From Wohlfahrtiimonas populi (lineage in GTDB: Bacteria; Pseudomonadota; Gammaproteobacteria; Cardiobacteriales; Wohlfahrtiimonadaceae), in contig NZ_MVDN01000003.1 of assembly GCF_002006795.1 (NCBI RefSeq), forward strand, positions 232,654 to 274,792: a stretch of DNA of 42,139 nt, read 5' to 3'. This document shows, piece by piece, positions 1 to 42,139 of this stretch (the stretch's first letter is position 1; each line of letters begins with the position of its first letter). Under the pieces are notes generated by a model. That model searched no databases and was not told where the DNA came from. It was given only the letters and a program-made list of their open reading frames with translations. Position numbers and translations under genes: made by a program.

Positions 1-282
1 GTATTTGAATTCTCTGGTCCATTCCCAGCTGGCGAAGAGGGACATGGATTTTATAATCTTGACGCAACCAGTGGCTTCCAAGGTCATTTAAGATACAAAA
101 ATTGCGGTGCAATTTATTTTATCACTCGCCCTTTCCGTGGCTCTGAAACTCGCAGCATTTTATTTGCTAACCATGATGGCGGCATTATGTTCAAGATCTT
201 CTTAGGTCGTGATGAAAACCGCATTATTTTCCCAGAACAAATTGAAAAATTCCAAGCATTAGCAAAAGAGTTTAAAGCATAA
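1..282 (+). CDS. hutX: Heme utilization carrier protein HutX (3' part only)
   Basis: The first 282 bases are one open frame that runs in from outside the window and ends in TAA, giving about 93 C-terminal residues. The sequence has the hallmarks of the HutX/ChuX cytosolic heme carrier family: an HGFYNLD stretch, then GHLRYKNC, RPFRGSETRSI and the late FKIFLGRDENR block. Members of this family bind heme in the cytoplasm and hand it to a heme-degrading partner, after uptake through TonB-dependent receptors. The start lies outside the window, so promoter and operon cannot be judged. A terminator follows 37 bases downstream. The tonB-exbB-exbD set near 37 kb would supply energy for heme uptake, although the two loci are far apart. 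The family assignment is firm; the exact function is inferred from the family. Confidence 0.82.
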   Translation, partial: VFEFSGPFPAGEEGHGFYNLDATSGFQGHLRYKNCGAIYFITRPFRGSETRSILFANHDGGIMFKIFLGRDENRIIFPEQIEKFQALAKEFKA

Positions 283-318
283 ATATAACAAACCTTTGTT
301 TACTAGTCCTAGACGTTG

Positions 319-355
319 GGCTTCATCGACCTGCATCATGAAGCCATTTTTTTTG
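319..355 (+). terminator. Rho-independent terminator after hutX
   Basis: A perfect 8-base stem (GGCTTCAT at 319-326 with ATGAAGCC at 338-345) is followed by a run of eight T. It ends the hutX transcript just before the convergent gene that finishes at 360. Confidence 0.85.
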
Positions 356-359
356 CCTC

Positions 360-1886
360 TTATTTAAAACCAAACTCTAATCCATATTTATATTCATTGA
401 TCATATTATTGTCTTTAATGATTTCTAAAGGTCGATTAGACAAAGATTCTATCGTTTTCAGATCAAGCATTTCCATCGCCATAATTCTATCAATAGCGTA
501 TTCAGAAGCAGGATCTCCCTTTTTAAAAATAGGTTTGCCATCAAAATGTAAGTTATACAATTTTTCACGTGTTTGCGGTGTGCGGTTGGCCAAGAAATTC
601 TGATGAGAACTATATATAAAACCTAATTCACCCCAATATGAATATGGAAATACCGAATTAGTCGTTTTCAATACATCTAATAACCTTGTGCTATTGAGCG
701 CTACAATACCATTTTCATTCAAACTATTAGAGAGCAAGCCCATCATTTCTTGTGATAAAATATTCGTCGCTCCAGATCTCCAATGATAGGTTGTATTCAT
801 TACAATAAGATCATATTTTTCTGTAGAATTACGACGTAACCAACGACGACCATCATCCACATGAATTGTGATTCTCTTATCACTTAAAACAGGGGCAATG
901 TCTGGATATTGTGCAATTGCATCCACATAACCAGGATTTAGCTCAATGGCATCAATTATTTCTAATGTAGGAAAGCTCGATAACATTCTTAACCATGCAC
1001 CACCACTCACACCAATCACTAACGCTCTTTTGGGCTCAGGATGTACAACATCTAAAATCAATACTCGACTCAAAGTATTGAGATCAGTGATAGGATCCAC
1101 TTGCATAATGCCATCATAAACATTACCACCATAAATAATCTCTACACCATTTGTTGGTCTAATATCGATCACACCATGCCGATTCTCAGCACTGTATGTT
1201 GTATTTGGATTTTTATTCATTTTAAAATAACGAGGATCATTAACATAGCCAATGTTCATTATAATAATTGCCAAACTGGCCGTAATAATCACAATCCCCA
1301 TGACTCTCTGTACTTGACTAGCAAGTATCATACTCACTGCCAAAAGCGATACAAAAGCACCTATATAAATAAATGCTTGATACGTTGTGATATAAGCTAA
1401 AACAACCAACCCAAAGAAGATTGTACCCAATGTCGCACCAATAATATTAGCACAGTACACTATTGAAACAGATGAACCGATTTTTTTCTCATTTTTTAAT
1501 GAACTACCCAAATGATGGGCAATTGGGAACATGCTTGCTTTTAAACAAGATGTTAAAAAGATCAATGGAACATAAACAAACATTCTTTGAGAGAATTTTG
1601 ACATGATCATATCCACCAAATACGGCACAAATAGATCCAACACACCACCAATCAATAGAACCACCCCTCCAAAAAACATAATTTTGGAATAGTCATTCTT
1701 CATGCAAATGTTTTTACCTAAAATCGCACCTGCTGCGATTCCCAACAAATAAAGTGTTAATACAAATGAAAATGATTGTGGTGTGCCACTAAATTCATAA
1801 CTCACAATTCTAAACCAAAGCATCTCTTGCCCAAGGCTCACGAAACCAATGGAAAAAGATAAAAACAATGCAAACATTCTTAACAT
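360..1886 (-). CDS. Membrane-anchored spermidine synthase-like protein (second half of a split MFS/synthase pair)
   Basis: This 508-residue protein has about seven hydrophobic segments in residues 1-212, then a soluble domain shaped like a spermidine/spermine synthase-type Rossmann methyltransferase fold. Visible motifs are VIGVSGGAW (290-298), DAIELNPGY (312-320) and HVDDGRRWL (342-350). The residue normally occupied by the catalytic Asp of aminopropyltransferases (the VDSSDP-like motif) is Asn here (VMNTTYHW, N364). True spermidine synthesis is therefore doubtful. The start codon overlaps the stop of the upstream gene by one base (TAATG), so translation is probably coupled. Together the two proteins (204 + 508 residues) match the layout of single-chain 'fused MFS/spermidine synthase' proteins. 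The substrate is unknown. The fold is clear; the activity is not. Confidence 0.75.
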   Translation of the reverse strand: MLRMFALFLSFSIGFVSLGQEMLWFRIVSYEFSGTPQSFSFVLTLYLLGIAAGAILGKNICMKNDYSKIMFFGGVVLLIGGVLDLFVPYLVDMIMSKFSQRMFVYVPLIFLTSCLKASMFPIAHHLGSSLKNEKKIGSSVSIVYCANIIGATLGTIFFGLVVLAYITTYQAFIYIGAFVSLLAVSMILASQVQRVMGIVIITASLAIIIMNIGYVNDPRYFKMNKNPNTTYSAENRHGVIDIRPTNGVEIIYGGNVYDGIMQVDPITDLNTLSRVLILDVVHPEPKRALVIGVSGGAWLRMLSSFPTLEIIDAIELNPGYVDAIAQYPDIAPVLSDKRITIHVDDGRRWLRRNSTEKYDLIVMNTTYHWRSGATNILSQEMMGLLSNSLNENGIVALNSTRLLDVLKTTNSVFPYSYWGELGFIYSSHQNFLANRTPQTREKLYNLHFDGKPIFKKGDPASEYAIDRIMAMEMLDLKTIESLSNRPLEIIKDNNMINEYKYGLEFGFK

Positions 1887-2500
1887 TATGCTTCTCCTCT
1901 AAATAACATAAATGTGCCAATTGCAACAACAAAATTGATTAATGCAGCCAGTACAATCACAATATCTAGTGTGAAATAATGAAATAAAACAAAGCCTGTT
2001 AAAAATGCCCCCAATGTCGCACCAAATGTATTCACTGCATATAAATGCCCAGTGGAATGTCCAATGTTATTCCACTGCTTGACAACGTAAGTAATTAAAA
2101 TGGGTAAAGTTGCCCCCATCAATAATGCTGGGATCAGTACTAAAATGAAATTAACTAAAGCAATTACAAATAAATTGTATTGAATGAATAGATCACCCAC
2201 TACCAAAATCAACGTATAGCTCATTAAGCCATATAAGCCAATCCCAATTTCACAGCAACAAAATAGCAATAAAGTTTTATTGGGATATTTATCAGATAAC
2301 ACCCCGCCAATGATAGCACCGAATCCTAAGCCCAACATAAATGCTGCAACAATGATTGTAGCAGATTCATAATTCGAGCCAAATGCGATATTTAAAACCC
2401 TTTGCCAAGAAACTTGATACATTAAACCAGAACTACCTGACAAAAAGAATAAACAGCTCAATACAGCTAACACTGTATTATTTTTTATTAACTTATTCAT
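1886..2500 (-). CDS. MFS-like membrane half of a split spermidine synthase-like transporter
   Basis: A 204-residue, very hydrophobic protein with about six membrane segments. It corresponds to the first membrane half of the 'fused MFS/spermidine synthase' family. Its N-terminal motif SGLMYQVSWQRVL is echoed at the start of the next protein (GFVSLGQEMLWFRIV), which suggests that the two membrane halves descend from a duplication. It ends on TAATG, directly coupling it to the downstream synthase-like gene. The ATG at 2500 is preceded by GAGAA at a plausible distance for a ribosome site. In most genomes this half is joined to the next one in a single chain; here they are two genes. Transport substrate and role are unknown. 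Confidence 0.7.
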   Translation of the reverse strand: MNKLIKNNTVLAVLSCLFFLSGSSGLMYQVSWQRVLNIAFGSNYESATIIVAAFMLGLGFGAIIGGVLSDKYPNKTLLLFCCCEIGIGLYGLMSYTLILVVGDLFIQYNLFVIALVNFILVLIPALLMGATLPILITYVVKQWNNIGHSTGHLYAVNTFGATLGAFLTGFVLFHYFTLDIVIVLAALINFVVAIGTFMLFRGEA

Positions 2501-2551
2501 ACATTCTCATATAAATTTATTATTAAATATTTTGGCTAGGTATTCTCCAAT

Positions 2552-4114
2552 TTATTTAGTATCTATGCAAGCAATATTCTCTCGCAATATCTGATAAACC
2601 TTATCCATATCCACATATTGTCTAATATGATCCGCTAAGCGATCATACTGTGCATTTTTATAATCCATATCATTGGCTAGCATTTGTGCGGATGTTTGTG
2701 ATGCACTCAACGAATCTTCTGCCACAATTTCAATATCTTGATAATACGGAATAACCCCCAAAACAGGCACTTTGCATAAATCTTCAATCATCTTCACACC
2801 TGATTCAAAGAACTTCATATCACCACGGAACTTATTAATGATAATGCCTTTAATGTAAGGTCGCTCTTCTTCTGGCAACAACATGATCGAACCATATAAA
2901 CTTGCAAAAATTCCACCTCGTTCGATATCCGCTATCAAAACAATATTCGCTTTGGCATAAATTCCCATTGCGATATTGACCATATCTCGTTCTTTCAGAT
3001 TCAATTCAGAAATACTGCCTGCACCTTCCAAAACCATTGGCGAATATTGCTCCGCTAAGCGATCATAAGCGTGATGCGCTTCATCCCGCAAATGTAACCA
3101 ACCATCACCACGAAAATATTCATACGCATTTTTAACACCCAATGATTGACCCAAAAGTAATACATTGCTTTGATGATCCGCTGTGGGTTTTAACATAATA
3201 GGATTCATATCAACTGTTGGTTCGACTCCTGCTGCTTCCGCCTGTGTCGATTGAGCAATTGCCATTTCAGCACCATCATCTAACGTGACACTGAAATTTG
3301 ACATATTTTGCGCTTTAAAAGGCGCAGGCTGATAGCCATCTTGCTTAAAAATACGACAAAAACCTGTTGTAATCACGCTTTTACCAACATCACTGCCTGT
3401 GCCTACAAACATAATCGGTGCTAATTTTTTCATATCATCCTTTTTGCTCATCAAATATGGCAAGGCTTCCTGTAAATCTTCCATTAAATATTGCACGTCA
3501 TTTTTACAAAGTGGCCGATAACCAAATGCAACACCCATCATATCAATATTTGCTAATTTTGCGGCTTCTCGATCATCTAAGGAATCACCAATCATGACAG
3601 CGTCTTTAGCTTCAATCTTCAGTGCTTGTAATGCTTTTAATAATAGATCAGGCGCAGGCTTATGTGCGCCATCTTGCCCTGCCATGATGACATCAAAATA
3701 TTCATGGATGCCCAAAGATTTCAATAATGCATAGGTTAATTCATTTTTCTTATTCGTAATTAAAGCAATCGCAATATCATTTTGCTTCAATGCTTTTAAA
3801 AGTGTTAATGCACCTTTAGATAAAATAGTGTGTTCACAAATATGTGCTAAATAATAAGCTTCATATGTATCTGCCAAAGCCTGAATTAAATCATCTGTTA
3901 TGCGATTAGGCTCATTGACCAAGCTTTCTTGCAATGTACGCTTAGACAATAGCCAAACACCATCACCAATGTAATTCTGAACATTGCGATCATCAATGGC
4001 AGGTAAATCTAAGCTTTGTAATCCTTGCTGAATCGCAGCAATGCGATCAGGCAATGTATTCACCAACGTACCATCTAAATCGATCAATACTGCTTTAACG
4101 TTACAATCTTTCAT
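2552..4114 (-). CDS. HAD phosphatase fused to a CobQ-like ATPase without the glutaminase domain
   Basis: Residues 1 to about 222 form a phosphoglycolate phosphatase-like HAD hydrolase: DLDGT (12-16), T120 in LITNKK, K152, and GDSLDD (176-181). Residues from about 228 resemble the N-terminal synthetase domain of cobyric acid synthase CobQ/CbiP: P-loop GTGSDVGKS (238-246), KAQNMSNFS, QAEAAGVEPTVDMNPIMLKP, and EGAGSISELNLKERDMVN (363-380). Authentic CobQ is about 490 residues and carries a C-terminal glutamine amidotransferase domain. Here only about 65 residues follow the GVIPYYQ block, and they end in a YDRLADHIRQYVDMDKVYQIL-like tail that, from memory, resembles the extreme CobQ C-terminus. 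The glutaminase domain appears to be absent. No other cobalamin gene is visible nearby, though a B12-binding-type radical SAM protein lies at 38.4 kb. Both domains are clear; the joint function is unknown. Confidence 0.78.
   Translation of the reverse strand: MKDCNVKAVLIDLDGTLVNTLPDRIAAIQQGLQSLDLPAIDDRNVQNYIGDGVWLLSKRTLQESLVNEPNRITDDLIQALADTYEAYYLAHICEHTILSKGALTLLKALKQNDIAIALITNKKNELTYALLKSLGIHEYFDVIMAGQDGAHKPAPDLLLKALQALKIEAKDAVMIGDSLDDREAAKLANIDMMGVAFGYRPLCKNDVQYLMEDLQEALPYLMSKKDDMKKLAPIMFVGTGSDVGKSVITTGFCRIFKQDGYQPAPFKAQNMSNFSVTLDDGAEMAIAQSTQAEAAGVEPTVDMNPIMLKPTADHQSNVLLLGQSLGVKNAYEYFRGDGWLHLRDEAHHAYDRLAEQYSPMVLEGAGSISELNLKERDMVNIAMGIYAKANIVLIADIERGGIFASLYGSIMLLPEEERPYIKGIIINKFRGDMKFFESGVKMIEDLCKVPVLGVIPYYQDIEIVAEDSLSASQTSAQMLANDMDYKNAQYDRLADHIRQYVDMDKVYQILRENIACIDTK
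3431..3445 (-). promoter_or_regulatory. Internal ribosome-binding site before the CobQ-like domain
   Basis: Inside the fusion gene the minus strand reads AAAAAGGATGATATG. This is a good Shine-Dalgarno core (AAGGA) four bases before the ATG of codon 228, exactly where a stand-alone CobQ would start (MKKLAPIMFVGTG). It is either a relic of two formerly separate genes or a working site that yields a separate CobQ-like protein. Confidence 0.5.
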
Positions 4115-4369
4115 ATAATCTTCACTGTTATCTTTTCAGCTCAAGTTTACAGATTTTCTAACTCGATTGCTCTCATAGTTATCTAGAAACGCACCAATAT
4201 AAATATTTATATGCCTTGCTATGAACAAAGTAGCTATAACAAACAATATGAAAAATAAAGGTCATTATGCAATTTTGACAAACATAGTTCCATAATTGAA
4301 ACGATAAACCACTGTTTTATAGATTATAATAGCTTTAATCTTTAAATTATTCCAAAAAGGAAACAATCT
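4115..4369. promoter_or_regulatory. Divergent intergenic region upstream of the pirin gene and the HAD-CobQ gene
   Basis: This 255-base AT-rich gap separates two divergent genes and should hold promoters for both. A perfect TATAAT lies at 4325-4330, 40 bases before the pirin start. A perfect TTGACA lies at 4275-4280, but it is too far from that -10 to pair with it. No repeat or operator stands out. Confidence 0.35.
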
Positions 4370-5092
4370 ATGAAAAACTATAAAATCTTGCGCAGTGAAG
4401 ATCGTGGTTATGCTTCTCATGGTTGGTTAAAAAGCCATCATTCCTTTAGCTTTGCCAATTATCACAATCCTGAATGGGTTCATTTTGGTGCTTTACGCGT
4501 CATCAATGATGATGTTGTGATGGGCGGTCGTGGATTTGGCTCACATCCACACGATAATATGGAAATCATTTCCATTCCGTTATCAGGAGATTTGGCGCAT
4601 AAAGATAGCAATGGCAATGAAAAAGTGATCAAAAATGGCGACATTCAAGTAATGAGCGCAGGCACAGGCATCATTCACAGCGAATATAATGCCAATGAAG
4701 ATCGTGATGTCAACTTTTTACAAATCTGGGTTTTCCCAAATGAAAGAAATATCACGCCACACTATCAACAAAAAACCATTAATTTTGATAAAAGCCACAA
4801 CAACTTTTTAACATTATTATCACCTGATCGTGATGCTGAAGAAAGTGTTTGGATTCATCAAAATGCATGGTTTTCATTGGCAACCATTGATGCCAATGCA
4901 GCTGTGCAATACCAAAAGCATGATGCTAACAATGGTACATATATCTTTATTTTGGAAGGTGATGCAATTGTGCGTGATGAAAAACTCAATACAAAAGATG
5001 CGATCATGTTTGATGATTTAGCTGACTTTTCAGTGAATACTCAAAATAATCCTGCAAAAGTATTAATTTTAGAAGTTCCGATGAATTTCTAA
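4370..5092 (+). CDS. Pirin family protein (YhhW/quercetinase-like bicupin)
   Basis: A 240-residue pirin, the usual length for the YhhW type. The cupin metal site is intact: H59 and H61 in GSHPHDNMEI, and H103 and E105 in GTGIIHSEY. The PFPNERN-like segment and the second, degenerate cupin follow. Bacterial pirins of this type bind a metal ion, and some show quercetin 2,3-dioxygenase activity in vitro; their cellular role is often unclear. The ATG is preceded by AAAAGGA at a workable spacing. The last 24 bases overlap the end of trmO on the other strand. It appears to be transcribed alone. Family assignment is firm; the physiological substrate is unknown. Confidence 0.9.
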   Translation: MKNYKILRSEDRGYASHGWLKSHHSFSFANYHNPEWVHFGALRVINDDVVMGGRGFGSHPHDNMEIISIPLSGDLAHKDSNGNEKVIKNGDIQVMSAGTGIIHSEYNANEDRDVNFLQIWVFPNERNITPHYQQKTINFDKSHNNFLTLLSPDRDAEESVWIHQNAWFSLATIDANAAVQYQKHDANNGTYIFILEGDAIVRDEKLNTKDAIMFDDLADFSVNTQNNPAKVLILEVPMNF

Positions 5093-5742
5093 GATTTCAA
5101 AACCATTATGATTGCGTTTAAACCGGACATTTAAATCCAAAATGGCAACACCATAAATGCGATCATAATCTTGATGATAAGATGGCAAAGGATTCTGAGC
5201 AATCACTGATTGAATCAAATCCTTTGCTTTTTCATCCAATAAATTGAATGCCATTTGTGCCGATGCATGAATATTCACTTCATACTTGCCAGGTGCTTCG
5301 TTGGCAAATAGAGACTTCGCATCTTCAATACTATCCGTAAATGGAATATATGGCTTAATGTCATAAATTGGCGTGCCATTCACTAAATCATGGCCAGCCA
5401 CTGTAATCACAGCATTCTCATAATCAATCGAGGCAATCTTTACAGCAGATAAACCCAAACCATTGGGGCGATATGGGCTACGTGTTGCCAATACTCCCAT
5501 TTTTTGATTACCACCCAAACGCTGTGGGCGAACTTTAGCATCGCCCTGCCACTCATTTTGATGAAAGCCGAAAATCAACCAGATGTGGCTATAATTTTCT
5601 AAGCCATCCAAAAAATCTTTAGATTGATAAGGTGGAATCAAGCGAATTTCAGCTTCCGCCGATGTCACAAGCCTTGCTTGGCGAGGAATGCCAAATTTTT
5701 CAGGATAGCATCCCTCAATGATCGCAATGGGTTCAATATTCA

Positions 5743-5743
<1 letters not shown>
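5069..5743 (-). CDS. trmO: tRNA m6t6A37 methyltransferase TrmO
   Basis: This 224-residue protein matches the TrmO/TsaA (VirR/YaeB) family. It has the GIPRQA and LVTSAEAEI region, HIWLIFGFHQN, and the strongly conserved block TRSPYRPNGLGLSAVKI. TrmO uses S-adenosylmethionine to methylate N6-threonylcarbamoyladenosine at position 37 of tRNA-Thr, improving decoding of ACY codons. The length is close to the E. coli enzyme (235). The ATG overlaps the stop of ligA by one base (TAATG), so it is probably translated by coupling at the end of the terC-to-trmO run. Its 3' end overlaps the pirin gene in convergent orientation by 24 bases, and no terminator is visible between them. Confidence 0.93.
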
Positions 5744-7776
<2,033 letters not shown>

Positions 7777-7795
7777 TTAATAATCTTTCATCCAT

Positions 7796-7832
7796 AAAAA
7801 ATGTTCTTAAAAGCATTTTTAAGAACATTTTT
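7796..7832 (-). terminator. AT-rich hairpin between zipA and ligA
   Basis: A near-perfect 17-base inverted repeat around the core ATGTTCTTAAAA / TTTTAAGAACAT, with a three-base loop (GCA at 7813-7815). The arms end in A or T runs, so it could act as a weak terminator or attenuator in either direction. The stem is GC-poor, so strength is uncertain. Confidence 0.45.
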
Positions 7833-7858
7833 CGTTATACTTTAATGGTGTGGCTCAA

Positions 7859-8734
7859 TTAGCGATGTGCTCGGTGCTTAGCCCAAGCTTGCTGTTCAAT
7901 TTCGCTCACATCTGATAATAATTTTTGTACATAATCTTGATCCACTGGGCGCTGATTTTCATCCAACAATGTACCACCCAATTCTTGACCAAAGAAAGCA
8001 GCTGCTTTTAACATGTATTGCACTGTATTCATATGCGCATCTGGCCCTGGAATTTGTGCAAAGAATAGCAAACCAGGAATTTCTGCGGTTAAAATTTCAG
8101 GATCATTAAAACTACCAGGATGAATCATGTGCGCAATACTGTACATTGGCTCATCACCCAAATACGTTGTCACGATTTGCTGTAAAAAACCTTCGCCACC
8201 GATCATCAATTTTAAATCCTGACCAACTTCTAAGACTTCTTTGCCTGAATATGGCTGATCTTCTGGCGCTTTTAAAACTAAAGCCACTGTACGAATCGGC
8301 GCTGGACGCGCAAGATTATGTTCATCCGTTGAATGAGAAACTTCTTTATCACCCAATAAAGATTCTTTGATGCGTGCAAAAAAGCTCTTTTTAGGTGCTT
8401 CTTCCGCTGGCAACATATTTTCTTCATCAAAAAGATCATAAGTTTCAGGTTTTTGTTCTTCTTTTCTGATCTCTTCTTTGTGTGCCACAGCTGCAACTTT
8501 TTCTTCAGATTTGACAGATTGTGGCGCAACCACTTCCTCTTCATAATCATCAAAGTCATCTTTTTCTTGATCTTTTGGCAATTCTTTCTGACTAAACTCA
8601 GAAAAACTACTATCAATACTTGGCTCTATTCTATCGCCATCTTCTTCATCAATTTGTTTTTTCAACACAAACCAGTAGACAATACAGCCCACAATGATTA
8701 TGAGTAAAATAATAGATCCTATTGATCCGAGCAT
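7859..8734 (-). CDS. zipA: Cell division protein ZipA
   Basis: This 291-residue protein has the ZipA layout. A single N-terminal membrane anchor (residues 1-24, rich in Ile/Leu) is followed by a charged, low-complexity linker rich in Glu, Lys and Asp up to about residue 145. The globular FtsZ-binding domain then runs to near the end (VALVLKAPEDQPYSG, MIHPGSFNDPE, PGLLFFAQIPGP, AAAFFGQELGGTLLDE). ZipA tethers FtsZ filaments to the inner membrane during septum assembly. It is slightly shorter than E. coli ZipA (328), mostly in the linker. It sits 97 bases upstream of ligA and downstream of the RDD protein gene in the same direction. Confidence 0.95.
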   Translation of the reverse strand: MLGSIGSIILLIIIVGCIVYWFVLKKQIDEEDGDRIEPSIDSSFSEFSQKELPKDQEKDDFDDYEEEVVAPQSVKSEEKVAAVAHKEEIRKEEQKPETYDLFDEENMLPAEEAPKKSFFARIKESLLGDKEVSHSTDEHNLARPAPIRTVALVLKAPEDQPYSGKEVLEVGQDLKLMIGGEGFLQQIVTTYLGDEPMYSIAHMIHPGSFNDPEILTAEIPGLLFFAQIPGPDAHMNTVQYMLKAAAFFGQELGGTLLDENQRPVDQDYVQKLLSDVSEIEQQAWAKHRAHR

Positions 8735-8825
8735 ACCTATTTCCTTATTCGCGTTTTTTATATCTGATAAAGGTGATAATCAAAGCTCTATCATACTAAA
8801 AAAATAACATTTCAACTATTTAATC

Positions 8826-9746
8826 TTATTGCTTTGACTGATCAATGCCCACAACTGTTGCTGTTAATCTATCAAATAATGTCTGTTTTAATCCTCGTTT
8901 ATCATAAGCACTCATGATAAAGATCCCCAAAAGAACCAACAAACCAATGCCACCCAATAAAGTTGCCAGAATAAAGAAAGCAACAATAATGAATACTTGA
9001 CGAAGTGCAGCTTGCCTTACCAAAATTTGTGGTGAAATCAGAGAATAAACTTTAATGCGGAACAGTTTTTTGCCTAAAGTTGCATTATATTTACTATCCA
9101 TCAAACCAAAGTATAAAACCTGCACAGCAAATACAAAGAACATCATTTGCATGATCAAGTTTGCAAACTCTTCATTGCCCATGTAGGTATCCACAATATT
9201 TTTAATATCTTCTTGCGTTGTAGCAGCATTCACTGCCAAAGATAATTCATGGATGGGTACTGTATTGAATAAACCTAAAGGCGCTAATACCAATTCCAAT
9301 AATAAGTTCGCAATAATCATACAGATGATCAAATCCAACAAATATGCCATCACACGTTTTGCCATAGGCGCAGGCTGAACATGCAGCACAATCTTTTTCG
9401 GTGCTTCTGTACCTTCTTGAACATCTTTCAATGTTTGCTGAATTTGCTGAAATGCATCTTCTAATAATTGCTCAGTCTCTTTTTCAACATCACGAATGGT
9501 TTGACCATCTTGATTCAATGGCTCAATCTGAATCACTAAGCCCAAATCACCCAAATAATCGCGGATGTATTCTGCTTCTTCTAATGTTGCTTCTCTTTTA
9601 ACAACTGTTTTATCATTAGAAAACCACGACTCAAAAAAATTATCATCTTTTTGATAAGCGCCCGCCAATGCTCTCATCGCCATTTCTTGTGAATGCCCTG
9701 CTTTCAATTCACCGTAAAAAAGTGCCTGGTATTTCGATTGTTCCAC
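8826..9746 (-). CDS. RDD family membrane protein with a soluble N-terminal domain
   Basis: Residues 1 to about 120 are soluble and mostly helical, with no motif I recognise. Residues from about 127 form an RDD domain: the KRVMAYLLDLIICM segment carries the signature Arg and Asp, followed by hydrophobic segments near 195-215 and 245-285, and the typical GKKLFRIKVYS loop between them. RDD proteins are small inner-membrane proteins, some implicated in transport or stress, but with no common function. The gene lies 20 bases downstream of ubiX and 91 bases upstream of zipA, inside the minus-strand run. Confidence 0.85.
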   Translation of the reverse strand: MEQSKYQALFYGELKAGHSQEMAMRALAGAYQKDDNFFESWFSNDKTVVKREATLEEAEYIRDYLGDLGLVIQIEPLNQDGQTIRDVEKETEQLLEDAFQQIQQTLKDVQEGTEAPKKIVLHVQPAPMAKRVMAYLLDLIICMIIANLLLELVLAPLGLFNTVPIHELSLAVNAATTQEDIKNIVDTYMGNEEFANLIMQMMFFVFAVQVLYFGLMDSKYNATLGKKLFRIKVYSLISPQILVRQAALRQVFIIVAFFILATLLGGIGLLVLLGIFIMSAYDKRGLKQTLFDRLTATVVGIDQSKQ

Positions 9747-9766
9747 TGTTTATCCTTACAATTTGC

Positions 9767-10393
9767 TTATTTTGAATCGCCCCATTTATTCATGAGATCA
9801 TGCTCGATATTCAATTGATCTAGAATTCTAGCAACCATGAAGTCAATGATATCTTCCACAGTTTTTGGCATATGATAAAAACCAGGATTGGCAGGCATCA
9901 CAATCGCACCCGCTTCGGTCAACGTTAACATATTTTTTAAATGGATGGCGTTGAAAGGTGTTTCACGTAAGACAATCACCAATGACTTACGCTCTTTCAT
10001 CATCACATCAGCAGCACGTTCAATTAAATTATTGGATTGCCCTGTTGCAACTGCACTCAATGTGCCTGTTGTGGCAGGTACAATCACCATTGCTTTAGAA
10101 ACATTTGATCCTGATGCCATTGGTGCACTCCAATCTTCAATGCCATAAACTTCCACTAAAGATGGATCATCACATTTCACCAATGATAATAAACGTTCTT
10201 TTTGAACTTGTGGCTGATTGCCCAATTGAATATCCATTTCCATCGCAAAAACTAGCAATGCAGCTTTACTGATGACAATATTCAAAGGATATCCGTAAGA
10301 TAATAATACTTCGATTAAACGCAAGCTATACTGGACGCCAGAAGCGCCAGTAATCGCAATAGAGATTCTTTCTTTCTCTTTAAACTTAGGCAT
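9767..10393 (-). CDS. ubiX: Flavin prenyltransferase UbiX
   Basis: A 208-residue UbiX/Pad1-type flavoprotein. The FMN-binding loop ITGASGVQYSLRLIEVL is at the N-terminus. SGSNVSKAMVIVPATTGTLSA, the NNLIERAADVMMKERK block and LRETPFNAIHLKNMLTLTEAGA are the other conserved regions. UbiX attaches a dimethylallyl group to FMN, giving the prenylated cofactor used by the UbiD decarboxylase in ubiquinone synthesis. No ubiD is visible here. The start ATG overlaps the end of hslO by eight bases. Confidence 0.95.
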   Translation of the reverse strand: MPKFKEKERISIAITGASGVQYSLRLIEVLLSYGYPLNIVISKAALLVFAMEMDIQLGNQPQVQKERLLSLVKCDDPSLVEVYGIEDWSAPMASGSNVSKAMVIVPATTGTLSAVATGQSNNLIERAADVMMKERKSLVIVLRETPFNAIHLKNMLTLTEAGAIVMPANPGFYHMPKTVEDIIDFMVARILDQLNIEHDLMNKWGDSK

Positions 10394-11234
10394 GCTCGAT
10401 CTCTTTCAAATCGTTTTCTGCAAAATCATATGATTTTCCACAAAATTCGCATGTCACGCTGACTTTGCCTTCTTCAGCAACGATCTCTTTCAATTCATCC
10501 ACTGACAATTGCTTCAACATACCAATAGAACGATCACGTGAACATTGGCAATGGAAATGCAAAGATTCCTCTTCAAATAAACGAATATCATCTTCTGAAT
10601 ACAAGCGATACAGCAATGTTTGTGTATCCAATTCATTCAATTCTTCTACTGTCACAGTATCTGCTAAATGGCAGACACGATTGTAAGCATCTTCATCTTC
10701 CATTTCACCAGGAATACGCTGAAGCAATAAACCGCCCAATGTAGATTCTGTATTGCGTAAGAATAATGATGTGCGTAATTGCTCTGATGTTTCAAAGTAA
10801 CGCTCGATCGCTGCACTGATAGAATCATCGATCAATGGAATCACGCCTTGGTAGCTACTTTCAATTGAATGAGCATTTTCGATTGTGATCACAACGCGAC
10901 CGCCTTCTGTCAACTCTTTGAAAGTTGAATTTTCTGGCAAATCATCTTGATAAGTTGCAGTTGCACGGAATCCGCCATCATGTGTGATTTGTACAACCAA
11001 CATATTTAAAGCACCTGTTGCTTCGATTTGAAGCGTCATTTTGCCTTCGATTTTGATGGTTGCACTCAACAATGCCGCTGTCGCAACTAACTCACCTAAA
11101 TATTTCTGAACAACTTCAGGATATTCACGTCTTTCTAAGACTTCTTGCCATGAAGTAGTTAATTTGATGCGCTCACCGCGAATTGGAAGGTTATCAAATA
11201 GAAAACGTTGTAACATGTTTGCATCATTTTGCAT
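10386..11234 (-). CDS. hslO: Redox-regulated chaperone Hsp33
   Basis: A 282-residue Hsp33. The four zinc-binding cysteines are present near the C-terminus as CxC (FHCQCSRD) and CxxC (CEFCGKSY). These are the redox switch that unfolds to activate the holdase under oxidative stress. The N-terminal chaperone domain begins MLQRFLFDNLPIRGE. I chose the ATG at 11234 because AGGGTGAG lies about six bases upstream; a longer frame opening with GTG at 11255 has no such site. It lies between the TerC-type gene (40 bases upstream) and ubiX (overlapping by eight bases), suggesting cotranscription. Confidence 0.95.
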   Translation of the reverse strand: MQNDANMLQRFLFDNLPIRGERIKLTTSWQEVLERREYPEVVQKYLGELVATAALLSATIKIEGKMTLQIEATGALNMLVVQITHDGGFRATATYQDDLPENSTFKELTEGGRVVITIENAHSIESSYQGVIPLIDDSISAAIERYFETSEQLRTSLFLRNTESTLGGLLLQRIPGEMEDEDAYNRVCHLADTVTVEELNELDTQTLLYRLYSEDDIRLFEEESLHFHCQCSRDRSIGMLKQLSVDELKEIVAEEGKVSVTCEFCGKSYDFAENDLKEIEHA

Positions 11235-11274
11235 GATCTCACCCTGAAGTTGCACTTGTAAAAAGGTAAGTATA

Positions 11275-12840
11275 CTACATCATTTCCATTTTCGGTTTAG
11301 TCACATGCACACTTAATATTCGACGATCGTCCACTTCCCTTGTTGTGAACTGATAACCTTTGAGTTCCAATGAATCACCCACTGATGGTACTTTATCAAA
11401 AATATCCACCAATAATCCGCCCAATGAGCTGTAATCATCTTCTTCATCCACTAAACCGCGAACGCCCAAAGTTTGTTCTACTAAGTGAAGATCACATGAG
11501 CCTGCAACGATCCATTCATTTTCCCCAACTTCCTCAATGGATGCTTTTTCATCTTCATCAGGGAATTCACCGGCAATGGCTTCGATGATATCGAGTAAGG
11601 TAATCACACCATGAATCGAACCAAAATCATCTGTCACAATGACCATGTGTGCATTTGTATGACGGAAAATATCCATCATTTTCAATACAGTGGTGGAACG
11701 ATGTGAGTAAATGGCTGGTCTAATGGTTTTTTCACGATCCAATTCGCCTGTTGTCATCAAGTCTGAAATGATGTCTTTTGCACGCGCAACACCTATCACT
11801 TCATCTAAGCTACCATCACACACAGGGAAATAGTTATGAGGAATCTCTTTCACTTGCGCCAAGATTTCTTCTTTAGACGCATGAATATTGATCCAAGAGA
11901 TATCATTTCGTGGTGTCATGATTGAGCGAATCACACGATCACCCAATGTTAAGACACCGCTCACCATATTACGTTCATCTTTACCAAAGAGCTCTTCTAA
12001 TTCAGAGTCAATCGGATTATCTTCCGCTTCTTCCTCTTCATGCTCTTCAGATTTATCGTTTGTGCCCAACATTTTTAAAACTAAGTTAGCCGCACGTTCA
12101 CGACGAGAATATTTACTTTCTTGTTTTAACAGGTTTCGATTAATGAGCTGATTAATAAGCTCAATGAATACAGAAAAACCGATTGCAGCATAGATATAGC
12201 CTTTTGGTACTTCTACACCAAAGCCTTCCATGATCAAACTTAAACCGATCATCAATAGGAAGCTTAAACATAGAACAACAATTGTTGGATGACGATTCAC
12301 AAATTCAGTTAATGGGCGCGCAGCAAAGAGCATCAATCCCATTGAGATTGTGACAGCTGTGATCATCACCCATAAATGTTTTGCAATACTTGTTGCCGTG
12401 ATAACAGCATCGAAGGAGAAAACTGCATCCAATACAATGATCTGTAAAACGATTGGCCAGAATTTAGCATAGCCCTTCGATTTACCTTCAACAATGACAC
12501 CGCCTTCAATGCGTTCGTGCAATTCTTTTGTCGCTTTTTGCAATAAGAAAAAGCCACCAAAGATCATGATCAAATCTCGCACAGAGAAAGAGTGCTGAAA
12601 GATGGGATCAGTAAATATAGGGTTTGTCAGCGTGATCATCCACGTCATAACGGACAATAAACCAATACGCATGATTAAAGCCAAGCTTAAGCCTGTTATT
12701 CTTGCGTGGTTTCTTTGACGAGGTGGAAGTTTATTAGAGAGAATCGCGATGAAAATTAAGTTATCAATACCTAAAACGATTTCTAAAACGATTAAGATTA
12801 TAAGCGAAACCCATATCGACGGGTCCAGCAGAACTTCCAT
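11275..12840 (-). CDS. TerC-domain membrane protein with CBS pair and CorC/HlyC domain (YoaE/YegH type)
   Basis: A 521-residue protein with three parts. Residues 1 to about 240 form a TerC-like membrane domain with the characteristic VLGIDNLIFIAIL and VFSFDAVITAT segments. Two CBS domains occupy about 300-425 (VIRSIMTPRNDISWI, then FGSIHGVITLLDIIEAIAGEF). A CorC/HlyC-type C-terminal domain follows. E. coli YoaE and YegH have the same build. The family is linked to metal-ion handling, TerC relatives to manganese export, but the substrate of this type is not settled. The ATG has GAGG upstream at good spacing. It appears to be the first gene of the minus-strand run ending with trmO. Confidence 0.9.
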   Translation of the reverse strand: MEVLLDPSIWVSLIILIVLEIVLGIDNLIFIAILSNKLPPRQRNHARITGLSLALIMRIGLLSVMTWMITLTNPIFTDPIFQHSFSVRDLIMIFGGFFLLQKATKELHERIEGGVIVEGKSKGYAKFWPIVLQIIVLDAVFSFDAVITATSIAKHLWVMITAVTISMGLMLFAARPLTEFVNRHPTIVVLCLSFLLMIGLSLIMEGFGVEVPKGYIYAAIGFSVFIELINQLINRNLLKQESKYSRRERAANLVLKMLGTNDKSEEHEEEEAEDNPIDSELEELFGKDERNMVSGVLTLGDRVIRSIMTPRNDISWINIHASKEEILAQVKEIPHNYFPVCDGSLDEVIGVARAKDIISDLMTTGELDREKTIRPAIYSHRSTTVLKMMDIFRHTNAHMVIVTDDFGSIHGVITLLDIIEAIAGEFPDEDEKASIEEVGENEWIVAGSCDLHLVEQTLGVRGLVDEEDDYSSLGGLLVDIFDKVPSVGDSLELKGYQFTTREVDDRRILSVHVTKPKMEMM

Positions 12841-13149
12841 ATATTTCCTCTATAATGACAAATGAAGCGTATAATGTGCAACACTTTCTTTTTCGATGCA
12901 AACGTTTTTACAATAATTCACATTTTTATGCCGATTTTTTAATTAAAATCATGCTAAATTCTCAATAGGCTACGCTGTCAAATGATAAATACCTAAATTT
13001 GAGATATGTTTATCATCCAACATCACTCTTAATACTATAAATACGACAGCCATTTAGTCCGTAAAATGCTACCATTAGCAAACTTATTCACTTTGAATCA
13101 TAAATTTCAGTGAAGTTTCACGCATTAAAATATTTTTAGAGCACATTCA
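12841..13149. promoter_or_regulatory. Divergent promoter region between the TerC-type gene and mutS
   Basis: This 309-base AT-rich gap must hold promoters for the minus-strand run and for mutS. On the minus strand TTGCAC with a CATTAT element 18 bases on is a possible weak promoter close to the TerC gene. A 7-base inverted repeat (TGATAAA at 12983-12989, TTTATCA at 13009-13015) is the only symmetric element I noticed. I see no small gene or RNA. Confidence 0.35.
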
Positions 13150-15723
13150 ATGAAAAAACCAGAGAATCCAACAACTCATACGCCAATGATGCAACAGTAT
13201 TTAAGCATCAAATCATCTTACCCAAACATGCTATTGTTCTATCGCATGGGGGATTTTTATGAACTATTTTTTGATGATGCGAAACGAGCTGCGAAACTTC
13301 TTGATATTACATTGACTGCTCGCGGACAATCCGCAGGCGAACCCATTCCAATGGCAGGGATTCCACATCATGCAGCTGAAAGCTATTTAGCAAAGCTTGT
13401 GCGTGCAGGTGTTTCTGTTGCCATTTGCGAACAAGTGGGAGAAACACCTGCAAAAGGTCCTGTGAATCGTGAAGTTGTGCGCGTATTAACGCCAGGTACA
13501 TTGACCGATGAATATTTACTCGATACGAAAAAAGACAACCAAGTGGCAGCCATTGCTTTTGCTGATGAGAAATGGCTATTGTCATGGTTAGATTTATCCA
13601 GTGCGCGCTTTATGTTGACTGATCCTTTATCAGAATCAGAACTTTTATCAGAATTAATCCGCTTACAACCTTCTGAACTCATTGCGCCTGAAGAACTATC
13701 CATTCCTGAATCTATTTCAAGAATGACGATCGTGCAAAAATATCCAGATTGGCATTTTGATTTAGCCCGCAATGCAGAAAAATTATTGAGCCATTTTAAA
13801 TTAAACTCATTACAAGGCGTTGGTTTAACGAATGATGCGTTGCCAATTATGGCAGCAGGTGCATTGCTCACTTATGCCAAAGAAACACAAAAAAGTGAAT
13901 TAGAACACATCACCACCTTGCACATTGAACACATTGATGATGCTTTGATTTTAGATACAACAACCCGAAAAAATCTAGAAATTGAGCGCACATTAAGTGG
14001 TGGCAGCGATCATACTTTAAGAAGCTTAATTGACCATTGCCAAACACCAATGGGTTCACGCTTGTTATCACGTTGGCTCAATCGCCCACTGCGTGATCAA
14101 CACATTTTGAATCAACGTTTAGATCTAACGGAAAGCGTAGAACATTATGTCACTACTTTAAAGCCATTATTGAAGCAAATTTCTGATATTGAGCGTTTAA
14201 CCACAAGAATTTCACTCAAATCAGCACGCCCACGCGATATGATTCAATTGAAAGAGAGCTTAAAACAAATACCTGAACTTGCAAATATTATTCATCAATC
14301 AGATAAAATCCAAGTGATTAACCCTGATTGGTTACAGGATTTAGTGGCACATCCTGAATTGGTTGATTTGCTTGAGCGCGCAATTGTGGATGAACCACCT
14401 GTGTTGATTCGTGATGGTGGCGTGATTCGTAAAGGCTATAATACAGAATTAGATGATTTACTCGCACTCAATCACGAAGGTAAAAACTTCCTTCTACAAT
14501 TGGAAGAAGATCAAAAGAAACTCACAGGCATTAACCAATTAAAAGTGGGTTATAACCGCGTGCATGGTTACTATATTGAAGTACCAACACAATTTGCAGA
14601 TCAAATGCCCACTGAATATGTGCGTCGCCAAACCTTGAAAGGCGTTGAGCGCTATATCACACCTGATTTAAAACAGTTCGAAAACAAAATTCTCCATGCA
14701 AAAGAGAATGCTTTATCACTGGAAAAACAGCTATGGGATCAATTGTTAGATCAACTGATTCCACATGTCACAGCACTTCGCTTATTAAGCGATGCCATTG
14801 CTCACGTGGATATTTTCACTAACTTCTGCACACTCAAAAACTCTTTGAATTGGCATCGCCCACAATTCAGCAATAACATTGGCATTGAAATCACCAACGG
14901 TCGTCACCCTATTGTAGAATCTACAATTTCACATCCATTCATTGCGAATAGTACATCATTAACACCTAGCCAACGCATGCAAATTGTGACTGGGCCAAAT
15001 ATGGGCGGTAAATCCACTTATATGCGCCAAACAGCATTGATCACCCTGCTCGCTTATATTGGCTCTTTTGTACCTGCGGATGCTGCAATTTTGGGCCCTG
15101 TGGATCGTATTTTCACACGAATTGGTGCACAAGATGATCTATCATCTGGACAATCCACATTCATGGTGGAAATGTTAGAAACTGCGACAATCCTCCATTA
15201 TGCAACAGCTAAAAGCTTAGTATTGATGGATGAAGTTGGGCGCGGTACATCCACATTGGATGGTCTATCTTTGGCTTGGAGTGCTGCTGTTTATCTCACA
15301 ACGCAATTGAAAGCACTCACAATTTTTGCAACCCATTACTTTGAAATGACAGAGCTTGAAAACCTCTATCCTGAAATTGTGAACTTGCATTTGGATGCTG
15401 TAGAACACAAAGATCAAATCATCTTTATGCATGCTGTGAAAAAAGGCGCAGCTTCCAAAAGCTATGGCTTACAAGTGGCAGCACTCGCTGGCATCCCACC
15501 TAAAGTCATTGAAATGGCAAAAGGTAAATTGCATGAACTGGAACATTCATTTGCAGCAGCCACAACACAACATGCAAAAGCAGAGCCACAAGTGCAAACA
15601 CAGTTATCACTGTTCACAGAATCCATTCACCCTGTGGTTGAGCATTTAAAATCAGTCAACATTAACAACTTAACGCCAAGAGATGCTTTAAACCTATTGT
15701 ATGACTTACAAGATAAACTGTAA
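13150..15723 (+). CDS. mutS: DNA mismatch repair protein MutS
   Basis: A full-length 857-residue MutS1. The mismatch-reading motif is present as F36-Y-E38 (GDFYELF), the same positions as in E. coli. The ATPase domain has Walker [14 protein letters not shown], the ABC-type signature region [14 protein letters not shown], Walker [12 protein letters not shown] and the FATHYFEM H-loop. The C-terminal tail carries the QLSLF beta-clamp-like motif. MutS binds mispaired bases and recruits MutL. The ribosome site is weak (AGAG region). It is followed by a strong terminator and appears to be a single-gene transcript, divergent from the TerC gene. Confidence 0.98.
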
Positions 15724-15785
15724 TTTACCTAAAACTTAATAGCATCCTTCTCGAAATGAAGGGTACTAAAAAGCTAGCCAATCTT

Positions 15786-15820
15786 AAAGCCAAGATCATA
15801 AATCTTGGCTTTTTATTTTT
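15786..15820 (+). terminator. Rho-independent terminator after mutS
   Basis: An 11-base perfect stem (AAAGCCAAGAT at 15786-15796, ATCTTGGCTTT at 15802-15812) with a five-base loop, followed by TTATTTTT. Confidence 0.9.
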
Positions 15821-15914
15821 AATCATATATGTAAACCATGTTTCATTTGAAAACCTGCCATGAGCATGCTAGATTCAAATGCATCATCTATCACGATTCA
15901 CCCTAGGAGAAATC

Positions 15915-17093
15915 ATGCTTCAACACAATGTATTATTGGGCATTGCTGCACTCAAAGATGAAATGATTGCCATTCGCCACCAGATCCATAGCAACCCTGA
16001 ATTAAGCTTTGAAGAAGAACGAACAAGCAATTTAGTTGCATCCCTTTTAGAACAATATGGCTATCAAGTCACACGTGGGATTGCGAAAACTGGCGTTGTT
16101 GGGCAACTTAAAAATGGTGATGGCCCAAGCATTGGTCTACGTGCGGATATGGATGCTTTACCCATTCATGAAGCAACAAGTTTATCCTATGCCAGCCAAA
16201 ACCACGGCAAAATGCACGCATGTGGTCATGATGGCCATACAGCAACATTACTAACAGCCGCACGCTATTTAGCAGCAAATAGAGATCTTTTTAAAGGCAC
16301 AATTAATGTCATTTTCCAACCTGCGGAAGAAGGTTATGCAGGCGCTGAAAAGATGGTGCAAGAAGGATTATTTGAAAAATTCCCGTGTGATGCAATCTTT
16401 GGCTTTCATAACTGGCCAGGTTTTGAAGCAGGCCATTTTGGTTTCCATGCTGGCCCAAGCATGGCTTCAGCAGATACTGTTAAAATCACAATTGAAGGCA
16501 AAGGCGGGCATGGTGCAATGCCACATTTAAGTGTAGATCCTGTCGTTGTAGCATCTTCTATCATTATGGCACTACAAACAATTGTTGCACGCAATGTGAA
16601 TCCCTTAGAAACAACCATCATCACAGCAGGCACAATTCATGCAGGCTCAGCGAGCAATATCATTCCCAATGAAGCTCACATGGAATTAACTGTGCGTAAT
16701 CTAAATCCTGATGTTCAAGATATTGTGGAACAACGCATCAAAGATACTGTTGAATATCAAGCCAAAAGTTATGGTGCTACAGCTAAGGCTGAATACATTC
16801 GCGATTATCCATTACTCACTAATTCAGAGAAAGAAACCGCTTTTGCTGAAAAAGTTGGTCGTGAATTTTTGGGTGATGATTACATCATCAATGATTTTAA
16901 ACCTATCACAGCCAGTGAAGATTTTGCCTTTATGCTACAAAAAGTTCCTGGCTGCTACGTCTTCGTGGGCAATGGTTTAGATGGTGCTCAAGGCTGTTCT
17001 CTACACAATGCACATTATGATTTTAATGATGAGATATTGCCTGTTGTTGCATCCTATTGGGTGAAATTGGTGGAAGCTTATTTAAAACCTTAA
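15915..17093 (+). CDS. M20D family amidohydrolase (hippurate hydrolase/aminoacylase-like)
   Basis: A 392-residue zinc- or manganese-dependent peptidase/amidohydrolase of the HipO/AmhX type. Conserved elements are IRHQIHSNPELSFEE, LRADMDALPI, the metal-binding HACGHDGHTA, FQPAEEGYAGA with the catalytic/metal glutamates, and the late HNAHYDFNDE. The family removes acyl groups from N-acyl amino acids or opens related amides in the cytosol. I chose the ATG at 15915 because AGGAGA lies six bases upstream; an in-frame ATG at 15879 lacks a ribosome site. The substrate cannot be told from sequence. The gene stands alone after the mutS terminator. Confidence 0.88.
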   Translation: MLQHNVLLGIAALKDEMIAIRHQIHSNPELSFEEERTSNLVASLLEQYGYQVTRGIAKTGVVGQLKNGDGPSIGLRADMDALPIHEATSLSYASQNHGKMHACGHDGHTATLLTAARYLAANRDLFKGTINVIFQPAEEGYAGAEKMVQEGLFEKFPCDAIFGFHNWPGFEAGHFGFHAGPSMASADTVKITIEGKGGHGAMPHLSVDPVVVASSIIMALQTIVARNVNPLETTIITAGTIHAGSASNIIPNEAHMELTVRNLNPDVQDIVEQRIKDTVEYQAKSYGATAKAEYIRDYPLLTNSEKETAFAEKVGREFLGDDYIINDFKPITASEDFAFMLQKVPGCYVFVGNGLDGAQGCSLHNAHYDFNDEILPVVASYWVKLVEAYLKP

Positions 17094-17145
17094 GATTAGC
17101 TGTAGCGCTCTTCTTTTTTTATGGTATTGTACTAAAGCGCTAAAA

Positions 17146-17169
17146 GCCTTGATCATAGGCGATCAAGGC
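17146..17169 (+). terminator. Hairpin in the leader of the glutaredoxin-like gene
   Basis: A perfect 9-base stem (GCCTTGATC / GATCAAGGC) with a six-base loop ends 27 bases before the next start codon. The tail GAAGTTTT is not a clean T-run, so this may be a weak terminator of the amidohydrolase gene or a leader structure. Confidence 0.45.
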
Positions 17170-17196
17170 GAAGTTTTAAATGTGAGGTCATAAAAA

Positions 17197-17448
17197 ATGT
17201 TAGACAATACAACCACTTCACCAATTTTGCTGTATGGCACCAGCGATTGTCACTTATGTGAAGAAGCCATGGATATTCTCAAAGAAAATCATATTCCTTA
17301 TGAGTTTATTGACATCGCACACGACAATAATCTTGTAGAACAATTGGGCTGGTTTATTCCAGTGATCAAGCTACAAGAAGAAATGATCAAAAGCCCGATT
17401 GATTGGGCATCTGTATTACCAAAGATCAAAGCGACTCTGGATATTTAA
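17197..17448 (+). CDS. Glutaredoxin-like thiol protein (DUF836 type)
   Basis: An 83-residue thioredoxin-fold protein. It opens with a beta strand (PILLYGTSDC) and a CxxC redox pair, C18-H-L-C21, and has the cis-Pro segment WFIPVIKL. This matches the small glutaredoxin-like DUF836 family found beside many housekeeping genes. The likely role is thiol-disulfide exchange in the cytosol, but no partner is evident. Its last 23 bases overlap the 2H phosphoesterase gene on the other strand. Upstream is the hairpin at 17146-17169. Confidence 0.82.
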   Translation: MLDNTTTSPILLYGTSDCHLCEEAMDILKENHIPYEFIDIAHDNNLVEQLGWFIPVIKLQEEMIKSPIDWASVLPKIKATLDI

Positions 17449-18091
17449 TCACAGATTGATCCAATAAATTAATCATAAGCTCGTCCTTCAATTGCCCACC
17501 TGAAACCGTTGGCGCATAAGAAACGAGCTTTATTGCATTAAAACGTAGCAAAACATCCTTTTGAACTTCAAATTGCTTTAACTCTCGCAAAATCAAATCT
17601 GTTGGCCATTCATCGTTGTATAAACCCACTGTCACATGTGGAAAATAATCATAATTCTCTTCAAAGTGATCTCGCTTGCTCAATTGATCATTTAATTGCG
17701 TTAAATTCCCCTGAATGTCCAATACTTCAAAACCTGGCGCAATGGCATAACTGATTAAAATATTGCGAATGGCAGCTTCTATCGTATTCAATTTCAATGA
17801 TAAAATCTGTTCGATATCTTTCTCAATCGCATCCAAGCAATAGTCATCACAATATTGCTTTTCAGATGACAAAAACCCACAAGGCGCCAATGTAATGTGC
17901 GGTTTACGCACATAAGTTGAAATCAAATAAGGTGATAAATGGTGCTGTGCTTCTCGGTAGCGCTGTAGAAATAGATCATCATCCAACTCAAGCACCCACA
18001 CAGCATATTTGGATCGACCTTTATGCCAATCATAAAAATCGCCCTGCAATGGTCCATATGTTTTGGAATACTTCAGCAATTCTGAATACAT
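17426..18091 (-). CDS. 2H phosphoesterase superfamily protein (2'-5' RNA ligase-like)
   Basis: A 221-residue protein with the two HxT motifs of the 2H superfamily: H65-I-T67 in RKPHITLAPCG and H152-V-T154 in YFPHVTVGLYN. The spacing of about 87 residues suits the two-lobed fold. Relatives include RNA 2'-5' ligases, cyclic phosphodiesterases and tRNA-processing enzymes. The target here is unknown. The gene is divergent from marR and convergent, with a 23-base overlap, with the glutaredoxin-like gene. The family call rests on the paired motifs and the surrounding hydrophobic pattern. Confidence 0.72.
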   Translation of the reverse strand: MYSELLKYSKTYGPLQGDFYDWHKGRSKYAVWVLELDDDLFLQRYREAQHHLSPYLISTYVRKPHITLAPCGFLSSEKQYCDDYCLDAIEKDIEQILSLKLNTIEAAIRNILISYAIAPGFEVLDIQGNLTQLNDQLSKRDHFEENYDYFPHVTVGLYNDEWPTDLILRELKQFEVQKDVLLRFNAIKLVSYAPTVSGGQLKDELMINLLDQSVIKYPESL

Positions 18092-18110
18092 TCATTGATC
18101 TCTAAAAATT

Positions 18111-18171
18111 TTGTCAAAAGAATAAGTTTGGGTATATACTGATTTCCCCAATTTAGTTAACCAAGCTAACC
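18111..18171 (+). promoter_or_regulatory. Promoter and candidate operator of the marR-MFS pair
   Basis: TTGTCA at 18111-18116 lies 18 bases before TATACT at 18135-18140, or 16 before the overlapping TATATA. Between the -10 and the marR ATG at 18175 is a tandem repeat of AG(T/C)TAACC (AGTTAACC then AGCTAACC, nine-base period) that also contains GTTA/TAAC symmetry. Its position suits autorepression by the MarR protein; that is an inference. Confidence 0.5.
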
Positions 18172-18174
18172 ATT

Positions 18175-18612
18175 ATGTCACAACTGCCAAATTTCCGTAT
18201 TGCTTTGATTCGCTCAGCACGATTATTCAGCGATGAAATCAATACACTACTAGAACCTTATCAGCTAAATTTCTCATTATGGCAAGCCTTATATGCCATT
18301 CATCAAAAAAAAGAGTGCACTTCAATCGAGATCGCAGAAGAGCTCAATGTTTCCAAGCCATCCATCACAAAGCGCATGCAAGCACTTGAGAAACTCCAGC
18401 TGATTCAACCTTTACCCAGCATTGATAAACGCCAGAAATTATTCTGTTTATCCAATGAAGGTCACAAGCTCTATCAAATATGTGCCAACCAAATTGATGC
18501 GTTAGAAGAAAATTTACTCTCAGCTTTTGCTGAATCAGACACGGAACAAACACAACATCTATTAACCCAATTAATAGCTACCTTGCAACAAAGAAAAATG
18601 GAACAAAAATGA
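18175..18612 (+). CDS. MarR family transcriptional regulator
   Basis: A 145-residue winged-helix protein of normal MarR size. The helix-turn-helix is in CTSIEIAEELNVSKPSITKRMQALEK (roughly residues 46-71), followed by the wing with DKRQKLF, the usual D-x-R motif. MarR proteins bind DNA as dimers and release it on ligand binding, often controlling exporters. The stop codon overlaps the start of the following MFS gene (ATGA), so this very likely regulates that transporter. There is no clear Shine-Dalgarno sequence before the ATG, and the repeat candidate operator abuts it. Confidence 0.92.
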   Translation: MSQLPNFRIALIRSARLFSDEINTLLEPYQLNFSLWQALYAIHQKKECTSIEIAEELNVSKPSITKRMQALEKLQLIQPLPSIDKRQKLFCLSNEGHKLYQICANQIDALEENLLSAFAESDTEQTQHLLTQLIATLQQRKMEQK

Positions 18613-19814
18613 ATACTGAGAAACAACCCTTATGGACACAAAACTTTATCTTAATCAGCGCAATCAATTTCCAAATCGTATTAATTTTCTATCTACTCAT
18701 CATTGTGATCGTGAGCTACTCTACTGAAAAATTGGGTGCAAGCACAGCACAAGCAGGCTTAGTTTCTGGCATATTCATCGTTGGTATTTTAATTGGCCGA
18801 TTGATTGTGAGCCGATTACTGAAAAAATTAGGGCGAAAAACAACATTATTGATTGGCCTGACAGGTTTCTTATTAAGCTCAGGCTTATATTTTTTGAATG
18901 TAGATGTTGTATTTCTTTCTCTTGTGAGATTCACTCACGGCTTTATGCTCGGCATTGCAGCGACAGTATTGGGTACAATCATCGCTCAGATCATTCCACT
19001 CACAAGACGCGGTGAAGGCATTGGCTACTACAGCATGAGCGCAACATTAGGCACAGCCATTGGCCCATTTCTCGCCATTTGGTTGATGGAACATATTCAA
19101 TATCAATCTATTTTCATGATTTCAAGTGCCATTACTTTTTGCTGTTTAATCACAACTTTTGTCCTAAAAATACCTGAGTTACCTGCTCAAAATTCAGATG
19201 TACAAGCACATAAAGAAGCACCTAAAAACTCATGGATCTCAGAGTTTATCGAAAAAAGTGCATTACCCATTTCTCTAGTCATGTTGTTAGTTGCGATCTG
19301 TTATTCATCAGTTTTATCGTTCATCAATTTCTATGCTAAGGAGATCAATCTATTGCCTGCGGCTTCATTTTTCTTTTTAACATTTGCAGTTGCCATATTG
19401 CTTTCACGCCCATTTACAGGCCCTTTAATGGATCGTAAAGGTGAAAATATTGTCATCTTGCCTGCATTTATTTTCATGACCTTGGCATTGTATTTATTGA
19501 GCCAAGCACACAGCTCATTTATGTTATTACTGAGCGCATTTTTTATGGGCTTAGGCTTTGGAAATATTCAATCCATTTGCCAAACCATTGCTTTGAAAAA
19601 TGTCCCCTTAGAAAGAATGGGCTTAGCCACTTCCACATTCTTTATCTTTTTAGAAGCAGGTTTAGGCTTTGGGCCATTCTTCTTAGGTAAATCACTCGAT
19701 TATATTAGTTACTCTCAGCTTTATGGCTATAGCGCTGTAGCGATAATATTTTGCATCGTGGTTTATTTTATTCTGCATGGCTATCAATCGATGTTTGGTA
19801 AACCTCTGCATTAA
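18609..19814 (+). CDS. MFS transporter (drug efflux type)
   Basis: A 401-residue major facilitator with about 12 membrane segments. The loop between segments 2 and 3 carries the MFS motif A-like G-x-L-I-x-R-L-x-x-x-x-x-x-G-R-K pattern (GRLIVSRLLKKLGRK). A similar repeat, RPFTGPLMDRKGE, marks the second half. It is the YfcJ/YhhS-like build common among exporters in marR-MFS pairs. Translation is coupled to marR by a four-base ATGA overlap. The natural substrate cannot be read from sequence. A GC-rich hairpin follows. Confidence 0.88.
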   Translation: MNTEKQPLWTQNFILISAINFQIVLIFYLLIIVIVSYSTEKLGASTAQAGLVSGIFIVGILIGRLIVSRLLKKLGRKTTLLIGLTGFLLSSGLYFLNVDVVFLSLVRFTHGFMLGIAATVLGTIIAQIIPLTRRGEGIGYYSMSATLGTAIGPFLAIWLMEHIQYQSIFMISSAITFCCLITTFVLKIPELPAQNSDVQAHKEAPKNSWISEFIEKSALPISLVMLLVAICYSSVLSFINFYAKEINLLPAASFFFLTFAVAILLSRPFTGPLMDRKGENIVILPAFIFMTLALYLLSQAHSSFMLLLSAFFMGLGFGNIQSICQTIALKNVPLERMGLATSTFFIFLEAGLGFGPFFLGKSLDYISYSQLYGYSAVAIIFCIVVYFILHGYQSMFGKPLH

Positions 19815-19836
19815 TATATCAATATCCAATACAAAC

Positions 19837-19865
19837 ATCCCGCCAAATAGGCGGGATAGTTTTAT
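19837..19865. terminator. Terminator between the MFS and MATE genes
   Basis: A GC-rich perfect 8-base stem (ATCCCGCC at 19837-19844, GGCGGGAT at 19850-19857) with a five-base loop. The T-run is short on either side, but placement between convergent genes supports bidirectional use. Confidence 0.7.
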
Positions 19866-19874
19866 GATTAATAA

Positions 19875-21236
19875 TTAATGTGTGTGTTCTATATTTAAAC
19901 GCTTTGCTTCCCATTTACGTGATTTCCAACGCCAAGCATTCACTAAGCCGCGCACCCATTCATCACATAAGAAACCGATCCAAATACCGATCAATCCCAT
20001 TTCTAATACGAAGCCGAAGAAATAGCCCACAGGAATTGCCAAACCCCACATGAAAACTAATGCTGCATAAAATGGGAACTTTGCATCGCCTGTTGCACGA
20101 AGTGCATTCACCATCACAATATTTTGCGTACGCCCCACTTCCAATAAAATGGACAAACCAAAAAGTGGTAACAATAAATTCGTGATAATAGGATCAACTG
20201 TAAAACGTTCCACAATCAAATGGCGAGCAAAATAAAACACAACCACCACAGCAAATGTCACAAGCATGCCTGTTCTTAAGCTTTTAAAGGTTCGCTTATA
20301 GGCATCATCGAATCTCGATGCGCCCACTAAATGCCCGACTAAAATTTCATTACCAATACCAATTGCTAAAGCAAATAGCATCAACATATAAGATAATTGC
20401 AAATAGATATTGTGTGCAGCCAATGCATCTTCACCCATTTTGCCCACGAACGCGAGCATCACAAGCATTTGTGCTGTCCAAGATAAGTTTTCACCTGCTG
20501 ATGGCAAGCCAATTTTTAGAATTTGCTTCAATATATTTTTATGGAATTGGAAGAACATGCGCCATTCCAATTTAACTTTAATGCCATAAAACAATAGATA
20601 AAACAGCAAAGCAACGCCGATCATTCTGCCCAATAATGTTGATAATGCAACGCCATGCAATCCCATTTGTGGGAAGCCAAATAAGCCATGCAACACAAAT
20701 ATATTACCCACAACCGTGACAATGTTCATGATCAATGAAACATACATTGGCGCTTTCGAATAGCCATAAACACGCAAACATGACGCTAAAATAATCGCCA
20801 CAGCTTCAAAGATTAAACAGATACCAATGATATGGAAATAATCATAAGCCATATCCAAAATGGTGACTGGCGTATTCATCACTTCTAATAAAGGACGACC
20901 AAAGAACCAAATGGCTAAAAACGTCACAAATCCTAATAATAAGTTTAATGTAATGGATAAGTGAATCGCTTTACGCGTGACTTCTCGATTGCCAGCACCC
21001 AAATATTGCGCCACCACAATACTACAACCCACACCGATGAAGTTAAGAATCGCAACACTCGTTTCAAAAAACTGATTACTTGCAGCCGTTGCAGCCACCA
21101 TTTGCATTGAAACATGGCTGATCATCCAAGTATTGATCAACAACGTGACAAGATGTAAGAAAATATCAATGAAGATCGGCCAGCTAATTGAAAAAAGCGA
21201 CTTCTCTGCCACGATGTTAGTTTGAGATGATGACAT
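19875..21236 (-). CDS. MATE family efflux transporter
   Basis: A 453-residue protein with about 12 membrane segments arranged as two related halves. The first half opens with SLFSISWPIFIDIFLHLVT. The second has the matching KIGLPSAGENLSWTAQMLV. This is the NorM/DinF-like multidrug and toxin extrusion fold, driven by sodium or proton gradients. The C-terminus is short and charged. It is convergent with the MFS gene and divergent from the small membrane protein at 21369. No regulator is adjacent on its strand. Family is clear; substrate is unknown. Confidence 0.92.
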   Translation of the reverse strand: MSSSQTNIVAEKSLFSISWPIFIDIFLHLVTLLINTWMISHVSMQMVAATAASNQFFETSVAILNFIGVGCSIVVAQYLGAGNREVTRKAIHLSITLNLLLGFVTFLAIWFFGRPLLEVMNTPVTILDMAYDYFHIIGICLIFEAVAIILASCLRVYGYSKAPMYVSLIMNIVTVVGNIFVLHGLFGFPQMGLHGVALSTLLGRMIGVALLFYLLFYGIKVKLEWRMFFQFHKNILKQILKIGLPSAGENLSWTAQMLVMLAFVGKMGEDALAAHNIYLQLSYMLMLFALAIGIGNEILVGHLVGASRFDDAYKRTFKSLRTGMLVTFAVVVVFYFARHLIVERFTVDPIITNLLLPLFGLSILLEVGRTQNIVMVNALRATGDAKFPFYAALVFMWGLAIPVGYFFGFVLEMGLIGIWIGFLCDEWVRGLVNAWRWKSRKWEAKRLNIEHTH

Positions 21237-21312
21237 AAATTTTGACTGAGCTAAAAAGGCGCATTATATACTGTTAAAGTATGTTTCAAAAGCATTCTTT
21301 CATAAGCTTTAA

Positions 21313-21321
21313 TGGTATAAT
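21313..21321 (+). promoter_or_regulatory. Extended -10 promoter for the small membrane protein gene
   Basis: TGGTATAAT is a perfect extended -10 element (TGn plus TATAAT), 47 bases before the ATG at 21369. No good -35 lies upstream, as is normal for extended -10 promoters. Confidence 0.5.
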
Positions 21322-21368
21322 TGGGGTATTCACATCACAATACATTTTAATGTCATAAAGGAAGAAAA

Positions 21369-21845
21369 ATGAGTGAAGTAAAATCACGCCCTAATATCTT
21401 TTTAACCGCCATTGGTTGGCTATTTTTGGTAATTGTCAGCTTTGTGATCTCTCGCCCATCGCTGTTGTTTCCAATCTCATTCATTCCTGTGATCACAATT
21501 CTTTTATGTTATTCACTCTATTCAGAGTATCCAGAATTTAGAAGAATCGCTTTAGGCATTGGTGCTTTATCCTTTATCTTCAGTGCATTCACATTATTGT
21601 CATCCTCATATATGGAGACATTACCTAGCAATTTATTAGAACTAGAGTTCAATTATGGCTTTATGGTGATTCTCACAACATGGTTATTTGTCGTAATCAG
21701 CGGATTCATCACAACACTATTCATTCTAGTGAAAGTGGTTCGCCGTCACTCTTCTGCTATGCTTTTGTTTTTAGCGAACTTTATTATATTTTTAGCAGGA
21801 TTTTATTTCCTTCGTTGGGCAATCCCTTATATGTTGCAAGGTTAA
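21369..21845 (+). CDS. Small four- to five-helix membrane protein of unknown function
   Basis: A 158-residue hydrophobic protein with membrane segments near residues 10-27, 32-48, 57-77, 92-118 and 127-152. I do not recognise a family. The ATG is preceded by AAGGAAG, a good ribosome site, and an extended -10 promoter lies 47 bases upstream, so it is very likely a real gene. It lies alone between a divergent MATE exporter and the pflB promoter region. Nothing in its context indicates a role. Confidence 0.7.
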   Translation: MSEVKSRPNIFLTAIGWLFLVIVSFVISRPSLLFPISFIPVITILLCYSLYSEYPEFRRIALGIGALSFIFSAFTLLSSSYMETLPSNLLELEFNYGFMVILTTWLFVVISGFITTLFILVKVVRRHSSAMLLFLANFIIFLAGFYFLRWAIPYMLQG

Positions 21846-21874
21846 TAATTTTCTGAAACAATAATGCAGTAACA

Positions 21875-21901
21875 AAGGAGATAATGAAAGATTATCTCCT
21901 T
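21875..21901. terminator. Perfect hairpin downstream of the small membrane protein gene
   Basis: An 11-base perfect stem (AAGGAGATAAT / ATTATCTCCTT) with a five-base loop. No T-run follows on the plus strand, so it may be a transcript-end stabiliser or weak terminator rather than a classical one. Confidence 0.5.
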
Positions 21902-21949
21902 CAAAATAACAATAAACAGTAAGTTTACAATAATAAACATTACTTAAAA

Positions 21950-22049
21950 ATAAAGTTGCGTAAAGTAAATATAATTCACAATAAAATTGCGTGCATGTAG
22001 TAATTTCAACACTAAAATAGAAATTTTTTTGATAAAACTAGCTTATAAT
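21950..22049 (+). promoter_or_regulatory. pflB upstream region with a phased direct repeat and -10
   Basis: A 12-base near-identical direct repeat occurs at 21950-21961 (ATAAAGTTGCGT) and 21981-21992 (ATAAAATTGCGT), 31 bases apart, close to three helical turns. A perfect TATAAT is at 22044-22049, without a good -35. This looks like an activator-dependent promoter. I do not see a convincing FNR box (TTGAT-N4-ATCAA). Confidence 0.4.
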
Positions 22050-22108
22050 ATAAACAAGTTAATAAGTTTCCCTACAACAACAATTTATACCTTTAATTAG
22101 GAGTTATT

Positions 22109-24376
22109 ATGAAAACAAATAATACACAAAACATCGCTAACTTTGACCTTGCATGGCGTGACTTTAAAGGCACTGATTGGAAAGAAAAAGTTGATGTGCG
22201 TGACTTTATACAAAATAACTATACACCGTATGAAGGCGATGACTCTTTCTTAGCAGGTCCAACAGCAAGAACAGAACAATTGTGGAAAGAATTATCAACA
22301 TTATTAGCCAAAGAACGTGCTTGCCCTGGCGGTGTTTTAGATGTTGCAGATAACGTAGGTTCTCGCATCGATGCATTTGGCCCAGGCTACATTAATAAAG
22401 ATTTAGAAAAAATTGTGGGCGTGCAAACAGATGCACCTTTAAAACGCGGCTTATTCCCAAACAGTGGCTTCCGTTTAGTTGCAAACTCACTGGAAGAAAT
22501 TGGTCGTACAATCAATCCTGAATTGGAAGATATCTATACGCATTATCGTAAAGATCACAATGCGGCAACATTTGATATGTATAACTCAGTGATCCGTGCT
22601 TGCCGTTCTTCTGGTGTTATTACAGGTTTACCAGATGCTTATGGCCGTGGTCGTATCATTGGTGACTATCGCCGTGTTGCATTATATGGTGTGGATTTCT
22701 TAATCAAAGCAAAAGAAGCTGAAAAAGCTGAAACTGATCACTGGGAATTCAACGAAGATACTTTACGTTTACGTGAAGAGATGTCTGAACAAATTCGTGC
22801 AATGGGCGAATTGAAAATGATGGCGATGTCTTATGGCTTTGACATCGGTCGCCCTGCTGAAACAGCACAAGAAGCAATCCAATGGACATACTTTGCATAC
22901 TTAGCAGCAACTAAAGAACAAAATGGTGCTGCAATGTCATTCGGCCGTGTATCCACATTCTTGGATGTGTACATTGAGCGCGATATGAAAGCAGGTAAAT
23001 TAACAGAATCAGAAGCACAAGAATTGATCGATGATTTGGTGATCAAATTACGTATCATCCGATTCTTACGTACTGAAGATTACAACCAATTATTCTCAGG
23101 CGATCCAACTTGGGTAACTGAATCAATCGGCGGTATGGGCAAAGATGGTCGTACATTAGTGTCTAAAAACAGCTTCCGTTTCTTACACACTTTATACAAC
23201 TTAGGACCAGCACCAGAGCCAAACTTAACAGTTTTATGGTCAACACAATTACCTAAAGGCTTCAAAGATTTCTGCTCTAAAGTTTCCATTGAAACAAGTG
23301 CAATTCAATATGAATCAGATGATTTGATGATGCCAAAATGGGGCGATGATTACGGTATTGCATGCTGTGTATCTGCAATGGCGATCGGTAAGCAAATGCA
23401 GTTCTTCGGTGCTCGCGCTAACTTAGCAAAAGCATTGTTATATGCAATCAACGGCGGTGTGGATGAAAAATCAGGCAAATTAGTTGCACATGGTTTTGAT
23501 GCAATCACTGACGATGTTTTAACATACGATAAAGTGATGCCAGCTTACGACAAAATGATGGATTGGTTGGCAGAAACTTATGTGAAAGCATTGAATGCTA
23601 TCCACTATTCACATGATCGTTATGCTTATGAACGCATCGAAATGGCACTGCATGATCGTGATATTCTGCGCACAATGGCTTGTGGTATTGCTGGTTTATC
23701 AGTGGCTGCGGACTCATTGGCTGCAATCAAATATGCAAAAGTTAAACCTGTGCGTAATGCTGAAGGTGTCGCAATTGACTTTGAAATCGAAGGTGAATTC
23801 CCTGCTTACGGTAACAACGATGAACGTGCAGATGACATTGCCGTCATGTTAACTGAATCTTTCATGAATAAAGTGAAAGCTCAGAAAACTTACCGTAATT
23901 CAGTGCCAACACAATCAGTATTAACCATCACTTCGAACGTTGTGTACGGCAAGAAAACTGGTAATACGCCAGATGGCCGCCGTGATGGCGAACCATTTGC
24001 ACCGGGCGCGAACCCAATGAATGGCCGTGACACTTCAGGCTTTGTGGCAGCGGGTGCTTCAGTTGCTAAAATCCCTTATGAAGCAGCACTCGATGGCATC
24101 AGCTGGACTGCATCAGCAACACCAGGCGCTTTGGGTAATACATTGGCAGATCGCGTGAATAACTTATCTAACTGTTTAGATGGCTACTGCGGTGCAGATG
24201 GCTTCCACATCAACGTGAACGTATTTGATCGTGATACATTGGTAGATGCAATGAATCATCCTGAAAAATACCCACAATTGACAGTGCGTGTATCAGGTTA
24301 TGCGGTTAACTTCATCAAGTTAACAAAAGAGCAACAAATGGACGTTATTAATCGTACCTTCCACATGAAAGCATAA
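22109..24376 (+). CDS. pflB: Pyruvate formate-lyase PflB
   Basis: A 755-residue glycyl radical enzyme converting pyruvate and CoA to acetyl-CoA and formate without oxygen. The catalytic cysteine pair is C419-C420 ([10 protein letters not shown]), and the radical glycine is G730 in RVSGYAVNF, very near the E. coli positions 418, 419 and 734. Segments such as [13 protein letters not shown] and [22 protein letters not shown] are typical of PflB rather than of diol dehydratases or other relatives. The ATG is preceded by AGGAG at good spacing. A strong terminator follows 24 bases after the stop. The activase pflA lies 757 bases downstream, separated by an unrelated gene. Confidence 0.97.
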
Positions 24377-24400
24377 TATACTGATCCAAGTATAAATATG

Positions 24401-24425
24401 GGGCATACTACGGTATGCCCTTTTT
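24401..24425 (+). terminator. Strong terminator after pflB with UNCG tetraloop
   Basis: An 8-base perfect stem (GGGCATAC at 24401-24408, GTATGCCC at 24413-24420) closed by C(TACG)G, an exceptionally stable UNCG-type tetraloop, followed by five T. It should end most pflB transcripts before the orphan gene and pflA. Confidence 0.88.
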
Positions 24426-24444
24426 AAAATCTTACAGTTACAAT

Positions 24445-25107
24445 ATGACTAAAACATTCAAGTTTACTGATAAAACAGATTATATTTTTTATTTATCTGA
24501 ATTAATTTCTGATTTACTGCAAAAAACTAGCAGGCTCGAGAAATATGACTCTCAAATTAATGATCTTATTGCATTAAATCACCATAACAAAATAATTCAA
24601 GCTGACATATATGAAGAAATGAGTGACAAAACTTGCAGAATATTTCAATATCTATTCAATTTACTTGGAGATGAAAGCAAAAAAGCAGTTTCATATAAAA
24701 AGTTTCGTAAAATTTTATTCAAAAATCAAAAAAATATTGGTATCACATTGGATGAATTACCACAAAATGAGATAGAGATCTTGGGGAGATTTCATACCTT
24801 AAGAACTTGGAGTCTACATATACCAGAATCTTTATTTATTCAAAAAAAGGAATTTTTTCAATTAGATTCAGAATTTATAAAACAATATCAAGATAAAATC
24901 CCTGTACCAATATATAGAAATTTTGAAATAAAGTTTCTTATAGAATTACACAATGAAGTACAAACTGTACTTCATCATGCTCTATATATATTAAATAGGA
25001 TGAAAAAAGATTATTCTATCCTCATAGCACAATCTGTACAGATAGAATATGAAATCAATGAAGTTAAACCGTATGCATTTATGACTGTCGTTAAAAATTC
25101 ACAATAA
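24445..25107 (+). CDS. Orphan AT-rich gene between pflB and pflA, unknown function
   Basis: A 220-residue, Lys/Ile/Leu-rich, apparently all-helical protein with no recognised family. I start it at the ATG at 24445; an upstream ATG at 24415 lies inside the pflB terminator stem. No Shine-Dalgarno sequence is visible. Around residue 120 it has R-TWSL-H within a helical stretch, an R-x4-H arrangement as in HEPN ribonucleases, but the residue after Arg is Thr and one motif is weak evidence. It is richer in A and T than its pfl neighbours, with frequent ATA and AAA codons, suggesting later acquisition. It separates two genes that usually sit together. No partner or toxin-antitoxin mate is visible. 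Confidence 0.6.
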   Translation: MTKTFKFTDKTDYIFYLSELISDLLQKTSRLEKYDSQINDLIALNHHNKIIQADIYEEMSDKTCRIFQYLFNLLGDESKKAVSYKKFRKILFKNQKNIGITLDELPQNEIEILGRFHTLRTWSLHIPESLFIQKKEFFQLDSEFIKQYQDKIPVPIYRNFEIKFLIELHNEVQTVLHHALYILNRMKKDYSILIAQSVQIEYEINEVKPYAFMTVVKNSQ

Positions 25108-25133
25108 CACAAACTCTTAGAGCTATAACTGAT

Positions 25134-26006
25134 ATGCAGAAACTCCCTATTCCCACCATTTCCCTTGCTGAGCTTGAGAAGCTTGATTTCGACAGTGTCA
25201 TAAAACCAGCTGGCGTGATCGCGCCTGTTGTCATCAATGAAGATAATAAACTCTCAGGCTTCGTTCACTCCATCGAAACTGGTGCTGCTGTGGATGGTCC
25301 TGGTGTTCGCTTTGTGATGTTCAGCGCAGGTTGCCAATTCCGCTGTTTATATTGCCATAATCCCGATACTTGGAAATTGCATAACGGTAAGCTCAAAACT
25401 GTTGATGAAATTGCCACTGAAATCGGTAAATATGCACGCTTCTTAAAATTTGCAGGCGGTGTAACATTTTCAGGTGGCGAACCTTTAATGCAAGCCAACT
25501 TTATTGGTGAAATTGCTTATCGTGTAAAGCAAGACTATAACTTGCACATTGCACTCGATACACAAGGCTTTTTAGCCGCACATTTAGATGATGCATGGTT
25601 TGATAACATTGATCTTGTGATGCTGGATATTAAGCATATTGATCCTGAAAAATACCAAGCTTTAACCGCGCAACCTTTACAACCTACATTAGACTTTGCT
25701 CACCGTTTAGTCAAAATGGGTAAACCAATGTGGATTCGTTATGTATTAGTGCCAGGGTTAACGGATAATCTAGAAGATGTCGAAAAACATGCGCAATTTG
25801 TAAAATCATTACAAGATGATGGCATTGCATTGCATGGCAAAAAACTCATCGAACGTATAGAAGTGTTACCTTTTCATAACCTAGGTGAATCCAAGTGGCA
25901 AGAACTGAATTTGAAGTATACGCTCTCTGAAACTGAACCTCCTTCGCCGGAATTTGTAAAAATCATAAAAGAAATATATAAAAAATATGGGCTACCTGCT
26001 GTATAG
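25134..26006 (+). CDS. pflA: Pyruvate formate-lyase activating enzyme PflA
   Basis: A 290-residue radical SAM activase that installs the glycyl radical on PflB. The iron-sulfur motif C67-x3-C71-x2-C74 (AGCQFRCLYCHN) is intact, preceded by the substrate-family motif VDGPGVRFVMF and followed by TFSGGEPLMQ. E. coli PflA is 246 residues and begins close to residue 40 here, so this copy has an N-terminal extension of about 40 residues (rich in Leu, Val and Pro). It has codon use like the rest of the gene and no better internal start. The ribosome site is weak. Transcription must come from readthrough or an internal promoter, because a strong terminator precedes the upstream gene. Confidence 0.95.
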   Translation: MQKLPIPTISLAELEKLDFDSVIKPAGVIAPVVINEDNKLSGFVHSIETGAAVDGPGVRFVMFSAGCQFRCLYCHNPDTWKLHNGKLKTVDEIATEIGKYARFLKFAGGVTFSGGEPLMQANFIGEIAYRVKQDYNLHIALDTQGFLAAHLDDAWFDNIDLVMLDIKHIDPEKYQALTAQPLQPTLDFAHRLVKMGKPMWIRYVLVPGLTDNLEDVEKHAQFVKSLQDDGIALHGKKLIERIEVLPFHNLGESKWQELNLKYTLSETEPPSPEFVKIIKEIYKKYGLPAV

Positions 26007-26037
26007 TTATGCAGTTTTTATATTTTAAGGATTGTTC

Positions 26038-27441
26038 ATGAGCATCATCAATTGGCTAACAGGACCTTTTAATAGCTTTATTTGGTCCTATATTCTCATC
26101 ATTGGTTTATTGGCATTAGGATTCTATTTCACATTCCGCACTAACTTTGTGCAAATCCGCTTATTCAAGCAAATGCTTAAATTGACGGTTGAAAAGAACC
26201 CAGGCTCACAAGGTGTTTCAGCTTTCCAAGCATTCACGATCAGTGCTGCAAGCCGTGTTGGCACAGGTAATATCGCAGGTGTTGCATTAGCAATCGCAGT
26301 TGGTGGACCGGGTGCAGTATTTTGGATGTGGTTAATTGCCATCATCGGCATGGCGACTGCTTTCATCGAAAGTACATTGGCACAGGTTTATAAAGTTAAA
26401 GATGGCGATACATTCCGCGGTGGCCCTGCTTACTACATGGAAAAAGCATTAGGCTTACGTAAACTTGGTGTTGTATTTGCTGTGCTTTTAGCAATCACAT
26501 TTGGCTTCATCTTCAACTCTGTACAATCCAATACAATTGCCCATTCATTTGCTTCTGCTTTTGGCTTTGATTACACAGCTGTTGGCGTTGCGTTAGTAGT
26601 ATTAACAGCAATCATCATCTTTGGTGGTGTTAAAAGAATCGTCAGCTTCACGCAAGTGATCGTCCCTGTGATGGCAGTTTTCTACATTGGTTTAGCGATC
26701 TATGTTTTAGCAACCAACATCACTAAAGTGCCTGAAATGTTCATGTTGATCGTGACAAATGCTTTCGGCTTTAATGAAATCGTAGGCGGTGGCATTGGCG
26801 CTGCAATCATGCAAGGTGTTCGTCGCGGTCTATTTTCGAATGAAGCTGGCATGGGCTCTGTGCCAAATGCTGCTGCGGCTGCAAACGTAACGCATCCTGC
26901 TAAGCAAGGCTTAGTACAAAGCTTGGGCGTATTCTTTGACACAATCATGGTGTGTTCTGCGACTGCATTCATCATATTATTATCTGGCTTATATACAAAT
27001 GTAACACCAGAAACAACAGGCGTTGTATTGACTCAAAACTCATTGGCAGGTCAATTGGGTAACTGGGCGCAATACTTCGTAGCAATTGCCGTAATGTTCT
27101 TCGCATTCAGCTCCATCATTGGTAACTATTACTATGGTGAAACGAACATCGAATTCATCAATGGCAACAAAATCATGCTATTAGTTTATCGTTTAGTTGT
27201 ATTGGCGATGGTAATGTTTGGCGCGATGATCAACATGCAATTAGCATGGGATTTAGCGGATGTGTTCATGGGCTTAATGACGATCATTAACCTTGTGATC
27301 ATCTTCAAACTCAGCAAAATCGCATTTGCTGTAAGTGATGACTTCAACAAGCAATTAAAAGAAGGTAAAGATCCTGTATTTAAAGCATCCAGCATCAAAG
27401 GCTTAAAAAATACAGAATGCTGGGGCGATGGAGAGAAGTAA
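26038..27441 (+). CDS. Sodium:alanine/glycine symporter (AGCS family)
   Basis: A 467-residue inner-membrane symporter with about 11 segments. AGCS signatures include GVSAFQAFTISAASRVGTGNIAGVA, GGPGAVFWMWLIAI, FRGGPAYYMEKAL, and GVRRGLFSNEAGMGSVPNAAA. It imports alanine or glycine with sodium. I chose the ATG at 26038, with AAGG seven bases upstream, over a TTG six bases earlier. It follows pflA by 31 bases, so the two may share a transcript. Substrate choice between alanine and glycine cannot be settled by eye. Confidence 0.92.
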   Translation: MSIINWLTGPFNSFIWSYILIIGLLALGFYFTFRTNFVQIRLFKQMLKLTVEKNPGSQGVSAFQAFTISAASRVGTGNIAGVALAIAVGGPGAVFWMWLIAIIGMATAFIESTLAQVYKVKDGDTFRGGPAYYMEKALGLRKLGVVFAVLLAITFGFIFNSVQSNTIAHSFASAFGFDYTAVGVALVVLTAIIIFGGVKRIVSFTQVIVPVMAVFYIGLAIYVLATNITKVPEMFMLIVTNAFGFNEIVGGGIGAAIMQGVRRGLFSNEAGMGSVPNAAAAANVTHPAKQGLVQSLGVFFDTIMVCSATAFIILLSGLYTNVTPETTGVVLTQNSLAGQLGNWAQYFVAIAVMFFAFSSIIGNYYYGETNIEFINGNKIMLLVYRLVVLAMVMFGAMINMQLAWDLADVFMGLMTIINLVIIFKLSKIAFAVSDDFNKQLKEGKDPVFKASSIKGLKNTECWGDGEK

Positions 27442-27466
27442 TCTTCCCTAACCTCCAAAACAAATA

Positions 27467-27500
27467 AAAGCCCATGAAAATGGGCTTTGTGCTTTAATTT
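27467..27500 (+). terminator. Terminator after the AGCS symporter gene
   Basis: An 8-base perfect stem (AAAGCCCA / TGGGCTTT) with a six-base loop, tail GTGCTTTAATTT. It overlaps the 3' end of the convergent DKNYY gene. Confidence 0.75.
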
Positions 27501-28753
27501 TCTATTAATTTTTCAAGCGTCGATCTTAATAATATTTGATAACGATCTCTTACTCGAAGATCGGACAATAAAACAAAGGTTTCAACATCTATACTTTTTA
27601 TTACTTTATCATTTAAATACACATTATTTTTATCACGAAAATATTCATGATAAGTCCTATGAGAATGATTTGCACCAATATATTCAAATGTTAATGGGTC
27701 AGCACCCTTAAGAACTTTTCCATCATAATAAACATGTTTATCATCCAATGATATTTTAGAATCAAATAAAAAATAAAATTGATTTTGATACCATAAAAAT
27801 TTATTGTCACAATTAGCTAAATATTGTTGTCCCGACGCTTGGCGATTGGACACAGACAAGCTAGCTTTATGTTCTGTCACAGTATCACAATTAACTCGAC
27901 CATCTCCTTTATAGCAACCTTGGCTATCTTTAAAAAGTGAAACGCCATCCATTTCTACTCTTTGGAATGTATCAATATCAGCATCCATTATTGTAAAAAT
28001 ATATTTATTATTGCCAGATTTCCTTTCATGATAATAAATAGTGGAATCATCACGAAAATAGTTTCCTGCAATATACTTGGTTTGTATATTTGGCAGTTTT
28101 AAATGAATTAACAAATCATAATCTAAATAATAATATTCCCCTAAATACTTAAAATATCCATATTCTAAATAAATTAAATCCTTAACACTCGTTATACCTT
28201 GATTTTGTAAATTAATCTTCTGTATCGATATGCCACCATGCATCCCATGAAATATTTGGTACAAATTATTCGTATCTTGCCCAAATCCAGAGCCGAGTAC
28301 AAAAAAAGATTCAGCATCAGAATCTTCTAGTTGCTCACCTACATAAAATACATACCGATCATCTTTATAAAAAGAGCCTTGTATATGTTTAAAATATTTA
28401 GGATTTGCGCCTTCAATAACCTTTCCTGCTAGATATACCCTAGTGGCATCCTTGGCATATCTATCATCATTTGGATCCAATAATTCAAAAGTTAAAGGAT
28501 CTGCACCTACAATTCTAAATATTTCATAATAGACAGAATTACTATCTAAAGAGTATTGACTTTCTCCTATCACTTTAAAATTTTTAGGATCAGCAGAATA
28601 TAATTTATGCCCACGATAGTAAACATTTGAGTCATCCTGACTAAAGTTCTTATAAATTAGCTCACACTTATTATTAGGGCTTTCGTTTGCTAGCACTAAC
28701 ATAGTGGGCACTAATAAAATATTCATACATAAGAAAAAATTTATTATCTTCAT
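27494..28753 (-). CDS. Exported DKNYY-repeat protein
   Basis: About 419 residues from the ATG at 28753. The N-terminus is a signal peptide (MKIINFFLCMNILLVPTM, then Ala/Asn at a likely cleavage site). The body contains at least six copies of a roughly 24-residue DKNYY-type repeat with the pattern D-x3-VYY-x-G-x3-G-ADP-x-TF, for example NVYYRGHKLYSADPKNF, KHVYYDGKVLKGADPLTF and NNVYLNDKVIKSIDVETF. DKNYY proteins are usually exported or surface proteins of unknown role. An upstream in-frame ATG at 28816 would place a non-signal stretch before the leader and cover a TATAAT on this strand, so I prefer the shorter form. It is AT-rich and transcribed alone. Confidence 0.7.
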   Translation of the reverse strand: MKIINFFLCMNILLVPTMLVLANESPNNKCELIYKNFSQDDSNVYYRGHKLYSADPKNFKVIGESQYSLDSNSVYYEIFRIVGADPLTFELLDPNDDRYAKDATRVYLAGKVIEGANPKYFKHIQGSFYKDDRYVFYVGEQLEDSDAESFFVLGSGFGQDTNNLYQIFHGMHGGISIQKINLQNQGITSVKDLIYLEYGYFKYLGEYYYLDYDLLIHLKLPNIQTKYIAGNYFRDDSTIYYHERKSGNNKYIFTIMDADIDTFQRVEMDGVSLFKDSQGCYKGDGRVNCDTVTEHKASLSVSNRQASGQQYLANCDNKFLWYQNQFYFLFDSKISLDDKHVYYDGKVLKGADPLTFEYIGANHSHRTYHEYFRDKNNVYLNDKVIKSIDVETFVLLSDLRVRDRYQILLRSTLEKLIEN

Positions 28754-28915
28754 AATTTTAAAATGTTTTTTTATAAGGGCTCTATTATACTCATCATTTG
28801 ATGAAAATAGTTCCATTGATATCTAATTCAAATGCCATAAGCCTTTAGAAAAATAAAAACATGCTGTATCCTTAGCCACAATAAAAATGACTATGAAAAT
28901 ATTATTAGGTACAAA

Positions 28916-29218
28916 ATGCTGATCACTTTAATTATTACTTTGATTCTATTTGCAGTTTTAATTCTGCTGAAACTATCCATTGTTATGGCTTCTATCATTG
29001 CATTAATCTTTGCAGTGATTCTCTATATCATCATCCAATCATTTAAATCGCCCTCTAGTACAGGCAATTATGATGATGGTTATTATCACCATCATTCCAA
29101 CACAAATGATCGTGATGATGACGATGATCGTGATGATAATGACAATCGCTGTGATCACGGTTCCGACTCATCAAGCTCAGATGATTCTTCTTGCGATAGC
29201 GGAAGCAGTGATGATTAA
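28916..29218 (+). CDS. Small membrane protein with Asp/Ser/His-rich tail
   Basis: A 100-residue protein. Residues 1-42 are almost purely hydrophobic (one long or two short membrane spans). Residues 43-100 are low complexity: 18 Asp and 11 Ser in residues 51-100, a YYHHHS stretch, two Cys (79 and 93) and H81. The tail could bind divalent metal or form a disordered acidic brush, but that is only compositional reasoning. I know tails of this kind from other small membrane proteins without assigned function. No clear Shine-Dalgarno sequence precedes the ATG. It sits between the DKNYY gene (divergent) and another small membrane protein gene 87 bases on. Confidence 0.6.
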   Translation: MLITLIITLILFAVLILLKLSIVMASIIALIFAVILYIIIQSFKSPSSTGNYDDGYYHHHSNTNDRDDDDDRDDNDNRCDHGSDSSSSDDSSCDSGSSDD

Positions 29219-29305
29219 AATCAACTATATCTTTTATCTATCACAATAAAAACCACAGAATCTTATAATAGAAATCAAATATCCAATTAATGATAAGGAA
29301 TGACA

Positions 29306-29575
29306 ATGGATCAAAAACCTAATATCTACGGCACATTGAGCATTTGGATATCAATCATTTCTATCATATTGATGTGTAGCTTGTTATCCCTCAATAGCAA
29401 GTTATTTACTGTGGGATTATTTGGCATCGCCATTAGTAGTATTTTATCGATCATTGGGCTATTTCAACACAATAAGAGGCCTGCAATTGCAGGCGCGATC
29501 ATTAATGCAGTTGTGCTCGTCATCATTATATTCTTCTTTGTGGTATTCATTCCCATTGCTGTGCCCTATTCTTAG
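29306..29575 (+). CDS. Small two- to three-helix membrane protein (DUF4190-like)
   Basis: An 89-residue hydrophobic protein beginning MDQKPNIYGTLSIWIS. Hydrophobic segments fall near residues 8-25, 31-47 and 58-85. The layout and the GLFQHNKRPAIAGAIINAVVL segment resemble DUF4190-type proteins, which have no settled role. I start at 29306 because AAGGA lies six bases upstream; the ATG at 29300 touches that site. It may be cotranscribed with the Asp-rich protein gene upstream. A strong terminator follows. Confidence 0.65.
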   Translation: MDQKPNIYGTLSIWISIISIILMCSLLSLNSKLFTVGLFGIAISSILSIIGLFQHNKRPAIAGAIINAVVLVIIIFFFVVFIPIAVPYS

Positions 29576-29587
29576 CAATCACCACAT

Positions 29588-29619
29588 AATCAAAAAGCCC
29601 CTTTCGGGGCTTTTTGATT
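29588..29619. terminator. Bidirectional terminator between convergent genes
   Basis: A 14-base stem (AATCAAAAAGCCCC / GGGGCTTTTTGATT) with loop TTTC. Each side offers a T-run, serving the small membrane gene on the plus strand and the hemerythrin-like gene on the minus strand; it overlaps the last bases of the latter. Confidence 0.9.
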
Positions 29620-29992
29620 ATTGCTCTTCGAGTTGCAGCCAATAATCCTGAATCACTTGAAATAGCTCTTGTTCCTCAAAGCGTGAATGGCTTGTGAGCA
29701 AAGCACCAAATGCTTTCACATCTTCCAAAGTCAATTCAGATTGATGGAGATAACGTCTCAATTTTTTATGATCATCTTCAAAGCGATCAATGACAGATTG
29801 ATCCCCAATGCGATGCATAATGCCCAATAAATCTGTTTCTTCTTCAGCAAAATGATTCAATAACATGCCTTTAGCTTTTTTGATCTCTTTGATTAATAGT
29901 GCCAAATCATCACTATTTTTGATCAATAAACCCAATTTTAAAGCGCTGTGGTGTTCTCTTGAAAACTCGACCAACCTAGGATCTCTTTTCAT
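29618..29992 (-). CDS. Hemerythrin-like (HHE) domain protein
   Basis: A 124-residue four-helix protein with the hemerythrin ligand pattern: H14 or H15 in SREHHSAL, H47 and E51 in LNHFAEEE, H75 in DDHKKLRR, and H102 with E106/E107 in SHSRFEEQE. Hemerythrin-like proteins bind a di-iron centre and sense or handle oxygen, iron or nitric oxide. It begins two bases after the fhs stop codon, with AGGG nine bases before the ATG, so it is almost certainly translated from the fhs message. Why a one-carbon enzyme would be paired with an iron protein is not known to me. Confidence 0.82.
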   Translation of the reverse strand: MKRDPRLVEFSREHHSALKLGLLIKNSDDLALLIKEIKKAKGMLLNHFAEEETDLLGIMHRIGDQSVIDRFEDDHKKLRRYLHQSELTLEDVKAFGALLTSHSRFEEQELFQVIQDYWLQLEEQ

Positions 29993-29994
29993 AA

Positions 29995-31650
29995 TTATAA
30001 CCCTATAATATTGCCATTCTCATCGATATCGATGTTGCGATATGCAGGATTTAATCCCAATCCTGGCATCGTCATCACATCGCCTAATAACACTTTAATG
30101 AATCCTGCCCCTTTTGCCAACTGTAATGTTTTCACAGGCAAAATAAATGGCGCTGGTACATTTTTAACTTTCGAATCATGGCTGATGGATGCTGGCGTTT
30201 TAGCAATACAGATTGGTAAATTACCATAACCTTCTGTTTCCAATTTTTGTAAAATCGCCATTGCTTCAGGTGAATAATCCACTTCTGTTGCACCATAAGT
30301 GCTTGCTACCGCAAGAACTTTATCTTGTAGGCTTAACTCATCACCATATAACAATTGTGCCTTGTGATCGCCCTCACACGCTTTCACGATTCTTTCTGCC
30401 AATGTCCTTGCACCTTTGCCACCTTCTGCATAAGCATTGCTGATTTCACAATCCACAGCACCATTTTCTAATGCAAAGGATCTAATGAATGCTAATTCTT
30501 CCACTGTATCATTCGGGAATGCATTAATGGCAACAATCACCGGCAAACCATAGCGCTTCGCATTGTGAATGTGCCAGCCTAAGTTGCGCGCGCCACATTC
30601 GAGCATTTCCATCGCTGTTGGGTTTTCTGTCACACAATTCGCTTTGATACTTTTCACTGTGCTCACAACTACAATGCAAGAAGGATAAACACCGCTTGTG
30701 CGTGCTTTGATATTGAAGAATTTTTCCATGCCCATATCAGAGCCAAAGCCTGCTTCTGTCACAACATAATCAGACAATGACAAAGCAATATCATCCGCAA
30801 TAATGGAAGAGTTGCCATGCGCAATATTCGCAAAAGGCCCTGCATGAATGATCACTGGTGTATTTTCCACCGTTTGCATTAAAGTTGGCTCGATCGCTTT
30901 TTGTAAAATCGCTGTCATCGCACCTGCAACTTCTAAATCTTCTGCGGTGATCTCTTTGCCATTCACATCGTAAGCTAAAACAACTTTGCCGATGCGCTGC
31001 CTTAAATCCTGTATATTTTTGCTGAGCGCTAGGATCGCCATCAATTCAGATGCTGCTGTGATATCAAATGCTGCAGGGTGAACATTTTCTAAGTTCTCTG
31101 CCATTTTCCCCACGTAAATTTCACGCAGTGCACGATCATTATGATCCACAACGCGTGGCCAAACGATGGCATTTTTATCAATGTTTAAACGTTGCAATCC
31201 GCTTTTCTCTGTGAAGCGATCACGTAAGCGATTCTCATGAAATAAGCGTGCATCTAAAGCCGCTGATGCTAAGTTATGTGCTGAAGTTAATGCATGAATA
31301 TCACCTGTTAAATGGAGATTCAATTGCTCCATTGGCACAACTTCCGCTTGCCCACCGCCAGCTGCGCCACCTTTTTGACCAAATACAGGGCCTAAGCTTG
31401 GCTGACGAATACATGCAATTGCTTTTTCACCAATGTAATTCAAAGCTTCACTGATGCCAATTGTGGTTACAGTTTTACCTTCACCTTGTGGTGTTGGGGT
31501 TGTACTAGTAACGAGGATGAGTTTGCCTTGTTTGGCTGTAGGATCAATGCTTTTTAGGCTAATTTTGGCGGCATATTTACCATGGGATGTTAAATAATCT
31601 GAAGACAGATTAATTTTTGTAGCAATTTCTTCAATCGGCAGTAACTTCAT
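29995..31650 (-). CDS. fhs: Formate-tetrahydrofolate ligase
   Basis: A 551-residue formyltetrahydrofolate synthetase, close to the usual 556. The P-loop is TPTPQGEGKT near residue 55, followed by QPSLGPVFGQKGGAAGGGQAEV and the ITAASELMAIL and EAGFGSDMGMEKFFNIK blocks. The enzyme joins formate to tetrahydrofolate using ATP to give 10-formyl-THF for purine and initiator-tRNA formylation. GAGGG lies seven bases before the ATG. With pflB/pflA (formate source) and purU (reverse release) in the same window, it closes a formate loop. It leads a two-gene unit with the hemerythrin-like gene. Confidence 0.97.
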   Translation of the reverse strand: MKLLPIEEIATKINLSSDYLTSHGKYAAKISLKSIDPTAKQGKLILVTSTTPTPQGEGKTVTTIGISEALNYIGEKAIACIRQPSLGPVFGQKGGAAGGGQAEVVPMEQLNLHLTGDIHALTSAHNLASAALDARLFHENRLRDRFTEKSGLQRLNIDKNAIVWPRVVDHNDRALREIYVGKMAENLENVHPAAFDITAASELMAILALSKNIQDLRQRIGKVVLAYDVNGKEITAEDLEVAGAMTAILQKAIEPTLMQTVENTPVIIHAGPFANIAHGNSSIIADDIALSLSDYVVTEAGFGSDMGMEKFFNIKARTSGVYPSCIVVVSTVKSIKANCVTENPTAMEMLECGARNLGWHIHNAKRYGLPVIVAINAFPNDTVEELAFIRSFALENGAVDCEISNAYAEGGKGARTLAERIVKACEGDHKAQLLYGDELSLQDKVLAVASTYGATEVDYSPEAMAILQKLETEGYGNLPICIAKTPASISHDSKVKNVPAPFILPVKTLQLAKGAGFIKVLLGDVMTMPGLGLNPAYRNIDIDENGNIIGL

Positions 31651-32015
31651 TCGTTGCCCTCAGGGATAATGGAAAAATGCGCTGTTACTATAGCAATATC
31701 ACCATAAAAATAAACCCGAATTAGGTCAAATAATTGAATATTTTACGAATTCAAATACAATGTTTATAGAGCGTGATTATGATCATGGAATGCCTTTTTA
31801 ATTTTGATATTTTCTGACTAATGTCTAAAAAGTCATTTTTCATTTGAATTTTTATACTCGATTGAGTGATTTTTTGCTAAATATTGTTCATGGGCAAATA
31901 TTAAATAGCCAAAAAATCAAGCAGTTATAAAAAATGTGCGTTTTCTAACCTTAATAATTGTAAAAAAACTCCTATAATAAAGGCCCATTTTACTCCCCAA
32001 TAAAAAGGCACACCA
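31651..32015. promoter_or_regulatory. Divergent fhs/cydA promoter region
   Basis: This 365-base AT-rich gap holds both promoters. For fhs on the minus strand, TTGACC (31729-31724) is 17 bases from TATGGT (31706-31701). For cydA on the plus strand, TATAAT lies at 31973-31978 with no good -35, fitting activator control. A 6-base inverted repeat TTGAAT/ATTCAA (31734-31739, 31749-31754) flanks nine bases; its spacing does not match an FNR box. No small gene is apparent. Confidence 0.4.
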
Positions 32016-33347
32016 ATGATGGAACTCGATCCGATAGTTATGGCGCGGATTCAATTCGCCATTAACATTACATTCCATATCATCTTCCCAAGCATCAATA
32101 TTGCTCTCGCTTGGATTCTCTTATTTTTTAAACTACGTTACCAGAAAACACAAGATCAATCTTGGCTCAACGCATATAACTTCTGGGTTAAGATCTTCGC
32201 ACTAAGCTTCGCAATCGGTGTTGTAACTGGTGTAACGATGAGCTTCCAATTCGGTACAAACTGGCCGGGCTATATGGAAACCGTTGGCAACATTGCAGGT
32301 CCATTATTAGGTTATGAAGTGTTAACTGCCTTCTTCCTAGAGGCGACATTCTTGGGCGTTATGCTATTTGGTCAAAAACGTGTATCACAACGTGCTCATA
32401 ACATTGCAACTGCACTTGTCGCAATCGGCACAACATTCTCCGCTTTCTGGATCATTGCATTGAACTCTTGGATGCAAACGCCAGCAGGCTTTGAAATGAT
32501 TGATGGCAAAGCACATGTAACAAGCTGGATGGAAGTGATCTTCAACCCAAGCTTTGTGACTCGTTTAGCGCACATGCTATTGGCATCAGGTTTAACAGCA
32601 GCATTCATCGTTGCAGGTATCTCTGCATACAAAGTGATGAAAGGCGATAAATCTAAAGGCACAAAAAATGCAATGCACGTTGGTGTAATTGTTGGTGCAA
32701 TCCTAATTCCATTACAAATCTTCATTGGTGATGCTTCGGGCTTATTGGTACTGAAACATCAGCCAGATAAATTAGCAGCAATCGAAGCAATTTGGGAAAC
32801 TGAACAACCAGCAGCATTGACATTGTTTGCTCTGCCAAATCCTGAAACACGCACAAATGATTTCTCAGTTGCTATCCCACATTTAGGTAGCTTGATCTTA
32901 ACCCACAGCTGGGACGGTGAAATTAAAGGTTTGAATGAATTTGATGTTCATCCTCCTGTTGCACCTGTATTCTTTAGCTTCCGTATCATGGTTGGCATTG
33001 GTTTCTTAATGTTGTTTGCATCTTGGGTTGGTGTTTTCCAATTATGGCGCAAGAAAGAGATCTCAACTTGGATGCATAAAGTATTATTCGGCATGACATT
33101 CTCAGGTTGGATCGCTGTGATCGCTGGCTGGTATGTGACTGAAATCGGTCGTCAACCTTGGATCGTTTATGGCTTATTGAAAACATCTGATGCGGTTGCA
33201 CCACATGGCCCGACAGTCATGATCACATCTTTAACAATGTATATCTTGTTGTACGCGTTCTTATTGGTAAGCTACTTATCTGTAGTGTTTTACATGACCA
33301 ATAAAGATGTTAAAAACAACATTGAAGCAGCTAAACAAGGAGCATAA
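32016..33347 (+). CDS. cydA: Cytochrome bd ubiquinol oxidase subunit I, short Q-loop type
   Basis: A 443-residue CydA. Likely heme ligands are H21 (ITFHIIFPS), H186 (TRLAHMLLA) and M325 (SFRIMVGIG). The GWYVTEIGRQPW motif near residue 375 is typical. The Q-loop (about 240-320) lacks the long insertion of E. coli CydA (522 residues), placing it with the short-loop or CioA-like group. The oxidase takes electrons from quinol and reduces oxygen with high affinity in the inner membrane. The ATG at 32019 is an equally possible start; AAAGG lies upstream. The stop is two bases before cydB. Confidence 0.94.
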   Translation: MMELDPIVMARIQFAINITFHIIFPSINIALAWILLFFKLRYQKTQDQSWLNAYNFWVKIFALSFAIGVVTGVTMSFQFGTNWPGYMETVGNIAGPLLGYEVLTAFFLEATFLGVMLFGQKRVSQRAHNIATALVAIGTTFSAFWIIALNSWMQTPAGFEMIDGKAHVTSWMEVIFNPSFVTRLAHMLLASGLTAAFIVAGISAYKVMKGDKSKGTKNAMHVGVIVGAILIPLQIFIGDASGLLVLKHQPDKLAAIEAIWETEQPAALTLFALPNPETRTNDFSVAIPHLGSLILTHSWDGEIKGLNEFDVHPPVAPVFFSFRIMVGIGFLMLFASWVGVFQLWRKKEISTWMHKVLFGMTFSGWIAVIAGWYVTEIGRQPWIVYGLLKTSDAVAPHGPTVMITSLTMYILLYAFLLVSYLSVVFYMTNKDVKNNIEAAKQGA

Positions 33348-33349
33348 TC

Positions 33350-34360
33350 ATGGATGCAGCTACACTCTTACCCATCATCTTTGCTGGCTTAATGGCAGTT
33401 GCGGTATTCTTCTACATCATTTTCGATGGTTATGACTTAGGCGTTGGCTTACTATTCCCATTTGTGAAAGAACGTGCTGATCGCGATGCGATGGTGGCAA
33501 CAATTGACCCATTCTGGGATGCGAATGAAACTTGGATCGTATTGGGCGTAGGCGTTTTATTCATTGCCTTCCCTCAAGCTTATGGCGATATCCTTGTGAC
33601 ACTTTATATCCCAACAGCAACAATGCTCGGTGGCTTAATTTTACGTGGTTGTGCTTTTGACTTCCGTAATACAGCGAAAATTGAAAAGCAAGCAATGTGG
33701 GATAAATTATTCTGCGTGGGTTCTTACATCGCAACAATGTCACAAGGCGTAATGATCGGCTTATATGTTATGGGCTTAGAACAAAACTTGATGACTTGGA
33801 GCTTTGCAATCTTAACAGGCATTGCAGTGTGTTTCGGTTACGCATTATTGGGCTCAGCTTGGTTGATTTTTAAAGCTAAAGATCACATCCGCCAAATGGC
33901 AATCAAAGCAATCCGTAACAGCATTTTCCTAGCATTCTTAGCGATCATCTTAGTTTCTATTGCAACACCATTCACAAACTCAGCAGTTTATGACAAATGG
34001 TTCACAATGCCGAATATGTTGTATTTAGCGCCAGTACCATTAGCGTGTGTTGCATTGGCTGCGATCATCTTTGTGATGTTACCAAAAATCGCGAAAGACA
34101 ATACATACAAGCACGATTGGGTTCCATACTTATGTGCTGTATTAATCGTATTGTGTTCTTTCATCGGTTTTGGTTACAGCGTATTCCCTGACATCATCTT
34201 AGGTAAATTGACAATCTGGGAAGCAACAGCAGCACCAGCATCGTTAGAATTTACGTTATGGGGCGTTGGCTTAGTATTACCATTGATCTTGATCTACACA
34301 TTCTATGTGCACCGCATCTTCAGAGGTAAAATTGAGCACCATGATCACGAAGGTTATTAA
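33350..34360 (+). CDS. cydB: Cytochrome bd ubiquinol oxidase subunit II
   Basis: A 336-residue CydB with about eight to nine membrane segments. The N-terminal FYIIFDGYDLGVG and DPFWDANETWIV motifs are diagnostic, and RGCAFDFRN follows. The ribosome site AAGGAG lies within the end of cydA, and the two genes are two bases apart. No cydX-type small subunit gene follows; a terminator begins 28 bases after the stop. The short C-terminal tail is His-rich (HHDHEGY). Confidence 0.95.
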   Translation: MDAATLLPIIFAGLMAVAVFFYIIFDGYDLGVGLLFPFVKERADRDAMVATIDPFWDANETWIVLGVGVLFIAFPQAYGDILVTLYIPTATMLGGLILRGCAFDFRNTAKIEKQAMWDKLFCVGSYIATMSQGVMIGLYVMGLEQNLMTWSFAILTGIAVCFGYALLGSAWLIFKAKDHIRQMAIKAIRNSIFLAFLAIILVSIATPFTNSAVYDKWFTMPNMLYLAPVPLACVALAAIIFVMLPKIAKDNTYKHDWVPYLCAVLIVLCSFIGFGYSVFPDIILGKLTIWEATAAPASLEFTLWGVGLVLPLILIYTFYVHRIFRGKIEHHDHEGY

Positions 34361-34387
34361 TTCCTGATCGTGATTCAAATGCTTATT

Positions 34388-34417
34388 AATTCCCTGCTTT
34401 CGCAGGGAATTTTTTAT
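34388..34417 (+). terminator. Terminator after cydAB
   Basis: A perfect 10-base stem (AATTCCCTGC / GCAGGGAATT) with loop TTTC and a following T-run. Confidence 0.92.
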
Positions 34418-34435
34418 TTCTAATAAAATTCAGGC

Positions 34436-34469
34436 AATAAAAAATCCTGCTAATTTAAGCAGGATTTTT
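34436..34469 (-). terminator. Terminator after purU
   Basis: An 11-base stem (AAAAATCCTGC at 34440-34450 with GCAGGATTTTT at 34459-34469). On the minus strand it ends in a T-run, so it suits purU; it may also back up the cydAB terminator 20 bases away. Confidence 0.85.
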
Positions 34470-34506
34470 ATTTATATCTATTCTAAATATCTAAACTTAA
34501 ATAGAT

Positions 34507-35355
34507 TTAAAACACAACTGTATGGTTACCGTGAACCAATACACGATCTTCAATGTGATGACGTAAGCCACGTGCTAATACAACGCGCTCAATATCACGT
34601 CCTAAGCGGATCATATCTTGTACATTATCTGCATGAGAAATTCTTGTCACATCTTGCTCGATGATTGGGCCTGCATCTAAATCTTGTGTCACATAATGGC
34701 ACGTTGCACCAATCAATTTAACACCGCGTTGCGCTGCTTGATGATAAGGGCGCGCACCCACAAATGATGGCAAGAAGCTGTGATGAATATTGATGATTTG
34801 ATGCTTATAACGCTCGCATAAATCTGGCGGAATGATCTGCATATAGCGTGCCAATACGATTGTATCTGCTTTAAGCTCTTCAATTAAACCATTCACTTGG
34901 CTAAAACTTTCTGTTTTATTCAAAGGATTCACTGGCACATGGAAATATGGCACTTTATACCATTCAACCAAGCTTCTTAAATCATCATGGTTAGAAATTA
35001 CGCCCACAATGTCACAATCCAATTCATTTGTATGCCAACGAGATAATAGATCCACTAAACAGTGAGAATCTTTACTCGCCATTAATACTACGCGTTTTTT
35101 AACTGCTGTATCTGAGATTTTCCACTTCATGTTGAACTGCTCTGCGATCGGAGCAAAGCGCTCTTTGAACTCTTCTAAGCCAAACGGTAAAGATTGAGCC
35201 TGAATCTCATGACGCATAAAGAAATAGCCGCTGCCAAAGTCCGAGTGATGATTTGCTTCTGTGATCCAACCGCCATGCTCAGCGATAAATCCACTGATCC
35301 CCGCGACGATTCCCACTCCATCTGGACATGACATTGTTAAACGATATGCATTCAT
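34507..35355 (-). CDS. purU: Formyltetrahydrofolate deformylase
   Basis: A 282-residue PurU. Residues 1 to about 80 form an ACT domain (YRLTMSCPDGVGIVAGIS). The rest is a formyltransferase-type fold with the catalytic region INIHHSFLPSF and LDAGPIIEQDV; the first of these holds the active-site His. PurU hydrolyses 10-formyl-THF to THF and formate and is often regulated by methionine and glycine through the ACT domain. AGAGG precedes the ATG. It stands alone on the minus strand between cydAB and the exbD terminator. Confidence 0.95.
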   Translation of the reverse strand: MNAYRLTMSCPDGVGIVAGISGFIAEHGGWITEANHHSDFGSGYFFMRHEIQAQSLPFGLEEFKERFAPIAEQFNMKWKISDTAVKKRVVLMASKDSHCLVDLLSRWHTNELDCDIVGVISNHDDLRSLVEWYKVPYFHVPVNPLNKTESFSQVNGLIEELKADTIVLARYMQIIPPDLCERYKHQIINIHHSFLPSFVGARPYHQAAQRGVKLIGATCHYVTQDLDAGPIIEQDVTRISHADNVQDMIRLGRDIERVVLARGLRHHIEDRVLVHGNHTVVF

Positions 35356-35420
35356 GATTTCCTCTTGCCTAAAAATTTGATAATCTTAGAACAATATCAG
35401 ATTTAAACTGATATACAAAA

Positions 35421-35454
35421 AATAAATAAAAAAAGAAGATTCCGAAGAATCTTC
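35421..35454 (-). terminator. Terminator after exbD with UUCG tetraloop
   Basis: On the minus strand GAAGATT-CTTCGG-AATCTTC forms a seven-base stem closed by C(UUCG)G, an unusually stable tetraloop, followed by a long T-rich run. Confidence 0.88.
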
Positions 35455-35496
35455 AAAGTGCAGGGAGCTGTATAAATTGAAATTATTTGAGTGTGG

Positions 35497-35922
35497 TTAC
35501 TCTTGAAGCGTTGTTGTAAAGCCAATCTTCGAAAGGCCCACTCTTTTAATTTCAATTAATGTTTTGGCAACTGTATCGTATGGAACGCTCTCATCAATGT
35601 TCAACTGAATGATCGGCTCTTGCTCTGCTGAATTGTTTTTAATCGTATTCAATTCTGCATGCAAAGTTTCCATTGCTACGGCTGTTTTGTTCAATAAAAT
35701 CTCACCATCTTTGGTGATCTCAATAATTTGTGGCTTTTGTTTCTGTTCTACTGGAACTGCAATGTCTGATGTTTTGGGTAAAGACAAATTCACAGACTGT
35801 GTAACCATTGGTGCTGTGATGATAAAAATCACCAATAACACCAACATGACATCGATTAAAGGCACCATATTGATTTCAGCATTCTCAGTATGTACACCTT
35901 CTCTGATTCTTCCTAATGCCAT
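35497..35922 (-). CDS. exbD: Biopolymer transport protein ExbD
   Basis: A 141-residue ExbD: a short cytoplasmic N-terminus (AEINMVPLIDVMLVLLVIFIIT) containing the membrane helix and the conserved Asp of the proton path (D29 region), then a periplasmic domain. Together with ExbB it forms the proton-driven motor that powers TonB. It follows exbB by nine bases and ends the tonB-exbB-exbD unit. Confidence 0.94.
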   Translation of the reverse strand: MALGRIREGVHTENAEINMVPLIDVMLVLLVIFIITAPMVTQSVNLSLPKTSDIAVPVEQKQKPQIIEITKDGEILLNKTAVAMETLHAELNTIKNNSAEQEPIIQLNIDESVPYDTVAKTLIEIKRVGLSKIGFTTTLQE

Positions 35923-35931
35923 GTGAACCTC

Positions 35932-36612
35932 CTATCGCTTTTGTGTGCCGCCAAGCACAGTAATCAGCTCAAATGCGAATGTATCTAAACGGCCTAATGC
36001 AACTCTATTTCTACGTGTTAGCCAGTTGTAAGCCATCACAGCAGGGATTGCGACAGCTAAACCAATGCCTGTCATAATCAATGCTTCACCCACTGGGCCT
36101 GCAACTTTATCAATTGTGCCTGCACCTGTTGCACTGATGGTAATGAGCGCATGATAAATACCCCAAACTGTACCAAATAGCCCAACAAATGGTGCTGTTG
36201 CTGCAATTGTTGCCAATACTGATAAACCATTTTCTTTGGTCATCTGAATTTCATCGAGTGCTGTTCTTAATGTCACTGTCAAAAAGTCTGTGAATGATGT
36301 TGATTCTAATAAAGGAATATCACCGCTTTCTTTATAAAAATGGATCGCATCCACGCCTTTTCTCGTCAATACTGAATAATCCACACCGCTAATTCTATCT
36401 GCAACCTCTGAAACTTCTTGTACTGTTTTGGCTTGCCTAAATGCTTTGAAAAAACGTGCAACTTTCTGTCTTCTCATCATGCCTTCAAAAAACTTGATGA
36501 CAATGATGCTCCATGAAATGAGCGACATCAAAACTAATATTGCCAATAGCGACTTACTTAATAGATCCGATTGTGCAATAAAATGCGTAAAACCAATGTT
36601 ACCTGCGTCCAT
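35932..36612 (-). CDS. exbB: Biopolymer transport protein ExbB
   Basis: A 226-residue MotA/TolQ/ExbB family protein with three membrane segments, near residues 15-40, 130-155 and 175-200. The conserved TAPFVGLFGTVWGIYHAL and VGEALIMTGIGLAVAIPAV blocks are present. TolQ is the close alternative, but the neighbouring tonB and exbD and the lack of tolR/A/B favour ExbB. It lies 23 bases after tonB. Confidence 0.92.
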   Translation of the reverse strand: MDAGNIGFTHFIAQSDLLSKSLLAILVLMSLISWSIIVIKFFEGMMRRQKVARFFKAFRQAKTVQEVSEVADRISGVDYSVLTRKGVDAIHFYKESGDIPLLESTSFTDFLTVTLRTALDEIQMTKENGLSVLATIAATAPFVGLFGTVWGIYHALITISATGAGTIDKVAGPVGEALIMTGIGLAVAIPAVMAYNWLTRRNRVALGRLDTFAFELITVLGGTQKR

Positions 36613-36635
36613 TATTTTCCCTTATTAACTTTATA

Positions 36636-37376
36636 TTAAAATGCATAATCCATTCGATGTCTGATGGCTAATGTTTGCCCATTCTCTATATACGGATGAA
36701 TTTTAACACCACGAGCGGCTTCAAGTGCAGCTTTATCTAATACATCATGACCTGAAGAGCGTTCTAATACAACTTTAACAGGGTTCCCGCGTTGATCAAT
36801 CTCAACCATGACGACACTATTGCCCGTCCATTTATTTCGGTGAGCAATGCGCGGTCTTTTGGGCGCGGGATTTTTAATAAACTTGATGCTTGAAGATGAC
36901 ACTAATGGCTTGCCACCTTTCATTTTTTGTTGTGCTGAATTCTTTGCTATGTTCTGTGTTTGAACCTTTGGCTGTGGCTTAACAACTGGTTTTTGCACCA
37001 CTTTCTGTTTCACAGGTTCAATCTTCTCTACTTTTTTAATCTCTTGAATTACTTCTTTCTTTTCTGGAATCACGATATCCGCTTCATTCACAGATTTAAC
37101 TGCCACAATTTCCTTTTCAAGCACTTCTTCAATGATTGGATGTTCAAAAACTTCTGGTTCAACTTCTTCAACTTTTGCTTCCACTACGCTTTCGCTACTT
37201 GCTCCGAAGAATTCCATCTCCATCACATCGAAATTCATCGCATTGGGTGTCAATTCAGCTTTCTTTGCAGGTGATTGGTAAATCATCGCTGCAACCGCAG
37301 CTGTATGAAATGCTCCAACGCATGCAATTAAGATCACATTAACAATGGCAGTTTTTTTAAAAAGTCGATTGTTCAT
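36636..37376 (-). CDS. tonB: Energy transducer TonB
   Basis: About 246 residues from the ATG at 37376 (MNNRLFKK); an in-frame ATG at 37388 is also possible, and neither has a clear ribosome site. The layout is an N-terminal membrane anchor (about 8-30), a long Glu/Val/Lys/Pro-rich periplasmic spacer with VEK and KPV repeats (about 60-150), and a C-terminal TonB fold (GNSVVMVEIDQRGNPVKVVL, SGHDVLDKAALEAAR). It couples the inner-membrane motor ExbB-ExbD to outer-membrane receptors for iron or heme. A Fur-box-like site lies just upstream. Confidence 0.93.
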   Translation of the reverse strand: MNNRLFKKTAIVNVILIACVGAFHTAAVAAMIYQSPAKKAELTPNAMNFDVMEMEFFGASSESVVEAKVEEVEPEVFEHPIIEEVLEKEIVAVKSVNEADIVIPEKKEVIQEIKKVEKIEPVKQKVVQKPVVKPQPKVQTQNIAKNSAQQKMKGGKPLVSSSSIKFIKNPAPKRPRIAHRNKWTGNSVVMVEIDQRGNPVKVVLERSSGHDVLDKAALEAARGVKIHPYIENGQTLAIRHRMDYAF

Positions 37377-37406
37377 AACAGTTATCATTAAGAATTAATT
37401 AACGCA

Positions 37407-37421
37407 TGAGAATTATTATCA
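37407..37421 (-). promoter_or_regulatory. Fur box upstream of tonB-exbB-exbD
   Basis: TGAGAATTATTATCA matches the 7-1-7 Fur core (TGATAATnATTATCA) at 14 of 15 positions. It lies 18 bases before the longest tonB start and 30 before the preferred one, the usual place for iron repression. Confidence 0.75.
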
Positions 37422-37537
37422 TTTAAGAGTCATTTGTCAAACAATTTCATCATTTATTTAAATAATCACGATAAATTTTCTTAAATTTGGCATTTTATAG
37501 ATGTGTGAATAAACAATACTTTTATGGGGTTTCTCGC

Positions 37538-37571
37538 TATAATGAGCCCATTTTATTAAAGAGGTTGAATC
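37538..37571 (+). promoter_or_regulatory. dapB -10 element and ribosome site
   Basis: A perfect TATAAT at 37538-37543 lies 28 bases before the dapB ATG, and AGAGG precedes the start at good spacing. The -35 is poor. Confidence 0.5.
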
Positions 37572-38372
37572 ATGATTCGAATTGGTATTATCGGTGTCGA
37601 AGGCAGGATGGGCGTCAATATTCTGCAATTGGTTGCAGATGCAAGCGACTTAACTTTAGGTGCAGCGATTACTCATAAAGGTAGCGCAAACATTGGTCAC
37701 GATGCTGGCGAATTATTACACAGCTCACCATTAAATGTTGTGATCACTGATGATGTTTCTACAACGACAAACGCTGTGGATGTTTACATTGATTTCACAT
37801 TACCAGAAGCAACAATGCAAAATATCAGTGCAATTGCCAAAGCTAAAATCCCTGTTGTGATTGGTACAACAGGTTTATCGAATGATGATTTAGCTCAATT
37901 ACAAGAATATGCAAAAGAGACTGCAATTCTACAAGCGCCCAATATGAGCCTTGGCGTGAATTTGGTTTATGCATTACTGGAGCAAGCTGCAAAAGTATTG
38001 GGTAAACAAGCAGATATCGAAGTATTAGAAATGCACCATAGATTTAAGAAAGATGCGCCATCTGGCACTGCATTACAAATGGGTAAAGTGGTTGCGAAAG
38101 CGATGAATGAAGACTTTGACAAAGTAGCAGTTTATGACCGCCATGATATGGATCGTGAACGTGGTGCTGGCGAAATTGGCTTTGCAACATTGCGTGGCGG
38201 TAGCGTTGTGGGTGATCACACTGTGATTTTTGCAACATTGAAAGAGCAGATCGAAATCACGCATAAAGCGAAAGATCGTACACTATTTGCTGATGGTGCT
38301 GTTTATGCAGCTCGTTGGTTACATGCAAAACCTGCTGGCTTGTATTCAATGCAAGATACATTGGTGATGTAA
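37572..38372 (+). CDS. dapB: 4-Hydroxy-tetrahydrodipicolinate reductase
   Basis: A 266-residue DapB, the normal length. The Rossmann nucleotide-binding motif GVEGRMG is at residues 8-14, GTTGLS near 98, and the catalytic segment EMHHRFKKDAPSGTA near 155-169 carries the active-site His and Lys. The enzyme reduces the dihydrodipicolinate precursor with NAD(P)H in the lysine and diaminopimelate pathway, feeding the cell wall. It is followed after five bases by the radical SAM gene. Confidence 0.97.
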   Translation: MIRIGIIGVEGRMGVNILQLVADASDLTLGAAITHKGSANIGHDAGELLHSSPLNVVITDDVSTTTNAVDVYIDFTLPEATMQNISAIAKAKIPVVIGTTGLSNDDLAQLQEYAKETAILQAPNMSLGVNLVYALLEQAAKVLGKQADIEVLEMHHRFKKDAPSGTALQMGKVVAKAMNEDFDKVAVYDRHDMDRERGAGEIGFATLRGGSVVGDHTVIFATLKEQIEITHKAKDRTLFADGAVYAARWLHAKPAGLYSMQDTLVM

Positions 38373-38377
38373 CTGCG

Positions 38378-39907
38378 ATGAATATTTTAATAAGTACTTT
38401 AAACGCCCGCTTCTCTCACGCATCTTTAGCAACGCGCTACTTATATGCGAACATGGAAGAGATTCAATCTCAAGCTGAAATCTGTGAATTTACGATTCAA
38501 CAAGATACAGATGAAATTTTAACCATCGTGTATGAGAAAAACCCAAAGATTTTATTGCTGGGCGTTTATATTTGGAACATCAATGAAACAACAAAATTAG
38601 TCCGTGAGCTCAAAGCATTGATGCCAGAGCTTATCATTGTTATTGGTGGACCTGAAGTTTCACATGAATATGACGACACTTCTATCTTCAACACAGCAGA
38701 TTACTTAATCACAGGCTGGGGCGATATCAGTGCTTATGAATTATGTCGTGACATTTTAGCAGGCAATGCACCTGAAAACAAAGTGATCACAGGTTTACAG
38801 CCAAAGCTTGAACACATCAAAATGCCGTATGATTACTATACGGATTTCGATATTCAGCACCGTACAGTTTATGTGGAAGCTTCGCGTGGTTGCCCTTTCA
38901 AATGTGAATTCTGTTTATCAAGCTTAGATAAAACAGCTTGGACATTCCCATTGGATGAGTTCCTCGCTGCGATGGATCGCTTATATGAACGTGGCTTGCG
39001 CCAATTTAAGTTCATTGATCGTACATTTAACTTAAAGCGCGAATTTACTGTCAGCATTTTGAATTTCTTCTTAGATAAATTGGCAAAAAATCCTGAAGAA
39101 TCACTCTTCTTACATTTTGAATTGGTACCAGATTTCTTACCGGATGAAATTAAAGATTTGATCTTAAAATTCCCTGAAGGTAGTTTGCAATTTGAGATCG
39201 GAATTCAAACATTAAACCCAGAAACTCAAAAGCTCATTTCACGTAAAACCAACCTTGTTAAAGCTAAAGAGAATATCTCTTGGTTATCTAAGCACACAAC
39301 TGTGCATTTGCATGTGGATTTGATCGCAGGCTTGCCGGCGGAAGATTTAGAGAAGTTTGCGGATGGTTTCAATGAACTTTGGTCTTGGGAACCACAAGAA
39401 ATTCAATTGGGCATTTTAAAGCGATTGAAAGGTACACCAATTGCGCGCCATACGAAAGAATTTGATTTCAAATATAGTCCTGAAGCACCTTATAGCGTTT
39501 ATGAGAATAAGGACATGGATTTTGCAACCATGAATCAGATGAAAAACGCAGCTAAATTCTGGGATTTGATTGCAAACTCTGGTCGCTTTAGTCAAACATT
39601 GCCATTGTTATTCAATGAAAAAGCCTTTGAAACATTGTGGGAAATTTCAGAATACATGGTGAGCAAGTTTAAGCGCACACACAGTATTCCATTAGACAAA
39701 CTCTTTGCTGAAGTTTATGTTTATTTAACAGAAATCAAAAAGTTACCATTGGAAGAAGTCCGCGAAACCATGGGACAAGATTTCTTGCGCATCGGCTTAC
39801 AAGGCTGGCCGAGATATTTGGGTGATAAACCTGAAGGCTTTGAGGATCGCTTTAAAAATCGCATCCCTAAAACTGCCACACCAAAACGCCAACAGCAACA
39901 TTTGTAA
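38378..39907 (+). CDS. B12-binding-domain radical SAM protein (DUF4080 type)
   Basis: A 509-residue protein. Residues 1 to about 140 form a cobalamin-binding-type Rossmann domain (NILISTLNARFSHASLATRYLY, LLLGVYIWN, VIGGPEVSHEYD). A radical SAM core follows with C172-x3-C176-x2-C179 (SRGCPFKCEFCLSS), and the C-terminal part matches DUF4080. Such enzymes often methylate or rearrange unreactive carbons; the substrate is unknown. I start at the ATG at 38378; an earlier in-frame start at 38315 would overlap dapB by 58 bases with an unconserved N-terminus. It is probably cotranscribed with dapB. Confidence 0.88.
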   Translation: MNILISTLNARFSHASLATRYLYANMEEIQSQAEICEFTIQQDTDEILTIVYEKNPKILLLGVYIWNINETTKLVRELKALMPELIIVIGGPEVSHEYDDTSIFNTADYLITGWGDISAYELCRDILAGNAPENKVITGLQPKLEHIKMPYDYYTDFDIQHRTVYVEASRGCPFKCEFCLSSLDKTAWTFPLDEFLAAMDRLYERGLRQFKFIDRTFNLKREFTVSILNFFLDKLAKNPEESLFLHFELVPDFLPDEIKDLILKFPEGSLQFEIGIQTLNPETQKLISRKTNLVKAKENISWLSKHTTVHLHVDLIAGLPAEDLEKFADGFNELWSWEPQEIQLGILKRLKGTPIARHTKEFDFKYSPEAPYSVYENKDMDFATMNQMKNAAKFWDLIANSGRFSQTLPLLFNEKAFETLWEISEYMVSKFKRTHSIPLDKLFAEVYVYLTEIKKLPLEEVRETMGQDFLRIGLQGWPRYLGDKPEGFEDRFKNRIPKTATPKRQQQHL

Positions 39908-39914
39908 ACACAAG

Positions 39915-39940
39915 AAAGCCCAGCATTGCTGGGCTTTTAC
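39915..39940 (+). terminator. Terminator after the radical SAM gene
   Basis: A perfect 10-base stem (AAAGCCCAGC / GCTGGGCTTT) with a three-base loop and a short T-run. Confidence 0.88.
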
Positions 39941-39992
39941 TCTACTAATTCCATATCAATATTCTAGTTCATGCTCTAAATTTCTAAAAGTA

Positions 39993-40862
39993 TTATCGAC
40001 AATCTTTAGGACGAAGAGTATATGGTAATGTTCCTCCTTTACAGTCCCATAAATATTGACCATCGATTATTTTTGGTACAAAAATAATCGTTTTATAGTC
40101 CAACTTCTTATTATATGTAATCGTAATTGCATTATTTTTAACTTCTACACCATCAACAATAATCCCTCTAATATATGATGCCGGAGGAAGAGAAGCTTCT
40201 TCATTAGAAGACGGCCAAGCTTTGTGAATGCCATAATATTCAATCATAGACTGTTTTCCTACATCCAATAGTTCAAAACTTTCTACAACACGAGCCCTTT
40301 TATCATAAGTATAGTAGGCAGGCAAAACAAAAAGATAAATAAGAGCAGATAAAAACAACAAAATGAGAAGAGAAATAATACCAAGACCACTTCCTCTGCG
40401 AGAAGGAAAACCATACTTATTCTCTATACTTTTCCCCGGAAAAGATACCAAATAGATATAGAAAACTGATAAAAATATAACTCCAACATATGGAATAACT
40501 GACAAAAATAACAAAAGCGAAAACCAACCAGTTTTCTCTAGATCATGTAATCTTAAAACTGTGATTCGTATCATGAAAAATGATAAAAATATCCCGGCAA
40601 TAATATATAGAGCAATAAAAAATTTAGATGATGTTATTAGAAAATATGGATTATTTGTTATCATCATCAAATTAACAAAATACAAACATCCTATAATTAT
40701 TATTCCTACTAGAGTAATTATAAAAACTGCATTGATATAATTAAGTCGCCCATATCGCCCTTGAAAAGAGAAATCAAAAACTGAAGTAATCTCATGTCTC
40801 AAATTAATATTTTCTTCATCATCCTTAGATATATCTTGAAGTTGGCTAGATATCATATCCAT
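39993..40862 (-). CDS. DUF805 membrane protein with a type IV pilin-like C-terminal domain
   Basis: A 289-residue chimera. Residues about 28-145 match DUF805: FQGRYGRLNYINAVF, three to four hydrophobic segments, and LRLHDLEKTGWFSLL. Residues about 158-289 resemble a type IV pilin body. A hydrophobic helix ends in VLPAYYTYDKRARVVES, like the pilin IPAYQDYTARAQVSEA stretch. A helix, then WPSSNEEASLP, follows, and strands lead to a final pair of cysteines (C274 and C288) placed like the pilin disulfide loop. The prepilin peptidase site (G-FTLIE) is missing and there is no Glu at +5, so it cannot be processed or assembled as a normal pilin. Function unknown. It is AT-rich, with TATAAT on the minus strand at 40902-40897. 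Confidence 0.75.
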   Translation of the reverse strand: MDMISSQLQDISKDDEENINLRHEITSVFDFSFQGRYGRLNYINAVFIITLVGIIIIGCLYFVNLMMITNNPYFLITSSKFFIALYIIAGIFLSFFMIRITVLRLHDLEKTGWFSLLLFLSVIPYVGVIFLSVFYIYLVSFPGKSIENKYGFPSRRGSGLGIISLLILLFLSALIYLFVLPAYYTYDKRARVVESFELLDVGKQSMIEYYGIHKAWPSSNEEASLPPASYIRGIIVDGVEVKNNAITITYNKKLDYKTIIFVPKIIDGQYLWDCKGGTLPYTLRPKDCR

Positions 40863-41001
40863 TTTATAAACTCATTTATTATTAATATAAAAGAGGATTA
40901 TATCTCAATAGTATTCTAAATATATGACAATCTATCCAATAATAGGTCTATTTATAGGCGATTCTACATTTATAATGCGCCTTTATATTAAAGGACGTTA
41001 T

Positions 41002-41304
41002 ATGATCACAGCTATTGTAAAAGCTGAAATTTTGCCTAAAAAAGTCGATCAATTACGCGAAATTGCAAATATTCTACAACATGACTATTCAATCAATGAA
41101 AAAGGTTGTCAGCGCTATGAATCAATCATTGACGGCAATACATTCATTACGATAGAAATTTGGGAAAATCAACAAGTATTGGATATTCATTTAAAACAAG
41201 AACATGTGAAAACATATGTGCCTCAAATGAAAGAATGTATTGTTGATGGCATTTTTCATGTAACTTTCATCAATAGTGATGACATTACACAAATCACTAT
41301 CTAA
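41002..41304 (+). CDS. Antibiotic biosynthesis monooxygenase (ABM) family protein
   Basis: A 100-residue small ferredoxin-like-fold protein of the ABM/putative quinol monooxygenase type: MITAIVKAEILPKKVDQL, GCQRYESIIDG, FITIEIWENQQVLDIHLKQEHVK. The H-x-x-x-x-H arrangement and the EIW strand are typical (YgiN-like). Most members act as dimers on quinols or remain uncharacterised. I chose the ATG at 41002, with AAAGGA upstream; an earlier in-frame start at 40924 lacks conservation and a ribosome site. Confidence 0.82.
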   Translation: MITAIVKAEILPKKVDQLREIANILQHDYSINEKGCQRYESIIDGNTFITIEIWENQQVLDIHLKQEHVKTYVPQMKECIVDGIFHVTFINSDDITQITI

Positions 41305-41388
41305 ACTTATCAAAATACAGATAACAGCATTTAATCTCATCGTTATCATATGATATGATTCAGCACACAAACGATATAGAGATACAGA

Positions 41389-41706
41389 ATGAATTATCTA
41401 GAAAATGCACAAACCGAGATCGATGATTTTGCTTCAGACAACAGCGAACTTGCTCAAGAGTTCGCAATCAAATTAAGCCAGCAGCTTCAAGGGCTTTTTA
41501 GAGATGATTGGGATAGCGATACGCACACTAAAGAAGATGTTTTAATGATGGTGCTCGAGGAAGATGATGTATTACAGAAGTTTTGTGATGACAATGATAT
41601 CGACATGCAAAATGAAGATGGTGATACAGATTTTGATTTGCAGTATGCAAGAGAGTTACAACATATGATCATCGATGCTGTGGCTGAATTCTTTGAGTTA
41701 GAATAA
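41389..41706 (+). CDS. Small very acidic protein, unknown function
   Basis: A 105-residue soluble, probably helical protein with about 31 Asp/Glu against five Lys/Arg. Acidic runs such as LEEDDVL and CDDNDIDM dominate the middle, and the end is AVAEFFELE. I do not recognise a family. It could mimic nucleic acid charge or act as a small binding partner, but nothing in the sequence shows that. It stands alone and is followed by a clear terminator. Confidence 0.6.
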   Translation: MNYLENAQTEIDDFASDNSELAQEFAIKLSQQLQGLFRDDWDSDTHTKEDVLMMVLEEDDVLQKFCDDNDIDMQNEDGDTDFDLQYARELQHMIIDAVAEFFELE

Positions 41707-41720
41707 ATCTTATAGATATA

Positions 41721-41748
41721 AAAAAGGGCTGAATCATCAGCCCTTTTT
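41721..41748. terminator. Bidirectional terminator between the acidic protein gene and efpL
   Basis: A 12-base perfect stem (AAAAAGGGCTGA / TCAGCCCTTTTT) with loop ATCA, giving a T-run in both directions between convergent genes. Confidence 0.92.
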
Positions 41749-41768
41749 ATTAGTTTGTGAGAGAGAAA

Positions 41769-42139
41769 TTATTCTCTACCCATGAATTCACCTGTTTCTG
41801 TATTCACACGAATTTTAGTACCATTTTCGATGTAATCAGGTACTTGAACATCAATACCTGTAGACATGCGCGCTGGCTTCGTGCGTTTTGTTGCACTGCC
41901 ACCTTTTAATTCAGGTGCTGTATCAACAATTTCCAACACGATACTTTGTGGTGGAGCTAATGCGATAGGATTTTCATCAATCAAAGAAACGTAATAACCT
42001 TCTACGCCTTCAATAATATAACCTTTCATATCATCCACGATTTTCGCAGATAAAATGTATTGTGTGTAATCTTCCACATCCATGAATACGTAATCTTCAC
42101 CATCCATGTATGAGAAAGTTGTTTCACGTTTGCGTAAAT
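41769..42139 (-). CDS. efpL: Elongation factor P-like protein EfpL/YeiP (3' part)
   Basis: The frame is open from the window edge to TAA at 41769 and gives the last 123 or so residues, domains II and III of an EF-P. The segment [18 protein letters not shown] and the [18 protein letters not shown] and [20 protein letters not shown] blocks are closer, by memory, to E. coli YeiP (EfpL) than to canonical EF-P. EfpL relieves ribosome stalling at certain proline-containing motifs and is unmodified at the lysine-tip position; that tip is outside the window. The start and operon are not visible. An internal ATG at 42107 is not the true start. Confidence 0.85.

Follow-up and report, generated by a model that had tools for sequence, protein, structure and literature searches.

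A CobQ-like synthetase without its glutaminase domain, joined in frame to a HAD phosphatase in Wohlfahrtiimonas populi, and its counterparts in ammonia-oxidising archaea

Domain content of a fused frame

An open reading frame of Wohlfahrtiimonas populi that joins a HAD phosphatase to a CobQ-like synthetase devoid of its glutaminase raises two questions: is the fusion an architecture in its own right, and from where would such a synthetase draw its nitrogen? The host is a fly-associated bacterium. The following features were delineated at this locus in the window, by which we mean the whole stretch of 42,139 nucleotides analysed.

2552..4114, minus strand: fused open reading frame of 520 codons, HAD plus glutaminase-less CobQ (frame reading, family models)
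3434..4114, minus strand: Gph-like HAD phosphatase part, codons 1-227, with four HAD motifs; a separate gene of 226 aa in W. larvae
3435..3446, minus strand: one-base difference, AAAGAAGG in W. larvae against AAAAAGG in the window (junction sequences, separate frames in W. larvae)
3438..3443, minus strand: Shine-Dalgarno-like AAAGGA of the CobQ gene, directly before codon 228; in the same place in W. larvae (GAAGGATGATATG)
2552..3433, minus strand: coding sequence of the glutaminase-less CobQ, 293 aa when read from its own ATG (fused residues 228-520)
3377..3403, minus strand: P-loop GTGSDVGKS, CobQ residues 11-19 (motif read)
3014..3028, minus strand: EGAGS motif, CobQ residues 136-140 (motif read)
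2666..2710, minus strand: junction, residues ~242-256, where ~200 residues of GATase_3 are missing relative to full-length CobQ (alignment)
2576..2665, minus strand: retained extreme C-terminal CobQ tail, residues 257-286, DYKNAQYDRLADHIRQYVDMDKVYQIL... (alignments, model helices)

Profile searches and motif reading confirmed that the glutaminase-less CobQ-like frame, fused to a HAD domain, is real at 2552-4114. The HAD_2 profile matches residues 1-225 with an e-value of 1.6e-34, PGP models match too, and the motifs DLDGT, TNK, HKPAPD and GDSLDD, corresponding to HAD motifs I-IV, are all read in frame. The best model is PRK13222; the domain resembles Gph in being a complete HAD domain, but its score against the phosphoglycolate phosphatase equivalog, 169.2 bits, lies below the curated cut-off of 225. 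The rest of the chain matches CbiA/AAA_26, and the NCBIfam cobyric acid synthase model NF001989 scores 347 bits against a cut-off of 273, covering only profile positions 2-244 of 480. The DIERGG motif of CobQ is found beside GTGSDVGKS and EGAGS, and the family profile search detected no GATase_3 domain in the chain. The sequence-only reading had proposed just this content, namely a complete Gph-like HAD domain and a CobQ synthetase domain in one frame, with the glutaminase missing, and these parts of it are borne out.

Like BioD, the CobQ half is a P-loop synthetase of one domain, and the two have a common fold. It reaches only 24.2 bits against the BioD cut-off of 83.3, and a real BioD is encoded elsewhere in the genome; BioD or another one-domain family is thereby ruled out, so that neither of the two findings named in the sequence-only reading as fatal to it, a better fit to such a family or a GATase_3 in the chain, was made. 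No PDB chain is related to it by sequence. An AlphaFold2 model built from three sequences (pLDDT 75, pTM 0.83) found its best structural matches among dethiobiotin synthetases, such as 1dae (model residues 4-279, Z 18.7, rmsd 2.9, 211 aligned), and the synthetase domain of CTP synthetase; given that the DTBS-type fold occurs in CTP synthetase as well, the fold match is not diagnostic.

The fusion as a one-base difference between adjacent genes

In W. larvae kbl006 (G004; loci L031 and L032), the only close relative, the same region holds two genes: a HAD protein of 226 aa ends in TGA, one base follows, and the ATG of CobQ comes next. The junction reads AACAAAGAAGGATGATATG in W. larvae and AGCAAAAAGGATGATATG in the window, where the old HAD stop TGA is still present at 3435-3437 and the HAD frame passes beyond it into that of CobQ. 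Being one base shorter ahead of the CobQ start, the window sequence lets the HAD frame run through the TGA and join the CobQ frame. The fusion is seen in the window assembly only, and the separate adjacent genes of W. larvae rule it out as a conserved architecture. To judge from the junction sequences, it is an incidental one-base change between neighbouring genes, either in the organism or in the assembly. It would be a recent event in a two-gene operon, in which CobQ could still be started separately. Since the start region is preserved, and two genes stand there in W. larvae, the "internal ribosome site" previously placed before codon 228 is simply where translation of the second gene normally begins; the AAAGGA is there and usable. 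Accordingly, the weight that the sequence-only reading had given to the fusion and to this site does not hold. A functional bifunctional enzyme in the window species, for which the continuous frame and the intactness of both halves could be cited, is very unlikely in view of the two genes in the relative, the sufficiency of one base to explain the difference, and the unchanged ribosome site of CobQ.

In both species the HAD gene immediately precedes CobQ, and CobC is encoded separately. Further upstream, the neighbourhood of pirin, TrmO, LigA and ZipA is common to both, and the downstream side differs. Scans for promoters and terminators near the gene gave no more signals than shuffled sequences, and no cobalamin riboswitch was found near these genes at Rfam gathering cut-offs. 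Two adjacent frames at 360-2500 on the minus strand of the window both match a fused MFS/spermidine synthase family and overlap at TAATG; they may be two coupled genes or one gene that has been split. Elsewhere in the window genome, on contig C12, frame pairs at L053:11393-12972 and L054:6913-7982 repeat an N-terminal stretch across N, marking scaffold joins with duplicated ends.

Internal loss of the glutaminase domain

The CobQ part spans about 285 residues in both Wohlfahrtiimonas species. In alignments with full-length CobQ, the short form extends through the synthetase domain, jumps GATase_3 and re-enters the alignment in the last 30 residues. Local alignment places the tail at 462-491 of 492 in the Phocaeicola protein and at 472-502 of 506 in Salmonella CbiP, with 0 of 2000 shuffles scoring as well, which upholds the earlier suspicion that the CobQ C-terminus had been kept. 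As this tail corresponds to the extreme C-terminus beyond GATase_3, the domain was lost by internal excision and not by truncation. The model contains confident helices at 256-273 and 276-285, and the best structural matches have aligned ranges of 4-279 to 2-285 that include them. Hence, on the model, the tail appears to complete the synthetase fold, and the last two helices would have been kept for that reason.

A six-frame search of the window genome G000 (2.78 Mb, 99.5% complete) gave no match to PF07685, nor was one obtained in the W. larvae genome. The window protein shares with CobQ/CbiP (EC 6.3.5.10) the synthetase domain, the P-loop and EGAG motifs, the C-terminal tail and the company of CobD and CbiB. 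It differs from them in having no GATase_3 and in substitutions at the L and N positions of the invariant motif NM(A/S)LNS and at the R of GRAQ; since the defining glutaminase with its catalytic Cys and His is absent, the protein falls outside the glutamine-hydrolysing enzyme by definition. Of 63 residues that are nearly invariant in full-length CobQ, 56 are kept, and the conserved residues L46, N47, R59 and Q90 are among those changed. Three of these, L46, N47 and Q90, are changed in both the Wohlfahrtiimonas and the archaeal short forms described below (chance 0.015), and their positions may perhaps serve the glutaminase side.

Ancestry and selection

The synthetase domain is 57-61% identical to Bacteroidota CobQ, 50% to Salmonella CbiP and 38-43% to the two other gammaproteobacterial CobQ proteins compared. 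In the tree, the Wohlfahrtiimonas pair falls inside Bacteroidota (support 100/99), adjoining Phocaeicola (97/75), on a long branch of 1.03; the proteins closest to it are Bacteroidota CobQ of full length. No relative was found among viral contigs. The simplest reading of these relationships is horizontal transfer, apparently followed by the loss of the domain. Between the window species and W. larvae, omega is 0.055 for CobQ, 0.031 for LigA and 0.061 for pirin, and 0.157 for HAD and 0.20 for the CobQ tail. CobQ has evolved under strong constraint from the divergence of the two species onwards, and the loss of the glutaminase domain is real, not decay, and older than the fusion.

The cobalamin pathway in Wohlfahrtiimonas

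CbiB is encoded in two of six Wohlfahrtiimonas genomes, and these are the only two with the glutaminase-less CobQ. The CbiB gene adjoins one for a CobD-like decarboxylase; in the plasmid records searched, the closest relative of this decarboxylase is again from Phocaeicola. CobU, CobT, CobS and CobC were found in the window genome. Neither CbiC nor CbiZ was found in the two CobQ-bearing genomes, ruling out de novo corrin synthesis and CbiZ remodelling, respectively; CbiA is likewise absent, there being no PF07685 match in either genome. Certain bacteria are predicted to salvage cobyrinate diamide (PMC8123684). The Wohlfahrtiimonas enzyme would feed CobD, CbiB, CobU, CobT, CobS and CobC, and these bacteria could thus make adenosylcobalamin either from cobyrinic acid a,c-diamide that they import or from corrinoids deprived of some of their amides.

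Parallel loss in ammonia-oxidising archaea

A CobQ of 278 aa without GATase was also found in a metagenome-assembled genome of Thaumarchaeota (L033), in an operon of the order cobD-cobQ-cbiB-cobS-cobY; no PF07685 domain lies beside cobQ in the operon read. A four-gene late cobalamin cluster of Thaumarchaeota has been noted, and these archaea are implicated in the global B12 supply (PMC4303638); the thaumarchaeal cobalamin-gene paper uses TIGR00313 as a marker and nowhere mentions glutamine. We surveyed 300 genomes of the Thaumarchaeota class for CobQ and archaeal AmoA, 225 of which had a scored CobQ. Among the 189 with amoA, 187 encode a short form of ~280 aa and 2 a long one, as against 17 short and 19 long among the 36 without amoA (Fisher 8e-16, a value to be read with the caution that some of the latter genomes are probably incomplete and that related genomes are not independent draws). 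Three long frames (G542, G530 and G648) were counted as short, since on reading them only an upstream extension of the frame was found and CobQ itself is short; of the sequences counted as long, six were assigned from the length of the frame alone. The Cys and His motifs are kept in all 13 long sequences from amoA-negative genomes that were examined.

The two full-length proteins of amoA-bearing genomes are of a different kind. That of G534 (G534:C9:195587-196312; L162/L166) reads GIDEG in place of the usual GICGG and has no YxHG, and that of G509 (G509:C36:2705-3424; L165) keeps the Cys, in GICEG, with a His motif that reads FLYG; their glutaminase domains are apparent intermediates of domain loss. 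The short archaeal CobQ proteins form one group in the tree (99/90), with G534 and G509 as sisters and a full-length sequence from an amoA-negative genome next. They resemble the Wohlfahrtiimonas protein in size (~280 aa), in the retained tail, in their company of late B12 genes and in the loss of the L-N pair, but differ in their independent origin and in that these archaea also encode ring synthesis and CbiA. As the two groups lie far apart on the tree, at least two losses of the domain must have occurred. One such archaeon (G397) has kept the glutaminase domain in a full-length CbiA and also shows a PdxT-like class I glutaminase, so that an ammonia-based life leaves a need for some glutaminases. 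In two further amoA-bearing genomes the short CobQ is in two pieces (G510:C1:1142283-1143111, with an inner TAA, and G505:C3:41759-42579), reflecting either disruption or assembly error.

Source of the nitrogen and competing explanations

We consider it probable that the window CobQ is an adenosylcobyric acid synthase of Bacteroidota origin that has undergone an internal deletion of its glutaminase, is driven by free ammonia and finishes imported corrinoid precursors; its activity, its use of ammonia and the source of its substrate are what we infer from the above. The short CobQ very probably performs the same amidation as the full-length one. Its synthetase part would bind ATP and the corrinoid and phosphorylate the b, d, e and g carboxylates in turn, and free ammonia or ammonium, in place of glutamine, would supply the nitrogen by attacking the acyl phosphate. 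Such an attack is the most economical account of an intact synthetase apparatus that is strongly constrained and has no GATase_3 partner, and free ammonia, listed as one option in the sequence-only reading, was rightly included. The independent loss in archaea suggests, too, that free ammonia can suffice for the late B12 step. As general background, full-length CobQ may itself accept ammonia when its concentration is high, a point given no weight here. Counting against the free-ammonia reading are the published descriptions of the full-length enzyme as dependent on glutamine (PMC7242693; PMC8123684) and the glutaminase domain that G397 has kept in its CbiA.

Two further options had been proposed from the sequence, a partner glutaminase and a different substrate, and neither fares well. 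MurT/GatD, a CobQ-like amidotransferase that carries its ligase and its glutaminase on two different polypeptides (PMC5871853, PMC3266927), offers the precedent for a subunit acting in trans, and another class I glutaminase, of which the PdxT-like protein of G397 is an example, could serve the window CobQ in this manner. MurT itself is Mur-ligase-like. No GATase_3 subunit is encoded in either Wohlfahrtiimonas genome or beside cobQ in the archaeal operon read, and each of two lineages would need to have recruited a glutaminase, which makes a subunit in trans unlikely. A substrate other than adenosylcobyrinic acid a,c-diamide, to be amidated or ATP-activated, for instance in the re-amidation of corrinoids that lose amides, would suit a cell in which the classical substrate is not made, CbiC and CbiA not being found, and the long branch together with the changes at L46, N47, R59 and Q90 allows for such a shift. 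Against it speak the 56 of 63 conserved residues kept, the co-occurrence of CbiB and CobD, both of which need cobyric acid, and the predicted salvage of cobyrinate diamide (PMC8123684), so that we regard it, too, as improbable. Finally, the gene could be a drifting remnant that lost its glutaminase as the B12 pathway degraded, with the fusion as further decay or assembly error. The long branch would fit this, as would a fusion confined to one assembly with N-joined scaffolds and repeated ends; the low omega values of both CobQ and HAD, the intact motifs and the same architecture across a whole archaeal lineage disfavour it strongly, leaving it little credence.

Returning to the ammonia-driven synthetase, a wider generalisation seems to us evenly poised: glutaminase-free CobQ would be a recurrent type with at least two origins, each by internal removal of the glutaminase with the C-terminal helices kept, ammonia-oxidising archaea, which have been proposed as major producers of B12 in the ocean, would complete cobalamin with free ammonia, and the loss would follow an ammonia-rich life, with a pseudo-glutaminase stage in some amoA-bearing lineages. 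A CobQ that has shed its glutaminase twice independently, once in archaea tied to the global B12 supply (PMC4303638), would mean that ammonium can directly serve a late step of B12 synthesis. A full-text literature search returned no description of a CobQ without glutaminase, which is weak evidence of absence as the search covered literature outside the subscription journals, and nothing on Wohlfahrtiimonas and cobalamin. The short protein offers a compact synthetase for biochemistry and structure, and the archaea provide natural intermediates of domain loss. Caution is called for with pipelines that score CobQ as complete on its N-terminal half alone.

Other CobQ candidates

Matches from Spirosoma and an E. 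eligens plasmid that span nearly the whole query turned out to be full-length CobQ. A CobQ of 304 aa in the gammaproteobacterial genome G306 was rejected as a third case, its GATase lying next door in another frame; at this locus (G306:C7:1670427-1671831; L089) a change of frame, accompanied by a short duplication nearby, separates CobQ from its GATase. Two other gammaproteobacterial genomes carry two CobQ-like genes side by side (G137:C1:1030614-1032924 and G351:C33:107036-109344; L093).
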